51,403 bases of DNA from Clostridia bacterium (GTDB taxonomy: Bacteria; Bacillota; Clostridia; Oscillospirales; CAG-272), in NCBI GenBank assembly GCA_017502975.1, contig JAFVTV010000033.1, positions 1 to 51,403 of the forward strand, given 5' to 3'. The notes under the pieces were generated by a model, which had not been told where the DNA came from, did not search any database, and saw nothing but the letters and a program-made list of their open reading frames with translations. A program made the translations under genes and the position numbers. Positions 1-51,403 of this stretch are shown here, piece by piece; positions within the stretch are counted from its first letter, which is position 1, and every line of letters starts with the position of its first letter.

Positions 1-25
1 CCCACAGCCGAAAATTCGGCTGATT

Positions 26-139
26 TGCCTTCCCTTGTAAGGGAAGGGGGACCACGTAGTGGTGGATGAGTAGTTTAAGTCAGTAACATCCTCATCCGTC
101 ACACTTCGCGTGCCACCTTCCCCTACTTGGGGAAGGCTG
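26..139. repeat. MITE-like palindromic intergenic element A
   Basis: The ends are related G/C-rich self-complementary blocks (CCTTCCCTTGTAAGGGAAGG near 28-47 and CCTTCCCCTACTTGGGGAAG near 116-135), one reading back against the other. Inside lie ACCACGTAGTGGT (51-63) and a GATGAG/CTCATC pair. There is no ORF. The architecture (outer inverted repeats, inner GATGAG arms, small hairpins) matches the element near 29.13 kb, although the sequences differ. A separate small palindrome at 5-22 (CAGCCGAA..TTCGGCTG) lies just to the left. Function is unknown; a non-autonomous mobile or REP-like element is the likeliest reading. Confidence 0.6.
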
Positions 140-200
140 CGATGGCTCCGCATTTTTATTCCACCGGCTCAGCTGGTGGTTTATTTTCGCTAAAGCTACA

Positions 201-237
201 ATAAAAAGGGTGCGTATTTGGTAACGCACCCTTTTTA
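201..237 (-). terminator. Rho-independent terminator of the pflBA operon
   Basis: A 12-bp stem (AAAAAGGGTGCG / CGCACCCTTTTT) with a 10-nt loop. Read on the minus strand it ends in TTTTT and overlaps the pflA stop codon, so it closes the pflB-pflA transcript. The A-rich other side means it could work in both directions. Confidence 0.85.
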
Positions 238-960
238 CATATTCGCTTTGATAATGGCAAGCGCGGCTTTTGCATCCTTTGAGGTAAGCGCGGGTGTGTC
301 ACCCAGCGGATAGGGGATGCCAAGGTTTTCGTACTTTGCCTTGCCAAGCGTGTGGTAGGGCAGGGCCTCTACCTTTTCAAGATTGTCAAAATCCTTCAAA
401 AATCTGCCAAGCGCGGCAAGTTCCTCCTCCCCGTCCGTGTAGCCGGGAATGATGACGTGGCGCACGCGCATTTTCACGCCCTTTTTCTGCAAGTATCTTG
501 CAAACGCCAAAATATTTTTGTTGCCGTGACCCGTAAGCGTTCTGTGCACGGTGTCGTCCATGTGCTTGATGTCAAGCATCACAAGATCGGTTGCGGCAAG
601 CAAGCGATCGATCTTTTCAAGATAGGCAGGGGTTTCGTGAAAGGTAACACCTGAGGTATCAAGGCAGGTGTGAATACGGTTTTTCTTTGCAAGCTCAAAA
701 AGTTCAATGAGAAAATCAAGCTGCATCAAGGGCTCGCCGCCCGTGGCGGTAAGGCCGCCGCTGCGATAAAACTCAATGTTACGCATCATCCGCGCGATGA
801 GCGCGGAGGCGGAGTGAACCTCACCCGCCCCCGGCACCCACGTATCGGGATTGTGACAGTACAGGCAACGCATGGGGCACCCCTCAAGGAATACCACAAA
901 GCGAAGACCGGGGCCGTCAACCGTACCAAAGGTTTCAATAGAATGAATAATACCTGTCAT
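235..960 (-). CDS. pflA: Pyruvate formate-lyase activating enzyme (radical SAM)
   Basis: 241 residues, the normal length for PflA. The radical SAM cluster motif is visible as CPMRCLYCHNPDTW near residues 28-41 (CxxxCxxC), preceded by the GTVDGPGLRFVVFLEGC lead-in typical of glycyl-radical activases, and followed by the TATGGEPL motif that contacts SAM. It lacks the ferredoxin insert of the larger glycyl-radical activases. Known role: reductive cleavage of SAM to generate the glycyl radical on PflB, in the cytoplasm under anoxia. It starts with ATG one base after the pflB stop, so the two are co-transcribed and probably translationally coupled. A terminator overlaps its stop codon. Confidence 0.97.
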   Translation of the reverse strand: MTGIIHSIETFGTVDGPGLRFVVFLEGCPMRCLYCHNPDTWVPGAGEVHSASALIARMMRNIEFYRSGGLTATGGEPLMQLDFLIELFELAKKNRIHTCLDTSGVTFHETPAYLEKIDRLLAATDLVMLDIKHMDDTVHRTLTGHGNKNILAFARYLQKKGVKMRVRHVIIPGYTDGEEELAALGRFLKDFDNLEKVEALPYHTLGKAKYENLGIPYPLGDTPALTSKDAKAALAIIKANM

Positions 961-961
961 A

Positions 962-3190
962 TCAGATCGAGCCGTGGAAGGTTCTCGAAATCACCTCATC
1001 CTGCTGCGCCTTGGTAAGTTTAATAAAGTTTACAGCGTAGCCGGAAACACGGATGGTGAGCTGAGGATAAAGTTCGGGATGCTTTTGTGCGTCAAGCAGC
1101 AGTTCGCGGTCAAATACGTTGACGTTGAGGTGGAAGCCGCCCTTTGCGCAGTAGCCGTCAAGCAGAGCCACGATGTTGCACTCGCGCTCCTCCTCGGTCT
1201 TGCCGAGTGCGGAGGGAACGATGGTAAAGGTGTTGGAAATGCCGTCCTGCGAATCCATGAAGGGGATCTTGGCAACAGATGCCATAGAGGCGATCGCGCC
1301 GTTTTGATCTCTACCGTGCATGGGGTTAGCACCGGGTGCAAATGCCTCACCGCACTTTCTGCCATCGGGGGTAGCACCGGTGTTCTTACCGTAGGTTACG
1401 TTAGAGGTAATGGTCAGAACCGAGGTGGTGGCAATACCGTTGCGGTAGGTGTGCTGCTTGCGCAAGTAGGTGATAAACAGGCGAAGAACCTCTGTGCCGA
1501 GGGAGTCAACGCGGTCGTCGTCGTTGCCGTATTTCGGGAAGTCGCCCTCAACGATAAAGTCGGTGGCAATGCCTTGGTCGTTGCGAACGACCTTAACCTT
1601 GGCGTACTTGATAGCGGACAGGGAGTCACAAACAACAGAGTAGCCTGCGATACCGGTTGCAAACCAGCGGCGTACCTCCTTGTCGTGGAACGCCATCTGT
1701 GCGCGCTCGTAGCAGTACTTATCGTGCATGTAGTGGATGGCGTTAAGAGCATTGACATATTCCCTAGCAAGCCATTCCATCATAGCCTTGTATTTCTCCA
1801 TGACCTCATTGTAGTCGAGGTACTCGGAGGTAATGGGCTGGAACTTGGGTGCAACCTGCACGCCGGTCATTTCGTCTACACCGCCGTTGATCGCGTAAAG
1901 AAGGCACTTCGCAAGGTTGGCGCGTGCGCCAAAGAACTGCATTTCCTTGCCCAGCTTCATCGAGGATACGCAGCAGGCGATCGCGTAGTCGTCGCCGTGC
2001 AGGGGGCGCATCAGGTCGTCGTTCTCGTACTGAACGGCGTGGTGTACGATCGAGATCTTAGCGCAGAAGCGCTTGAAGTTTTCGGGCAGGTTCTTGGACC
2101 ACAGAATCGTGAGGTTGGGTTCGGGAGCTGCGCCGAGGTTGTTGAGAGTGTTAAGGAAGCGGTAGCAGTTCTTGGTAACAAGGTGTCTGCCATCAACGCC
2201 AACACCGCCGATCGACTCGGTAACCCAAGTGGGGTCGCCGGCAAACAGGGCGTTGTACTCGGGGGTTCTTGCAAAGCATACGATACGGAGCTTCATAACG
2301 AAATGGTCAACGATCTCCTGTACCTCCTCCTCAGTCAGCACGCCGTTTGCAAGGTCGCGCTCAGCGTAAATGTCAAGGAAGGTGGAAACGCGGCCAAGGG
2401 ACATAGCGGCACCGTTTTGCTCCTTTACAGCAGCAAGGTAACCGAAGTATGTTGCCTGAACAGCCTCTTTAAAGCTCGAAGCGGGCTTAGAGATATCACA
2501 GCCGTAGGATGCAGCCATTGCCTTGATCATTTCAAGGGCGCGGATCTGCTCGGAAAGCTCCTCGCGGTCGCGAATGACGTCAGCGGTCAGCACCGAGGGG
2601 GTAGAATTCTTCTGCACGTTCTTATCCTCGATCAGACGGTCGATACCGTAAAGAGCCGCACGGCGGTAGTCACCGATGATACGGCCACGGCCGTAAGCGT
2701 CGGGCAGACCCGTGATGATGTGGTTGGAACGGCACTTTCTGATCTCGGGGGTGTAAGCGTCAAACACACCTGCGTTGTGCGTTTTTCTGTGCTCGGTAAA
2801 GAACTCAACAAGCTCGGCAGGCACGGCATAGCCGTTATCCTTGCAAGCCTTTACTGCCATACGGATACCGCCGTAGGGCTGGAGTGCGCGCTTTAAGGGC
2901 TTGTCGGTCTGAAGACCAACGATCTGCTCCTTATCCTGCTCGATGTAACCGGGTGCGTGCGAGGTGATGGTGGATACAACGTTGGTGTCCATATCAAGAA
3001 CGCCGCCCTTGGCGATCTCCTCTTTTCTCAGCTCGCTGACCTTCGCCCAAAGGTCAAGGGTAGCCTTGGTGGGGCCGGCGAGAAAACTGTCATCGCCATC
3101 GTAGGGGGTGTAGTTCTTTTGAATAAAGTCGCGAACGTCAATATCCTTTTCCCAAAGACCGCCTACAAAGCCTTGCCATTCTGTTCTCAT
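962..3190 (-). CDS. pflB: Formate C-acetyltransferase (pyruvate formate-lyase)
   Basis: 742 residues. It converts pyruvate plus CoA to acetyl-CoA and formate, a central anaerobic fermentation step. The catalytic Cys-Cys pair is in [10 protein letters not shown] (Cys406-Cys407). The C-terminal glycyl radical site RVSGYAVNF puts the radical on Gly717, 26 residues from the end as expected. The PFL N-terminal domain fills most of the protein. ATG start with an upstream GGAGG-like site. It is first gene of the operon with pflA. A long leader of about 140 nt separates the start from the promoter at 3334-3362. Confidence 0.98.
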
Positions 3191-3333
3191 GTATTTGTAC
3201 CTCCAAAAAATAGGAATTTGTTAACGAGCATAAAAAATACCGACATTTCGAGCGGTGCCCGACGGTCGGCTGAAATATGCGGGTCGCCGTTACGCTTGCA
3301 GTAGCATCGCGCCGTCGTTTTGCGACCATTGAT

Positions 3334-3362
3334 AGTATAGCACAACAAGGGGGGGATGTCAA
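3334..3362 (-). promoter_or_regulatory. Predicted sigma-A promoter of pflB
   Basis: On the minus strand, TTGACA, 17 bases, then TATACT. The 17-base spacer contains a run of seven C. Transcription would begin near 3327, giving a leader of roughly 135 nt with several GC-rich complementary patches before the pflB ATG. Confidence 0.75.
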
Positions 3363-3501
3363 GTAAAAGTTATACTTTTTTTGTGCCATTTTCATCATTT
3401 TTTACTAAAATAAGAGTATTTCTGATAATTGTTTAACAAACGGTTTTCCGCATATTTATTTTTGTTATTTTTATCACAAAAAATGAGAAAACGAAAGGAA
3501 A

Positions 3502-3526
3502 GCCGCACGGCAAAAAGCCGTGCGGC
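3502..3526 (-). terminator. Terminator of the MacB/FtsX-type ABC gene
   Basis: Perfect 10-bp stem GCCGCACGGC / GCCGTGCGGC with a five-base loop, nine bases past the stop codon of the ABC gene at 3536. On the minus strand it is followed by TTTCCTTTC, a moderate U-tract. Confidence 0.8.
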
Positions 3527-3535
3527 AAGGGAACA

Positions 3536-6500
3536 TTATTCGGAGCGCAGCGCCACAACAGGATCCTTTTTGGATGCGATGCGAGAGGGGATAAGACCTG
3601 CAATGAGGGTCAGACCCATGCTGATAGCAACTAAGATCACGCCTGCAACGGGCGGGAGCACCGCGCGGATGCTTTCCATATCGGTCACAACCCGCAAAAT
3701 GAGGTTGATCGGCAGACACAGCAAAAGCGTGGTGAGAATACCAATGGCACCTGCCGTAAAGCCGATGATAAGAGTTTCGGCATTAAATACGCGCGAGATG
3801 TCGCGCTTCGAGGCACCAATGGCACGCAGGATACCGATCTCCTTGGTGCGCTCAAGCACCGAGATATAGGTGATGATGCCGATCATGATCGAGGATACCA
3901 CCAGCGAGATCGAAACAAAGGCGATCAGCACGTAGGAAATGGCATCGACAATGATCGTGACCGAGGACATCATCGTGCCGACGAGGTCGGAATACTCAAG
4001 CTTGTCAGCATCGGCGGCGTTTTGGTTGTACTCCGCGATAAACGCCTCGATCTTTTCCTTGCTTTCAAAATCCTTGGCGTAGAAGTTGATCGAAGCGGGC
4101 TTTGCCTTTTCGGCATCGTCAAGCGCATCAAGCACGCTCTCAAGCGTTGCGTCGATCTGGGGCGCCATGGAGTACAGGGTTTCCTCAAGCTGGATAAAGG
4201 CGGGGTCATCGGCGGACATCGTGCCAAGGAGCGCCACAAAGATCTCACGGTTGACGGTCATCTGCTTGATGCTTTCGGTCAGGGCGGCATAGATCGCTTG
4301 CATGGCGGTATCGCCTGCCAGCTCGATCAGACCGGGAGTGGGGTTTGGCAACAGGGGAGCCATGGCGGGAATGCCGTTGAGGGCGCCCAAAATTATCTGC
4401 ATGTCAAGCACAGGCAGCAATTTTACAAAGTTTTGCTGGGTGATAGTAATGCCGCCCGTTCTCATGCTGAGTAGGCTGCACAGGGTGTCGAGTGCGTCGG
4501 TGTTGGCGGGGTTGCTTTTCGCAGCATCAAGAATTGCCGAGAAAATAGTCGCGCGGCCCTCCTCCGGCAGCAGCATAAACATACCAAGGAAGGACTCGGT
4601 GTCGGTGACCTGAATGCGGTCGGAAAATTCGGGATTGTTGAGGATCTGCTCTGTCATATAGGCGTAGAACATATCCATCGTTGCGGTATCGATCTTATCC
4701 ACCAGCTCGTGAATGGTTTCGGGGGTGTAGTGCGTGCGCTCAAAGGCGAGACCCGTTAAAACATTGACGGTGGGATACTGCTTTTGCTGATTGATCACGG
4801 CGCTTGCGGCATTTTTTGTAAGAATGTGATCGGTCAGCGCCTTGGTGTAGCCGACAGCCCCCGATATCGAGGTGGCGGCAACACCCTTTTTGGGGCGCAC
4901 GATTCCTGCGATCTTCAGCTCCTCGCCGTTTTTGCTGACAAAATCGGAAAGGTCAAACGCGGGGTTTTCACGCTGATCTGCCCACACGGGCTTGTTGCCG
5001 TCTGCGGTCGGATAGGTGCGGCCGGTTTCTGTGAAAAACTGCGCAGTCGTCAGGAGCATAAATTTGGTGTTCAGCAGCTCCTCAAAGGTGTAGGAGATAT
5101 CTTCGGCAACATAGTTGCCATCCATCAGAGCCTTCAACTCCTCTTCGATACCGGTGGGATCAAGGATGCCGAGCATGTATAGCGTCATTTTGCTGATCTG
5201 GTTGTTGCCGCTGACCACCAGCACGACCTCGTTGTAGCTTTGGGGCCAGCTGCCTGCAACCACGTCGTATTGCTGATCGAGCAGGTCTTTGTTATCGATC
5301 ATTTCGGAAAAGACGTTCATACCGCCCATGCTACCACCCATTTCCATGAGCTCAGACATGCCCGAGAAGGCGCTGCCCATATGGTCGAATACCACGTCCA
5401 TGCCGATCTCGCGTGCTTCAAGCAGAGCTTTGCCGTCCTTGTCGACAGCGACCATGTTGAAGATCTGCAGGTCGTAATCGTAGGTATACTGAATATCGTT
5501 GACAAGACCGTCTATCTTATCGGGGTTTTCCTCGATGTATTTTTTGAAGGCTTCAAGGTTGTTGCTGACCGTGGCGCTCATCGCCGACATCATAGTGCCG
5601 AGTGAGTCGTCCACGTGAATTTTTCCCGTGTCCTTGTAATCGGTGGTGTTGCCCGTTGAGGTCATAGCGCCGAGTAGGGCGGACATATCCTGCGTTTCCT
5701 TCAGGATCGTTAAGGGATAGGTGGAAAGCGTATCCTCCTGTACTGAGGCGATAAAGAGATTGACGCCGTTTGAGAGTGCTAAGATCAGCGCAATGCCGAT
5801 GATACCGATGCTGCCTGCAACAGAAACGAGCAGCGTGCGCGTTTTTTTGGTAAGAAGGTTGTTAAAGGAGAGGGAAAGCGCCGTGAAAAACGACATGGAT
5901 CGCTTGCCCTTTGCCGCCTTTTCCTTCTTCTTTTTTGCGGGCTTTTGTACCGTTGCCTCAGTAGCCTCGGCCTTTGCCGCTTCAACTTGTGCAGCTTCCT
6001 TGGCGGGCGCGGTATAGGGGTTGGTGTCCTCGGTCACCTGTCCGTCAAGGACCTTGATGATGCGCGAGGAGTAGGTTTCGGCAAGCTCGGGGTTGTGCGT
6101 AACCATAATGATGAGCTTTTCTTTTGCCACGCTCTTTAAGATCTCCATGATCTGCACGCTGGTGTGCGTGTCAAGTGCGCCGGTGGGCTCATCGGCAAGA
6201 ATGATCTCAGGGTCGTTTACCAGCGCACGGGCAATGGCGACGCGCTGCATCTGACCGCCCGACATCTGGTTGGGCTTTTTGTGAATCTGATCGCCAAGAC
6301 CGACCTGCTCAAGGGCGGCAATGGCACGTGCGCGGCGCTCCTCACGCGACACGCCCGAAAGGGTGAGGGCAAGCTCCACGTTAGAAAGCACCGTTTGGTG
6401 CATGATGAGGTTGTAGCTTTGGAACACAAAGCCGATCGAGTGATTGCGGTAAGTATCCCAATCAGCATCGGAAAACTCCTTCGTTGAGCGTCCGCCGATC

Positions 6501-6688
6501 ACAAGGTCACCCGCCGAATAACGGTCAAGACCGCCGATGACGTTCAGGAGCGTGGTTTTTCCACACCCCGAGGGACCCAGAATTGATACAAATTCGTGCT
6601 CTCTGAAGTCGATGCTGACACCGCGCAGCGCGGTGACCTGAGAATCTCCCGAAACATAGGTTTTTACAATGTTACGTAGGGAAAGCAA
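3536..6688 (-). CDS. MacB/FtsX-type ABC transporter, fused ATPase and permease
   Basis: 1050 residues. N-terminal ATPase: Walker A GPSGCGKT (about 38-45), signature MSGGQMQRVAIARAL (142-156), Walker B IILADEPTGALD (162-173) and H-loop MVTHN (about 195-199), typical of the LolD/MacB class. An Ala/Lys/Glu-rich linker (about 225-265) leads to one membrane helix (about 286-308), a roughly 520-residue presumed extracellular domain, and three C-terminal helices with the FtsX-type ERTKEIGILRAIGAS motif. The start is TTG, chosen because AAGGAGGAG lies eight bases upstream and the ATPase domain begins at once. Such proteins usually couple ATP hydrolysis to mechanical work on envelope proteins, lipids or peptides rather than bulk import. 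No two-component system or partner gene is adjacent, so the substrate is unknown. Confidence 0.9.
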   Translation of the reverse strand: MLSLRNIVKTYVSGDSQVTALRGVSIDFREHEFVSILGPSGCGKTTLLNVIGGLDRYSAGDLVIGGRSTKEFSDADWDTYRNHSIGFVFQSYNLIMHQTVLSNVELALTLSGVSREERRARAIAALEQVGLGDQIHKKPNQMSGGQMQRVAIARALVNDPEIILADEPTGALDTHTSVQIMEILKSVAKEKLIIMVTHNPELAETYSSRIIKVLDGQVTEDTNPYTAPAKEAAQVEAAKAEATEATVQKPAKKKKEKAAKGKRSMSFFTALSLSFNNLLTKKTRTLLVSVAGSIGIIGIALILALSNGVNLFIASVQEDTLSTYPLTILKETQDMSALLGAMTSTGNTTDYKDTGKIHVDDSLGTMMSAMSATVSNNLEAFKKYIEENPDKIDGLVNDIQYTYDYDLQIFNMVAVDKDGKALLEAREIGMDVVFDHMGSAFSGMSELMEMGGSMGGMNVFSEMIDNKDLLDQQYDVVAGSWPQSYNEVVLVVSGNNQISKMTLYMLGILDPTGIEEELKALMDGNYVAEDISYTFEELLNTKFMLLTTAQFFTETGRTYPTADGNKPVWADQRENPAFDLSDFVSKNGEELKIAGIVRPKKGVAATSISGAVGYTKALTDHILTKNAASAVINQQKQYPTVNVLTGLAFERTHYTPETIHELVDKIDTATMDMFYAYMTEQILNNPEFSDRIQVTDTESFLGMFMLLPEEGRATIFSAILDAAKSNPANTDALDTLCSLLSMRTGGITITQQNFVKLLPVLDMQIILGALNGIPAMAPLLPNPTPGLIELAGDTAMQAIYAALTESIKQMTVNREIFVALLGTMSADDPAFIQLEETLYSMAPQIDATLESVLDALDDAEKAKPASINFYAKDFESKEKIEAFIAEYNQNAADADKLEYSDLVGTMMSSVTIIVDAISYVLIAFVSISLVVSSIMIGIITYISVLERTKEIGILRAIGASKRDISRVFNAETLIIGFTAGAIGILTTLLLCLPINLILRVVTDMESIRAVLPPVAGVILVAISMGLTLIAGLIPSRIASKKDPVVALRSE

Positions 6689-6810
6689 GGTTTCTCCTCC
6701 TTAATATCAAATAAATCATTTTTAAGTATAGCATAAAAATGTGACAAGTAGATGAATTTTATATATTTTTTATTGAAAAACAAAAAAATTTTGCGACACG
6801 ATACGGCAAA

Positions 6811-6841
6811 ACGGCGTTGCGCCAAGCTGGCGCAACGCCGT
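6811..6841 (-). terminator. Terminator downstream of the CHAP-domain gene
   Basis: A near-perfect palindrome ACGGCGTTGCGCCA..TGGCGCAACGCCGT. On the minus strand it is followed by TTTTGCC; on the plus strand TTTTTT follows a few bases later. It ends the minus-strand gene starting at 8284. Confidence 0.75.
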
Positions 6842-6893
6842 GAGGTTTTTTGGGAGAGTGCGCTGTGATGGGATATCGCGCAGGAGTGCCTTA

Positions 6894-6919
6894 CGGGCTG
6901 TCAAGGTGCCAGCCCCTAC
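6894..6919 (+). repeat. REP-like 26-nt hairpin unit, copy 1
   Basis: CGGGCTGTCAAGGTGCCAGC followed by CCCTAC. The GGGCTG..CAGCCC stem replaces the GGACCG..CGGTCC stem of the 16858 copy, i.e. paired positions change together. The 3' CCCTAC tail is kept in all copies. Confidence 0.55.
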
Positions 6920-6961
6920 AAGGAGTAGTGCGAACAAGGTGCACTGCGGAAGCACAGATGC

Positions 6962-8284
6962 TCACACCGTCAAAAATTTCTTTGCGTACCACCAAAGTGC
7001 CGCGGCGGCGGCAAGCACACCCGAAACCGTGCCTGCCTCCACAGCCGCCTTTGCGGTGCTTTGCGGCACGTTTTGGGGGATATTTTCGCCAAGCGTGCCG
7101 CCCGTGTCACTCATGCCGCCGTCCTCAACGGGTGGGGGTGCGGACGGTGTGGAGGGCGCCTGCGGGAGCGCGTCCTCTGTTGCGGGCATTTCCTCAAACA
7201 CCGCCGTCAGCTTCAAATTTCCCTGCGGCAAGGCATCGCCCGAGCTGTAGATCTTGCCGTCACTCCCCACCCAGTGCACAAAGGTGTGCCCCTCGCGCAT
7301 GGGTGCTGTGCCGCTTGCACTTACCGCTTCAAAGCTGAAGTAGGAAAGCGCGGGCGGGCAGTTCTTAGCATTTTCTGCCGTGTAGGTAACTGTGTAAAAC
7401 ACGGGGGTGGTAAAGTCGGCATAATCAAGGGATATGTAGGCGGCTTGTCCGTTATACGTGATCCTGCCAAATCCGTTTTTGATCTCAAGGATCTCGACCA
7501 GTGCGCCGCGTGAGAGTGAGCCGAGCTTTGTCGAACTTGCAGAGGGGGAGGTGCGCACGTTTACAAAATCGTTGGTCACTGTGTAAAGGCCTGTGGCGGT
7601 ATCCTCAAGGGAAAGGGCGGATTTTGCAAGCGGCGTGCCGCTGTATTTCGGCTTGCCGTAGCCAACGATATAGGTATCGGTCAGGGCATAGTCGCGCAAC
7701 GCTACCTTGTTTGAGGAGTTGCCTTCTACGGTGTAAACGCGCCCGCCCTTTACGAAGCGCACGATACCAACGTGATCCGAGGCACGCGAAACACCTGCCG
7801 AGCGAAAGAAAATAAGGTCGCCCACCTTTGGCGTGTAGCCCGAGGCACGCGTGCTGTAAAGCCCCAGCTCCTGTAGCTTTTCTACCCATAGCGTGCAGCT
7901 TGTAAATTTGCCGCCTGCGCTATCCTTAGCGCCTGCCACGTCAAGGCACCAGGAAACGAATGCCGCGCACCATGCATAGGAATAGGAGCCGCCGATGGTG
8001 CCCATCGCGCGATTATATTCGGTATAGTTTTTGGTGCCCGAGCTGTTTTTGCCGTTGAAATCATTTTTGCTGTTCCCCTCGTGGTAGTCAAGCTGTGAGA
8101 GTGCCGCCGCAACCGTATCAAAGGCAGTGTCGCCCGTTTTGGTAATGGCGTTGATGTTTTGGTGGTACTGTGAAGATTTGTAAGCGCCGGTTATCGTGTA
8201 TGTAGGAGTCAGCGCGGCAAGGGGTATTGCCGCTGAGCCAAGAAGCAGGAACGAAACACATCCGACAGCGAAAATTCGCTTCAT
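6962..8284 (-). CDS. Secreted, membrane-anchored CHAP/SH3 cell-wall protein
   Basis: 440 residues. A signal peptide (1-24: Lys-Arg, hydrophobic core, Ala-rich cleavage region) precedes a CHAP amidase-like domain with candidate nucleophile Cys106 in SYAWCAAFVSWC and His171 in ASDHVGIV. A bacterial SH3 domain follows (about 232-290, VNVRTSPSASSTKLGSL), then a Listeria-Bacteroides (InlB B-type) repeat (about 297-365, GHTFVHWVGSDGKIYSSGD). A Pro-rich linker with 'DGGMSDTGG' and a last hydrophobic helix (about 418-434) with Lys-Lys form the anchor. No clear LPXTG is seen. Likely a peptidoglycan amidase or endopeptidase held at the cell surface. ATG start with AAGGAGGAC upstream. Confidence 0.85.
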   Translation of the reverse strand: MKRIFAVGCVSFLLLGSAAIPLAALTPTYTITGAYKSSQYHQNINAITKTGDTAFDTVAAALSQLDYHEGNSKNDFNGKNSSGTKNYTEYNRAMGTIGGSYSYAWCAAFVSWCLDVAGAKDSAGGKFTSCTLWVEKLQELGLYSTRASGYTPKVGDLIFFRSAGVSRASDHVGIVRFVKGGRVYTVEGNSSNKVALRDYALTDTYIVGYGKPKYSGTPLAKSALSLEDTATGLYTVTNDFVNVRTSPSASSTKLGSLSRGALVEILEIKNGFGRITYNGQAAYISLDYADFTTPVFYTVTYTAENAKNCPPALSYFSFEAVSASGTAPMREGHTFVHWVGSDGKIYSSGDALPQGNLKLTAVFEEMPATEDALPQAPSTPSAPPPVEDGGMSDTGGTLGENIPQNVPQSTAKAAVEAGTVSGVLAAAAALWWYAKKFLTV

Positions 8285-8393
8285 GGGATAGTCCTCCTTG
8301 GTAGTTTTTCTTTATTTTAGCATAGAAAGGGTGCGCTTGGGGCATGTAAAATTTGCCATGCGCGCCGAATGGGGGCGTTCACACAGAAATCAT

Positions 8394-8422
8394 TTGACTT
8401 TTTTGGGGATTTGTTATACAAT
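8394..8422 (+). promoter_or_regulatory. Predicted promoter of the 8520 gene
   Basis: TTGACT, 17 bases, TACAAT. It lies about 100 bases before the ATG at 8520 and is the only good plus-strand match in the divergent gap. Confidence 0.7.
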
Positions 8423-8519
8423 AATTATATCTTTATGCTTTTTTGCGACGGGGCTGTAAAAATATGGCTGCTTTGGCAGTGCCGCCAAGCATATGCCGTG
8501 CAAAGAAAGGAACGATCAC

Positions 8520-9251
8520 ATGTCTAAACCGAGAAAGAGCTATTATTTTTGGATCGCAGGCAAGGTTCTTTACGCCTTGCTTGCGCTTGGTATTTTCTTG
8601 ATGGTGGCTTATTTGCTGTGGCGCATCTATTTTTCAGATAATATTCCAAAGGAGCTGAAGGGGATTTCTCCGAATGCCGTGCTTGCCGAAGCCTATGAGC
8701 AGCACGGGGAGGAGATGCGCTTGCAAACGCAAGAGCAGGGAACCATTACCCGAAACGAGAACAATTACGGCTATTTTGCCGTGCCGCAGTTTGTATATAT
8801 CCCCGAGGCGGGTCAAATGCAGGTGCTGTTTCGCTATAATAACAGCACGCTTGAGGCAACGGCGAAGGATTTTGGGCTTTCCGAGCAGCCGCCCAAGGGC
8901 GAGATCGTGTACGATGTGTCGCTGCTGCAGATTACCGATCTTACCCCGGAGGATCTCAGTGACAACAAGGACGGCAGCGAGATGCTTGGCGAGCACCGCA
9001 TCCATCCCACCTCATATACCGTTCAAACTACAACGCTATACACCTTTATTCTTTACACCTTTGACAACGTCACCGTAACAGATGATACGCTTGTGGTCTA
9101 TTTTGACATCTATTACGGCGGGGCTGTGGATTACGAGGCAACGGCATACGGCACACTGCGCCTGTACCATAACGAGTCGGATTGGCTTGAGGTAGAGTTT
9201 AAAAAGAGCGATAAAAAAGCGCTGCAAGCATATAAGGAGCAAGGAGAATAA
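8520..9251 (+). CDS. Single-pass membrane protein of unknown function
   Basis: 243 residues. I do not recognise the family. After a short basic N-terminus (KPRKSYYF) there is one membrane helix (about residues 11-36), then a soluble domain that by the positive-inside rule would face outward. Visible patches are GTITRNENNYGYFAVPQFVY and repeated 'TVTDDTLVVYFDIYYGG'-like beta segments; overall it reads as a beta-rich extracellular domain. The ATG at 8520 is preferred over the upstream in-frame ATG at 8493 because GAAAGGA sits just upstream of it. Only two bases separate its stop from the next gene, so the two are probably co-transcribed. Confidence 0.75.
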   Translation: MSKPRKSYYFWIAGKVLYALLALGIFLMVAYLLWRIYFSDNIPKELKGISPNAVLAEAYEQHGEEMRLQTQEQGTITRNENNYGYFAVPQFVYIPEAGQMQVLFRYNNSTLEATAKDFGLSEQPPKGEIVYDVSLLQITDLTPEDLSDNKDGSEMLGEHRIHPTSYTVQTTTLYTFILYTFDNVTVTDDTLVVYFDIYYGGAVDYEATAYGTLRLYHNESDWLEVEFKKSDKKALQAYKEQGE

Positions 9252-9253
9252 GT

Positions 9254-9760
9254 ATGTACGATTACAGACCCATACGCACCAACGCCAACGCCAAGGTTGC
9301 GGCAATGCTGCTTATGGCGGCGGCAGTGATCGCCTTTGTGGGATCGGGGCTGGTGCCCAAATATCCTTCCATACTGCAATGTATCGGGCTTTGCTTACTC
9401 ATTCCCGTCATACAAATTACCGCACGGTATTTGATTTTGCAGTATCTTTACCGTTTGAGAACCTATGATGACGGTAGTGCCGACCTTGAGGTCTATACCT
9501 ATCGCGGCGGCTCGCGCATGCAACTTGTTTGTCGCGTGGGGCTTGCCGAAATTACGGCGGCAGCGCCCCTAACAGAGGGAAATCGCCGCGCGCCCAAGGG
9601 GCTCAGGCGCTACAATTATCACCCGGATATGAAGCCCGGAGTGGGGATCGTTCTTTCGATCACCAACGGTGACGGAGATTGCGAGCTGCTGCTTTCACCC
9701 GACGCGTATTTGCGCGAGGTGCTTGAGGGTGCGGCAAAAAGAAGCGTACAGGAGCAATAA
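9254..9760 (+). CDS. Two-helix membrane protein of unknown function
   Basis: 168 residues, unrecognised. Two hydrophobic segments near residues 14-33 and 42-66 are followed by a roughly 100-residue soluble domain with a beta-rich look (DGSADLEVYTYRGGSRM). AAGGAGAAT of its ribosome site overlaps the end of the previous gene. The pairing with the 8520 protein suggests a shared membrane function. It lies 20 bases upstream of the YgiQ-like gene. Confidence 0.7.
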   Translation: MYDYRPIRTNANAKVAAMLLMAAAVIAFVGSGLVPKYPSILQCIGLCLLIPVIQITARYLILQYLYRLRTYDDGSADLEVYTYRGGSRMQLVCRVGLAEITAAAPLTEGNRRAPKGLRRYNYHPDMKPGVGIVLSITNGDGDCELLLSPDAYLREVLEGAAKRSVQEQ

Positions 9761-9780
9761 CAGGAAAGGAGGGGGATTTG

Positions 9781-11757
9781 ATGCAAAAGACCGATTTTTT
9801 ACCCGTTAGTCGGGCAGATATGACGGCGCGCGGCTGGGATGTGCCCGATTTTGTATATGTAACGGGTGATGCCTATGTCGATCACCCCTCCTTTGGCGTT
9901 GCCATTATTTCGCGCGTGCTGGAGGCGGCGGGCTATCGCGTGGCAATTCTTTCACAGCCCGATTACAAAAGTGCAGAGGCGTTTCGCGAATTTGGCAGAC
10001 CCCGCCTTGGCTTTCTCGTGACGGCGGGCAATATTGACAGCATGGTGGCGCACTATACTGCCGCCAAAAAACGCCGTTCTACCGATTATTATTCACCCGG
10101 CGGCAAAATGGGCAATCGTCCCGACCGCGCGGTGATCGTGTACTGCAACCGCATCCGTGAGGCGTATGGCGACGTGCCGATCATTCTCGGTGGGCTTGAG
10201 GCATCACTGCGCCGCTTTGCGCATTACGATTATTGGGATGACAAGGTCAGGAGATCCGTGCTGGTAGACGCACGTGCCGATATTTTGACCTATGGCATGG
10301 GCGAGAATATCCTGTTGCGCATTGCCGCCCTGCTCGATCGCGGTGTGCCCGTCAAAAAGATCCGCGACGTGCGCGGCACGGTCTATCTTTGCGGGCGCGA
10401 GGATAGCGTGCACTATCCCGTGGCGGCGGCATTTGAATATAACGAATTAAAGGTGGATAAGCGCCGCTATGCCGAGGCGTTTGGCGTGCAGTATCGCAAC
10501 CAGGACAGCATCAGCGGCAAGGCGATCGTGGAATATTACGATAACAAGATGCTGGTGCAAAATCCACCCATGCCACCGCTTGAGCGCGAGGAGCTTGACC
10601 GCGTGTACGCCCTGCCCTTTGCGCGCACCTATCACCCCATGTATGAAAAAGAAGGTGGTGTGCCCGCCATAGAGGAGGTGCGCTTTTCTGTCACCCACAA
10701 CCGCGGCTGCTTTGGCGCGTGTAACTTCTGTGCGCTTGCCTTTCATCAGGGGCGCACGGTGCGCTCGCGCAGCATTGAAAGCGTTGTTGAGGAATGTAAA
10801 AAGATCACCGAAATGCCCGATTTTAAGGGCTACATTCATGATGTGGGAGGGCCGACCGCCAACTTCCGCGCGCCCGCGTGCGACAAGCAGTTAAAGTCGG
10901 GCGTGTGCACCAACCGCAAGTGTTTGGCGCCAACGCCCTGTAAAAATTTAAAGGTCGATCACAGTGAGTACATCAAGCTGCTTGAAGCGATCGAGGCGCT
11001 GCCTAAGGTGAAAAAGGTGTTTATCCGATCGGGTATCCGCTTTGATTATCTGCTCGCCGATCCCGATGAGAGTTTTTTCAAAAAACTTGTGCGCGATCAC
11101 GTCAGCGGACAGCTGAAGGTTGCCCCCGAGCATTGTGCCGACGGCGTGCTGGATGCCATGGGCAAGCCGCATTTTGCGGTGTATGAAAAATTCCGCCGTC
11201 GCTTCTTTGAACTGACAAAATTGATGGGCAAGGAGCAGTATCTGGTGCCCTACCTCATGTCGAGCCACCCGGGCAGCACGCTTGCCGATGCGGTTACGCT
11301 TGCCGAGTGCCTCAAGCGCGACCACTACGCACCCGAGCAGGTGCAGGATTATTATCCTACCCCCGGCACCGCCTCTACCGTAATGTTTTATACGGGCATC
11401 AACCCCCTTACCATGAAGCCTGTGTTTGTGCCGCGTGACTATCACGAAAAGCAGCTGCAGCGCGCGCTTTTGCAATTCAACCGCCCGCAAAATGCCGATG
11501 CCGTGCGCGAGGCACTGAAAAAAGCGCACCGTGAGGATCTTATCGGTACAGCGCCGCACTGCTTGGTGCGCCCTGCCGCAAGTAAGGCGCAAGCAAAGGG
11601 ATACCAAAACGAGGGCAAACGGGGTGAGAAATCAAGCAATTCCATGGAAAAGGGCAGGAAAAGCAACACGCGCCAAGTGCGCGCACAAGCCCCCAAGCAG
11701 GGCAAGAAGCAGGTAAAAAAAGGAGATAGCGTGCACCCCAAACAAAAAAGGCGTTAA
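9781..11757 (+). CDS. YgiQ family (UPF0313) radical SAM protein
   Basis: 658 residues, the full length of the YgiQ family. The N-terminal B12-binding-like region begins FLPVSRADMTARGWDVPDFVY, a family hallmark. The radical SAM cluster is CFGACNFCAL near residue 312. Other YgiQ-specific blocks are DVGGPTANFR, CDKQLKSGVC and KVAPEHCADGVLDAMGKP. The C-terminus is a basic, low-complexity Lys/Arg/Gln tail. The ATG at 9781 is used rather than the TTG at 9778 because AAAGGAGGGGG is correctly spaced from it. The family's reaction is not established as far as I know. It is the last gene of the 8520-11757 cluster. Confidence 0.92.
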   Translation: MQKTDFLPVSRADMTARGWDVPDFVYVTGDAYVDHPSFGVAIISRVLEAAGYRVAILSQPDYKSAEAFREFGRPRLGFLVTAGNIDSMVAHYTAAKKRRSTDYYSPGGKMGNRPDRAVIVYCNRIREAYGDVPIILGGLEASLRRFAHYDYWDDKVRRSVLVDARADILTYGMGENILLRIAALLDRGVPVKKIRDVRGTVYLCGREDSVHYPVAAAFEYNELKVDKRRYAEAFGVQYRNQDSISGKAIVEYYDNKMLVQNPPMPPLEREELDRVYALPFARTYHPMYEKEGGVPAIEEVRFSVTHNRGCFGACNFCALAFHQGRTVRSRSIESVVEECKKITEMPDFKGYIHDVGGPTANFRAPACDKQLKSGVCTNRKCLAPTPCKNLKVDHSEYIKLLEAIEALPKVKKVFIRSGIRFDYLLADPDESFFKKLVRDHVSGQLKVAPEHCADGVLDAMGKPHFAVYEKFRRRFFELTKLMGKEQYLVPYLMSSHPGSTLADAVTLAECLKRDHYAPEQVQDYYPTPGTASTVMFYTGINPLTMKPVFVPRDYHEKQLQRALLQFNRPQNADAVREALKKAHREDLIGTAPHCLVRPAASKAQAKGYQNEGKRGEKSSNSMEKGRKSNTRQVRAQAPKQGKKQVKKGDSVHPKQKRR

Positions 11758-11779
11758 GGATAACGGATATTTCCAACCC

Positions 11780-11819
11780 CGTGGGGCTGTGCACCGTCTT
11801 GACAGTGCACAGCCCCACG
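11780..11819 (+). terminator. Strong hairpin after the YgiQ gene, overlapping a promoter
   Basis: Perfect 15-bp inverted repeat (CGTGGGGCTGTGCAC / GTGCACAGCCCCACG) around a 10-base loop, about 20 bases past the stop codon. No U-tract follows; instead the loop contains TTGACA of the next promoter. It may be an attenuating or protecting stem rather than a true terminator. Confidence 0.55.
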
Positions 11820-11828
11820 TGTTATCAT
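11799..11828 (+). promoter_or_regulatory. Predicted promoter of the DUF2974 gene, nested in a hairpin
   Basis: TTGACA in the hairpin loop (11799-11804), 18 bases formed by the 3' stem arm, then TATCAT (11823-11828). The gene start is 54 bases further on. Confidence 0.6.
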
Positions 11829-11881
11829 ACTATTGTCGCGACACACCTTTTGTCGCATATACTCGGAAAAGGAGGGCATTT

Positions 11882-13003
11882 ATGAGCAATTTGTTTGATT
11901 ATCTTACATGGCGTGGCGATCTTTCCTTTGGCAATGTTTCGCTTTGCCCGGTCGATGCGCTGATCTTTTCCATGCTTGCTTATATGGATTTTGAGGGAAT
12001 TGTGCCGCGAGAGGCAGGTGCCCAGCCCGTGCGACTTTCAGAGGCGGCAAGGGCGTATTTTGCACGCCCCGGGGTTGCGGCAAAAAAGATAGATGCCAAT
12101 CACGAAAGGCTGTTGCGCGTTTTGGCACAGTCGGGGCGGTTTGGCTCCTTGCGCATGCTTGGCGCAAGAAAGGTGCTTGACCGTGCCGACGGCATGCAGT
12201 TTGGTGCAATATCCTTTTTGCTGCCTGGGCAAAATGTGTTTGTTGCCTTTGAGGGAACAGACGATACGCTCGTTGGCTGGAAGGAGGATTTCCGCATGAG
12301 CTATGAGTGCCCCGTGCCCGCACAGCTCATGGCGGCGGCGTACCTGCGCGAGGTCGCCGAGGCGCATCCCCTGCGCCGCATTTTTGTGGGAGGCCACTCA
12401 AAGGGTGGCAATCTTGCCATGTTTTCCGCGGTAAACGCAGGTGAGCATGTGCGCTATCGCATTCGCGCCGTTTATAATAACGACGGGCCCGGCTTTTGCG
12501 ACAGTACGATCACGGGCATGGCGTACGCGGAGTTGCGCGATCGCGTTTATACCTATTTGCCGCAGTCCTCGATCGTGGCGGTGCTGCTTGAGCACGATAC
12601 CAATTATAAGATCGTAAAAAGCAGCAACAAGGGGCTGTTACAGCACGACGGATATTCCTGGGAAGTACAGGGAAACGACTTTGTATATACCAAGGAGCGC
12701 ACCGCGTTTGGCAAAAGGACCGAGGCGGTGGTGGATCACTTTGTCAGTGTGACCAGCCCGGAGCGACGCAGGCGCTTTTGCGAGGCACTGTTCGGTATAT
12801 TAGAGGCATCGGAGCAGGATACCGTATCGGGTATTTTTGGCGGAAAGCGGCAGAGCCTGCGCAATATCATGGGTGCGTATGCCGATCTGCCCGATGAGGT
12901 GCGCACCCTGCTTACCGAAACCATTGCCGTGCTTGGCGCAGGACAGCGCTTGCAAAAGGAGAAGGAAAGACTGGCGCTGCCTAAGGGAGAAAAATCATCA
13001 TAA
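11882..13003 (+). CDS. Mbeg1-like (DUF2974) lipase-fold protein
   Basis: 373 residues. The N-terminus MSNLFDYLTWRGDLSF and the FEGTDDTLVGWKEDFRMSY segment are hallmarks of the Mbeg1-like/DUF2974 family, which has an alpha/beta-hydrolase (class 3 lipase-like) fold. A nucleophile elbow is present as GGHSKGGNLAMF. No signal peptide or membrane helix is seen, so it should be cytoplasmic. The ATG at 11882 is chosen over upstream codons because AAAGGAGGG lies just before it and the family starts here. Substrate unknown. A terminator follows at 13011. Confidence 0.88.
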   Translation: MSNLFDYLTWRGDLSFGNVSLCPVDALIFSMLAYMDFEGIVPREAGAQPVRLSEAARAYFARPGVAAKKIDANHERLLRVLAQSGRFGSLRMLGARKVLDRADGMQFGAISFLLPGQNVFVAFEGTDDTLVGWKEDFRMSYECPVPAQLMAAAYLREVAEAHPLRRIFVGGHSKGGNLAMFSAVNAGEHVRYRIRAVYNNDGPGFCDSTITGMAYAELRDRVYTYLPQSSIVAVLLEHDTNYKIVKSSNKGLLQHDGYSWEVQGNDFVYTKERTAFGKRTEAVVDHFVSVTSPERRRRFCEALFGILEASEQDTVSGIFGGKRQSLRNIMGAYADLPDEVRTLLTETIAVLGAGQRLQKEKERLALPKGEKSS

Positions 13004-13010
13004 AAGAGTA

Positions 13011-13065
13011 AAAGCCGCACACGGCACAGCATTTTTTTGGCTGCGCCGTGTGCGGCTTTCTTTTT
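13011..13065 (+). terminator. Terminator of the DUF2974 gene
   Basis: 15-bp stem AAAGCCGCACACGGC / GCCGTGTGCGGCTTT, extended inward by CAGC/GCTG with one mismatch and closed by a T-rich loop, then CTTTTTG. Placed eight bases after the stop. Confidence 0.9.
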
Positions 13066-13177
13066 GTATAACGAAAACCACTCGATATGTCGCCTCATGC
13101 TTCGCGTGGCTGTGGAGAGGTTAACCGATGAGAATAAAAAGAATAAAGGATGAAGAAGAAAATAGAAAAGAGAGATC

Positions 13178-13377
13178 GTAGGGACAGGCGTCCTCGACTG
13201 CCCGAGAAAACAAAGGGTAAAAGCAAGCGTTGGATTAGCGGATAGATATTACGGTATGATCGGTAAGGGAATTTTCCAAGGATTAATTTCGCCCCAAAAC
13301 GGACAGTCGAGGACGCCGCAACGGTTTGCGGAGCTAACCTTGACGCACTCGGCATAGCCGAGAGCACCTGTCCCTAC
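13178..13377. repeat. 200-bp composite repeat with nested inverted repeats
   Basis: Perfect 11-bp terminal inverted repeats GTAGGGACAGG (13178-13188) and CCTGTCCCTAC (13367-13377). The left end is one complete inverted REP-like unit (13178-13203). The right part (13301-13377) is the same unit split by about 50 bases, with GGACAG and CTGTCC still paired. Between them lie about 100 bases without an ORF. Flanks show no convincing target-site duplication. A further GC hairpin (CCCCGC..GCGGGG, 13441-13455) lies just outside. The rest of 13069-13474 holds no gene. Confidence 0.65.
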
Positions 13378-13474
13378 ATAAAAACAACAAAAATGCAATT
13401 TTGCATTCTTGGGATAGGGCATATGTCCGAAAATGAAATACCCCGCTACGCGGGGATATTTATTAGGTATCGCC

Positions 13475-13503
13475 TTGACGGCAAAGAAAAAATGGGATAT
13501 ACT
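13475..13503 (+). promoter_or_regulatory. Predicted promoter of the GNAT gene
   Basis: TTGACG, 17 bases, TATACT, ending 17 bases before the ATG at 13521, so the leader is very short and includes the GAGGTGAG ribosome site. Confidence 0.7.
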
Positions 13504-13520
13504 AAAGGCGAGGTGAGAGC

Positions 13521-14255
13521 ATGAATAATTTGTATATGGCTTGTCGCGCGCTTTATGAAAGCGCTTTCCCCGGGTCGCCAAAGGCGTGGGATGATGCCTT
13601 GTTTCGCCATGTGATGCCCGAGCACTTGCGCGTGATCCGTGAGGGGGAAAAGCCGCTTTCTATGCTGTTTTCGATCCCGTATTCTATCCAAACCGAGCAA
13701 GGGTGCTTGGAGGCGCGGTATCTTTATGCCGTGGCAACCGATCCCGCCTATCAGGGAAGGGGTCTTGCAAAGCAACTGCTGCGCGAGGTGGCAGATGAGG
13801 GCTATCCTGTGTTTTTGCGCCCCTCAAGCGAAGGGCTTTTTTCCTTTTATCAAAAGGCGGGCTTCTCGCCCATATCTCCCATGCGCACCGAGGTGGGCGC
13901 TGCCGCCCATGGCGACGTGGCGGTGCTCCGCCACTTATCTACAGAGGAGTATCTCCTTGCACGCACTGCGTTTTTGCCTAAGCCATATGCTGAGCCGACG
14001 CCTGCGTTCCTTTCGCTCGGCTTCTCGCTTGGCGGCGCGGTGATGCTTGAAAATGAGTTTGTTGCGTTTTACGAGCGCCGCGGGGATCTGGTTTGGTTTA
14101 AGGAGTGGCTTGGAAATTGCGAATTCGCACCCCGTGCGGCGGCTTTTCTTGGTGCCGCGCAATACAAGCTGCGCACGCCCGATGCGGGCGGAAAGCCCTT
14201 TGGCGTAGGCATTGGTGTGCCACAAGCGCTTGCCTTTTCCATTGCACTTGATTAA
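13521..14255 (+). CDS. GNAT family N-acetyltransferase
   Basis: 244 residues. The acetyl-CoA binding motif A is clear in VATDPAYQGRGLAKQLLREV (about residues 74-93; the QGRGLA loop binds the pyrophosphate). The protein continues about 130 residues beyond the minimal GNAT fold, as in two-domain acetyltransferases of the Eis-like type, but I cannot assign a substrate. The GAGGTGAG ribosome site precedes the ATG. It lies 32 bases upstream of dinB and probably shares its transcript. Confidence 0.88.
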   Translation: MNNLYMACRALYESAFPGSPKAWDDALFRHVMPEHLRVIREGEKPLSMLFSIPYSIQTEQGCLEARYLYAVATDPAYQGRGLAKQLLREVADEGYPVFLRPSSEGLFSFYQKAGFSPISPMRTEVGAAAHGDVAVLRHLSTEEYLLARTAFLPKPYAEPTPAFLSLGFSLGGAVMLENEFVAFYERRGDLVWFKEWLGNCEFAPRAAAFLGAAQYKLRTPDAGGKPFGVGIGVPQALAFSIALD

Positions 14256-14287
14256 ACAACGACATAAGATATAAAGGAGGGGTGGAA

Positions 14288-15520
14288 ATGTCAGACCGCA
14301 TCATTTTACATTGCGATTGCAATGGTTTTTTTGCGTCGGTTGAAATGCTTTCCCGCCCCGAACTCGCACATGTACCTATGGCGGTTGCGGGGGATCCCGA
14401 AAGCCGACACGGCATCATCCTTGCCAAGAATGAAATTGCCAAGGGCTATGGCGTTAAGACCGCCGAAACCATTTGGCAGGCAAAGAAAAAGTGCCCCGAT
14501 CTTGTGCTGGTGCCGCCGCATCATGAGAAATATCACGAGATCTCGCGCCGCGTCAATGCGATCTATCTTGATTATACCGATCTTGTGGATCCCTTTGGTA
14601 TTGATGAGTCCTTCCTTGATGTAACGGGCAGCATGCACCTGTTTCCGTTTTCCCCACGTGAGCTTGCCGATGTGATCCGCGCAAGGGTAAAAAGTGAGAT
14701 CGGCATTACCATTTCGGTGGGGGTAAGCTTTTGCCGCGTGTTTGCAAAGCTTGGCAGTGACTATAAAAAGCCCGATGCAACTACCGTGATAAGCAGAGAG
14801 AATTTTAAGGATATCGTATATTCCTTGCCCGTATCCGACATGCTGTATGTTGGACGGCGCACGGGAGAGCAGCTTCGCGCGCTCGGCGTGCTTACCATAG
14901 GTGATCTTGCCGCCGCTGACCCCGTCAGACTCAAGGGGCTGCTTGGCGAGGCGGGGGAAATGCTGTGGAGATATGCAAACGGAAACGATCACGAGCCCGT
15001 TTGCTCTTATTATGAGCGCAAGCGTCCGAAGTCGGTCGGCAACGGCATGACCTTTCGCCGCAACATCGTTGGCGAGGGGGAGATCCGTGCGGGTGTTGTG
15101 GCGCTTTGCGATGCGGTGGCGGCGCGCCTTCGCGAGGAAAATTGCAAATGCACCGTGGTGCAGGTGCAGGTAAAAAGCCCCGATTTTCGCACCGTTCAGC
15201 GGCAAAAGACACTGCGGCGCGCGACGTGGCTGCAGCGTGACCTTGTGGAAAATGCCATGCAGCTGATCAAGGAAGCAAACGGCTACGGCAATATGATACG
15301 GGCGCTGACCGTGACTGCATCAGGGCTTGTGGGACCCAACGAAACCGAGGAGCAGCTTGATATGTTTGCTGTTGACGATGTGCCGGATAAACGGGAGGGC
15401 GTGGAGGATGCGCTCCATGCCATTCGCAAAAGATTTGGCAGATCCAGCATACGCCTCGGGTACTATCGGCAGCCCGACAGCGCGCCCGATGACCACGGGG
15501 AAGCGCAAAAGAATTCTTGA
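14288..15520 (+). CDS. dinB: DNA polymerase IV (Y-family)
   Basis: 410 residues. Y-family palm motifs are intact: DCNGFFASVEM near the N-terminus (first metal-binding Asp) and FGIDESFLDVTGS near residue 102 (second acidic pair). The helix-hairpin-helix and little-finger regions follow (YVGRRTGEQLRALGVLTIGDL). It performs error-prone translesion synthesis in the cytoplasm. The ATG at 14288 is preferred to the GTG at 14282, because AAAGGAGGGG is best spaced from the ATG. No LexA-type box is evident upstream; transcription probably comes from the GNAT promoter. The stop codon overlaps the -35 box of the next promoter. Confidence 0.96.
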   Translation: MSDRIILHCDCNGFFASVEMLSRPELAHVPMAVAGDPESRHGIILAKNEIAKGYGVKTAETIWQAKKKCPDLVLVPPHHEKYHEISRRVNAIYLDYTDLVDPFGIDESFLDVTGSMHLFPFSPRELADVIRARVKSEIGITISVGVSFCRVFAKLGSDYKKPDATTVISRENFKDIVYSLPVSDMLYVGRRTGEQLRALGVLTIGDLAAADPVRLKGLLGEAGEMLWRYANGNDHEPVCSYYERKRPKSVGNGMTFRRNIVGEGEIRAGVVALCDAVAARLREENCKCTVVQVQVKSPDFRTVQRQKTLRRATWLQRDLVENAMQLIKEANGYGNMIRALTVTASGLVGPNETEEQLDMFAVDDVPDKREGVEDALHAIRKRFGRSSIRLGYYRQPDSAPDDHGEAQKNS

Positions 15521-15545
15521 CACGCTTGGCTGTTTGTGTTACAAT
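15517..15545 (+). promoter_or_regulatory. Predicted promoter of the EamA transporter
   Basis: TTGACA, 17 bases, TACAAT. The -35 box includes the dinB stop codon (TGA at 15518-15520). Confidence 0.8.
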
Positions 15546-15586
15546 AAACGCATTATTTTTTGATAGAAAGTGAGTGTTTGATACCC

Positions 15587-16501
15587 ATGCGAAAATCAAG
15601 CGGCCTTGTTTGCTGTTTGTTGGCGGCACTTTTCTGGGGCACCACCTTTGTGGCGCAGGATGTTGCCGCTAAGACCATTCCCGCATTTACCTTTCTTGCA
15701 CTGCGCTCCTTTGTGGGTGCGGGGGCATTGCTTGCGGTTTTTCTTGTAAAGGATCATATCAATAAAAAAAGAGGCACGTTTGTTCCCCCAAAAAAGGGAG
15801 CGCACAAGCGCACCCTCATTGGCGGTACGTTTTGTGGGCTTTTTTTGTGTGCCGCCTCGGCACTGCAGCAGCTTGGCATTGCGGGCAATACGGGCTCGCC
15901 CGGTAAGGATGCCTTTATTACCGCGCTTTATATCGTGTTTGTGCCGGCGTTTGGACTTTTGCTTGGCAAGCGCGCGGCGCCCCACATTTATGGATGCGTG
16001 GCGGTGGCTTTGGGTGGCTTGTGGCTGCTTTGCATGAACGGTTCCACGCTCACCACAGGCGACGTGCAACTGATTATCTGCTCGGTTTTGTTTGCTTGTC
16101 AGATGCTGCTGGTGGACCATATCGGTGATAGCGTGGATGCAGTGCGCCTGTCGGCAATGCAGTTTTTTGTGGTTGGCGTGGTTTCCACTGTGTTTGCCAT
16201 CATTCTTGAGGAGCCGACTGTTGCGGGCGTGCTCACTGGCTGGTGGACGGTGCTGTATGCGGGAATTTTCTCCTCGGCGGTTGCGTACACGTTGCAGATT
16301 GTGGGGCAACAGCGCACACCTGCGGCGCTGGCAAGCCTTGTTTTAAGCCTTGAATCGGTGGTTGCCGTTATCGCAAGCATGATCGCGCTTCGGCTTTACC
16401 CCACGGGCACCGAGGTGCTTGGTATGGTGCTGATCTTTGCCGCCATCATCGTGTCGCAGATCCCATGGCGCACGTTTAAAAAGCCCAAAACGGTAGAATG
16501 A
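15587..16501 (+). CDS. EamA-family (DMT) transporter
   Basis: 304 residues with about ten hydrophobic helices and the internal two-fold EamA repeat of the drug/metabolite transporter superfamily. The first half begins LVCCLLAALFWGTTFVAQD, a typical first helix; the second half ends GAGIFSSAVAYTLQIVGQQ-like and 'SLESVVAVIASMI', both common EamA landmarks. Inner-membrane exporter or importer of a small metabolite; substrate unknown. The ATG at 15587 follows GAAAGTGAG; upstream in-frame TTG codons would lie inside the promoter. A bidirectional terminator follows at 16509. Confidence 0.9.
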   Translation: MRKSSGLVCCLLAALFWGTTFVAQDVAAKTIPAFTFLALRSFVGAGALLAVFLVKDHINKKRGTFVPPKKGAHKRTLIGGTFCGLFLCAASALQQLGIAGNTGSPGKDAFITALYIVFVPAFGLLLGKRAAPHIYGCVAVALGGLWLLCMNGSTLTTGDVQLIICSVLFACQMLLVDHIGDSVDAVRLSAMQFFVVGVVSTVFAIILEEPTVAGVLTGWWTVLYAGIFSSAVAYTLQIVGQQRTPAALASLVLSLESVVAVIASMIALRLYPTGTEVLGMVLIFAAIIVSQIPWRTFKKPKTVE

Positions 16502-16508
16502 CCGTATC

Positions 16509-16538
16509 AAAGCCCCGCTGCAAAAGCAGCGGGGCTTT
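16509..16538. terminator. Terminator of the EamA gene
   Basis: 12-bp perfect stem AAAGCCCCGCTG / CAGCGGGGCTTT with a six-base loop, eight bases after the stop. The U-tract is short in both directions. Confidence 0.8.
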
Positions 16539-16574
16539 GTCGAACAGTTTTTGCAAGGAATTTCAAAAGATTGC

Positions 16575-16603
16575 TTGACAAGTGCTTGGATTTTATATAT
16601 AAT
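16575..16603 (+). promoter_or_regulatory. Consensus promoter of tRNA-Gly
   Basis: Perfect TTGACA, 17 bases, perfect TATAAT, 10 bases before the mature tRNA 5' end. Confidence 0.92.
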
Positions 16604-16613
16604 AAGATAGTCC

Positions 16614-16687
16614 GCAGGCATAGTCTAGTGGTAAAACCCCTGCTTCCCAAGCAGGAGATGCGGGTTCGATTCCCGTTGCCTGCTCCA
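16614..16687 (+). tRNA. tRNA-Gly(CCC), CCA encoded
   Basis: A full cloverleaf: acceptor GCAGGCA/TGCCTGC, D-arm with AGTGGTAAAAC, anticodon stem CCTGC/GCAGG with loop TTCCCAA (anticodon CCC), T-arm with GGTTCGATTCC, discriminator T and CCA. It is a single-gene transcription unit with its own consensus promoter. The 3' end forms part of a 27-bp palindrome with the terminator. Confidence 0.97.
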
Positions 16688-16734
16688 AAGCAAAAGGGGT
16701 GCCGCATGGCACCCCTTTTGCTTTGGAGCAGGCA
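16677..16734. repeat. 27-bp perfect palindrome including the tRNA-Gly 3' end, plus antisense tRNA remnant
   Basis: The left arm (16677-16703) starts inside the tRNA acceptor stem and runs through CCA into the terminator; the right arm (16708-16734) is its exact reverse complement, with a four-base loop. The inner part (GCAAAAGGGGTGCC) is the likely terminator, followed by TTTTG. Past the palindrome, CGAACCCG (16737-16744) continues as the reverse complement of the T-arm with about six bases lost. So the tRNA's last ~30 bases are present again, inverted and partly decayed. Confidence 0.8.
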
Positions 16735-16857
16735 CGCGAACCCGTTTTGCGCGCAAAAAGAATAAAATTTGATGATATTGCGGTACGCGCAAAAGCGGGT
16801 GCGTTGAAGCGGCAGAGCCGCTTCGCCAAGGTTGCCTTGACGGCTAAACGCCGTCGC

Positions 16858-16883
16858 GGACCGTCGAGGACGCCGGTCCCTAC
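16858..16883 (+). repeat. REP-like 26-nt hairpin unit, copy 2
   Basis: GGACCGTCGAGGACGCCGGT followed by CCCTAC. GGACCG pairs with CGGTCC. The core GTCGAGGACGCC is shared with both arms of the 13178-13377 repeat. The rest of the 16735-16961 gap holds no gene. Confidence 0.6.
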
Positions 16884-16961
16884 GGGTGCAAATCTTACAA
16901 TTCCCACCAAACGGACATAAAACGCCGTTTTGCAAAAAACGCTTGAAAGGAGAGCGTTCGT

Positions 16962-17801
16962 ATGATAGAAAAGGCATATCTTGAAATCACCAATATCTGC
17001 AATCTCTCCTGTCTGTTTTGCCACAAGACGGGGCGAGAAAAGCGGCAAATGACCGAGGCGGAGTTTGAGAGTCTTACCGACCGTCTTTCGGGCGAGGTAA
17101 AATACCTGTTCTTTCATTTGATGGGAGAGCCGCTTTTGCACCCGTTGCTGCCCCAATTTGTAAAGCGGGCAAGGGAAAAGGGCTTTTTGCCCGCCATTAC
17201 CACAAACGGCACACTCCTTTCAAAAAGGGGCAAGGAGCTGGTGGATGTCGCCCCCTATAAGATCAGTATTTCTCTGCACGCGCCTGCCGCAAACGCGGCA
17301 TTTTCCGATGTGGGCTACCTTTCCTCTTGTATTGATTTTGGCAAGGAGATCGCCAAACGGGGCACGATCGTTGCGTTTCGCCTTTGGAATATCGGGGGTG
17401 CGGGCGAGAGTGAGAATCAGGCGGTTCTTGCGGCACTGCATGATGCGTTCCCTGCGCAGTGGGAGGAAAAATGGAGTGGCTGGCGCCTTGCGCACAAGGT
17501 GTTTCTTGAATGGGGAGAGGAATTTGATTGGCCCGATATGAATGCTCCTGCGATCGATGCGGATACCCCGATCTTTTGCTATGCGCTCCGCAACCAAATC
17601 GGCATTCATGCAGACGGCACGGTGGTGCCCTGCTGTCTTGATGCTGACGGCGTGCTGTCGCTTGGAAATTTACATGAGCATTCACTTTCTGAGATATTGC
17701 GTTCTCCCCGCGCCCGTGCCATATACGATGGCTTTACCGTGCACCGCGCCACCGAGGAGCTTTGCCGCCGCTGCGGCTACGCGCGCAGATTTAAAGCATA
17801 A
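16962..17801 (+). CDS. Radical SAM protein with SPASM/twitch-like C-terminus
   Basis: 279 residues. The radical SAM motif is CNLSCLFCHK (about 12-21) preceded by YLEITNIC, the pattern of the MoaA/NifB-like and SPASM branches. A second cysteine set lies at the end (FCYALRNQIGIHADGTVVPCC ... LCRRCGYARRF), which probably binds an auxiliary Fe-S cluster. The spacing 'DGTVVPCCLD' followed by 'LGNL' and 'EILRSP' is typical of SPASM/twitch proteins. Many relatives modify peptides or act as sulfatase maturases, but no substrate gene is next to it, so the target is unknown. ATG start with GAAAGGAGAG upstream. It is on its own transcript. Confidence 0.85.
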   Translation: MIEKAYLEITNICNLSCLFCHKTGREKRQMTEAEFESLTDRLSGEVKYLFFHLMGEPLLHPLLPQFVKRAREKGFLPAITTNGTLLSKRGKELVDVAPYKISISLHAPAANAAFSDVGYLSSCIDFGKEIAKRGTIVAFRLWNIGGAGESENQAVLAALHDAFPAQWEEKWSGWRLAHKVFLEWGEEFDWPDMNAPAIDADTPIFCYALRNQIGIHADGTVVPCCLDADGVLSLGNLHEHSLSEILRSPRARAIYDGFTVHRATEELCRRCGYARRFKA

Positions 17802-17805
17802 ATAA

Positions 17806-17838
17806 AAGAGCGCTCCTCGTTTTTGAGGAACGCTCTTC
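17806..17838. terminator. Shared bidirectional terminator between convergent genes
   Basis: AAGAGCGCTCCTC / GAGGAACGCTCTT (one mismatch) with a GTTTTT loop, followed by a U-tract CATTTTTT on the plus strand. It separates the radical SAM gene from the convergent EamA gene. Confidence 0.85.
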
Positions 17839-17862
17839 ATTTTTTGTGGAAAACAGGCTCGC

Positions 17863-18762
17863 TTACCGCAGTGCCGAAAGGATCGTGTCGCCGCCCATCA
17901 TAAAGGCGAGCGCTACACACATAGTGACACAGCCGATGATGTTTTTGAGGGAAAGCTTTTCCCCAAGAAACAGGTAGGAGCAAAGGACGCTGAGCATGAG
18001 CACCGCGGAGTTATAGAAGGTGTAAAGCACGGCAAGGTCGACCTTGCCAATGACAATGGTAAGAATATGGATGGAGCCCGCGACAACAAGAGATGCGACA
18101 GTCAAAAGGGCAAGCGAGCGGCGTGATTGCTTCATCACTGCGGGGAAGCTCTTTTTTTGCTTCACTAAGAGCATGGCAAGCGAGCAAAGACTGCACACCC
18201 CAAAGGTGATGGCTACCATTTCCTCCTTTTGCTCCACCGCTGTTAAGCGCTGCTGCACGTCTAGCAGTGAGCCGAACGCGCCGTTGCCGATGGCAAGCAA
18301 GGATACGGCAATCCAAAAGCCCGGCTTTTTTTCGGTGTGGCTGCCCTTATCGCTGATAAGGTAAACACATACCAGCACCACCAAGATGCAAATGATTGCA
18401 AGGGGTGTGAGTGTATCGCCAAAGGTGATGGCACCCGTGAGCGTTGGGATGATAATGCCGCCTGCAATAGAGAAGACCATAAGCACCGAGTAGGGCCCTG
18501 TTTGCGAAGCCTTGATGATGGTGGTGTTATACAGCAGTAGCGCAAAGCCGTTGAAGATACCAAGCAGCCACGTCAGGGGCGATGCCACAAAGTGGAAGCC
18601 ACACATGAAAAGCGAAACCACCACAACGGTAGCGCCGCTAACGGTGCTGAAAACGGGGGATGCATGGCGCGGATCGCCCGGATATTCCGCCGAAAAAAGT
18701 CTGGTTAAAAAGGATTGCGCGGTGTAAAGAAGCACGACCACGCCCATTAAAATATATGTCAT
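17863..18762 (-). CDS. EamA/DMT-family membrane transporter
   Basis: 299 residues with about ten hydrophobic helices in two repeats. Landmarks: N-terminal MTYILMGVVVLLYTAQSFL and C-terminal 'FYNSAVLMLSVLCSYLFLGEKLSLKNIIG', the standard final-repeat motif of EamA transporters. It is only distantly similar to the transporter at 15587. AAGGTGAT precedes the ATG. The upstream gap has a minus-strand TATAAT at 18829-18834 without a good -35 partner. Substrate unknown. Confidence 0.85.
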   Translation of the reverse strand: MTYILMGVVVLLYTAQSFLTRLFSAEYPGDPRHASPVFSTVSGATVVVVSLFMCGFHFVASPLTWLLGIFNGFALLLYNTTIIKASQTGPYSVLMVFSIAGGIIIPTLTGAITFGDTLTPLAIICILVVLVCVYLISDKGSHTEKKPGFWIAVSLLAIGNGAFGSLLDVQQRLTAVEQKEEMVAITFGVCSLCSLAMLLVKQKKSFPAVMKQSRRSLALLTVASLVVAGSIHILTIVIGKVDLAVLYTFYNSAVLMLSVLCSYLFLGEKLSLKNIIGCVTMCVALAFMMGGDTILSALR

Positions 18763-18920
18763 AGTATCACCTTACTTGCCGCAGGAAAATATCTTTTTGG
18801 CTGTTTATTTAAAGATCATTCCAAGAAAATTATAGCAAAAACAGAAAATGATTGCTATGGATGAAACGTAAAAAAATTGTAAAAAACGATAAAAGTTTTT
18901 GCAATATGCGGCAAAATGAC

Positions 18921-18950
18921 TTGATTTTTATTGATTTTACATGTTACAAT
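18921..18950 (+). promoter_or_regulatory. Predicted promoter of the PocR/AraC regulator
   Basis: TTGATT, 18 bases, TACAAT, 32 bases before the ATG. Confidence 0.6.
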
Positions 18951-18982
18951 AGTATTGCATAAGCGAAAGGGAGGTGGTCTTA

Positions 18983-19843
18983 ATGGCAGATACACGCATG
19001 GAGCAGGTGCTTGACAGCTTTTCGCGCCTTACGCAAATCAATGTGGCTGCGTATGATGCACAGTTTCGGTGTATTTACACCAGAATCAACAATGTGGGCT
19101 TTTGCTCTGCCGTGCATGGATCAAGGGAGTGCCTTGCGCGTTGCGTGCAGTCTGATACCGTGGCACTGCGGCAAGTGAAAAAAACGGGAGAGCCTTATCT
19201 GCACACCTGTCCCTTTGGGCTTACCGAGCTTGTTTTTCCCGTCAGGGGTGAGGGCGGAATCGTTGGGTATTTGATCGTTGGTCCCACCGTAAGTGTGTCG
19301 ACCACATCAAACGACCGCGAGCTCTGTCACCTTGTTTGTCTTAAGAGCACGCATTTCAAGGAGGAGGCGCTTTTGGCTGCTGCCGGTAAGCTACCGCACT
19401 GTACCGATGCGCAACTTGAGGCGCTTGAGATGATGGCATTTGTTGTGAAGGAGCACATTGAGGGCAACCGTCTGCTGCTACCCGACCGACAGACACCCGG
19501 GCAGCTGGTGCGCACCTACGTTAAGAAGAATCTTAGTGAAAAGATAACCCTTTCAAAAATGAGCAAAAATCTGCATTGCAGCACCGTGACATTGACCGAG
19601 GCATTTCGCCGTGAGTTTGGCATGACGATCATGGAGTACGTTTTGGCAGAGCGCATGAAGCTGGCGCGTCGGCTGCTGCTGACGACAGCATCGATCACCG
19701 AGATCGCATACAGCTGCGGCTATCCCGATGTGGAATATTTCTCAAAATGCTTTAAGCGTGAAAACGGCGAGCTTTCTCCCACACAGTGGCGCAAAAAGCA
19801 GGGGGAGGCACAGCATAATGCCGCACCCGAGGCACCAAAATAA
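18983..19843 (+). CDS. AraC-family regulator with PocR sensory domain
   Basis: 286 residues. The first ~165 residues match the PocR ligand-binding domain: an N-terminal LDSFSRLTQINVAAYD, a scatter of conserved cysteines (FCSAVHG, CLARCVQSD, HTCPFGL) and a VGYLIVGP core. The C-terminal ~100 residues are an AraC double helix-turn-helix (KITLSKMSKNLHCSTVTLTE ... ITEIAYSCGYPDVEYFSKCF). PocR-domain regulators often respond to small metabolites such as 1,2-propanediol. The ATG at 18983 is used rather than GTG 18974, with AAAGGGAGG upstream. It lies directly before the A+T-rich islet and is in the same orientation, but a terminator separates them. Its regulon is unknown. Confidence 0.9.
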   Translation: MADTRMEQVLDSFSRLTQINVAAYDAQFRCIYTRINNVGFCSAVHGSRECLARCVQSDTVALRQVKKTGEPYLHTCPFGLTELVFPVRGEGGIVGYLIVGPTVSVSTTSNDRELCHLVCLKSTHFKEEALLAAAGKLPHCTDAQLEALEMMAFVVKEHIEGNRLLLPDRQTPGQLVRTYVKKNLSEKITLSKMSKNLHCSTVTLTEAFRREFGMTIMEYVLAERMKLARRLLLTTASITEIAYSCGYPDVEYFSKCFKRENGELSPTQWRKKQGEAQHNAAPEAPK

Positions 19844-19907
19844 CACACTGTTTTGCCCATTTGCAAAATTTAATCGGATTGAAGAATAGTTTTGCCCTTC
19901 GAATATA

Positions 19908-19943
19908 GGCCCCTGTAAGCCGTTGGCTCGCAGGAGCCTTTTT
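19908..19943 (+). terminator. Terminator of the PocR/AraC gene
   Basis: GGCCCCTGTAAGCC / GGCTCGCAGGAGCC stem with two mismatches and a GTT loop, followed by TTTTT. Confidence 0.75.
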
Positions 19944-19955
19944 GTATAGATGAAA

Positions 19956-20021
19956 TTCATGTGCATGAAACATCATAAAAATATTTCGCAATAAAAATTT
20001 TAAACCGGACAAAACCTGTCC
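19956..20021. promoter_or_regulatory. Two palindromes in the islet's upstream region
   Basis: TTCATG-TG-CATGAA (19956-19969) and GGACA-AAACC-TGTCC (20007-20021). Both are perfect arms and sit between the regulator's terminator and the first islet gene. They are plausible operators. No convincing promoter was identified, so this is a weak inference. Confidence 0.4.
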
Positions 20022-20075
20022 TATTTGGATGTTAATCTATAGGTGCAGCTGCAAAATACAATCAAGGAGAATATT

Positions 20076-20750
20076 ATGAAAACTATTTTTGGAGTTAGTT
20101 CAATGTTACCGTCTAACCAAAAACTAAAAAACGGGTACACAATGTATGACTGGGTTATGAGGCAAAAGTGCTTTCCTACATTTTGGGGAAGAGGCCTTTT
20201 AGGGCCTCATGCCATTACCGAAGAAGAAGTGGCTTTTTTGCGATCTAAAAATTGCAAGATTATGCTTGTTGTGCAGGATTTGACCGAGGCAGAGGTTTCG
20301 GGCTCTAATGGGGTAAAGGAAGCGTTTCGCGTGGTGGAAAGCGCAAGAAAATTGAATGTCCCGCAGGACAACAGCGTTACCATTTTTGCGGAATTTAAGC
20401 CGGATTGGAGTGTAAATCATAACTGGATGATTGGCTTTGCCGGGATTCTTTCCATGAACGGATACATCCCCGGATTTATTGGCAACACAGATTCGGCAAA
20501 AAATTTCAATTTTGATCGTCAATGCAGTCACTATGTACAAGCTACCGAGAAGGTGAATCAGTTTGGTGCAGTCTATATGGCAACAGAACCAAAATGCAGT
20601 AAACCGCCGCAAAAGTGGAAGCCTTTTTGCCCCTCTGCTTTGAATCGTGAGGACATGCATTTGTGGAAAACAGGAACCACGACATTTGACAAATTTGTGG
20701 TGGAAGACATTTATGCACGCGACAAAGCCGTGCTTGACAAAATTTGGTAA
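20076..20750 (+). CDS. Putative DUF1906-like (glycoside-hydrolase-like TIM barrel) protein
   Basis: 224 residues, no signal peptide or membrane helix. The pattern ITEEEVAFLRSKNCKIMLVV, then an Ala-rich helix, LNVPQDNSVTIFAE, and WMIGFAGILSMNGYIPGFIG resembles the beta-strand/helix order of the DUF1906 (Rv2525c-like) glycoside-hydrolase-like barrel. The acid in IFAEF would sit where that fold has its active-site acid. This is pattern recognition, not a proven hit. ATG start with AAGGAGA upstream. It is first of four closely spaced genes with visibly lower G+C than its surroundings; the next ATG is ten bases after its stop. A role as an envelope-acting effector is possible. Confidence 0.7.
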   Translation: MKTIFGVSSMLPSNQKLKNGYTMYDWVMRQKCFPTFWGRGLLGPHAITEEEVAFLRSKNCKIMLVVQDLTEAEVSGSNGVKEAFRVVESARKLNVPQDNSVTIFAEFKPDWSVNHNWMIGFAGILSMNGYIPGFIGNTDSAKNFNFDRQCSHYVQATEKVNQFGAVYMATEPKCSKPPQKWKPFCPSALNREDMHLWKTGTTTFDKFVVEDIYARDKAVLDKIW

Positions 20751-20760
20751 AGGAGATATA

Positions 20761-22020
20761 ATGAAAATGACAGCAGAACAGTATAATAATGTTGTAAAAT
20801 GCACGATGAAGCGAGAGGAATTCCCTAAAGGTGCAGATTCATTTGAGCAAGCGCGTGTTATTTTTAAAAATTTGGGCGTTGCTTTGCCGCAGGGAACCAG
20901 AAGGCAAGTTTTAGATCTTTTGCAGACTAACGACTATATGGGGTGGAGGTCATGTACGGCGCAAGAAGCACAACAGTATGCAAACAAAGGTGTCGCAGCC
21001 ATTGGCGTTGGGGAAGACCGTATGGTAATTCTTGCCGCAGTAACAGAAGAGAATGAAATTGAAGAAACTGTTGCGGCAAAAACCCCCATGGTGATGACAC
21101 TTCAGGCGGATGCTATTACCGACGCAGCTCCAGATCTTGCCTTTTATGCCTACAGTTATGACACAACGACCACGCAGTCCTCGACGGATACTACAGAATC
21201 GGTGGATCAATACCGTGATGTATATACCTATGAATTGGTACATATGTTTGGCTTTTCCCAAAGCACCGCTTTGCTGATTCGATCCTTGTATGATAAGATG
21301 GATCAAAAATTCCCGTCGGACTCTAAGTTGGAGAGAGCTTGGAAATGTGCCCGACTACTGGGGGGGATTGAATATGGAAATGAAAATGAAAGCATTCTTA
21401 TGCAAACATTATGGAAACAATTCGCAGGAGAAGTATGTTCTATAGGAGAAGAGCAAGCCTATTTTATCACCACATTGGGTTATACTTTGGAAGAATACGA
21501 TCAATTGACGATTGATATTCACTCGCAACATAATAATAGTACAACTTCTGATTTTGTACATATGCAAATGGCTTTGGCTACAAGATTGGCGTATTTATTA
21601 AACAAACAGAAAATTTTGGCGGATATTGCCGCTATATTTGTTGAAGAAGATGCTGCTTATGTTGGTGGTTGGTTGGGTGATACATCACTTGCTCGTGTGG
21701 GCTTTGAGCCTAGCATGCGTAATGCTGATTATTGCGCGGATCTGGATGCAGAAAATCTTTATCATTTCATCCTTGACAAAGGTAATTCAATTAGCGGATT
21801 TAATTATTATTTTTCTACCGTGCCGCACACTTATGTTACCCGTATAGATTTGTTTTTGATTTATTTAAGTTATGATTTTGTGCAACAAAAGGTGTTTTGG
21901 TATCTCGGAGTGAAAAATGAAGAAGACCCTATGGGCATTATCAAGCAAAGATACCCTGATACGTATAATTTTTTGTGCAGTATTAGAGACAGACGATCCA
22001 CTATGGCAGAATATGAATAA
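20761..22020 (+). CDS. Large unknown islet protein, possible multi-domain effector
   Basis: 419 residues; not recognised. It has three visible parts. The N-terminal ~95 residues include WRSCTAQEAQQYANKGVAAI, which resembles the 'W-V-S-x-EAQ-x-x-AN-x-G' stretch of CHAP-type cell-wall hydrolases, without an obvious catalytic pair. A Thr/Ser-rich linker (TTTTQSSTDTTES, about 138-152) follows. The C-terminal ~230 residues contain spaced acidic motifs: DFVHMQMALATRLAYLL, GGWLGDTS and DYCADLDAENLYHF. These look like conserved functional clusters. No signal peptide. The ATG at 20761 is chosen because AAAGGAGATATA lies directly before it and the longer frame overlaps gene 1. The stop is 20 bases from the next gene. 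Confidence 0.75.
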   Translation: MKMTAEQYNNVVKCTMKREEFPKGADSFEQARVIFKNLGVALPQGTRRQVLDLLQTNDYMGWRSCTAQEAQQYANKGVAAIGVGEDRMVILAAVTEENEIEETVAAKTPMVMTLQADAITDAAPDLAFYAYSYDTTTTQSSTDTTESVDQYRDVYTYELVHMFGFSQSTALLIRSLYDKMDQKFPSDSKLERAWKCARLLGGIEYGNENESILMQTLWKQFAGEVCSIGEEQAYFITTLGYTLEEYDQLTIDIHSQHNNSTTSDFVHMQMALATRLAYLLNKQKILADIAAIFVEEDAAYVGGWLGDTSLARVGFEPSMRNADYCADLDAENLYHFILDKGNSISGFNYYFSTVPHTYVTRIDLFLIYLSYDFVQQKVFWYLGVKNEEDPMGIIKQRYPDTYNFLCSIRDRRSTMAEYE

Positions 22021-22040
22021 ATCTTGATTTGGAGAGAACC

Positions 22041-22520
22041 ATGAAAACCAAAAAACGAATGTTATACGCAATGTATCTCACGGTGCTTTTTCTCACATTG
22101 TGTGTCTTTGTTGTCAGTATAATGGGGGCTTTGTTTGAACCGCCGGCACCGGGCGCGAGTGGTCTGTTGCTTGCCAGAGGATTGGCTGTGTGTATTATAT
22201 GCATACTGTTTATTCCCCTACTGATTGCTGAATTTGAAATCTTTTACTGTGCAAAATATTTTTTGCTTACAAAGCGAAACAAAAAAAGCATAGAATCTTG
22301 CGTTAATATCGTTTTTTGCGTGCTTTCTGTGGTACTACCGTTATTTGCAGCCGCGGCTTGGTTGTTTTGGCGGAGAATTGTTGACGATGTGTCATTTGCA
22401 ATCCTTTTGCTTTGGATGCTCGCAGAACCGATATATAGATTGCTGCATTTATTGTACACCAAGCTTCTCGGGGCACAACCGCAACTGCAGTCTTGCAGCA
22501 CAGAAGGGAGAAATTTATGA
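22041..22520 (+). CDS. Four-helix membrane protein, tandem paralogue 1
   Basis: 159 residues. Four predicted membrane helices (about 8-30, 45-70, 92-110, 118-138) with a basic N-terminus (MKTKKR). The central block PLLIAEFEIF...KRNKKSIESCVNIVFCVLS recurs in the next protein. The family is not recognised. The ATG at 22041 is preceded by GGAGAG. Its final codons overlap the next start (ATGA), implying translational coupling. In a toxin-type islet, small tandem membrane proteins of this kind often serve as immunity proteins; here that is only inference. Confidence 0.75.
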   Translation: MKTKKRMLYAMYLTVLFLTLCVFVVSIMGALFEPPAPGASGLLLARGLAVCIICILFIPLLIAEFEIFYCAKYFLLTKRNKKSIESCVNIVFCVLSVVLPLFAAAAWLFWRRIVDDVSFAILLLWMLAEPIYRLLHLLYTKLLGAQPQLQSCSTEGRNL

Positions 22521-23029
22521 GCGATAAAGCCAAAAAAATTGTTTTAAACGTTTCTTTTACCACCCTTGTGTTGCTGACGGTAGCTGCACCGTTTATTTGC
22601 TGGAATTGCATAATCGATGCCGTGCGCGCCACGACTGATCCTGAACCGATATTGGCCGTTGCACCGATTTTCGGGGTTGCCATGCTCGTCTTGGGGATTA
22701 CACTGCCCCTGTTAATTGCGAGCTTTGAAATATGGCATTTGATAAAATGCCGTTTGTTTTCGAGTCGGCGATTGCGCTTTGAATCTGTTTTGAACAGGGT
22801 TCTTTGCAGGCTATCGATCTTTTTCCTGCTGCTTGGAATTGTTTATGTTTTGTTAGAGTTAAGCGGGAGTTTTATGAATGTTGATTTTCTGTTTGCAAGT
22901 GTAATGATTTGGGAAGCTGTGTATTTGCTGTTTCGCGTAACGTATTTTATTGCATACACCGTGATCGCGTGCAGGGAAAAAATAGTGAAACAAAAAGGGC
23001 AAGATACGACGTTACGGGCTTGCGAATAA
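22517..23029 (+). CDS. Four-helix membrane protein, tandem paralogue 2
   Basis: 170 residues, four predicted membrane helices, basic N-terminus. It shares with its neighbour the order: helix 1, short loop with Pro/Glu, helix 2 ending PLLIASFEIWHLIKC, a basic loop RRLRFESVLNRVLCRLS, then helices 3 and 4. The similarity is low but colinear, consistent with an old duplication. ATGA overlap with the previous gene, with AAGGGAG as ribosome site. A strong terminator follows nine bases after the stop, marking the end of the islet operon. Confidence 0.75.
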   Translation: MSDKAKKIVLNVSFTTLVLLTVAAPFICWNCIIDAVRATTDPEPILAVAPIFGVAMLVLGITLPLLIASFEIWHLIKCRLFSSRRLRFESVLNRVLCRLSIFFLLLGIVYVLLELSGSFMNVDFLFASVMIWEAVYLLFRVTYFIAYTVIACREKIVKQKGQDTTLRACE

Positions 23030-23037
23030 AAGCAAGG

Positions 23038-23078
23038 GGGCTGCTTCAAATGCTAATGCACTTGAAGCAGCCCTTTTT
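23038..23078. terminator. Strong bidirectional terminator closing the islet
   Basis: Perfect 12-bp stem GGGCTGCTTCAA / TTGAAGCAGCCC with a 12-base loop, followed by TTTTT on the plus strand. On the minus strand it ends the small gene at 23102 and is followed by a C/T-rich run. Confidence 0.92.
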
Positions 23079-23101
23079 CTGTGTGTTAAAAAACTACTGT
23101 G

Positions 23102-23266
23102 TTAGTTTTTCTCGCTGTTATCTTGCTTTTTATTGGTCGGCTCAAAGTTGCCAAGCGTGGCTTCACGTGCCTCGCGGTCAAGTGCTTGGAGCGCGAAATT
23201 ACCGAGCATTGGCGCACTCACGGCAATATTTCTCATGACGTTTTCTTGCTTTTTACGGTCTTCCAT
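23102..23266 (-). CDS. Small 54-residue protein
   Basis: Translates as 54 residues beginning MEDRKKQENVMRNIAVSAPM and ending in a Lys/Asn/Gln-rich tail (TNKKQDNSEKN). The middle AVSAPMLGNFALQALDREAR is a plausible amphipathic helix. No family recognised. A GGGGTGAG ribosome site precedes the ATG, codon use looks normal, and it lies 39 bases downstream of the PflX-like gene on the same strand, ending at the shared terminator. Probably real, as the last gene of that transcript. Confidence 0.65.
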   Translation of the reverse strand: MEDRKKQENVMRNIAVSAPMLGNFALQALDREAREATLGNFEPTNKKQDNSEKN

Positions 23267-23305
23267 ATTCTCACCCCCGAATTAGGATGGGCAGAGCGTA
23301 GCAAT

Positions 23306-24184
23306 TTATACATGAAAATCCGGTGTAAAGGCGGCGCTTGCGGCATCCTTGCCTTGGGTAAAACCTGTAAAGCCGAGCCTTTCGGCTTCAAGAAGCGCTT
23401 GCTCGTATTCAAAGGTCGTAACGCGCCGCAAAAGATGCTTGGGGGCGTTTGGGGGTGCGAAATCGGGGGTATATTGGCGCATCAGTGAGAGCAAAATATC
23501 CGATACGGGCAGCGTTTTTGCCAAGGTGTTAAGCACGGCGGCGGTATCTGCTCTGCAGCCCGGCAAAACGAGATGGCGCACCACCATGCCGCGCTGCAGC
23601 ATGCTGTTTTTGTCATAACGCACAGCGCCCACTTGACGGTACATTTCAAGGAGTGCGGCGGTGGCGACCTCCCTGTAATCCGCCGCGCTTGAGCAGGTTT
23701 TGGCAAGTGCCTCTGAAAAATATTTGAAATCGGGTAAATAAATATCAACCAATCCCTCTAAAAGCCGCAACGTTTCGGGACGCTCGTATCCGCTGCTGTT
23801 CCAAACCACAGGAATTTTTAGTTGTGGCTTGATGTGCTCAAGAACACGTGCGATGCGATCGGTATAATGCGTGCCCGTGACAAGATTTAGGTTGTGCACA
23901 CCTGTGGCGGCAAGTGAAAGGAAAATATCGCCAAGTTCTTCTTCACTCACGCGCTTGCCCACGGCCTCACGGCTGATCTCCTTGTTTTGGCAAAAGATGC
24001 AGCCAAGCGAGCAGCCTGCAAAAAACACGGTCCCCGAGCCGTTTGTGCCGCTGATGGGCGGCTCCTCAAAGTGATGGGGGGCGGCGCGCGATACAAAAAT
24101 ATCGGCACCTACGTGGCACATGCCGATCTCATTTTCAAGGCGCCTCGCGCCGCATTGGCGTGGGCAAAGCATACAACGGGACAT
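23306..24184 (-). CDS. PflX-like radical SAM protein (COG1313 type)
   Basis: 292 residues. The N-terminal Cys-rich MSRCMLCPRQCGARRLENEI precedes a radical SAM motif FFAGCSLGCIFCQNKEIS (about 54-71). Both blocks are characteristic of the PflX group, related to PflA but without a known glycyl-radical partner. The middle VDIYLPDFKYFSEALAKTCS and VVRHLVLPG segments also fit the family. The ATG follows a GGGGGG-type ribosome site. It is not next to any glycyl-radical enzyme gene here, so its target is unknown. It is co-directional with the small gene at 23102. Confidence 0.9.
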   Translation of the reverse strand: MSRCMLCPRQCGARRLENEIGMCHVGADIFVSRAAPHHFEEPPISGTNGSGTVFFAGCSLGCIFCQNKEISREAVGKRVSEEELGDIFLSLAATGVHNLNLVTGTHYTDRIARVLEHIKPQLKIPVVWNSSGYERPETLRLLEGLVDIYLPDFKYFSEALAKTCSSAADYREVATAALLEMYRQVGAVRYDKNSMLQRGMVVRHLVLPGCRADTAAVLNTLAKTLPVSDILLSLMRQYTPDFAPPNAPKHLLRRVTTFEYEQALLEAERLGFTGFTQGKDAASAAFTPDFHV

Positions 24185-24321
24185 AGCAGTGCCCCCCTTT
24201 CACTTATTTTCCCCTTCATATTAGCACAGTACCTCAAAAAATTCAAGTTTTTTGCACGATCATGCACCAAAAGATAAAAAATATGGTAAAATGGTAGCAG
24301 TTATTTTTGGAGGTATGTCAT

Positions 24322-25599
24322 ATGAACAACAGTTGCTTTTCGAAAGCGGAGATCCTTTGCGTCGGTACCGAGCTGCTGATGGGTGATATCGTGAACACAA
24401 ACGCGGCGTATATTTCTCGCCGTCTTGCCCGTCTTGGCATCGGTGTTTACCGTCAAGCGGTGGTGGGAGATAATCCCGCGCGCCTTGCCGAGGATGTGCG
24501 TGCGGCGCTCTCTCGCTCCGATCTTGTCATCATGTCGGGCGGTCTTGGTCCCACGTATGATGACCTCACCAAGGAAACGGTTGCAAGCGTGTTTGGGAGA
24601 AAGCTCACGATGCACGCCCCCTCCCTTGCCCGTATTGAAAGTTATTTTGCCTCCACAGGGCGCGTGATGACCGAGAACAACAAAAAGCAAGCCATGATGC
24701 CCGAGGGGGCGGTGGTGTTTCCAAACGATTACGGCACGGCACCCGCCCTCGCCCTTGAAAATGAGGAGGGCAAGGTCGTGGTCATGCTCCCGGGGCCTCC
24801 CCGTGAGCTTGAGCCGCTGTTTTGCGAGCAGGTAGAGCCGTATCTGAAAAAGCGTTGCGCCTCTATCATGGTCAGCCGCAATCTGCACATCATTGGCATG
24901 GGCGAATCGGCAGTGGAAAGCGAGCTGCCGCAGGAGATCAAGGATAGCACAAATCCGACGGTCGCCCCGTACTGCGTGCCGGGCGAGGTGCGATTGCGCG
25001 TGACGGCAAGGGATAAGGATGAGAGCCACGCCATGCGTCTTTGTGATGCTATGATAGAACGCCTTATGGCATTGCCGATCGGAAGGTTTGTATACGGAAT
25101 TGACGTGCCCGATCCCGCGCATGCACTGGTTGGTGCGCTGATGGCGCGCGGCATGACGGTGGCAACGGCAGAATCCTGCACGGGTGGCCTCATTGCCAAA
25201 AAGCTGACCGACGTGGCGGGCTGCTCCACGGTAGTGGCAGGCGGTGCCGTCACCTATCAAACGCGTGAAAAGGAGCAGATCCTTGGGGTTGACCCCGCGC
25301 TCATTGCTACGCACACCGCGGTAAGCGAGCCGGTTGCTAAGGAAATGGCACAGGGTGTGCTTGCCCGCTTTGGGGTGGATCTTGCCATTGCCACCACGGG
25401 TTATGCAGGCCCCGGGGGAGGCACCGAGCAGGAGCCTGTCGGCACGGTATATGTGGCGGTAGCAACAAAAGATGCGGTCATCTGCCGCCGCCTTACCCTT
25501 GGCGCGCGTCGCGACCGCGCGTACGTCAGAGAAGTTGCCGCAGTACAGGCAATTTCGCAGGCGATCGGTGTGCTTGGCGGAAATTTACAAAAATCGTGA
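24322..25599 (+). CDS. cinA: CinA: competence/damage-inducible protein with NMN amidase domain
   Basis: 425 residues. The N-terminal MoaB/Mog-like domain starts ILCVGTELLMGDIVNTNA and continues with SGGLGPTYDDLTKE. The C-terminal PncC-type amidase domain includes TVATAESCTGGLIA (catalytic Ser) and TTGYAGPGGGTEQEPVGTVY. It hydrolyses nicotinamide mononucleotide and ADP-ribose-type pyrophosphates, a pyridine-nucleotide salvage/cleaning role. The ATG at 24322 is used because TTGGAGGT is well spaced from it. It stands alone; recA is not visible downstream. Confidence 0.96.
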   Translation: MNNSCFSKAEILCVGTELLMGDIVNTNAAYISRRLARLGIGVYRQAVVGDNPARLAEDVRAALSRSDLVIMSGGLGPTYDDLTKETVASVFGRKLTMHAPSLARIESYFASTGRVMTENNKKQAMMPEGAVVFPNDYGTAPALALENEEGKVVVMLPGPPRELEPLFCEQVEPYLKKRCASIMVSRNLHIIGMGESAVESELPQEIKDSTNPTVAPYCVPGEVRLRVTARDKDESHAMRLCDAMIERLMALPIGRFVYGIDVPDPAHALVGALMARGMTVATAESCTGGLIAKKLTDVAGCSTVVAGGAVTYQTREKEQILGVDPALIATHTAVSEPVAKEMAQGVLARFGVDLAIATTGYAGPGGGTEQEPVGTVYVAVATKDAVICRRLTLGARRDRAYVREVAAVQAISQAIGVLGGNLQKS

Positions 25600-25617
25600 A
25601 AATTTTATCAATCATGC

Positions 25618-25646
25618 TTGACATTTCCTGTATGATATATTAGAAT
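25618..25646 (+). promoter_or_regulatory. Predicted promoter of pfkA-ldh
   Basis: TTGACA, 17 bases, TAGAAT, 57 bases before the pfkA ATG. Confidence 0.82.
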
Positions 25647-25703
25647 ATAGACTGTAGTATTTTTCGCAGATTCAAGGACTCAGCGGAAGAAAGGAAAAAA
25701 ACT

Positions 25704-26780
25704 ATGGCAAAATTTCGCAAAATCGGAATATTGACCTCGGGCGGCGATGCCCCCGGTATGAACGCCGCCATTCGTGCTGTTGCCCGCAAGGCACTTGACG
25801 AGGGTGTGGAGGTTGTTGGCATTCTTGGCGGATATTCCGGCTTGATCAAGGATAATATCGTTGTGTTTAACAGAAGAACAGTATCCAATATCATTTCGCG
25901 CGGCGGAACGGTGCTGTATTCTGACCGTTGCCCCGAATTTAAAACAGAGGAAGGCATGCAGAAGGCGATCGAAACCTGTAAGCGCCACAACATCGATGCT
26001 ATTGTTGCCATGGGTGGTGACGGTACCTTCCGCGGTGCTACGGATCTGACCAATCACGGCATTCCTACTATCGGCATTCCCTGTACCATTGACAATGATA
26101 TTACCGCTACGGATTACACCATTGGCTTTGATTCTGCTATGAACACCACTATGAGCATGATCGACTGCCTGCGCGATACGTGTGAATCTCACAAGCGCTG
26201 TAACGTGGTAGAGGTTATGGGTCGTGACTGCGGTCAAATTGCGCTGTATACGGCATTGGCATCGGGCGCGGTTGCGGCTGTCATTCCCGAGGTGCCCTTT
26301 GATGAAGGTGAGTTTATTGAACGCATGCAAGAGCTTTTGGATGCGGGCAAGCGTAGCTTCCTTGTTATTGTTAGTGAGGGTGTGCGCGGTGCTAATGGGC
26401 AGAAATACGGCGAGCAGCTTTCTCAAAAGATCGAGAGCACGCTTGGCATTGAAAGCAGATTTGCACGCTTTGCACACGTTGTGCGCGGCGGTAGCCCCTC
26501 GTTAAGAGACCGCTTTACCGCAACCCAGATGGGTGTGCGCGCCGTTGAGCGCTTGCTGCAGGGTAAGAGCAATATTGTAATTTGCGATCGTGCAGGAAAA
26601 ATTACCGATCTTGATATCAACTATGCACTGGTTGCCGACCGTATGTATAAGAACAAGCTGCAGCCGGGTGATCTTGATCTGTTTGGCGCAGACCAGATCG
26701 CGGATATGAAGGCGCTTGCGGCAAGACGCAGAGCAGACATTGATACCGTTTACGGAATGGTTGCCGAAACCAGCAAGTAA
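25704..26780 (+). CDS. pfkA: 6-phosphofructokinase
   Basis: 358 residues, somewhat longer than the ~320 of classic PfkA. It phosphorylates fructose-6-phosphate in glycolysis. Landmarks: GGDAPGMNAAIR at the N-terminus, GGDGTFRGA (104-112) with Gly at the ATP-type position, and TIDNDITATDYTIGF with the catalytic Asp130. The residue just before TIDND is Cys127, where ATP enzymes usually have Gly and PPi enzymes Lys. The Gly after GGD points to ATP as donor, but phosphoryl donor should be taken as likely, not certain. First gene of an operon with the dehydrogenase, 33 bases apart. Confidence 0.95.
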   Translation: MAKFRKIGILTSGGDAPGMNAAIRAVARKALDEGVEVVGILGGYSGLIKDNIVVFNRRTVSNIISRGGTVLYSDRCPEFKTEEGMQKAIETCKRHNIDAIVAMGGDGTFRGATDLTNHGIPTIGIPCTIDNDITATDYTIGFDSAMNTTMSMIDCLRDTCESHKRCNVVEVMGRDCGQIALYTALASGAVAAVIPEVPFDEGEFIERMQELLDAGKRSFLVIVSEGVRGANGQKYGEQLSQKIESTLGIESRFARFAHVVRGGSPSLRDRFTATQMGVRAVERLLQGKSNIVICDRAGKITDLDINYALVADRMYKNKLQPGDLDLFGADQIADMKALAARRRADIDTVYGMVAETSK

Positions 26781-26813
26781 ACCTCTACCAAGGAAAGGAA
26801 CAGAGAATTAACC

Positions 26814-27749
26814 ATGAGAAAAGTAACCATTATCGGTGCAGGAAATGTTGGTGCGACCATTGCTTATACCCTGGCAGTAGAGGGTGTTGCCAACGAGATC
26901 GTTATTATTGATATTAAAAAGGAAAAGGCTGAGGGAGAGGCGATCGATATCGGTCAGGGCGGACTCTTTTTCCGCGAGGACGTGCGTATCGTTTCGGGCG
27001 ATTATGAGGATGCGGTGGATTCCGACATCGTTGTGATCACCTCGGGTATGGCACGCAAGCCCGGCATGACCCGTCTTGATCTTGCGCAGACCAACGTAAA
27101 TATTCTTTGCAGCATTGCACCGCAGATCACCAAGTATGCACCCGATGCGATCTATCTCATTGTCAGCAATCCTGTTGACGTGATGACCTACGTGTTCCAC
27201 AAGATCACCAATATCCCCGAAAGCCGCATTATCGGTTCGGGTAACAGCCTGGATACGGCGCGCCTTCGTTATTGGCTTGCAAGCCGCTTCAACATCAGCC
27301 AGCAAAACGTGCACGCTTATGTGTTTGGCGAGCACGGTGACTCCTCGTTTGTGCCGTGGTCACAGGCGGCGATCTGTACCACAATGGTAGAGGATTACTA
27401 TAAGGCGCTTGAGGGCAAGGAGATCGATAAGACAGCTGCAGAGGAATACGTACGCAAGTCGGGCGCTGAGGTCATCAAGCGCAAGGGCGCAACCTTCTAT
27501 GCAGTGGCGTGTGCCGCAGTGCATATGTGCAAGGTTATTTTCAGCGGTGTGGATACCGCGCTTTCGGTTTCGGTGATGATGCACGGTGAATACGGTGTGG
27601 AGGATGTTTGTCTTTCTACCATTTCTATCGTAGGTGAGGAGGGCATAAGAGCTCAAATTCCCGCAAAGCTTACAGAGGAGGAAACCGCAAAGCTGCATCA
27701 CAGTGCCGAATGCCTCAAAAACGTGATCAATCAAATTACTTATCAGTAA
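26814..27749 (+). CDS. LDH-type 2-hydroxyacid dehydrogenase with malate-type specificity loop
   Basis: 311 residues. NAD-binding GAGNVGATIAYTL at the N-terminus. Substrate residues: catalytic His174 in VFGEHGDSSF, Arg150 in LDTARLR. The overall layout (GEHGD, KGATFYA, LHHSAECLK) is that of L-lactate dehydrogenase. The specificity loop reads MARKPGMTR (residues 79-87), with Arg81 where lactate enzymes carry Gln102 and malate dehydrogenases carry Arg. It could therefore act on oxaloacetate/malate instead of pyruvate/lactate. Co-transcribed with pfkA; it would regenerate NAD+ during fermentation either way. I leave the symbol blank because ldh or mdh cannot be settled from sequence alone. Confidence 0.9.
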   Translation: MRKVTIIGAGNVGATIAYTLAVEGVANEIVIIDIKKEKAEGEAIDIGQGGLFFREDVRIVSGDYEDAVDSDIVVITSGMARKPGMTRLDLAQTNVNILCSIAPQITKYAPDAIYLIVSNPVDVMTYVFHKITNIPESRIIGSGNSLDTARLRYWLASRFNISQQNVHAYVFGEHGDSSFVPWSQAAICTTMVEDYYKALEGKEIDKTAAEEYVRKSGAEVIKRKGATFYAVACAAVHMCKVIFSGVDTALSVSVMMHGEYGVEDVCLSTISIVGEEGIRAQIPAKLTEEETAKLHHSAECLKNVINQITYQ

Positions 27750-27811
27750 GAAATAAACACAAAAGCCGCAGGCATTAGCCACGGGTGCTAAAGGACAGTT
27801 TAATAAAAATC

Positions 27812-27846
27812 AGCCTCGACAAGGAAACTCCCTGTCGAGGCTTTTG
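27812..27846. terminator. Bidirectional terminator between the dehydrogenase and XRE-TPR genes
   Basis: AGCCTCGACAAGG / CCCTGTCGAGGCT stem with an AAACT loop, followed by TTTT. It serves two convergent genes. Confidence 0.85.
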
Positions 27847-27858
27847 TCATTTGATAGA

Positions 27859-28953
27859 TTATTCAATGCTCCACTTGCCTGAATATTCTGAAAGTTGTTT
27901 TTGAATCCTAATAAACTCTTCCGTAGTACGTATTTTGTCAAAAACACGGTTTGCCATTTTGTCAAGCAATTTTTTGGCTTCATTGTCCGAATCGCCGGTT
28001 GCCCAGTTGCCGCGTTCTATTCCGCGAAAAACAAGTGAAGTACACTCTTCGTTTATAGAAGTAATGAATTTTATAGCGTGTTCTGCTGCTGATTGTAGAT
28101 GCTTCAGCGCCTTTTCATCGTCACTGTTTTTTGCATAATAAAAAGCTTGATCACGATGAGTGTCGCAAAGATGTGTGTGATAAAATCCAAAATCGCCGTT
28201 CTCGAAAAACAAATCCAAAAGTGCTATGCGTTTATCACGAAGAGCAGCATTTTCTTCGGGTGTATAAGCCATTTCTCCGGAATCGAGTTTGGTTTGCATC
28301 GAAAACAAACTGTTGGAGAGAAACTGAAGCAAAGTTGCAGCGTTACTTTGCTTGGAAGCATATCCCTTGTCGCCGGAATAAATACTGCTAAGTAGCATTT
28401 CTTGTGAAACAGCCATATAGGGCATTGATTCAGCCATTTTTACTGCCTCGTCTAATCTGCCAACATCACGATACGAAAAGCATAACACTTGAATTGCACT
28501 ATGCCGCTGATGATCTACTGTGCTTCGTTCGAGAATTTTTTCTCCCCACTTTATGGCTTCCTCGAGATATTTACGATCTCCCGTAACATCCTTTTGCCAA
28601 GATGAGACATACATAAGATTATAAATAATGTCGCAGTTGTCGGGATATTTTCGAAGCCCATCATCCAGAATCTCACGAGCTTTCTCTAAATATCCTCGGC
28701 TTGAATACTTGTCTGCTTCATCGCAAATTGTTGAAATGGTTTGCTGTCTGCGTGTAAGATCAATGCCTAAAAGTTCATCAGAAGTAATATTAAAAAGATT
28801 ACACAATGGAGCAATGAGAGAAATATCCGGCATTGCCATATCAGTTTCCCAACGGCTAATAGCTTGTGGAGAAATTGATAAAATTTCAGCAAGATGTTCT
28901 TGCGTCATATCATGCTTACGGCGAAGATTTTTAATTATTTTTCCAAAACTCAC
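27859..28953 (-). CDS. XRE-family regulator with TPR-like C-terminus
   Basis: 364 residues. An N-terminal helix-turn-helix of the Cro/C1 type (MTQEHLAEILSISPQAISRW, about 17-36) is followed by about 270 residues of helical, tetratricopeptide-like repeats (e.g. ADKYSSRGYLEKAREILDDG, DVGRLDEAVKMAE). This resembles cytosolic regulators such as the RRNPP-type sensors of peptide signals, but it lacks a clear peptide gene next door. GTG start, with GGAGG eight bases upstream. It appears single-gene, from the promoter at 28998-29026. Confidence 0.88.
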   Translation of the reverse strand: MSFGKIIKNLRRKHDMTQEHLAEILSISPQAISRWETDMAMPDISLIAPLCNLFNITSDELLGIDLTRRQQTISTICDEADKYSSRGYLEKAREILDDGLRKYPDNCDIIYNLMYVSSWQKDVTGDRKYLEEAIKWGEKILERSTVDHQRHSAIQVLCFSYRDVGRLDEAVKMAESMPYMAVSQEMLLSSIYSGDKGYASKQSNAATLLQFLSNSLFSMQTKLDSGEMAYTPEENAALRDKRIALLDLFFENGDFGFYHTHLCDTHRDQAFYYAKNSDDEKALKHLQSAAEHAIKFITSINEECTSLVFRGIERGNWATGDSDNEAKKLLDKMANRVFDKIRTTEEFIRIQKQLSEYSGKWSIE

Positions 28954-28997
28954 GATATAATCCTCCTACAAAAGATTTCTCAACCGGCTGTGATTAT

Positions 28998-29026
28998 ATT
29001 ATACAATAAAACTTTTTAGCTGTCTA
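28998..29026 (-). promoter_or_regulatory. Predicted promoter of the XRE-TPR gene
   Basis: Minus strand: TAGACA, 17 bases, TATAAT. The -10 is followed by a second TATAAT-like run. Confidence 0.7.
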
Positions 29027-29129
29027 TATCTCGTTAATTGAGAAAAATTCCATTTTGAATTGTTTTTTGTAGTTTTGTTGCACTACCACAATAGTGGTGA
29101 GTAAGTGCGCACTTGCAGGCAAACAAAAA

Positions 29130-29253
29130 GCCTCCCTTGTGTAAAGGGAGGTGGCACGGCGCAAGCCGTGACGGAGGGATTGTAAAGTTGAAATTTATAC
29201 TAAAACAATCCCTCAGTCAGCTTCGCTGACAGCTCCCTTTACACAAGGGAGCC
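29130..29253. repeat. MITE-like palindromic intergenic element B
   Basis: Outer arms CTCCCTTGTGTAAAGGGAG (29132-29150) and its exact reverse complement (29233-29251). Inside them are GAGGGATTGT / ACAATCCCTC and two small hairpins (CACGGCGCAAGCCGTG, TCAGCTTCGCTGA). No ORF. It lies between the XRE-TPR gene and the hydrolase at 29344. The layout resembles element A at 26-139. The rest of 28954-29343 holds the promoter above and no gene. Confidence 0.75.
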
Positions 29254-29343
29254 TCTGGCTGAAACCGTTTGTCTTTCTGTTACGTTATTGTAAAAACTGT
29301 CCTTAAGAATCCGAAGCATTGCCTGCGACTTTTTTATACAATT

Positions 29344-30294
29344 TTATCCCAAGAAATTCAGTATATCCTCAAGCACGGGGTGCAAAATTTCATCATTTGC
29401 AAACAAGATCTCGTGCTTGCTGCCCCATACCGTTTTCAGTGTGCAGTCAGGTAATGCGGTGGCAAGCCTTTTTTGCGCTTCGGGACAGACAAGGTGCTCG
29501 TGCTCGGCGGCATAGATGAGAATGGGGAGCGTGACGTTTGAAAGTGCTTTTTTATTTAGGATCTGCTTTGTCACGCCAAGGGCAGCGAGGCTCCACTGAT
29601 AGCTGGGCGAGCCGCCGCGTAGCAAGGGGTGGCTGTTGCGCGATGTGTGCAGATAAGAAAATCTTGCGGGCGAGAGGGAGGAGGAGCTGTCAAAGCTCTC
29701 GTTTTCGTAATCTCTTTTTGCAAGAAAAATGGGGTGCTTCCCGCGCCCCAAAAGGGTGCAGGCGCGGCACAGTGCCATGGCGCCAATGCGGGTAAGCCCG
29801 CGGTATTGTAGGGAGATCATGGGTGCTGAAAGTATGGCTTTTTGAAACACGTCCCTGTGCTTTTCTAAAAAGAGCATAGCAATCGCCCCGCCCATGGAGT
29901 GTGCAAAAAGATACAGCGGTGGAGTGAGCTTTGCACAAGGCGCCGCAAGCACCGCCTCAAGATCTTCAACGTAGTGGCAAAAGCGGTCAATGTGTATGAT
30001 ATCTGCGCCGACCTCGCGCGCCGAGCGTCCGTGCCCGCGCTGATCATAAATAAGCACCGAGAGCCCTTCGCGCAGCAGATAGTAGACAAACTCGCGGTAT
30101 TTATCGGCATTTTCCGAAAAGCCGTGCACCAGCACTACCGTGCCATGGGGATGGTCGGCTGTGTATTTTACGGCGTAAAGTGCGCCGCTGTCATGGGCGG
30201 CAACGGATAACACTTCTGCTCTTTGCGCAAGATAGGGCATAACGGTGTCGGTTATTTGCGTTTGGAACTCCTGCTCCTTGATAAATTCTCTCAA
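29344..30294 (-). CDS. Alpha/beta hydrolase (lysophospholipase/monoacylglycerol-lipase-like)
   Basis: 316 residues. Alpha/beta hydrolase landmarks: oxyanion region VVLVHGFSENADKYREFVYYL, nucleophile elbow LFAHSMGGAIAM, and late His candidate in WGSKHEILF. The DQRGHGRSAREV motif is typical of monoacylglycerol-lipase-like enzymes. No signal peptide, so presumably cytoplasmic and acting on lipid esters; the natural substrate is not known. The start is TTG, with GGGGGAGG well spaced. A strong minus-strand promoter lies just upstream. Confidence 0.88.
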   Translation of the reverse strand: MREFIKEQEFQTQITDTVMPYLAQRAEVLSVAAHDSGALYAVKYTADHPHGTVVLVHGFSENADKYREFVYYLLREGLSVLIYDQRGHGRSAREVGADIIHIDRFCHYVEDLEAVLAAPCAKLTPPLYLFAHSMGGAIAMLFLEKHRDVFQKAILSAPMISLQYRGLTRIGAMALCRACTLLGRGKHPIFLAKRDYENESFDSSSSLSPARFSYLHTSRNSHPLLRGGSPSYQWSLAALGVTKQILNKKALSNVTLPILIYAAEHEHLVCPEAQKRLATALPDCTLKTVWGSKHEILFANDEILHPVLEDILNFLG

Positions 30295-30327
30295 AGCCCT
30301 ACCTCCCCCAAAATTAGCGGTGTATTT

Positions 30328-30356
30328 AGTATATAATATCGTGCCTATTTTGTCAA
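30328..30356 (-). promoter_or_regulatory. Predicted promoter of the hydrolase at 29344
   Basis: Minus strand: TTGACA, 17 bases, TATACT, about 30 bases before the TTG start. Confidence 0.82.
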
Positions 30357-30402
30357 TTTATGCGAGAAATAAAAAGGTATGACAAAAGCTTGTCATACCT
30401 CG

Positions 30403-30645
30403 TTATTTTAATTCTTGCTCGAGTGCTTCAAACAACGCCGAGCTGAAAAAATCACGGATGTGAATGTCGAGTCCATCGCAGATCTTTTTGATGGTTGAAA
30501 TGGTGGTGCTGTTGTTCCTGCCGCTGATAATATTGTTGAGGGTAGATTGCGTAATGCCAGAGAGCGTTGCCATACGGTTGAGTGTGATGTTGTGCTGGTT
30601 GCACAATTCCAATATGCGCTTGCGTGTTGCCTCTCCGATATCCAA
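30403..30645 (-). CDS. Small XRE-family helix-turn-helix regulator
   Basis: 80 residues, nearly all of it a Cro/C1 helix-turn-helix (LNRMATLSGITQSTLNNIIS, about 21-40, recognition helix after it). The TTG start is chosen from the well-placed GAGGAGG upstream; other frames here are shadows. It is divergent from the PH-domain gene and probably controls it through the AACTC..GAGTT site at 30706-30719. Confidence 0.88.
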   Translation of the reverse strand: MDIGEATRKRILELCNQHNITLNRMATLSGITQSTLNNIISGRNNSTTISTIKKICDGLDIHIRDFFSSALFEALEQELK

Positions 30646-30705
30646 TGCAGCACCTCCTCTTTTTAATCATTATTATTATTGTAACCTTTTTTGAAGGAAA
30701 AACTT

Positions 30706-30746
30706 AACTCAAAAGAGTTGACAATGCGTAATGATTGTGTTAAAAT
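30706..30746 (+). promoter_or_regulatory. Promoter with overlapping palindromic operator for the PH-domain gene
   Basis: AACTC-AAAA-GAGTT (30706-30719) overlaps the -35 box of TTGACA (30718-30723), 17 bases, TAAAAT (30741-30746). Binding of the divergent XRE protein here would block RNA polymerase. Regulation is inferred from position. Confidence 0.6.
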
Positions 30747-30847
30747 GAGTGTGGCGCTGAAAAAAGAAAAAGAAAATCTGCTTTTTCAAGGTGCGAGGCA
30801 TCGATTGTCCTATTGGCAATATATAAAACATTTTAAGGAGAAAAAGT

Positions 30848-31240
30848 ATGAAACCCGAATACGTAGCCCAAAAATCGATTGTAAAGGCATTTACCCCTCT
30901 TTGTGTGCTGTTCTTTTGGTTGGTGATCCCCACGCTTATCATTGTGTTTCGCATTATTGCGATCAAATGCGAGAGCTTTGAGTTTTACGGCGATCACGTG
31001 ATCCATAAAAGCGGTGTGCTGAACAAGAGCGAGAATCGCAAGCCCTTTTTCCAAGTGAACGGTGTAAGCTTTAATCAAAGTCTCTTTGGGAGCATGTTCA
31101 ATTATGGAAATCTTATCGTTGACGGCGCGGGGAAATGGGATTTTTCGCTTACGGGCATTAAAAATCCGCGTGCGCTGAAGGCGTATCTTGAAACCCGCGG
31201 CGCAAAGAAAGAGGATTTTCAAAATATTATTCACGGATAA
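30848..31240 (+). CDS. Small membrane protein with bacterial PH (bPH2-like) domain
   Basis: 130 residues. One or two N-terminal hydrophobic segments (about 16-39, CVLFFWLVIPTLIIVFRIIAI) are followed by a bacterial pleckstrin-homology-like beta domain, CESFEFYGDHVIHKSGVLNK and the phi-x-VNGVSFNQSLFG motif common to bPH2 (YdbT-like) proteins. Likely a membrane-associated protein; function unknown. AAGGAGA precedes the ATG. Divergent from the small XRE regulator. Confidence 0.82.
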   Translation: MKPEYVAQKSIVKAFTPLCVLFFWLVIPTLIIVFRIIAIKCESFEFYGDHVIHKSGVLNKSENRKPFFQVNGVSFNQSLFGSMFNYGNLIVDGAGKWDFSLTGIKNPRALKAYLETRGAKKEDFQNIIHG

Positions 31241-31251
31241 GATTTTGCCTG

Positions 31252-31294
31252 AAAAAAGCGCAGGGAGCTGCATTGCAGCTCCCTGCGCTTTTTT
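31252..31294. terminator. Long bidirectional terminator
   Basis: 21-bp perfect arms AAAAAAGCGCAGGGAGCTGC(A) and reverse complement around one base, ending in TTTTTT on the plus strand and AAAAAA on the other. It serves the convergent PH-domain gene and the esterase at 31302. Confidence 0.92.
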
Positions 31295-31301
31295 CTTTTG
31301 T

Positions 31302-31976
31302 TTATCCAAAATCCTTTGAGTTATTATATTCGTCGATCAGGGCTTGGGCGTTTGAATTTGTATGTGTGAGAAACCACTCGTAAAGCGCGGGGTTGCCGTA
31401 GGTATCAGTCCAGCAGTTATGTCCGTTTTCGGGGTAGATCGTCAGTCTTGCGTTGCCGCCGCGCTTGTTTACGGCATTTACCATTTTTACGCTTTCCTCC
31501 ACAAAGACCGCTTTGTCCCTTGCCCCGTGGAAAGCCCAAACGGGCACGTTCGCAAGCCTGCCTGCGTTCCAATACATACCGCCACCGCAAAGCGGAGCGA
31601 TCGCGGCGAAAACTTCGGGCAGGCTCATGGCAAGCTGCCAGGTGCCGTAGCCACCCATGCTGTTGCCCGTGAGGTAGATGCGATTTTTATCGGTATAGGC
31701 TTGATTTGCAATAAAGAGTGCAAAGCGCGTGAGCGTTTCAAAGTGATCAAACCATGTGTTTTTGTGGCAAAGGGGCGCAACGATAATGAACTTGAAATCG
31801 GGCCATTTCTCGGGGCGGCGCAAAAACGAGTGTGTAACAATGTTGTTGATATCCTCGCCACGTGTGCCGGCGCCGTGCAGGAAAAAGAGAATGGGATACT
31901 GCTCGCCCTCTTTGTAAGTTTCGGGGAAGCGGACGGCGTATTGCATGCCCTCAAAGATATCTGCTTTGATGTTCAC
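31302..31976 (-). CDS. Dienelactone/PHB-depolymerase-like esterase
   Basis: 224 residues. FFLHGAGTRGEDIN gives the oxyanion turn; LTGNSMGGYGTW is the nucleophile elbow (Ser); WAFHGARDKAVF carries the Asp and YPENGHNCW the His. This ordered triad matches the polyhydroxybutyrate-depolymerase/ferulic-acid-esterase-like group of alpha/beta hydrolases. No signal peptide is present. Substrate unknown. ATG start at 31976. It is separated from the upstream LUD gene by a gap of about 115 bases with a weak promoter. Confidence 0.85.
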   Translation of the reverse strand: MNIKADIFEGMQYAVRFPETYKEGEQYPILFFLHGAGTRGEDINNIVTHSFLRRPEKWPDFKFIIVAPLCHKNTWFDHFETLTRFALFIANQAYTDKNRIYLTGNSMGGYGTWQLAMSLPEVFAAIAPLCGGGMYWNAGRLANVPVWAFHGARDKAVFVEESVKMVNAVNKRGGNARLTIYPENGHNCWTDTYGNPALYEWFLTHTNSNAQALIDEYNNSKDFG

Positions 31977-32010
31977 TCTGAATTTACCTCCATTGTGTCA
32001 TGATAGGCTT

Positions 32011-32039
32011 AGTTTAGCACACGGCAAGGCGAAAGGCAA
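32011..32039 (-). promoter_or_regulatory. Weak candidate promoter of the esterase
   Basis: Minus strand: TTGCCT, 17 bases, TAAACT. Two mismatches from consensus in -35 and one or two in -10. Confidence 0.4.
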
Positions 32040-32092
32040 CAATAAATATTGCTGTGTTTGCAAAGGATTGACATTTTTTGCGCCAAATGCGG

Positions 32093-32698
32093 TTAATATC
32101 CAAGCGCCTCGTCGATGAGAACAACTTCGATATCAGCGCCACTCGGCTTTTCCCAAAGCACGGCAAGCGCGCGGCAAATGCGTGCGTCGCTCGCGCAATC
32201 ATAGCAGCGGTCGCCCTTGGCGGCGCAGGGCGTGGAAACACCAAGACGCTGTGCGTTTTTGGGTGCGGCGACGTTGCGCGCACGCCAAAGTGCCGCCTCA
32301 TAATTTTCGGCAATTTTGTTTTTTCCTGCCACAAGGTACACCTTTTCGTGCCCGTAGAGCGTGGAAGCCACGCGGTTGCAGGTGCCGTCAATGTTTATAA
32401 TTTCGCCGCTTTCCGCAATGCCGTTGACAGAGCTGAGATAGATCTTAGCGGCATTGCCTTGGTCGCGCAGCTCGGCGGCAGTGGTGCCATCCTTTATACG
32501 CCAATGCCAAAAGCAGGCGTTATGGGTAGAAAGGCTCTCATAAAGCCCCATCTCTTGCAGCGTCACCGACCCGCCAAACCCAACGGTTTTTCCATCAATT
32601 ACGGTGTTTAAATACTTGCTTGCTTCGCTTGCCGTGTCAAACAGGGAAACGGTAAAGCCGCGCTTTTCCAAATTGCTTTTGATAACGTCAAAATTCAT
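32093..32698 (-). CDS. LUD-domain protein (LutC/YkgG-like, DUF162)
   Basis: 201 residues. The LUD fold is recognised by GGSVTLQEMGLYESL, GTCNRVASTLYGHEKVYLV and the cysteine-rich tail block TPCAAKGDRCYDCASDARIC. In known relatives LUD proteins take part in lactate oxidation, but most orphan LUD genes such as this one have no established reaction. The gene is 18 bases after the SDR gene, same strand. GAGGAT site before the ATG. Confidence 0.9.
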   Translation of the reverse strand: MNFDVIKSNLEKRGFTVSLFDTASEASKYLNTVIDGKTVGFGGSVTLQEMGLYESLSTHNACFWHWRIKDGTTAAELRDQGNAAKIYLSSVNGIAESGEIINIDGTCNRVASTLYGHEKVYLVAGKNKIAENYEAALWRARNVAAPKNAQRLGVSTPCAAKGDRCYDCASDARICRALAVLWEKPSGADIEVVLIDEALGY

Positions 32699-32716
32699 AG
32701 CATATCCTCACAATTC

Positions 32717-33436
32717 TTATATGGCATAGCCGCCGTCAACACCAAGGCATTGCCCTGTGATAAAGGAAGCACCGTTTGAGGCGAGAAACAGCACCGCCGA
32801 CGCGACCTCATCGGGTGTGCCGATGCGGCAAAGCGGCGTTTCCTCGGCAAGCGCACGCATGGTATCGGGATCGTGCGCGGCGTTCATATCGGTATCGATC
32901 ACACCCGGCTCCACGCAGTTTACCGTGATGCCCGAGGGGCCAAGCTCCTTGGCGAGCGCCATGGTAAGACCGCGCAGACCCGCCTTGGCGGCAGAATACG
33001 GCACCTCCATGGATGCCCCCGTCTTGCCCCACATAGAGCCGATGTTGATAATGCGCCCTTGTCCTGCCGCAATCATGGCGGGCTGTGCCTCACGCGAGAG
33101 ATAAAAGGCGGCACTGAGATTGGTGTCGATCATTTGTCGCCAAGCGGCATCATCCACGTCGCGCGAAAGGGCGCTTTCTGCAATCCCTGCGTTGTTGATC
33201 AAAACAAGAGGCGCGCCGCCAAGCGCGTCGCGCACAGCGGCATACGCGGTGCGTACTGCCGCGGGGTCAGAGATGTCGCAGCAAAAGGGAATTGCACCCG
33301 TTTCAGCGGCGATTTTCGTTGCCGCCGCATGGTTGCTGTGATAAAAGAAGGCGACACGGTCACCCTGTGCGGCAAACGCGCGCACAATGGCGGCGCCAAT
33401 GCCGCGCGAGCCACCCGTGACAAGAACTTGTTTCAT
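32717..33436 (-). CDS. Short-chain dehydrogenase (FabG-like 3-oxoacyl-ACP reductase)
   Basis: 239 residues. Nucleotide site TGGSRGIGAAIVRAF; catalytic Ser-Tyr-Lys set in INIGSMWGKTGASMEVPYSAAKAGLRGL (given here only as landmark: Ser in IGSMW, Tyr-x-x-x-Lys in YSAAK). NNAG is present. Close to the FabG/3-oxoacyl-ACP reductase class, but the exact substrate cannot be set without context; fatty-acid genes are not adjacent. AAAGGAG before the ATG. Likely in the marR operon, 39 bases after the radical SAM gene. Confidence 0.9.
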   Translation of the reverse strand: MKQVLVTGGSRGIGAAIVRAFAAQGDRVAFFYHSNHAAATKIAAETGAIPFCCDISDPAAVRTAYAAVRDALGGAPLVLINNAGIAESALSRDVDDAAWRQMIDTNLSAAFYLSREAQPAMIAAGQGRIINIGSMWGKTGASMEVPYSAAKAGLRGLTMALAKELGPSGITVNCVEPGVIDTDMNAAHDPDTMRALAEETPLCRIGTPDEVASAVLFLASNGASFITGQCLGVDGGYAI

Positions 33437-33475
33437 AGTGGTTCTCCTTTGTTTGAGTATTCAAAAGCCTATGCG

Positions 33476-34912
33476 TTATTGAAATCTTGGGGGTCTTCTT
33501 ACCTCTGCCGCGCTAAAATCCGCCTCAAGATACCGCATAAATTCCGCATGCAGATCGGGGGCTAGCAGTGTTTTGCCAAAGTCACAGACCAGTGTGAAAA
33601 GGTCACGCTGAGAGATCTTTTGCAGCGCGCGACCGTCTGCCTTGTTGCAGTAGTCAAGGAAGCCCTCGTAAAAGGAAAAGGGGGACGTGACGTGCGACAG
33701 GATAAAGTGCAGAGTGTGGGCAAATCGCCCCTTCTCATGCAGGCGGTCAAGGATGTCCGAAATGCCGTGCAGACGGTCAAGCTCCGCAAAGGATAGCCAC
33801 TTGGTCGCAAGCACTGTATAGGGGGGTGTGGCAGAGTAAAGGATGCCGTGCTTTGCGGCATCGCGGCGAAGCGCCGTGCCGGGCAGGAGCTTGAGAAAGC
33901 CAAGCTGGAGCACGTCGCAATGCGGGTATGCCGCATCAAAGGAACGCGCAAAGGAGCGATAGTCCTCAAAGGGGAGCCCCGCGATAAGATCAAGGTGCAC
34001 GTGCAGGTTTCCCGCCTCCTTCAAGCGCCTCGCGGCGGCAAGTGTATCAGTGGCACTTTGGTGACGGCTGATCGCCGCAAGTGTTTCCTCGTTGGTGCTT
34101 TGCAGTCCGATCTCAAGGCGGATCTTACCCTTTGGAAACTGCTTCAAAATGGCAAAGCTCTCCTCGTTAAGCAAGGATGCCGCGATCTCAAAATGATAGC
34201 ATTTGGTGTAGCGCGGGGAAAGCAAGCCCTGCCAAATGGCATTGGCGCGCGCACGGTCAAAATTAAAGGTGCGGTCTACCAGCTTTACCGTTAAGGGCTG
34301 CGTAAATTTTTCAAACTCCAAGAGGTCGGCAAGTGTTTTCTCGGCACTTTTGGCGCGCACCCCCTCGGTTACCGAGGAAAGACAAAAGGCGCAGGAAAAG
34401 GGGCAGCCACGCGCGCTTTCATAGTAGACAAGTGCGGAGGGCTGCTCGTTTGGCGCGTAATGCGTGCCGCGTGCGGTAAATTGGGCATCGGGCGCGCCTT
34501 GCATCAGCTTTGGCAGTGCCTGTCCCTGCTTTAGCGCGGCGGCAAGCGTAACGATGGCGTGCTCGCCCTCGCCCGTGATAACGGTGTCAATAAAATCAAG
34601 CGAGGTAAAGCGTGCGGTATCAAAGGATACCTCAGGGCCACCAAAGACAATTTTGCAGTTTGGGCGCACTGTTTTAAGATCGCTTGCCAGCACCAGCATT
34701 TCCTTGATGTTCCAGATGTAGCAGGAAAAGGAGTAGAGCGCAGCATCTGCTTCAACCAAGCGCGCAAGCACCGAGGCGGTGCGGTCGCGCAGCGTTGCCT
34801 CGGTGCAGTGCACCGCGGTGTAGCCTGCCTCCTCAAGCGCTGTTTTCAGGCAACGCATGGCAAGATTTGAGTGGGCAAAGGAGCCGTTTAAAGTAAAAAG
34901 TTCAATCTTCAT
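33476..34912 (-). CDS. B12-binding radical SAM protein (DUF4080 type)
   Basis: 478 residues. The first ~140 residues form a cobalamin-binding-like Rossmann domain (KIELFTLNGSFAHSNLAMRC, VFGGPEVSF). The radical SAM motif is ESARGCPFSCAFCLSSVTEG (about 167-187). The C-terminal ~190 residues match the DUF4080 arrangement. Reaction unknown; the combination of B12 and SAM clusters suggests methyl transfer or a C-C bond chemistry. The stop of the ABC gene is 12 bases before its ATG, so they are co-transcribed. No clear ribosome site is seen, suggesting translational coupling. Confidence 0.9.
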   Translation of the reverse strand: MKIELFTLNGSFAHSNLAMRCLKTALEEAGYTAVHCTEATLRDRTASVLARLVEADAALYSFSCYIWNIKEMLVLASDLKTVRPNCKIVFGGPEVSFDTARFTSLDFIDTVITGEGEHAIVTLAAALKQGQALPKLMQGAPDAQFTARGTHYAPNEQPSALVYYESARGCPFSCAFCLSSVTEGVRAKSAEKTLADLLEFEKFTQPLTVKLVDRTFNFDRARANAIWQGLLSPRYTKCYHFEIAASLLNEESFAILKQFPKGKIRLEIGLQSTNEETLAAISRHQSATDTLAAARRLKEAGNLHVHLDLIAGLPFEDYRSFARSFDAAYPHCDVLQLGFLKLLPGTALRRDAAKHGILYSATPPYTVLATKWLSFAELDRLHGISDILDRLHEKGRFAHTLHFILSHVTSPFSFYEGFLDYCNKADGRALQKISQRDLFTLVCDFGKTLLAPDLHAEFMRYLEADFSAAEVRRPPRFQ

Positions 34913-34924
34913 AGTGTCATTGTA

Positions 34925-36784
34925 TCATGTAAACTGTGAATTGTAAAGAGAGGCATAAAAACCGCCCTCTTTTTTCATCAGCGCTTCGTGGTTGCCTGCC
35001 TCTATCACGTTTCCGTCCTTGACGACCAAAATCACATCTGCATTTTGAATGGTGGAAAGACGGTGTGCGATCACAAAGCAGGTGCGCCCTGCCATCAGCT
35101 TTTTCATAGCCGCCTGTATTTGCTGCTCGGTGCGGCTGTCAACGTTGGAGGTTGCCTCGTCAAGAATGAGCATGGGGGCATCGGCAAGCATGGCACGCGC
35201 GATGGTGATCAGCTGGCGCTGTCCCTTGGAGATGTTGACGCCGTCATCGGTGAGCATAGTGTCATAGCCGTCCTTAAGGCTTTCAATGTAATTGTGAATG
35301 TGTGCAGCCTTTGCCGCAGCGATCACCTCGTCGCGTGTGGCGTTCTCCTTGCCGTAGGTGATGTTTTCAAATATCGTGCCGCAAAAGAGCCACGTGTCTT
35401 GCAGCACCATGGTAAAGGCGCTGCGCAGCGATGTTCTCGTCGCGTCGCGCACGTCTACGCCGTCGACGGATACGGCGCCCTCATTTACGTCGTAAAAGCG
35501 CATCAAGAGGTTAATGACCGTTGTTTTTCCCGCACCCGTAGGACCTACGATCGCCACTGTGGTGCCGGGCTTTGCGTGCACGGTGAGGTCGTGCAGGATC
35601 GTTTTTTCCGCCACGTATCCGAATGTAACGTGAGAAAAGTCAACCTCGCCCTGCACGTCGGTAAGCGCGGTGGCGGTATCCTTATCCTTTGTTTCGGGCG
35701 CCTCGTCGATCAGTCGGAACACGCGCTCTGCCGCGGCGGTTGCCGATTGCAGTTCGCTGACGATATTGGCAAGCTCGTTGATGGGGCCCGAAAACTTGCG
35801 CGAATACTGCACAAAGGCGGAAACACCGCCAAGCGTGAGCACAAGGATCGGCGCGAGGGTCGGGGTGGTTTGCGTGAGCATATATAGAATACCGCCGCAC
35901 ACCGTAACAAGGGCAATCGAAAGATTGTTGATAAAGTTGACGGAGGGGCCGATCATAGCGCCGTGCCAATCCGCCTTATAATATGCTTCAACCGCGTCGT
36001 TGTTGCGCGCATCAAAGCGTGAAACGATCACGTTCTCGCGCGAGTAGGCGCGAATGGTCTTTTGACCCGAGAGCATTTCCTCGGCAAAGCCGTTCAGTTC
36101 TCCGAGTTTACGTGAGCGCGCCTTGAAAAGCGGACGGATGCGCTTGGTCTTGTAGCGGGTAAAGAGGACGGAAATGGGAATGGTAATGGCAAATACAAGC
36201 ACCAACGGGGGCGAAATAGAGAGCATCATCACAAGTGCACCCACCACGGTAACGATGCTGGCAAGCACTTGCAGGATATCATGGGAAAGCGAGGTGTTTA
36301 CCATATCGATATCATAGGAGATGTGGCTGATGATGTCGCCCGTGGCGTGCGTGTCAAAATACCCGACGGGCAGGGATGTCAGGTGCTCAAATACCTCACG
36401 GCGCATGGTGTAAATGATTCTTTGGCTAAGATTTACCATGATGACCGAAAGGATATAGGACAGCATTCCCGATACCGCGTAAAAGACGATCAAAAGACCG
36501 ACAAAAAGCCAGACCTCCCCAAAATTGACTGCGCCCCGTCCCGGCTCAATGGCATCGATCGCCTTACCCGAGAGCATAGGACCCGCGAGGGCGAGGAGAT
36601 TGGAGGAGAGCATGAGAAAGAGGGCAAGGATAACGGTTTTGGGATAACGGAGCAGGTATTTGCCCATGCGGCGCAGCACACGCACGCGATCGGCACCCGT
36701 TTGCTTTTGATCAACGACGGTGCTACTGAGGGACCTTGATTTGCCAAGTCCGCCGCCACCGCCGCCCATTTGCATATTATTCAA
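34925..36784 (-). CDS. ABC exporter half-transporter with degenerate signature motif
   Basis: About 619 residues: a Gly-rich N-terminus (MGGGGGGLGKSRS), six membrane helices, and an ATPase. Walker A GPTGAGKTTVINL and Walker B MLILDEATSNVDS are normal, but the signature is NISKGQRQL instead of SGGQ. The start is uncertain: TTG 36784 fits best with the GGGAGG upstream, though an in-frame GTG at 36793 and ATG at 36775 exist. It overlaps the previous gene by eight bases. This is the second subunit of a heterodimeric multidrug-type exporter; the LmrD/BmrD-like pattern is known in that class. Confidence 0.9.
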   Translation of the reverse strand: MNNMQMGGGGGGLGKSRSLSSTVVDQKQTGADRVRVLRRMGKYLLRYPKTVILALFLMLSSNLLALAGPMLSGKAIDAIEPGRGAVNFGEVWLFVGLLIVFYAVSGMLSYILSVIMVNLSQRIIYTMRREVFEHLTSLPVGYFDTHATGDIISHISYDIDMVNTSLSHDILQVLASIVTVVGALVMMLSISPPLVLVFAITIPISVLFTRYKTKRIRPLFKARSRKLGELNGFAEEMLSGQKTIRAYSRENVIVSRFDARNNDAVEAYYKADWHGAMIGPSVNFINNLSIALVTVCGGILYMLTQTTPTLAPILVLTLGGVSAFVQYSRKFSGPINELANIVSELQSATAAAERVFRLIDEAPETKDKDTATALTDVQGEVDFSHVTFGYVAEKTILHDLTVHAKPGTTVAIVGPTGAGKTTVINLLMRFYDVNEGAVSVDGVDVRDATRTSLRSAFTMVLQDTWLFCGTIFENITYGKENATRDEVIAAAKAAHIHNYIESLKDGYDTMLTDDGVNISKGQRQLITIARAMLADAPMLILDEATSNVDSRTEQQIQAAMKKLMAGRTCFVIAHRLSTIQNADVILVVKDGNVIEAGNHEALMKKEGGFYASLYNSQFT

Positions 36785-38495
36785 GGAAGGCACCTCCCAT
36801 CTGCGAGTCGCTGATCTCCTTGTAGGCAGGGCAGGCGAGAAGCAGCTCCTCGTGCCTGCCCGCGCCGATCACCTTGCCGTGATCAAGCACCAAAATGTGA
36901 TCTGCGTGCCGTACAGAGCTTACACGCTGTGCCACGATCACGGTTGTGGTGTGCAGCTCCTCGCGGATCGCGCGGCGCAGGGCTGCATCGGTTTTGTAGT
37001 CAAGTGCGGAGGAGGCATCGTCAAGCACAAGGATCTCGGGATTGCCTGCAAGTGCTCTTGCAATGAGGATACGCTGACGTTGACCGCCTGACACGTTTGT
37101 GCCCTTGGCGGTAAGCTGGTGCGCGTAGCCTTCGGCAAAGCTCTCAATGAAATCGGCGGCCTGTGCCAGCGTTGCCGCGCGGCGCACATCCTCCTCGGGA
37201 ATGTCGCGCCCAAAACGGATGTTTTCCGCTACCGTATCGGCACATATAAAGTCGTTTTGCATCACGACACCAAACATTTGGTGCAGGCATTTTATATCCA
37301 TCGCATAGATATCCTTGCCGCCTATGCGGATGCTGCCGCTGTCAATATCATAAAAGCGCTGCAGAATTGATAGCAGTGTGGTCTTGCCCGAGCCCGTAGC
37401 GCCGATGATGCCAAGCGTGCCGCCGCGCGGCAGGGTAAAGCTGACGTGAGAGAGGTTATCCTTTTTGCCGTTGTAGGAGAAGCAAACATCGTCAAACACG
37501 ATAAAGGCTTGATCGTTATCGGCAAGCGGTGCGGTTGCAGTGCTTCTTGACGTGTCGGTTGCTTCCAGCACCTCGGCAATACGGTTGGCAGAGGCGGCGC
37601 TTTTTGTTGCCATGACAAAAATACGTGTCATGGCGGTCATAGCGCCTGACATGAGCGTAAAATATTGCAAAAAGGCAATGATGCGACCGGGGGCTGAGAG
37701 TCCGCCGTGCACCAGATACGCACCCACCAGAATGACTGCTACAAGCCCAAAGTTTAAAAACAGCGTCATCAAGGGCTGTGAAAGTGCCATGGTGATGCTT
37801 GCCTTGCGCTCGCAAGCGACCAGCCGTTTATTGACGCCATCATAGCGGCGACATTCGTATTCTTCCTTTGACAGAGCCTTGATCACGCGTACGCCCTGAC
37901 AGTCCTCGCGCACTACGCGCACCATACCGTCAACTGCCTTTTGTGTTTGGCGGTAGAGCGGCAAGCCGCGGCGGGTAATGAAAAACACAGATCCGCCAAT
38001 GAGGGGCATGGTCACGATCATGACAAGTGCTAAGCGCCAATCGAGGATCAGCGTGATCACCACACCGCCCGCCAGAAGGATAGGCACGCGCACTGCCATG
38101 CGCTGCATCATGCCGATAAAGTGGTGCACGTTGTAGGTATCCGAGGTCAGGCGGCTTTCGAGCGACGGCACGGTAAAGGTGTCGGTCTGGCGGGAGGACA
38201 GGTGCATGGTCGCCGCAAACAGATCGTGCCTGATGTGGCGCGATGCCTCCTTTGCCACCTTGGCGGCATTGCGGTTTGCAATGACGTTGCCGATCATGGC
38301 GCAGCACGCGGCGGCAATCATCGCAACACCCCACTTTAAAATATCAAACAGGCTGTGTCGCGGTACCACCGTGTCAAGAATGTGGCTGAGGATATAGGGC
38401 AGCAGCAGCTCAAACAGCGTGGCAAGCACCTTTACGGTAAGGCCAAATGCCACGGTGCGCTTGAGAGGGCGCAAATAGTGAAAGATGAGTTTCAT
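36777..38495 (-). CDS. ABC exporter half-transporter with degenerate Walker B
   Basis: 572 residues: six membrane helices and an ATPase with Walker A GATGSGKTTLL, a normal signature NVSGGQRQR, but Walker B EILVLDDASSALD, where the catalytic Glu is Asp. Combined with the SKGQ signature of its partner, the two odd elements fall in the same composite ATP site, so one site is degenerate and the other canonical. This is the known layout of heterodimeric exporters (BmrCD, LmrCD, TM287/288). ATG at 38495 overlaps the MarR stop (ATGA). Drug, lipid or peptide export is likely; the substrate is unknown. Confidence 0.92.
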   Translation of the reverse strand: MKLIFHYLRPLKRTVAFGLTVKVLATLFELLLPYILSHILDTVVPRHSLFDILKWGVAMIAAACCAMIGNVIANRNAAKVAKEASRHIRHDLFAATMHLSSRQTDTFTVPSLESRLTSDTYNVHHFIGMMQRMAVRVPILLAGGVVITLILDWRLALVMIVTMPLIGGSVFFITRRGLPLYRQTQKAVDGMVRVVREDCQGVRVIKALSKEEYECRRYDGVNKRLVACERKASITMALSQPLMTLFLNFGLVAVILVGAYLVHGGLSAPGRIIAFLQYFTLMSGAMTAMTRIFVMATKSAASANRIAEVLEATDTSRSTATAPLADNDQAFIVFDDVCFSYNGKKDNLSHVSFTLPRGGTLGIIGATGSGKTTLLSILQRFYDIDSGSIRIGGKDIYAMDIKCLHQMFGVVMQNDFICADTVAENIRFGRDIPEEDVRRAATLAQAADFIESFAEGYAHQLTAKGTNVSGGQRQRILIARALAGNPEILVLDDASSALDYKTDAALRRAIREELHTTTVIVAQRVSSVRHADHILVLDHGKVIGAGRHEELLLACPAYKEISDSQMGGAFLE

Positions 38496-38923
38496 TTGGT
38501 AAGCTCCTTCACTTTTTGCTGTGCGTTGGCATAGGCACGTGCCACCAGATCGGAGAAGACGTTCAGCTCCTCCTCGCTAAAGCCTGCGGTAATGATCCCA
38601 TTCCACTCATGTGACATCTCACGCAAAAGGGGAAGCAGCGCGAGCGCCTTTTGGGTAGGGGATACCAGCAGCACGCGGCGGTCTCTCTCATCGGGCGTTC
38701 TGGTAACGTAGCCCTGCTTTTCAAGATATGCCAAGCGCCGTGCGACGCTGCTTTTGTTGACAAAGAGCGCATCCGATAGTGTATCCTGTGAAATGTTGGG
38801 ATGATGGCAGATATAAAATAGGTAAGGGCGGTCGCAGGCGCCTATGCCTGTGTCCGCAAGCTTGGGGGTGCGCCAAAAGTTGCCGTAGCGAACGATGGCG
38901 CTCATTTTACTTAAAGAGTGCAT
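38492..38923 (-). CDS. MarR-family transcriptional regulator
   Basis: 143 residues, typical for MarR. The winged-helix core includes QDTLSDALFVNKSSVARRLAYLEKQGYVTR and DERDRRVLLVSPTQK (wing with Asp-x-Arg). The ATG at 38923 was chosen over upstream codons because AGGAGC lies before it. The gene is translationally coupled to the ABC pair, so it probably represses the exporter operon and responds to an exported compound. Palindrome at 38946 lies just downstream of the -10. Confidence 0.92.
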   Translation of the reverse strand: MHSLSKMSAIVRYGNFWRTPKLADTGIGACDRPYLFYICHHPNISQDTLSDALFVNKSSVARRLAYLEKQGYVTRTPDERDRRVLLVSPTQKALALLPLLREMSHEWNGIITAGFSEEELNVFSDLVARAYANAQQKVKELTK

Positions 38924-38945
38924 GATAATGCTCCTGTTTGAATTA

Positions 38946-38994
38946 GTTGCACACGCAACAAAATATATTATAGCACGAATGTGTGCGTTGTCAA
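38946..38994 (-). promoter_or_regulatory. marR operon promoter and candidate MarR operator
   Basis: Minus strand: TTGACA (38989-38994), 16 bases, TATAAT (38967-38972). Just downstream is the palindrome GTTGC-GTGT-GCAAC (38946-38959), where MarR binding would block initiation. A related ACAACGCACAC half lies in the spacer. Confidence 0.7.
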
Positions 38995-39086
38995 TAGAAT
39001 TTAAAAAAACAGGAGGTATTTTTTGCATAATCGGTGTGGCTTGCACATATAAGTGAATGAGGCAATAAACAAAGGAGGATTGAAAG

Positions 39087-39647
39087 ATGGAAAATCAACT
39101 TGAAATGCCCAAGCAAGAAAGAAAAGAAGGGCGCCGCCCGTGGCGCCGTCAGATCGTGATCGCATGTGCCGTCATGCTTGTTGCCGTGGCGCTGGCTCTT
39201 AATTTTACGCTGTTTGGCGGTAAGACCGACACCACAGATCCGGGGGATGCGCCCACGGGTGATGCGCAAGGAAACAATGATGCCCAGACTAACACCGCGC
39301 TTGACGGATATTTCTCCGCCACGCAGGTCAGCCGTCAGCGCGCACGCGATGAGGCGCTTGAGGTGCTGCAAAGCGTGGTAGACAGCGCCGAGGCAGACGA
39401 AGCCACCAAAACAGGGGCATTGCTTGAGATTTCCGAGCTTGCAAAGGAGATGGAGGCAGAGGCAAACATTGAGGCAATGGTGCTTGCCAAGGGCTTTGAG
39501 CAGTGCGTGGCGATCCTCAACGGTGAGAGCTGCTCGGTCGTTGTAAACGGCGGGGAGCTGCAGCAAAATCAGATCTCTCAGATCAACGAGATCGTGTATG
39601 AGCAGGCAGGCATTCTCCCCGCAAACATACGTATCATAACCAAATAA
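39087..39647 (+). CDS. SpoIIIAH-like sporulation protein
   Basis: 186 residues. One membrane helix (about 25-44) is followed by a Gly/Asp/Thr/Asn-rich linker and a YscJ/FliF-like ring-building domain: DEALEVLQSVVDSAEADEAT, ISELAKEMEAEANIEAMVLA, KGFEQCVAI. This matches SpoIIIAH, the mother-cell half of the SpoIIQ-AH channel across the forespore membranes. It normally closes the spoIIIAA-AH operon; here no other spoIIIA gene is adjacent, so this is a detached or paralogous copy. AAAGGAGG before the ATG. It supports a spore-forming lineage. Confidence 0.88.
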   Translation: MENQLEMPKQERKEGRRPWRRQIVIACAVMLVAVALALNFTLFGGKTDTTDPGDAPTGDAQGNNDAQTNTALDGYFSATQVSRQRARDEALEVLQSVVDSAEADEATKTGALLEISELAKEMEAEANIEAMVLAKGFEQCVAILNGESCSVVVNGGELQQNQISQINEIVYEQAGILPANIRIITK

Positions 39648-39655
39648 ACACATCC

Positions 39656-39699
39656 TCGGGTCAGCGGTGCCAAAAGGGCATTCGTTGACCCGAATTTTT
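39656..39699 (+). terminator. Terminator of the SpoIIIAH gene
   Basis: TCGGGTCAGCG / CGTTGACCCGA stem with a bulge and a 16-base loop, followed by ATTTTTA. Confidence 0.8.
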
Positions 39700-39721
39700 A
39701 TATTGCGGCATCTTCGGTTTC

Positions 39722-39750
39722 TTGACATTTTCGGTGAAATGTTATATAAT
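39722..39750 (+). promoter_or_regulatory. Consensus promoter of the LRR lipoprotein
   Basis: TTGACA, 17 bases, TATAAT, both perfect, 46 bases before the ATG. Confidence 0.9.
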
Positions 39751-39796
39751 GCTTTTGTACTTTATGAGGCTATCGTAAAAAAACGAGGAGAGATAT

Positions 39797-41302
39797 ATGT
39801 ATAAGTTTTTGAAAATGCTTTTTCTGCCCCTGCTGCTCGCCTGCCTGCTTTTGCCCGCGCTTACTTCCTGCGGTGAGTGTAAGCACAAGGAGAGTGAATG
39901 GGTGGATGAGATCGAGGCGACCTGCTCCGTAGCGGGTACGCGTGTGAAAAAATGCACGGAGTGCGGCGCTGAGCTTGACCGTGAGCAATACAGCACCAAT
40001 CATTTGTATGAGGAAGGCACGTGTATTTATTGCGATCGCACGCAATACGGTGCGGAATTTCTGGAATATCGCGAGATCACGCTTGACGGGGAAGAGGGAT
40101 ATGAGGTGATCGGCTACGGAAGCAGCAACGCAAAGGTTGTTGAGATCCCCGCGCTGAGAAACGGCAAGCCCGTGCTTTCCATTCGGGCATCTGCCTTTTC
40201 CAACAACCAGGTGATCACGGCGGTTACATTTGGTAAAAACGTAAAAGAAATCGGCGAGCGTGCGTTTTACGGCTGTGTGGCGCTTGAGAGCGTTACCTTT
40301 CATGAGAACAGCGAGGCTGCGCTGATCGGTGCCGCCGCGTTTGCAGAGTGCGGAAGACTGAAGGCGTTTGCCGTGCCCGCGGGTGTAAGCAATATCCCCG
40401 CACAAATGCTAAATGGCTGCGCGATGCTGGAAACGCTTACCTTGCACGGTGGCATCACCTCGATCGGCGAGAGTGCACTTGAGGGATGCGGTGCCATTAC
40501 GTACAGTGAGGACGGCGGCGCAAAATATCTTGGCGCAGCCGATGTGCCGCATCTGCTGCTTGTTGAGATCACGGATAAAAGCGTGACTTCCTTTACCGTG
40601 CCTGCCGACACCAGAATCATTGGTACGGCGGCGTTCCTTGGTTGCACGGCGCTTGAGGCGATCACGCTGCCCGAGGGTGTGCTTTCGCTTTCTTCCTATG
40701 CCTTTGCGGCATGTACGGCATTAGCGGAGATATCGTTGCCTTCCACCCTGCAAAGCATCGGCGCCTATGCCTTTGCCGAGTGTGCGGCGCTTGAGGCGAT
40801 CACGCTGCCCGAGGGTGTTGCGCATATCGGTGAAAAGGCGTTTTATAAGTGTGTTACGCTTGCCGCAATACAACTGCCGCGTGACATCAAGACCGTGGGC
40901 ATATTTGCCTTTCTCCAAACGGCGCTGACCTACACGGAGTGGAATGGGGGCAAGTATCTTGGCAACACCGAAAACCCCTATCTTGTGTTGGTGGATACCG
41001 CAAGCGGCATTACGGCGCTTGCCGTTCATGACAGAACGCGCGTGATTGCAAACGATGCGCTAGCCGACAGTGACTGTGCCGCGGTTGAGTCGGTCACGCT
41101 GGGTGCTGATGTTATCACGTTGGGAGCAGGTGCTTTTGTAGGTTGTACAGCGCTTGAAGAACTGATTTTTTCAACGACCGAAGGCTGGAAAGTGGCTACC
41201 GTTTACGGGGAAAGCAAGATCGGCTTTATGGTAGAGGACAGCCCCTGGAATGCAGAGGCCATTACCAAGGGTGAGCTCAAAGGCTATTATTGCTACCGTT
41301 GA
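39797..41302 (+). CDS. BspA-like leucine-rich-repeat lipoprotein
   Basis: 501 residues. A lipoprotein signal ends at LTSC (Cys26), which would be lipidated. Then about 17-22-residue BspA/LRR_5 repeats of the form 'IGExAFxGCxxLxxITLPxGVxxIGxxAF'; visible instances are EIGERAFYGCVALESVTFHE, LSSYAFAACTALAEISLPS and IGEKAFYKCVTLAAIQLPR. The solenoid faces outward and probably binds host or microbial surface ligands. Several repeats share identical codons (two copies of ALEAITLPEGV with the same bases), a sign of recent repeat duplication. CGAGGAGAG before the ATG. Solitary transcript. Confidence 0.92.
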   Translation: MYKFLKMLFLPLLLACLLLPALTSCGECKHKESEWVDEIEATCSVAGTRVKKCTECGAELDREQYSTNHLYEEGTCIYCDRTQYGAEFLEYREITLDGEEGYEVIGYGSSNAKVVEIPALRNGKPVLSIRASAFSNNQVITAVTFGKNVKEIGERAFYGCVALESVTFHENSEAALIGAAAFAECGRLKAFAVPAGVSNIPAQMLNGCAMLETLTLHGGITSIGESALEGCGAITYSEDGGAKYLGAADVPHLLLVEITDKSVTSFTVPADTRIIGTAAFLGCTALEAITLPEGVLSLSSYAFAACTALAEISLPSTLQSIGAYAFAECAALEAITLPEGVAHIGEKAFYKCVTLAAIQLPRDIKTVGIFAFLQTALTYTEWNGGKYLGNTENPYLVLVDTASGITALAVHDRTRVIANDALADSDCAAVESVTLGADVITLGAGAFVGCTALEELIFSTTEGWKVATVYGESKIGFMVEDSPWNAEAITKGELKGYYCYR

Positions 41303-41326
41303 TATTACAAAAAGAGATGATATAGG

Positions 41327-41357
41327 GGACAGGGAATTTTCACTCCCTGTCCTCTTT
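41327..41357 (+). terminator. Terminator of the LRR gene
   Basis: GGACAGGGA / TCCCTGTCC stem with an eight-base loop, followed by TCTTTG. Confidence 0.8.
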
Positions 41358-41399
41358 GCTTGTGCGCCTTGAAAAAGCGTGAAAACTGTGTAAAATCCA

Positions 41400-41428
41400 T
41401 TGCAATGCTACAAAAAGTATGTTATAAT
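41400..41428 (+). promoter_or_regulatory. Predicted promoter of yifB
   Basis: TTGCAA, 17 bases, perfect TATAAT, 32 bases before the ATG. The -35 box overlaps the LRR terminator region only loosely. Confidence 0.75.
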
Positions 41429-41460
41429 AAATTAACTGTATTTTAAAAGGGGGAGAGCAC

Positions 41461-43002
41461 ATGCTGACAACGTTGCTTTCTGCGGGGCTTTGCGGTATAG
41501 ACGGTTTTCTCGTAACCGTGGAATGCGACGCGCAGGAACGGCTTGGTGAATTTGAGATCGTTGGCTTGCCCGACGCGGCAGTGAAGGAAGCCAAGGACCG
41601 TGTGCGCACGGCAAGCTATAACAGTGGTTATCGCTTTCCCTCGCTTTCACTTACCGTAAATTTAGCACCTGCCAACCGTAAAAAGGAGGGCTCTGGCTTT
41701 GACGTGGCGATCTTAGCGGGGATCCTGCGGTGCGCGGGCATTATTGACCGACGCTGTGATCTTTCTCGGATCTGCCTTGTGGGTGAGCTTTCTCTTTCCG
41801 GCAGCATTCGCCCCGTGCGCGGCGCGCTTTCGATGTGCGTGGCGGCGCGCGACGCAGGCCTTACCCAAATTTTTGTGCCTGCCGAAAACGCAAGAGAGGC
41901 GGCTGCCGTGGCGGGCATGACGGTGTATCCGTTGACCGATATACAGGCGCTGGTGGCACACCTCAATGGGCAGACACCCATCCTTCCCGTTTCGGTTGCC
42001 CCCACTGATTTTAACGATGCAAGCCTTGAGGCGGCACTTGATTTTGCCGACGTGCGCGGGCAGACTATGGCAAAGCGTGCGCTTGAAATTGCCGCCGCGG
42101 GCGGACATAACGTATTGCTCATCGGCCCGCCCGGTACGGGCAAATCGATGCTGGCAAAGCGCTTGCCAACTATATTGCCGCCTCTTACCTTTGATGAGGC
42201 GATCGAAACCACCAAGATCCATTCGGTTGCGGGGACGCTGCCCGAGGGCAAGTCCTTGCTTGCCGCAAGACCCTTTCGGGCGCCGCATCACACCATGTCG
42301 GCGGTAAGCCTGGTGGGCGGTGGGGCAAATCCCATGCCGGGCGAGGTGTCGCTCGCCCATAACGGCGTGCTCTTTCTTGATGAGCTGCCCGAGTTTCCCA
42401 AGACTGTAACCGATACACTGCGCCAGCCCCTTGAGGATCGGCGCGTAACGATTACCCGTGCGGCGGCACGCGTCACGTTTCCGTGCTCGTTTATGCTGGT
42501 GGGCGCTATGAACCCCTGCCGTTGTGGGTATTTTGGGCATCCCACAAAGCCCTGTACCTGCTCTCCTACTGATGTCAAGCGCTATATCTCGCGCATCAGC
42601 GGCCCGCTGCTTGACCGCATTGATATTGAGGTCGAACTCCCCTCGCTTTCCTATGAGGAATTGGCAACAAGAGAACCGGGCGCTGAAAGCTCGCGCACTG
42701 TGCGTGAGCGCGTGATGCGCGCAAGGGCATTTGCGGCGGCGCGGATGAGGGGCGAAAAAAATATATTTTGCAACGCGCAACTTGACGGCGCGGCAATTCG
42801 CAAATATTGCGTGATCGATGAGGGCGCCCGCACACTTTTGCAGGGTGCGTATGACCGCATGGGGCTTTCTGCCCGCGGCTATGACCGTGTGATGCGCGTG
42901 GCGCGCACCATTGCCGACCTTGATGAGAGCGAAACGATCGGCGCTGCCCATATCGCCGAGGCGATACAGTTGCGCAGCCTCGATAAAAAATATTGGAATT
43001 GA
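41461..43002 (+). CDS. YifB/ComM-family Mg-chelatase-like AAA ATPase
   Basis: 513 residues. The N-terminal ~170 residues carry the S5-like/Lon-type domain ([35 protein letters not shown]). The AAA core has Walker [16 protein letters not shown] and Walker [11 protein letters not shown], then [11 protein letters not shown] with a Cys cluster and [18 protein letters not shown]. The C-terminal Mg-chelatase lid closes it. ComM-type helicases aid branch migration in natural transformation, so the gene may help take up DNA, but no com genes are adjacent. First gene of the yifB-purB-ligase-degV run. Confidence 0.95.
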
Positions 43003-43034
43003 TCGCCCTTGGCGATATCGAAAGGAAGTATATT

Positions 43035-44462
43035 ATGTCTAACACCGGTTACATTTCTCCCTTTTCTACCCGTTACGCATCCAAGGAGATGCAGTATCTT
43101 TTCTCGGTGGAGAAAAGGCCGCTGACCTTCCGCCGCTTGTGGATCGCGCTTGCCGAGGCAGAGCAAAAGGCAGGGCTGCCCATTACCGACGAGCAGATCG
43201 CCGAAATGAAGGCGCACGAAACCGATCTTGACCTTGACCTTGCGGCAGAGTATGAGAGAAAGCTGCGTCATGACGTCATGGCATACATCCACGCGTGGGG
43301 CGACGTTTGCCCCAAGGCGCGCCCGATCATTCACCTTGGTGCAACGTCTGCCTATGCGCAGGACAACGCGGATATGATCATTTACCGAGAGGCTTTGCTC
43401 CTGGTGCGCGGAAAACTGGCACGCGTGATGCAAAATCTGCGTGATTTTGCCCTGAAATATAAGGATCTCCCCACCCTTGGCTACACCCATTTACAGCCTG
43501 CGCAAATGGTAACGGTCGGCAAGCGTGCCACGCTTTGGCTTTACGATCTGCTGCTTGACTACCGCGATCTTGAATATACGCTCTCCACGCTCGCGCTCCT
43601 TGGCTCCAAGGGTACAACGGGCACGCAGGCAAGCTTTGTGGAGCTTCTTGACGGGGATAGTGAAAAGATCGATGAGATCGAGCAATATATTGCCGAACAA
43701 ATGGGCTTTGACAAGGTCGTGCCCGTGAGCGGACAGACCTACTCGCGCAAGTTTGACAGCCGTATTATGAACGTGCTTTCGGGCATCGCGCAGAGTGCGT
43801 ATAAGTTCTCAAATGATATGCGTCTTTTGCAGTCCTTTAAGGAAATGGAGGAGCCCTTTGAGAAGAATCAGATCGGGTCCTCCGCAATGCCTTACAAGCG
43901 CAATCCCATGCGCTGTGAGCGCATCAGCGCGCTCTGCCGCGCGGTCATTTCAAACGTGACCAACACGGCGATCACTCATTCGACGCAGTGGATGGAGCGC
44001 ACGCTTGATGACAGCGCCAACCGCCGCATTGCCATGTCCGAAGGGTTCCTTGCGATCGATGCGATCCTCAACGTTTATATCAACGTGACCGACGGCCTTG
44101 TGGTTTATCCGAAGGTCATTGCCTCTCGCGTGGCTGCCGAATTGCCCTTTATGGCATCGGAGAATATTCTCATGGCTGCCGTAAAGCGCGGCGGCGACCG
44201 TCAGACGCTCCACGAGGTCATTCGTGAGCATGCGATGGCGGCAGGCCGCATGGTCAAGGAGGAGGGCAAGGCAAACGATCTTCTCGAGCGCATTGCCGCA
44301 GATCCTCGCTTTGGGCTTGATAAGGCAGATATTGAAAAACTGCTTGATCCCGCCGATTACATTGGCAGGTGCCCCGAGCAGGTGGAGCAGTTTATTCTCA
44401 GTGAGGTAGATCCCGTTCTTGCCAAGGTGCAGGCGATCGGCGGCGCCGCTTTGACGGTTTAA
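43035..44462 (+). CDS. purB: Adenylosuccinate lyase
   Basis: 475 residues. It catalyses two fumarate-releasing steps of purine synthesis. The fumarase/aspartase-superfamily signature [12 protein letters not shown] supplies the flexible-loop catalytic Ser, and [14 protein letters not shown] and GYTHLQPAQ carry the substrate and proton-transfer residues. The ATG at 43035 is used (GAAAGGAAG before it) rather than the upstream in-frame codon inside yifB. It lies 32 bases after yifB in the same orientation. Confidence 0.96.
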
Positions 44463-44498
44463 ACCTTTGATGATAAAAATGATTGGGGGTGTCATACG

Positions 44499-46205
44499 GT
44501 GAAAATGTGTGAAGACGGAAGAAAAGACTTTTGCACTCTAAGAGAAATGCTTTGTGCCGGCGGTGAAACTTATGGTACATGTGTCGCTTTTCATGAGAAA
44601 AAGCAGGGCTTTTATCAGCACATTTCCTATGGACGCTTTTGTGAGGAGGTGCAGGCACTTGGCACGGCGCTGTGCCGTATGCTGCCGGGTGCGCCCCGTG
44701 TGCTCCTCGTTGGCAAAAACAACTACCATTGGGCACTTTCCTGTCTTGCGCTGCTTTGCGGCGCGGGTGTTCCCGTGCCGGCAGATACAGCACTTTGCGC
44801 CGCGGATATTGCGGCATTTGCCGTCAACGCCCGTGTGGATGCGGTGCTCTACGATGCGGATTCGCTCGAACTTGTAAAGGGGCTTTCGGGCGTTACGCTT
44901 ATCTGCTTTGATGCCATTCCGCAACTCATTGAGCAGGGCAAAGCCGCCCTGCTGGCAGGGCAGGCAGACGTTTTTGCCGCGCCGATCGATCCCGATGCTC
45001 CTGCTATCATTTTTTATAAACGCGGCGCTGTGGGTGAAGCAAAAGGGGTCATCCTTTCGCACAAGAGCATTGTGGAAACGCTGCTTGGACTGTGTGTCGT
45101 TGGTACGGTGCGTGAGCAGGATATTTTCCTTTCCGTTCTGCCGCTATCTCATGTGTATGAGTGCGTTTTGGGGCTCTTGTATCCCATTGCGTGCGGCGCC
45201 TCGGTTGCGTTTGCCGAGGGGCTTGGCAGCATGATGGGCAATATGCGAGAGATCCACCCGACCTGCATGGTGGCGGTGCCGTTCCTTGCCGAGCGCATCT
45301 ATGATAAACTCTGGCAACTGGTAGGCGAAAACGAGGCACAGGTGCGGCGTGCTATTGCGATATCAGACCCCGTTCGCCCATTTCCTGCGCGGCAAGCACT
45401 GAAGGAGCGCTTGCTTGCAGGTGCGCGTGCACCCTTTGGCGGAGCACTGCGCTATATGATGATCGTGGGTGGTTGCTTGCCCGCGGCGCTTTCAAAGGGG
45501 CTTCGTCAGTTGGGTATTTTTGCGGCACAGTGCTACGGCATGGCGGAATGCGCCGGCATTGCCGCAATGACCGCGCCCACGTGCTACCGTGACGGCACGG
45601 CAGGCGCGCCGCTGCCCCATGCTACGGTTGAACTTTTGCAGCAGCAAGCCGACGGTAGCGGAGAAATACGGATCGGGGGCAAGGGCTTGATGCTGGGGTA
45701 TGCCGATGCGGCAGCCTTGACCGGCGACCTGCAGCAAGGTGGCTGCGATACGGGTGATATGGGGAGAATTGACAGCGACGGATTTTTACATATCATCGGC
45801 AAAAAGGAAAATTGCATCATTCGCGCCGATGGCACGGTGATTTCGCCCGAGGAAATAGAGCATCTGCTTTTGCAAAGCCCGCTTGTGCGGGAGGCTGTGG
45901 TGGTAGGCGTGCGGGATGAAGAGCCAGGGGATTGTGAGCCCGCCGCCATGATCCTGCCAGACACTAAAAATGCCGCAGAGCTTTTTGGTGCTGACTATAC
46001 ACGGGAGACGTTGGAGAGCGCTGTTGGCGAGTGGATCTGTGAGATCAATAAGGGGCTGCGTGATGCCGCACAGATCTTACTCTTTGCCCTGTCTGACACC
46101 GCGTTTCCAAGAGATGCGGCGGGGCGCGTGGTGCGCGCCGCGGTAGCGGCAGAACTGCAAGCGGCAAAGGGCTTTGGAGAGAAAACTTTTAGTCAAGAGG
46201 AGTAA
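44499..46205 (+). CDS. Degenerate acyl-CoA synthetase/AMP-ligase homologue
   Basis: 568 residues, ANL-superfamily length. The fold is intact (ILSHKSIVE, IGGKGLMLGYAD, TGDMGRID, EEIE), but key residues are altered. The P-loop reads YKRGAVGEAKG (about 173-183) instead of Y-T-S-G-T-T-G-x-P-K-G; the A5 motif is YGMAE (usually YGxTE); and the catalytic A10 lysine is replaced by Arg543 in PRDAAGRVVR. It may have lost adenylation or serve as a pseudoenzyme. GTG at 44499 (GGGGGTG upstream) was chosen; an in-frame ATG is at 44505. It sits six bases before degV, suggesting a lipid-related role. Confidence 0.85.
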   Translation: MKMCEDGRKDFCTLREMLCAGGETYGTCVAFHEKKQGFYQHISYGRFCEEVQALGTALCRMLPGAPRVLLVGKNNYHWALSCLALLCGAGVPVPADTALCAADIAAFAVNARVDAVLYDADSLELVKGLSGVTLICFDAIPQLIEQGKAALLAGQADVFAAPIDPDAPAIIFYKRGAVGEAKGVILSHKSIVETLLGLCVVGTVREQDIFLSVLPLSHVYECVLGLLYPIACGASVAFAEGLGSMMGNMREIHPTCMVAVPFLAERIYDKLWQLVGENEAQVRRAIAISDPVRPFPARQALKERLLAGARAPFGGALRYMMIVGGCLPAALSKGLRQLGIFAAQCYGMAECAGIAAMTAPTCYRDGTAGAPLPHATVELLQQQADGSGEIRIGGKGLMLGYADAAALTGDLQQGGCDTGDMGRIDSDGFLHIIGKKENCIIRADGTVISPEEIEHLLLQSPLVREAVVVGVRDEEPGDCEPAAMILPDTKNAAELFGADYTRETLESAVGEWICEINKGLRDAAQILLFALSDTAFPRDAAGRVVRAAVAAELQAAKGFGEKTFSQEE

Positions 46206-46211
46206 AAGCGT

Positions 46212-47063
46212 ATGAGTAAAAGGGTTGTGATCTGCAGTGACAGCACGACAGATCTTGGTGCTGAACTGATTGCAAAATATGACATTAAAACGGTGCCACT
46301 TTCCGTCAATCTTGGCGGTAAGGTATATACTGACGGGCTGGATGTCGACCCCGATATGATCTACCGGCATTACGAGGCACACGGTGAGTTGCCCAAGACC
46401 GCTGCCCCCAACATTGCTGCCTTTTGTAATTTCTTTGAGGAGCAGACGGCAAACGGGTGCGCAGTTGTGCTGTTTACCATCAGCGCGGAAATGTCCTCTA
46501 CCTACAATAACGCCCGTCTTGCGGCGGCAAATTATCCCGACGTTTACGTGGTGGATACGAGAAATCTGTCTACGGGCGGTGGTCTTTTGGTGGTGGCTGC
46601 GGCGCAAATGGCACAAAGCGGTATGTCGGCAGCCGAAATTGCAAGGGAGAGCGCCTCGCTGGTTGACCTTGTGGATGCCTCGTTTGTGATCGACAATCTT
46701 GAATTTTTACATAAGGGCGGCAGATGCTCCGCCGTTGCGGCGCTTGCCGCGGGCGTGCTGCAATTAAAGCCCTGCATTACGGTGCGCGGCGGTAAAATGG
46801 GTGTGGCGAAAAAATATCGCGGTAAATTTGCGCGTGTGCTGCAGACCTATATTGCCGATCGCATTGGCGATGCCGCAGATATCGATCTTTCGCGTGTCTT
46901 TGTGACGCATGCGGGATGCGATGATGAGATTGTGGCAGCGTGCGTGGCACAGGTCAAGGCGGCTGCGCCTTGGGGTGAGGTGCACGTGACCCGTGCGGGA
47001 TGCACCGTTTCCGCGCACTGCGGCAGAAATACGCTTGGCGTGCTGTTTTTACGAAAGAAATAA
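46212..47063 (+). CDS. DegV-family fatty-acid-binding protein
   Basis: 283 residues. Begins KRVVICSDSTTDLGAELIAK, the first DegV landmark; further blocks are ISAEMSSTYNNA and IDNLEFLHKGGRCSAV (fatty-acid carboxylate-binding region). DegV/FakB proteins bind a fatty acid and present it to the kinase FakA. Neither fakA nor other fatty-acid genes are adjacent, but the upstream acyl-adenylate ligase homologue would fit exogenous fatty-acid use. AAGAGGAG site overlaps the previous gene's end. A terminator follows. Confidence 0.92.
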   Translation: MSKRVVICSDSTTDLGAELIAKYDIKTVPLSVNLGGKVYTDGLDVDPDMIYRHYEAHGELPKTAAPNIAAFCNFFEEQTANGCAVVLFTISAEMSSTYNNARLAAANYPDVYVVDTRNLSTGGGLLVVAAAQMAQSGMSAAEIARESASLVDLVDASFVIDNLEFLHKGGRCSAVAALAAGVLQLKPCITVRGGKMGVAKKYRGKFARVLQTYIADRIGDAADIDLSRVFVTHAGCDDEIVAACVAQVKAAAPWGEVHVTRAGCTVSAHCGRNTLGVLFLRKK

Positions 47064-47072
47064 AAAAGAGAT

Positions 47073-47116
47073 GCCGCCCTTGGTGTTGCTAAGGCAACGC
47101 CAAGGGCGGCTTTTTT
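47073..47116. terminator. Bidirectional terminator between degV and rsmF
   Basis: GCCGCCCTTGG..GTTGC / GGCAAC..CCAAGGGCGGC with one mismatch, then TTTTTT. It separates convergent genes. Confidence 0.9.
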
Positions 47117-47134
47117 AGTAGCAGTGTATTGTTT

Positions 47135-48496
47135 TTATTTGTTGCGCAGACCCTTGGGGTAGTGGTTTTTCAGCCTTCCGTTTACGCACTTGCCGCCACC
47201 AAGGGGGGCACCCTCAAAGAAAACACAAACGTAGCCGTTTTTCTCGTTTTGCAGTTCGGGACAGTCGATCTCCTCGCCCCGTAGATATTGCGCGATGCGT
47301 GGATCGTTGCAAGCGAGGTGCAGTTGTCGGCAAAACAGGTGTCCGTATGCCGAATAGAACTGATGGTGCGGCTCAATGCGGTTTTTTTGGAGCGTGCCAA
47401 TGCACACGCCTGCCGCAAAAACGCCGTTAGGGGGCAGGGGGATATCGGGGGCAAGATAGAGGCTGTCGCGCAGGCGGCAGAGCGTGCCCGTAGGCGCTTT
47501 GGTAAGCGTTTCGGCAAAAAGTGCCGCAACGGTGGCGGTTTCTGTGCGGGTCAGCGGCAGGGCGTTGCTTTTTGGCAGGCTTTTTCTTTCGCTTGCCGTG
47601 TCGCGCGCCATCAGGGCAAGGAATTGTCCCTCGCCGGGTGAGCGGTGCGGATAAAAGCGGCGGCAGGCTGTAAGATCTTGCCCACCGACACAAATGCCGT
47701 CTGCTGTGACGGCGGCAACCGCAGGATCAACGGGAATCAGCGAAAAATCGGGGTGCGTGTCAAGAAAATGCGCTACGTTTTGCTCGTTTTCCTCAAGCGA
47801 GAAGGTGCAGGTTGAGTAAAGCAGCCTGCCACCGGGAGCCACGCACCGTGCGGCATGAGAAAGGATCTCGCGCTGGCGCTCGGCACAAAGCAGAACGTTT
47901 TCCACGCTCCATTCCTCGCCTGCCACCTCGTATTTACGTAGCATTCCTTCGCCCGAGCAGGGCGCATCCACCAAAACGAAATCAAAGCATGCACCAAAAA
48001 AGTCGGCAAGGGCATTTGCGGCAAGGTTTGTTACCACCGTGTTAGCGGCGCCCATGCGCTCAATGTTGCTCTGCAAAATCCTGCACCGTGCAGGCACATA
48101 TTCGTTGGATACCAGCACACCCCCATCGCCAATTGCAGCGGCAAGCTGCGTGGATTTTCCGCCCGGTGCCGCACAAACGTCCAATACGCGCAGCCCCTCG
48201 GTGATCTCTGCTGCCGCTATGGCACTGATGGCGGAGGGGTCCTGCATATAAAGCATACCTGCGTGGTGTGCGGGGAGTGCGCCTACCTTTTCTTCGGTCG
48301 CGTAAAAGGCATTGGGGGCAAATCCAAGCGGCTTTGCCTCAAAGGGGAGCAGGGGCAAAAGGCGCTCGGCGGTTGTTTTTATTGTGTTGACGCGGAACGC
48401 GCGCACGGCAGGGGATTCAAGTGCGGCACAAAACGCGTCATATTCGGCTTTGTCAAAAAGATCCCGCATGCGCGAGAGAAATTTTGTTGGAATCAT
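47135..48496 (-). CDS. RsmF/NOL1-NOP2-Sun-family 16S rRNA m5C methyltransferase
   Basis: About 453 residues. SAM motif I DVCAAPGGKSTQLAAAIG, motif IV VDAPCSGEGMLRK with the Pro-Cys catalytic/release pair, and the second catalytic Cys in LLYSTCTFSLEENEQ. These fit the RsmF/RsmB-type RNA cytosine-C5 methyltransferases; a C-terminal PUA-like/RNA-binding part (SLYLAPDIPLPPNGVFA) is present. The start is ambiguous: ATG 48496 (MIPTKFLSRM) matches family starts, while ATG 48511 lies directly on the AAAGGA sequence. Longer frames would run into the tRNA-Leu region. It is transcribed opposite to degV. Confidence 0.93.
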   Translation of the reverse strand: MIPTKFLSRMRDLFDKAEYDAFCAALESPAVRAFRVNTIKTTAERLLPLLPFEAKPLGFAPNAFYATEEKVGALPAHHAGMLYMQDPSAISAIAAAEITEGLRVLDVCAAPGGKSTQLAAAIGDGGVLVSNEYVPARCRILQSNIERMGAANTVVTNLAANALADFFGACFDFVLVDAPCSGEGMLRKYEVAGEEWSVENVLLCAERQREILSHAARCVAPGGRLLYSTCTFSLEENEQNVAHFLDTHPDFSLIPVDPAVAAVTADGICVGGQDLTACRRFYPHRSPGEGQFLALMARDTASERKSLPKSNALPLTRTETATVAALFAETLTKAPTGTLCRLRDSLYLAPDIPLPPNGVFAAGVCIGTLQKNRIEPHHQFYSAYGHLFCRQLHLACNDPRIAQYLRGEEIDCPELQNEKNGYVCVFFEGAPLGGGKCVNGRLKNHYPKGLRNK

Positions 48497-48591
48497 GCGG
48501 AATATTTTCATCCTTTCTTGGATATAATGGCATATAGATAAAGTATACCGCCCGGCACAGATACTTGTCAATAACTTTTTTTCAAAAAGGC

Positions 48592-48620
48592 TTGACATCG
48601 GCATTTTGATATGGTATAAT
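48592..48620 (+). promoter_or_regulatory. Consensus promoter of the tRNA-Leu/tRNA-fMet operon
   Basis: TTGACA, 17 bases, TATAAT, both perfect, 38 bases before the mature tRNA-Leu. Confidence 0.92.
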
Positions 48621-48657
48621 AGCAAAGCGAGTGAGGGCAACCTCAGCATTTCGGCTT

Positions 48658-48745
48658 GCCGGAATGGCGGAACTGGCAGACGCCCGGGACTTAAAATCCC
48701 GTGATACTTAGTATCGTACCGGTTCGATCCCGGCTTCCGGCACCA
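48658..48745 (+). tRNA. tRNA-Leu(TAA), CCA encoded
   Basis: Class II tRNA: acceptor GCCGGAA/TTCCGGC, anticodon stem CGGGA/TCCCG with loop CTTAAAA (anticodon TAA), a variable arm GTGATACTTAGTATCGT, T-loop TTCGATC, discriminator A and CCA. Confidence 0.96.
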
Positions 48746-48760
48746 TTTTTAATTTCATAT

Positions 48761-48838
48761 CGCGGGGTAGAGCAGCTTGGTAGCTCGTCGGGCTCATAAC
48801 CCGGAGGCCGTGTGGTTCAAATCCCACCCCCGCAACCA
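48761..48838 (+). tRNA. Initiator tRNA-fMet(CAT), CCA encoded
   Basis: Acceptor CGCGGGG/CCCCGCA gives the initiator C1:A72 mismatch. Anticodon stem has the three consecutive G:C pairs (GGG/CCC) next to loop CTCATAA. Discriminator A and CCA encoded. It is 15 bases after tRNA-Leu and shares its promoter. Confidence 0.97.
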
Positions 48839-48878
48839 AAACGAAAAAAGCACCCCTTGTGGGTGCTTTTTTCGTTTT
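48837..48878 (+). terminator. Terminator of the tRNA-Leu/fMet operon
   Basis: AAAACGAAAAAAGCACCC / GGGTGCTTTTTTCGTTTT perfect stem. The left arm overlaps the encoded CCA end by two bases, so 3' processing must separate them. Confidence 0.9.
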
Positions 48879-48890
48879 GCTTGCCCTTGG

Positions 48891-48945
48891 CATGGCGGGG
48901 GTGGGGTTTGAACTATGCGACCTCTGGTCGCATGAACCGAGCACG
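48891..48945 (-). pseudogene. Inverted, decayed copy of the tRNA-fMet 3' half
   Basis: Read on the minus strand this segment aligns to tRNA-fMet from the anticodon loop to the acceptor end: CAT anticodon, GAGG, AGTTCAAACC (fMet AATTTG-type T-arm) and CCACCCCCGCC are recognisable, with scattered transitions and small indels. It is opposite in orientation to the parent and begins 13 bases after the terminator. A perfect GCGACC..GGTCGC hairpin now replaces the anticodon stem. No cloverleaf remains. Also see the tRNA-Gly case at 16677-16744. Confidence 0.65.
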
Positions 48946-49460
48946 CGGTTTGAGCGTTACTTTGAGAGAAGGCGCGATGCGTGGCAATTTGCGATTTTTT
49001 AAAAGATATATAAGTTGCCGCGTGCGTCGGGGTCTATGCCGCGCATGCGGCATATTGCGTTATGCGGCGTGTCACGCCCGCCGCATAGCAAATAACCCGT
49101 ACTAAAATCCTACCCAACCGCCCACCCATTCCCCCGACCGCCTTCGCGGCTATTACCTGTTGCGGTGCCCGAAAAAATCTGCGGGCTTACGCTTTCCTTG
49201 ATTTTTTCGACCGCTGCCACTCCTTTTTGCTCGCTTTTTCTGCCACCGGCAGCGCTCGCAAACATCCCCCTCTCCGTCCCCAGAGGGGATATGAATAAGC
49301 ATTGTCCTTGAAGTACCCAAAATAGATGCAGGTCACGAAACCCCAGACGCCACAACGGTTACTGGATTTTTTATCCCATTTTTTCAAGTGAAACTGGGTA
49401 GATATCCTAAGCCAAAAACGGCTTTCGGGGAGGACCCCAACTAAATTCAACAGATATCAA
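48946..49460. other. ~515-base stretch with no convincing gene
   Basis: Neither strand has an ORF with a ribosome site and family resemblance; the two 81-87-residue minus frames have no recognisable motif and no ribosome site. It contains GCATGCGGCAT-type palindromes (49040-49053), a run of pyrimidine-rich patches, and a CCCCTCTCCGTCCCCAGAGGGG hairpin (49266-49287). Possibly decayed mobile-element DNA at an island boundary. Confidence 0.5.
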
Positions 49461-49505
49461 GGGCAGATTTTACGATGAATTTCGTAAAGTCTGCCCCTTT
49501 TTTTA
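49461..49505 (+). terminator. Plus-strand terminator without an upstream gene
   Basis: GGGCAGATTTTACGA / TCGTAAAGTCTGCCC stem with one G-T pairing, a six-base loop and TTTTTTT. It points to the right and is not adjacent to any plus-strand gene, so it may be a relic of a lost gene or mark the boundary of inserted DNA. Confidence 0.8.
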
Positions 49506-49540
49506 TAAATGTTAAATGTTTGTGTCTTGAAGAATAGCTC

Positions 49541-50392
49541 CTAGCTGGAGAAAAGCAAGTTTATTTTCTCCCTTGCGACCCGTTCATTGCAATACACAAA
49601 ATTAAACTCACCACTAATCTGCATATCTGCAACAGAGAAGGTGGCAAGGTCGTCACGGCATCGGGAGATAGGTTCATAGGCAAAGGTAATCGCACCGTTG
49701 TTTGCCACAATGTCGCAGATCACGGAAAAATTACTGACAGAGATACAACGCTTAAAGTTGTCAAGGGAAAAACCTCGGTCTGTAATTGCATTATGCAATA
49801 ATGTTCTCGTTCCCGAATACGGCTCTCTGACCACAATGTCCTTTGAAAAAATATCTTCAAGGGTCACGGTCTTATTGGCAAAAGGATGGCTTTTTGCACA
49901 GACCCCTACAAACGCTTCTTTTTTGTAAAGGTGGTAGCCATATTTGGATTTGTCAAATACACCCTCTATAATAGCAAAATCGATCTCTGCCTTTTCAAGC
50001 ATATGTAAAAGAACTTCGGTGTTATCAACGATCAAATCGAGCGTATGGTTTGGCTCTTGCAGAAAGGAACGAATCTCCGGCACGATAACAAATTCGCCAA
50101 TAGTTTTGGTTGCACCAACGGTCATATGAACGGTATCTGTGGGCATAAACTTTTCACGGATGTCAGCTTCCTCTGCCTTGATGCTATCAAAATAACGCTT
50201 TAGCCGCTGGGCGTTCTTTGTTCTTGATAGTGTCCGTCCATCATACTCAAACAGCTTCACACCGTAATAATTCTCCAAATAATGAATATGCTGCGTGACA
50301 CCCGGCTGTGTCATATTCAGTTTTTCCGCCGTTCTGCGATAGTTCATTTCATCATAAAGGGCAAGGAAGGTAAGCACTCTGTAATCTAACAT
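49541..50392 (-). CDS. LysR-family transcriptional regulator (YeiE-like)
   Basis: 283 residues. N-terminal winged helix: LTFLALYDEMNYRRTAEKLN, MTQPGVTQHIHYLEN (recognition helix), LFEYDGRTLSRT. The substrate-binding domain follows (MTVGATKTIGEFVIVPEIRSF and others). Its codon use is less GC-rich than genes to the left. The ATG at 50392 is used because GGAG is well spaced from it; TTG 50404 is the alternative. Divergent from the YeiH-like exporter: in Escherichia the yeiE-yeiH pair has the same arrangement, so it probably controls that gene and itself through the site at 50414-50438. Confidence 0.92.
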   Translation of the reverse strand: MLDYRVLTFLALYDEMNYRRTAEKLNMTQPGVTQHIHYLENYYGVKLFEYDGRTLSRTKNAQRLKRYFDSIKAEEADIREKFMPTDTVHMTVGATKTIGEFVIVPEIRSFLQEPNHTLDLIVDNTEVLLHMLEKAEIDFAIIEGVFDKSKYGYHLYKKEAFVGVCAKSHPFANKTVTLEDIFSKDIVVREPYSGTRTLLHNAITDRGFSLDNFKRCISVSNFSVICDIVANNGAITFAYEPISRCRDDLATFSVADMQISGEFNFVYCNERVAREKINLLFSS

Positions 50393-50413
50393 AACAATCT
50401 CCAATTAACTCAT

Positions 50414-50438
50414 ATTATCATCCGATAATAAATGATAA
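50414..50438. promoter_or_regulatory. Candidate LysR operator with overlapping palindromes
   Basis: ATTATC-ATCC-GATAAT (50414-50429) overlaps TTATCAT-N10-ATGATAA (50415-50438). Long A/T-rich dyads like this between divergent genes are typical LysR sites. The second dyad ends two bases before the -35 box of the YeiH-like gene. Confidence 0.6.
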
Positions 50439-50439
50439 T

Positions 50440-50468
50440 TTGATTTTATCATAAAACTGTAGTATAAT
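50440..50468 (+). promoter_or_regulatory. Predicted promoter of the YeiH-like gene
   Basis: TTGATT, 17 bases, TATAAT, 32 bases before the ATG. Confidence 0.75.
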
Positions 50469-50500
50469 CAAGAGGTGTAAGTGAAAGTAGGAGATTGTTT

Positions 50501-51403
50501 ATGAAAGTATTAAAAGTTTTTCCCGGAATAATATTATCTGTAGGTGTGGCTCTTCTTGCGTGCTGGCTTGAAAGTCTGCTGCCTATCCACCTTATTGGCT
50601 CTGCCGTTATTGCAATGTTCATCGGTATGGTCCTCAATCATTTTTTGAGGAATACAAAAGTCTTTGCATCGGGGCTCAAATTTACATCCAAGAAGATTTT
50701 GAAATTTGCCATTATTCTGCTTGGCTTGTCCCTCAATATTACGACTATCCTCAACGTAGGTAAAATGTCCCTTACCGTTATGATATTTACTTTACTTACT
50801 TGTTTTGGCGGTGGTTATTTTATCGGTAAGGCGTTGGGACTCAATTGGAAGCTCTCCAACCTTATCTCTGCCGGTACGGGTATTTGCGGTGGCTCTGCCA
50901 TTGCCGCTATTGCCCCGACTATCGATGCAGACGATAACGATGTAGCTTATGCTATGTCTGCTACTTTTCTGTTCGATATGGCAATGATCGTATTGTTTCC
51001 CATTATGGGACAAGCGATGGGAATGACCGATCAGGCATTCGGTATTTGGGCGGGAACGGCAGTTAACGATACTTCTTCCGTTGTTGCGACCGGCTATGCC
51101 TTCTCAGAAGGCGCAGGTGATTTTGCCACAATGGTAAAGCTCACAAGAACCCTTGCGATTATTCCTACCGTTATTACCTTTGCTTTTGTGCAGCTCCGTC
51201 TTAAGCGCAAAGAAGCTCTTGCAAACAGCCAAAACGGAAGCGAACTGAAGGCAAATTTCAGCATTGCAAAGATATTCCCTTGGTTTATTCTCGGATTTCT
51301 TGCAATGTCTATTGTAGCAAGCGTGTTCCCAATTCCTGCCGCTGTTGTATCCGGCACCAAGAGTGCAAGCAAATTCCTTATGGTATGTGCATTGGCAGCC
51401 ATC
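50501..51403 (+). CDS. YeiH/UPF0324-family putative sulfate exporter, 3' end beyond window
   Basis: 301 residues are visible and the frame is still open at the window edge, so the gene is partial. Many hydrophobic helices. Family landmarks: MFIGMVLNHF, ILLGLSLNITTIL, SAGTGICGGSAIAAIAPTI and WAGTAVNDTSSVVATGYAFS. This is the YeiH/UPF0324 (Cons_hypoth698) membrane family, annotated as putative sulfate exporters on weak evidence. AGGAGATTG before the ATG. Divergent from the LysR gene. Like that gene it is less GC-rich than most of the window, which fits a transferred pair. Confidence 0.9.
   Translation, partial: MKVLKVFPGIILSVGVALLACWLESLLPIHLIGSAVIAMFIGMVLNHFLRNTKVFASGLKFTSKKILKFAIILLGLSLNITTILNVGKMSLTVMIFTLLTCFGGGYFIGKALGLNWKLSNLISAGTGICGGSAIAAIAPTIDADDNDVAYAMSATFLFDMAMIVLFPIMGQAMGMTDQAFGIWAGTAVNDTSSVVATGYAFSEGAGDFATMVKLTRTLAIIPTVITFAFVQLRLKRKEALANSQNGSELKANFSIAKIFPWFILGFLAMSIVASVFPIPAAVVSGTKSASKFLMVCALAAI

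What the first reader, a model, noticed from the sequence alone, without database searches (positions are those of the whole stretch)
20076..23029. A+T-rich four-gene islet with an unknown effector-like protein and two membrane partners
Seen: four tightly spaced plus-strand genes (gaps 10 and 20 bases, then a 4-base overlap), visibly lower G+C than both flanks, bounded by terminators at 19908-19943 and 23038-23078 and lacking mobility genes. Product order: DUF1906-like barrel, 419-residue multi-part unknown, two four-helix membrane paralogues. Known: DUF1906 barrels resemble cell-wall-acting glycoside hydrolases. Inference: a cassette of envelope-acting effectors with membrane partners (immunity, export or anchoring), or a defence/competition module. 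It is the strongest candidate here for an undescribed system.
Basis: partly seen in the sequence, partly recalled or inferred. Interest (0 to 1): 0.75.

Follow-up and report, generated by a model that had tools for sequence, protein, structure and literature searches.

The report
Leaderless TelC-type toxin cassette, gut Clostridium
A four-gene insert in a gut Clostridia genome most likely encodes a protein that attacks the building blocks of other bacteria's cell walls, a constant partner protein, and two membrane proteins that probably protect the producer; it belongs to a family of interchangeable toxin cassettes that seems not to use the export machine known for this kind of toxin.

Summary
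In detail: four close-set plus-strand genes at 20076-23029, G+C 0.416, the lowest islet-sized stretch of the window. Gene 2 is two modules. Residues 141-419 match one solved structure, 5UKH (TelC, calcium-dependent lipid II phosphatase toxin of Streptococcus intermedius), E 4e-9, with its Asp-rich motif. Residues 1-96 are an undescribed domain (ND). Gene 1 is a diverged Rv2525c-like barrel. In related gut Clostridia MAGs the gene 1 + ND pair is constant while the tail changes: Amidase_3, phage-tail lysozyme, C39-like, CHAP-like. One genome has two cassettes, 94% (gene 1) and 96% (ND) identical, with tails that do not align: a polymorphic-toxin signature. The closest sibling lacks the islet; another keeps genes 3-4 beside a gene 2 scar. 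EssC (T7SSb) passed the cut-off in none of 15 carriers tested, and genes 1-2 show no signal peptide, so delivery is unlikely to be TelC's. Best reading: an antibacterial TelC-tipped polymorphic toxin on a new two-protein carrier, genes 3-4 probable immunity. The latter is inferred: no relative of genes 3-4 accompanies other cassettes, and weak paralogues, once in tandem, lie away from toxins. Gene 1 is probably not an enzyme. A 2025 paper already reports TelC fused to Rv2525c-like barrels.

The parts
20076..20750 (+). g1: diverged Rv2525c/DUF1906-like TIM-barrel protein, no signal peptide seen; constant partner gene of the cassette ('type A')
   Evidence: phmmer to PDB 1sfs E 6.5e-8; relatives near PF08924 cut-off; 12 intact type A copies; Asp8 lost in most type A
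20761..21048 (+). g2 N-terminal domain (ND, residues 1-96): constant docking/targeting-like module
   Evidence: aligned in 12 proteins, 13 invariant columns; in the family draw found only in genomes with type A g1; no Pfam match and no significant PDB match
21049..21180 (+). g2 linker (residues 97-140), variable, with a short aromatic motif shared by most relatives
   Evidence: alignment A2
21181..22020 (+). g2 C-terminal toxin domain (residues 141-419), TelC-like (lipocone); DFVH 264-267, GWLGD 303-307, DYCADLDAEN 323-332
   Evidence: phmmer to PDB 5ukh E 4.2e-9, only hit at E<=10; positions; identity and activity of 5UKH from PMC5555719
22041..22520 (+). g3: multi-helix (about 4 TM) membrane protein, candidate immunity protein
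   Evidence: hydropathy; kept without g1-g2 in sibling G037, 87% identical
22517..23029 (+). g4: multi-helix (about 4 TM) membrane protein, paralogue of g3, candidate immunity protein
   Evidence: BLASTP to g3 E 4e-6; kept in G037, 74% identical
23038..23073 (.). strong hairpin terminator closing the operon
   Evidence: sequence; hairpin kept in G037
19800..23088 (.). extent of the stretch absent from sibling genome G140 (115 bp there instead)
   Evidence: blastn of orthologous locus L070

Best explanation
The islet is a polymorphic antibacterial toxin cassette. g2 is the toxin: its tail is a TelC-type enzyme predicted to cut lipid II between undecaprenol and pyrophosphate outside the cytoplasmic membrane of a rival bacterium (shown: sequence homology and motif; inferred: activity and target). 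g1 and the g2 N-domain form a constant carrier unit, probably a complex in which g1, a barrel that has mostly lost its conserved Asp, acts as adaptor or wall/receptor binder and ND docks the toxin to it (shown: co-occurrence and tail swapping; inferred: contact and role). Neither has a visible signal peptide and the carriers tested show no T7SSb ATPase, so release is by lysis or an unidentified exporter (inferred). g3 and g4 sit in the membrane and protect the producer (inferred from operon position, toxin type, retention without the toxin, and fast amino-acid change).
For: TelC homology E 4.2e-9, sole PDB hit at E<=10. Other tails on the same ND: Phage_lysozyme2 E 4e-21 and 4e-30, Amidase_3 1e-6, and just under cut-off C39_2 2e-4 and CHAP 2e-5. 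Two cassettes of one genome (L080/L081): g1 94%, ND 96%, tails with local score z 2.7 only; window against L036: g1 65%, ND 54%, tails z -0.6. Pairing: 10 of 12 intact type A g1 are directly followed by an ND gene, the other two have one nearby (L033 divergent, L019 second gene). ND in 3 of 196 family genomes, all with type A g1. Lipoproteins or small membrane proteins beside 10 of 11 type A loci listed, the exception being L031, whose ND has no tail. Sibling sites: whole islet absent in G140; G037 has intact g3-g4 plus a g2 3' remnant (score 44; 500 control stretches mean 23, max 36). dN/dS 0.37 and 0.63 for g3, g4 against 0.10-0.11 in two flanking genes; dS 0.18 and 0.24 against 0.71-0.88, so the islet moved between species recently. 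EssC over cut-off in 0 of 30 genomes including 15 carriers; the same search passed the cut-off in 1 of 14 control genomes.
Against: The first half of the TelC alignment is weak (i-Evalue 12; second half 3.7e-6). No structure model could be made. g3/g4 match no PDB entry significantly. Weak g3 relatives (E up to 0.01) occur in G000 (a second copy), G037 (a second copy) and 10 more of 196 family genomes, only one of which (G034) has g1, and there on another contig; in the 6 such neighbourhoods read there was no g1-g2, and in G119 the g3-like gene stands in tandem with a similar small membrane gene, so the pair could be a general membrane type. No g3/g4 relative in the other cassettes. No delivery machine identified. 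Some cassettes share a tail (L018/L036, L032a/L032b). Decay is common: a broken g1 without ND in G193, L031 without a tail, L029 with a short one.
Confidence: 0.68

Rival explanations
1. The cassette is an own-cell lysis or wall-remodelling unit (mother-cell lysis, sporulation or prophage-derived endolysin) rather than a weapon; leaderless hydrolases act on the producer, and genes 3-4 help release them.
For: Several tails are PG hydrolase domains; no signal peptides seen; Phage_lysozyme2 is a phage tail domain; g3-g4 are small membrane proteins.
Against: No phage or viral-contig relative of g1 or g2 found (the viral scans are pattern-based and of limited reach); patchy presence (12 of 196, 8 of 295, 2 of 291 genomes) does not fit a developmental function; different tails in one genome; cytoplasmic TelC is reported non-toxic (PMC5555719); no g3/g4 relative beside the pair elsewhere.
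Confidence: 0.13
2. g3 and g4 are not immunity proteins but an export or release pair for g2, or unrelated cargo of the islet.
For: Weak g3 relatives occur away from g1-g2, once as a tandem pair of small membrane genes; no homologue beside other cassettes; two paralogues of about 4 TM could form a channel.
Against: They are kept without the toxin in G037 with open frames and a toxin scar; an exporter would be expected to be conserved with the constant carrier, not to change with the toxin tip; reported Lipocone-toxin immunities are TM or lipoproteins, one with a 4-TM core, seen there with Min-Wnt toxins (PMC12419801).
Confidence: 0.33
3. The match to TelC is a shared fold without lipid II phosphatase activity (another lipid-head-group enzyme of the lipocone superfamily).
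For: Low identity; the lipocone superfamily spans several head-group chemistries (PMC12419801).
Against: The DFxH, GWxGD and DYxADLDxxN motifs are kept, including an Asp six places after another Asp, which fits a feature the paper gives for the TelC families (that this is the same Asp pair is my reading).
Confidence: 0.25

Closest known systems
TelC / TipC of Streptococcus intermedius (LXG T7SSb toxin, lipid II phosphatase; PDB 5UKH)
   Same: C-terminal toxin domain with the Asp-rich motif; toxin followed by paralogous membrane-bound genes (most tipC-containing bacteria have several tipC paralogues, PMC6193138 section 8)
   Different: No LXG domain recognised, no EssC over cut-off in carriers tested, no LXG-type chaperone recognised in the islet; carrier is a Rv2525c-like barrel plus ND; g3/g4 are about 4-TM proteins, TipC is one TM plus an exposed domain
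TelC domains fused to PG-binding domains and a Rv2525c-like TIM barrel (PMC12419801, 2025)
   Same: TelC combined with a Rv2525c-like barrel; some Bacillota; interpreted as conflict systems engaging the cell wall; in Actinomycetota one form is coupled to a rapidly evolving 3-TM protein
   Different: There fused in one chain; here two genes, with ND between barrel and toxin, and the same pair carries other tails. I read the text of sections 29-31 and passages, not the figures or source tables, so I cannot say whether this cassette is among theirs
Polymorphic toxin systems (Rhs, LXG, CDI; general features partly recalled)
   Same: Constant N-terminal part, exchangeable toxin tail, linked probable immunity, orphan immunity
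   Different: Constant part is split over two leaderless genes of a kind not found in my searches
Rv2525c / 1sfs (PF08924)
   Same: g1 homology by sequence
   Different: Asp of the first strand lost in 9 of 11 type A copies; no signal peptide seen

Membership tests
Prok-TelC toxin domain | Sequence homology to TelC toxin domain | tested here: met
   phmmer to 5ukh E 4.2e-9; best stretch residues 118-268 of the domain, i-Evalue 3.7e-6; first stretch i-Evalue 12
Prok-TelC toxin domain | Conserved Asp-rich Ca2+-binding motif | tested here: met
   GWLGD and DYCADLDAEN align with GWEGD and DYKADLDSVN; metal binding not tested
Prok-TelC toxin domain | Lipid II phosphatase activity, toxic only outside the cytoplasm | not testable with these tools
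   needs bench assay
T7SSb LXG toxin | N-terminal LXG domain | tested here: not met
   no Pfam, NCBIfam or PADLOC match at the N-terminus
T7SSb LXG toxin | EssC in the producing genome | tested here: not met
   TIGR03928 over cut-off in 0 of 30 genomes, 15 of them g1 carriers (7 of type A); 29 of 30 give a weaker match of about 220 residues, which I take for FtsK/SpoIIIE-type ATPases. G000 is 84% complete; carriers known only from genome contigs were not tested
Polymorphic toxin system | Constant N-terminal region with exchangeable C-terminal toxins | tested here: met
Polymorphic toxin system | Cognate immunity gene beside the toxin | tested here: inconclusive
   position, membrane nature and orphan retention fit; no protection test; weak relatives away from toxins
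Rv2525c-like glycoside-hydrolase family (PF08924) | Sequence homology | tested here: met
   1sfs E 6.5e-8 (that 1sfs belongs to this family is recalled); no Pfam hit of g1 itself; relatives E 1e-3 and 5e-6, both under the cut-off
Rv2525c-like glycoside-hydrolase family (PF08924) | Conserved acidic residues of the pocket (role recalled) | tested here: not met
   Asp8 is Ser in the window; 2 of 11 type A and 16 of 16 type B keep Asp; Glu106 is kept in the window and in 6 of 12 type A
TipC immunity family | One TM helix plus exposed alpha/beta domain | tested here: not met
   g3, g4 have about 4 hydrophobic helices and no large soluble part; TipC architecture from the abstract of PMC6193138

The most novel reading that the evidence does not exclude
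Gut Clostridia own an undescribed toxin-delivery platform: a leaderless, mostly catalytically dead Rv2525c-like barrel plus a docking module (ND in type A, Big_2 Ig-like repeats in type B) that carries interchangeable toxins (TelC, lysozymes, amidases, Rhs) out of the cell without Sec, Tat or T7SS. In several relatives the pair is encoded beside an acyl carrier protein, an AMP-forming ligase, a BtrH-like transferase and once a radical-SAM maturase, which would modify the carrier or toxin, much as acyl-ACP-dependent enzymes activate RTX toxins (comparison recalled).
Probability: 0.3. Interest if true: 0.85.

Novelty: new variant of a known kind. Interest (0 to 1): 0.66.

Why it matters
The TelC tip, whose one studied case is exported by T7SSb, appears here on a different carrier in gut Clostridia whose tested genomes show no EssC over the cut-off. 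If right, it gives a testable toxin, two candidate immunity proteins of a new type for TelC, and a constant gene pair by which more such cassettes can be found. The question of how a leaderless toxin pair leaves a cell without T7SSb becomes testable. Related clusters with acyl-carrier and BtrH-like genes hint at toxin modification of a kind that I did not find in the papers listed by my searches.

Tried and rejected
Direct family scans of g1-g4 (Pfam, NCBIfam, PHROGs, PADLOC) gave nothing significant. Searches for g2 or its tail by peptide patterns in viral contigs and genome contigs, and by tblastn, found no relative (g2; tail: 44, 94; the tail was not searched in phages); one weak plasmid match to ND (Paenibacillus, E 0.8) and one to g1 (Alicyclobacillus, E 2e-5, annotated glycoside hydrolase domain protein) were not followed. 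The tail gave one 42-residue match at E 1e-3 besides the window itself in 291 class genomes, left aside. PDB searches for g3, g4, ND and the L081 tail were empty or chance; the L036 tail hit designed TIM barrels (E 1e-4 to 8e-4) with no stretch passing on its own and was disregarded. A perfect sigma-70 hexamer pair at 20734-20762 overlaps the ribosome site and start of g2 and was judged chance. T7SSb delivery was considered and rejected. The BtrH-like cluster as a required partner was rejected for this genome: no match in G000. Structure prediction, and hence fold searches, could not be run. Contractile-injection, holin or other exporters were not searched for. Literature: searches; seen as listings only, except PMC12419801 (sections 29-31 in full, and passages), PMC5555719 (passages) and PMC6193138 (abstract, outline and section 8). 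'Undescribed' means not found in these searches.
Full report
What is there. Four plus-strand genes lie at 20076-20750, 20761-22020, 22041-22520 and 22517-23029, with gaps of 10 and 20 bases and a 4-base overlap. The islet's G+C, 0.416, is below that of every non-overlapping islet-sized stretch of the window, and GC3 is 0.36-0.47 against 0.58-0.59 in the two neighbouring genes. A strong hairpin at 23038-23073 and a weaker one at 19925-19938 bound it. The host is a 1.66-Mb assembly in 56 contigs, 84% complete.

Gene 2 is a toxin. Its C-terminal 279 residues have a single match in the PDB at E<=10: 5ukh, E 4.2e-9, the second of two collinear stretches carrying most of the score. 5UKH is TelC, a calcium-dependent phosphatase that cuts lipid II at the link to undecaprenyl; mutation of its Asp-rich motif abolished toxicity, and cytoplasmic TelC was non-toxic (passages of PMC5555719). 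The motifs DFxH, GWxGD and DYxADLDxxN are shared. Residues 1-96 form a domain (ND) without significant database relatives.

Gene 1 and ND are a constant pair. The family draw of 196 genomes held g1 relatives in 12, the order draw in 8 of 295, the class draw in 2 of 291, each count including the window's own genome, and the draws overlap. The genome-contig scan added named MAGs, 22 loci in all, several being the same genomes. The relatives fall into type A (44-66% identical) and type B (28-35%). Of 33 distinct g1 frames, 16 are type B (two nearly identical), 12 intact type A (one cut by a contig end), one is a 709-residue fusion (G037), and 4 are fragments, broken or cut by locus ends. Ten of the 12 type A are followed directly by an ND gene; L033 has one divergent beside it; L019 has first a gene with a truncated ND and then a second, ND-bearing gene. 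Of 16 type B, one lies at a contig end and the other 15 are followed by a gene starting with Big_2-like repeats (the profile was built from seven of them). In the reverse test a profile of ND hit 3 of 196 family genomes, all with type A g1; the fourth genome there with a type A g1, G193, has it broken and lacks ND. The ND profile was built from these same proteins, so the forward count rests on position and alignment (35-54% identity to the window's ND).

The tails change. On ND sit Phage_lysozyme2 (two in L032), Amidase_3, and C39-like and CHAP-like domains just under their cut-offs; L018 and L036 share a lysozyme-looking tail that no library assigns (by eye). L018 also has a ricin-lectin and a Big_2 segment. 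L080 and L081, from one genome, have g1 94% and ND 96% identical, while their tails show only a weak local score (z 2.7; both may be papain-like, which is by eye for L081). L029 and L036 have g1 92% and ND 88% identical; L029's tail is only some 38 residues long. L018/L036 and L032a/L032b share tails (z 49 and 22). Of the type B g2 proteins scanned, 4 of 10 have Rhs repeats, one of these ending in DUF4474, and one has an alpha/beta-hydrolase. This is the hallmark of polymorphic toxins.

Immunity. Beside 10 of 11 type A loci listed lie lipoproteins or small membrane proteins; arrays of secreted or lipoproteins occur in L025 (type B), L032, L033, L079 and L081 (by a simple lipobox and hydropathy rule or by eye, with no control set). 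The exception, L031, has an ND without a tail. In the window this place is taken by g3-g4. Sibling G140, the closest of 20 by the flanking radical-SAM gene (flanks 95-98% identical), lacks the whole stretch 19800-23088. In sibling G037 g1-g2 are gone, g3-g4 are intact, and the last bases of g2 remain as a scar. Of 7 sibling sites read, none has g1-g2; in one (L072) the neighbourhood differs too much to call the site empty. g4 was found in 2 of 21 genus genomes, G000 and G037. Between these two, dS of g3 and g4 is 0.18 and 0.24 against 0.71-0.88 in two flanking genes, so the islet spread between the species after they split; dN/dS is 0.37 and 0.63 against 0.10-0.11. All this fits immunity genes kept after toxin loss. 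Against it: weak g3 relatives stand away from g1-g2 in G000, G037 and 10 more of 196 family genomes (some at E near 0.01). I read 6 of these neighbourhoods and saw no g1-g2; in G119 the g3-like gene is in tandem with a similar one. No g3/g4 relative (E<=0.1) lies in any other cassette locus held.

Delivery. g1 and g2 show no signal peptide or TM stretch (by eye and hydropathy). The T7SSb ATPase EssC passed its cut-off in 0 of 30 genomes, 15 of them g1 carriers; 29 of 30 gave a weaker match of about 220 residues that I take for FtsK-type ATPases; one of 14 control genomes passed. So the TelC export route seems absent. g1 is related to 1sfs and PF08924, but the first-strand Asp, present in 16 of 16 type B, is present in 2 of 11 type A, while the motifs around WSVNHNWM and GNTDSSxNFNFDRQ are nearly fixed. 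I read g1 as an adaptor or binder, not an enzyme. Lysis-type release, as for colicins (recalled), is the simplest route; no exporter was searched for.

A wider setting. In six relatives (L034/L019, L037, L022/L040, L041, L044, L027/L049) the pair lies beside genes for NTP_transf_5, dTMP-kinase-like, an acyl carrier protein (PF00550 in the one scanned, the rest by eye), a BtrH_N-like protein and an AMP-forming ligase, in three of them also a CYTH protein, and in L034/L019 a radical-SAM protein nearest to PapB-type peptide maturases but under their cut-off. A BtrH profile hits 23 of 196 family genomes and 7 of the 12 with g1 (hypergeometric p 7e-5, uncorrected for kinship), but not G000. It is a lead, not part of this islet.

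Known or new. TelC tips and polymorphic toxins are known; a 2025 survey reports TelC fused to a Rv2525c-like barrel in some Bacillota and sees conflict systems there (PMC12419801, section 31). New here, as far as my searches go, are the two-gene carrier, ND, the range of tails on it, the absence of EssC in tested carriers, and 4-TM candidate immunity for TelC. I rate it a new variant of a known kind.

Noticed in passing
L022/L040, L027/L049, L037, L041, L044 upstream of type B g1; L034/L019 upstream of type A g1: Cluster NTP_transf_5, dTMP-kinase-like, acyl carrier protein, BtrH_N-like, AMP-forming ligase, in three loci also CYTH, ahead of the toxin pair: possible toxin-acylating enzymes.
   Followed up: partly
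L019:7814-12298: Cys-rich repeat protein (CQxxCQ-type) behind g1, with a radical-SAM/SPASM gene upstream (nearest NCBIfam PapB, under cut-off): possible peptide-modified member of the cassette family.
   Followed up: no
L025:8075-11429, L024:7254-10426, L026:7326-8444, L078:4567-5535: Secreted proteins that look like leucine-rich repeats (by eye), in L025 three in a row, beside type B cassettes; possible immunity or decoy genes.
   Followed up: no
L028:4902-7016 (G037): g1-like domain in one chain with an unknown tail of some 470 residues, with a small membrane protein behind it.
   Followed up: no
L029:6925-7329 and L035:8751-9140: Two similar small proteins (by eye) of about 130 residues directly behind decayed cassettes in two genomes.
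   Followed up: no
window 17866-19042: The EamA-type transporter gene beside the islet is also missing from sibling G140, so the site may be a wider hot spot of gain and loss.
   Followed up: partly
L099:3217-5422 (G000 contig 19); L104:3629-4604 (G119): Runs of small membrane or lipoprotein genes that include a g3 relative, similar in G037 and G140: an orphan immunity array or an unknown membrane cluster.
   Followed up: partly
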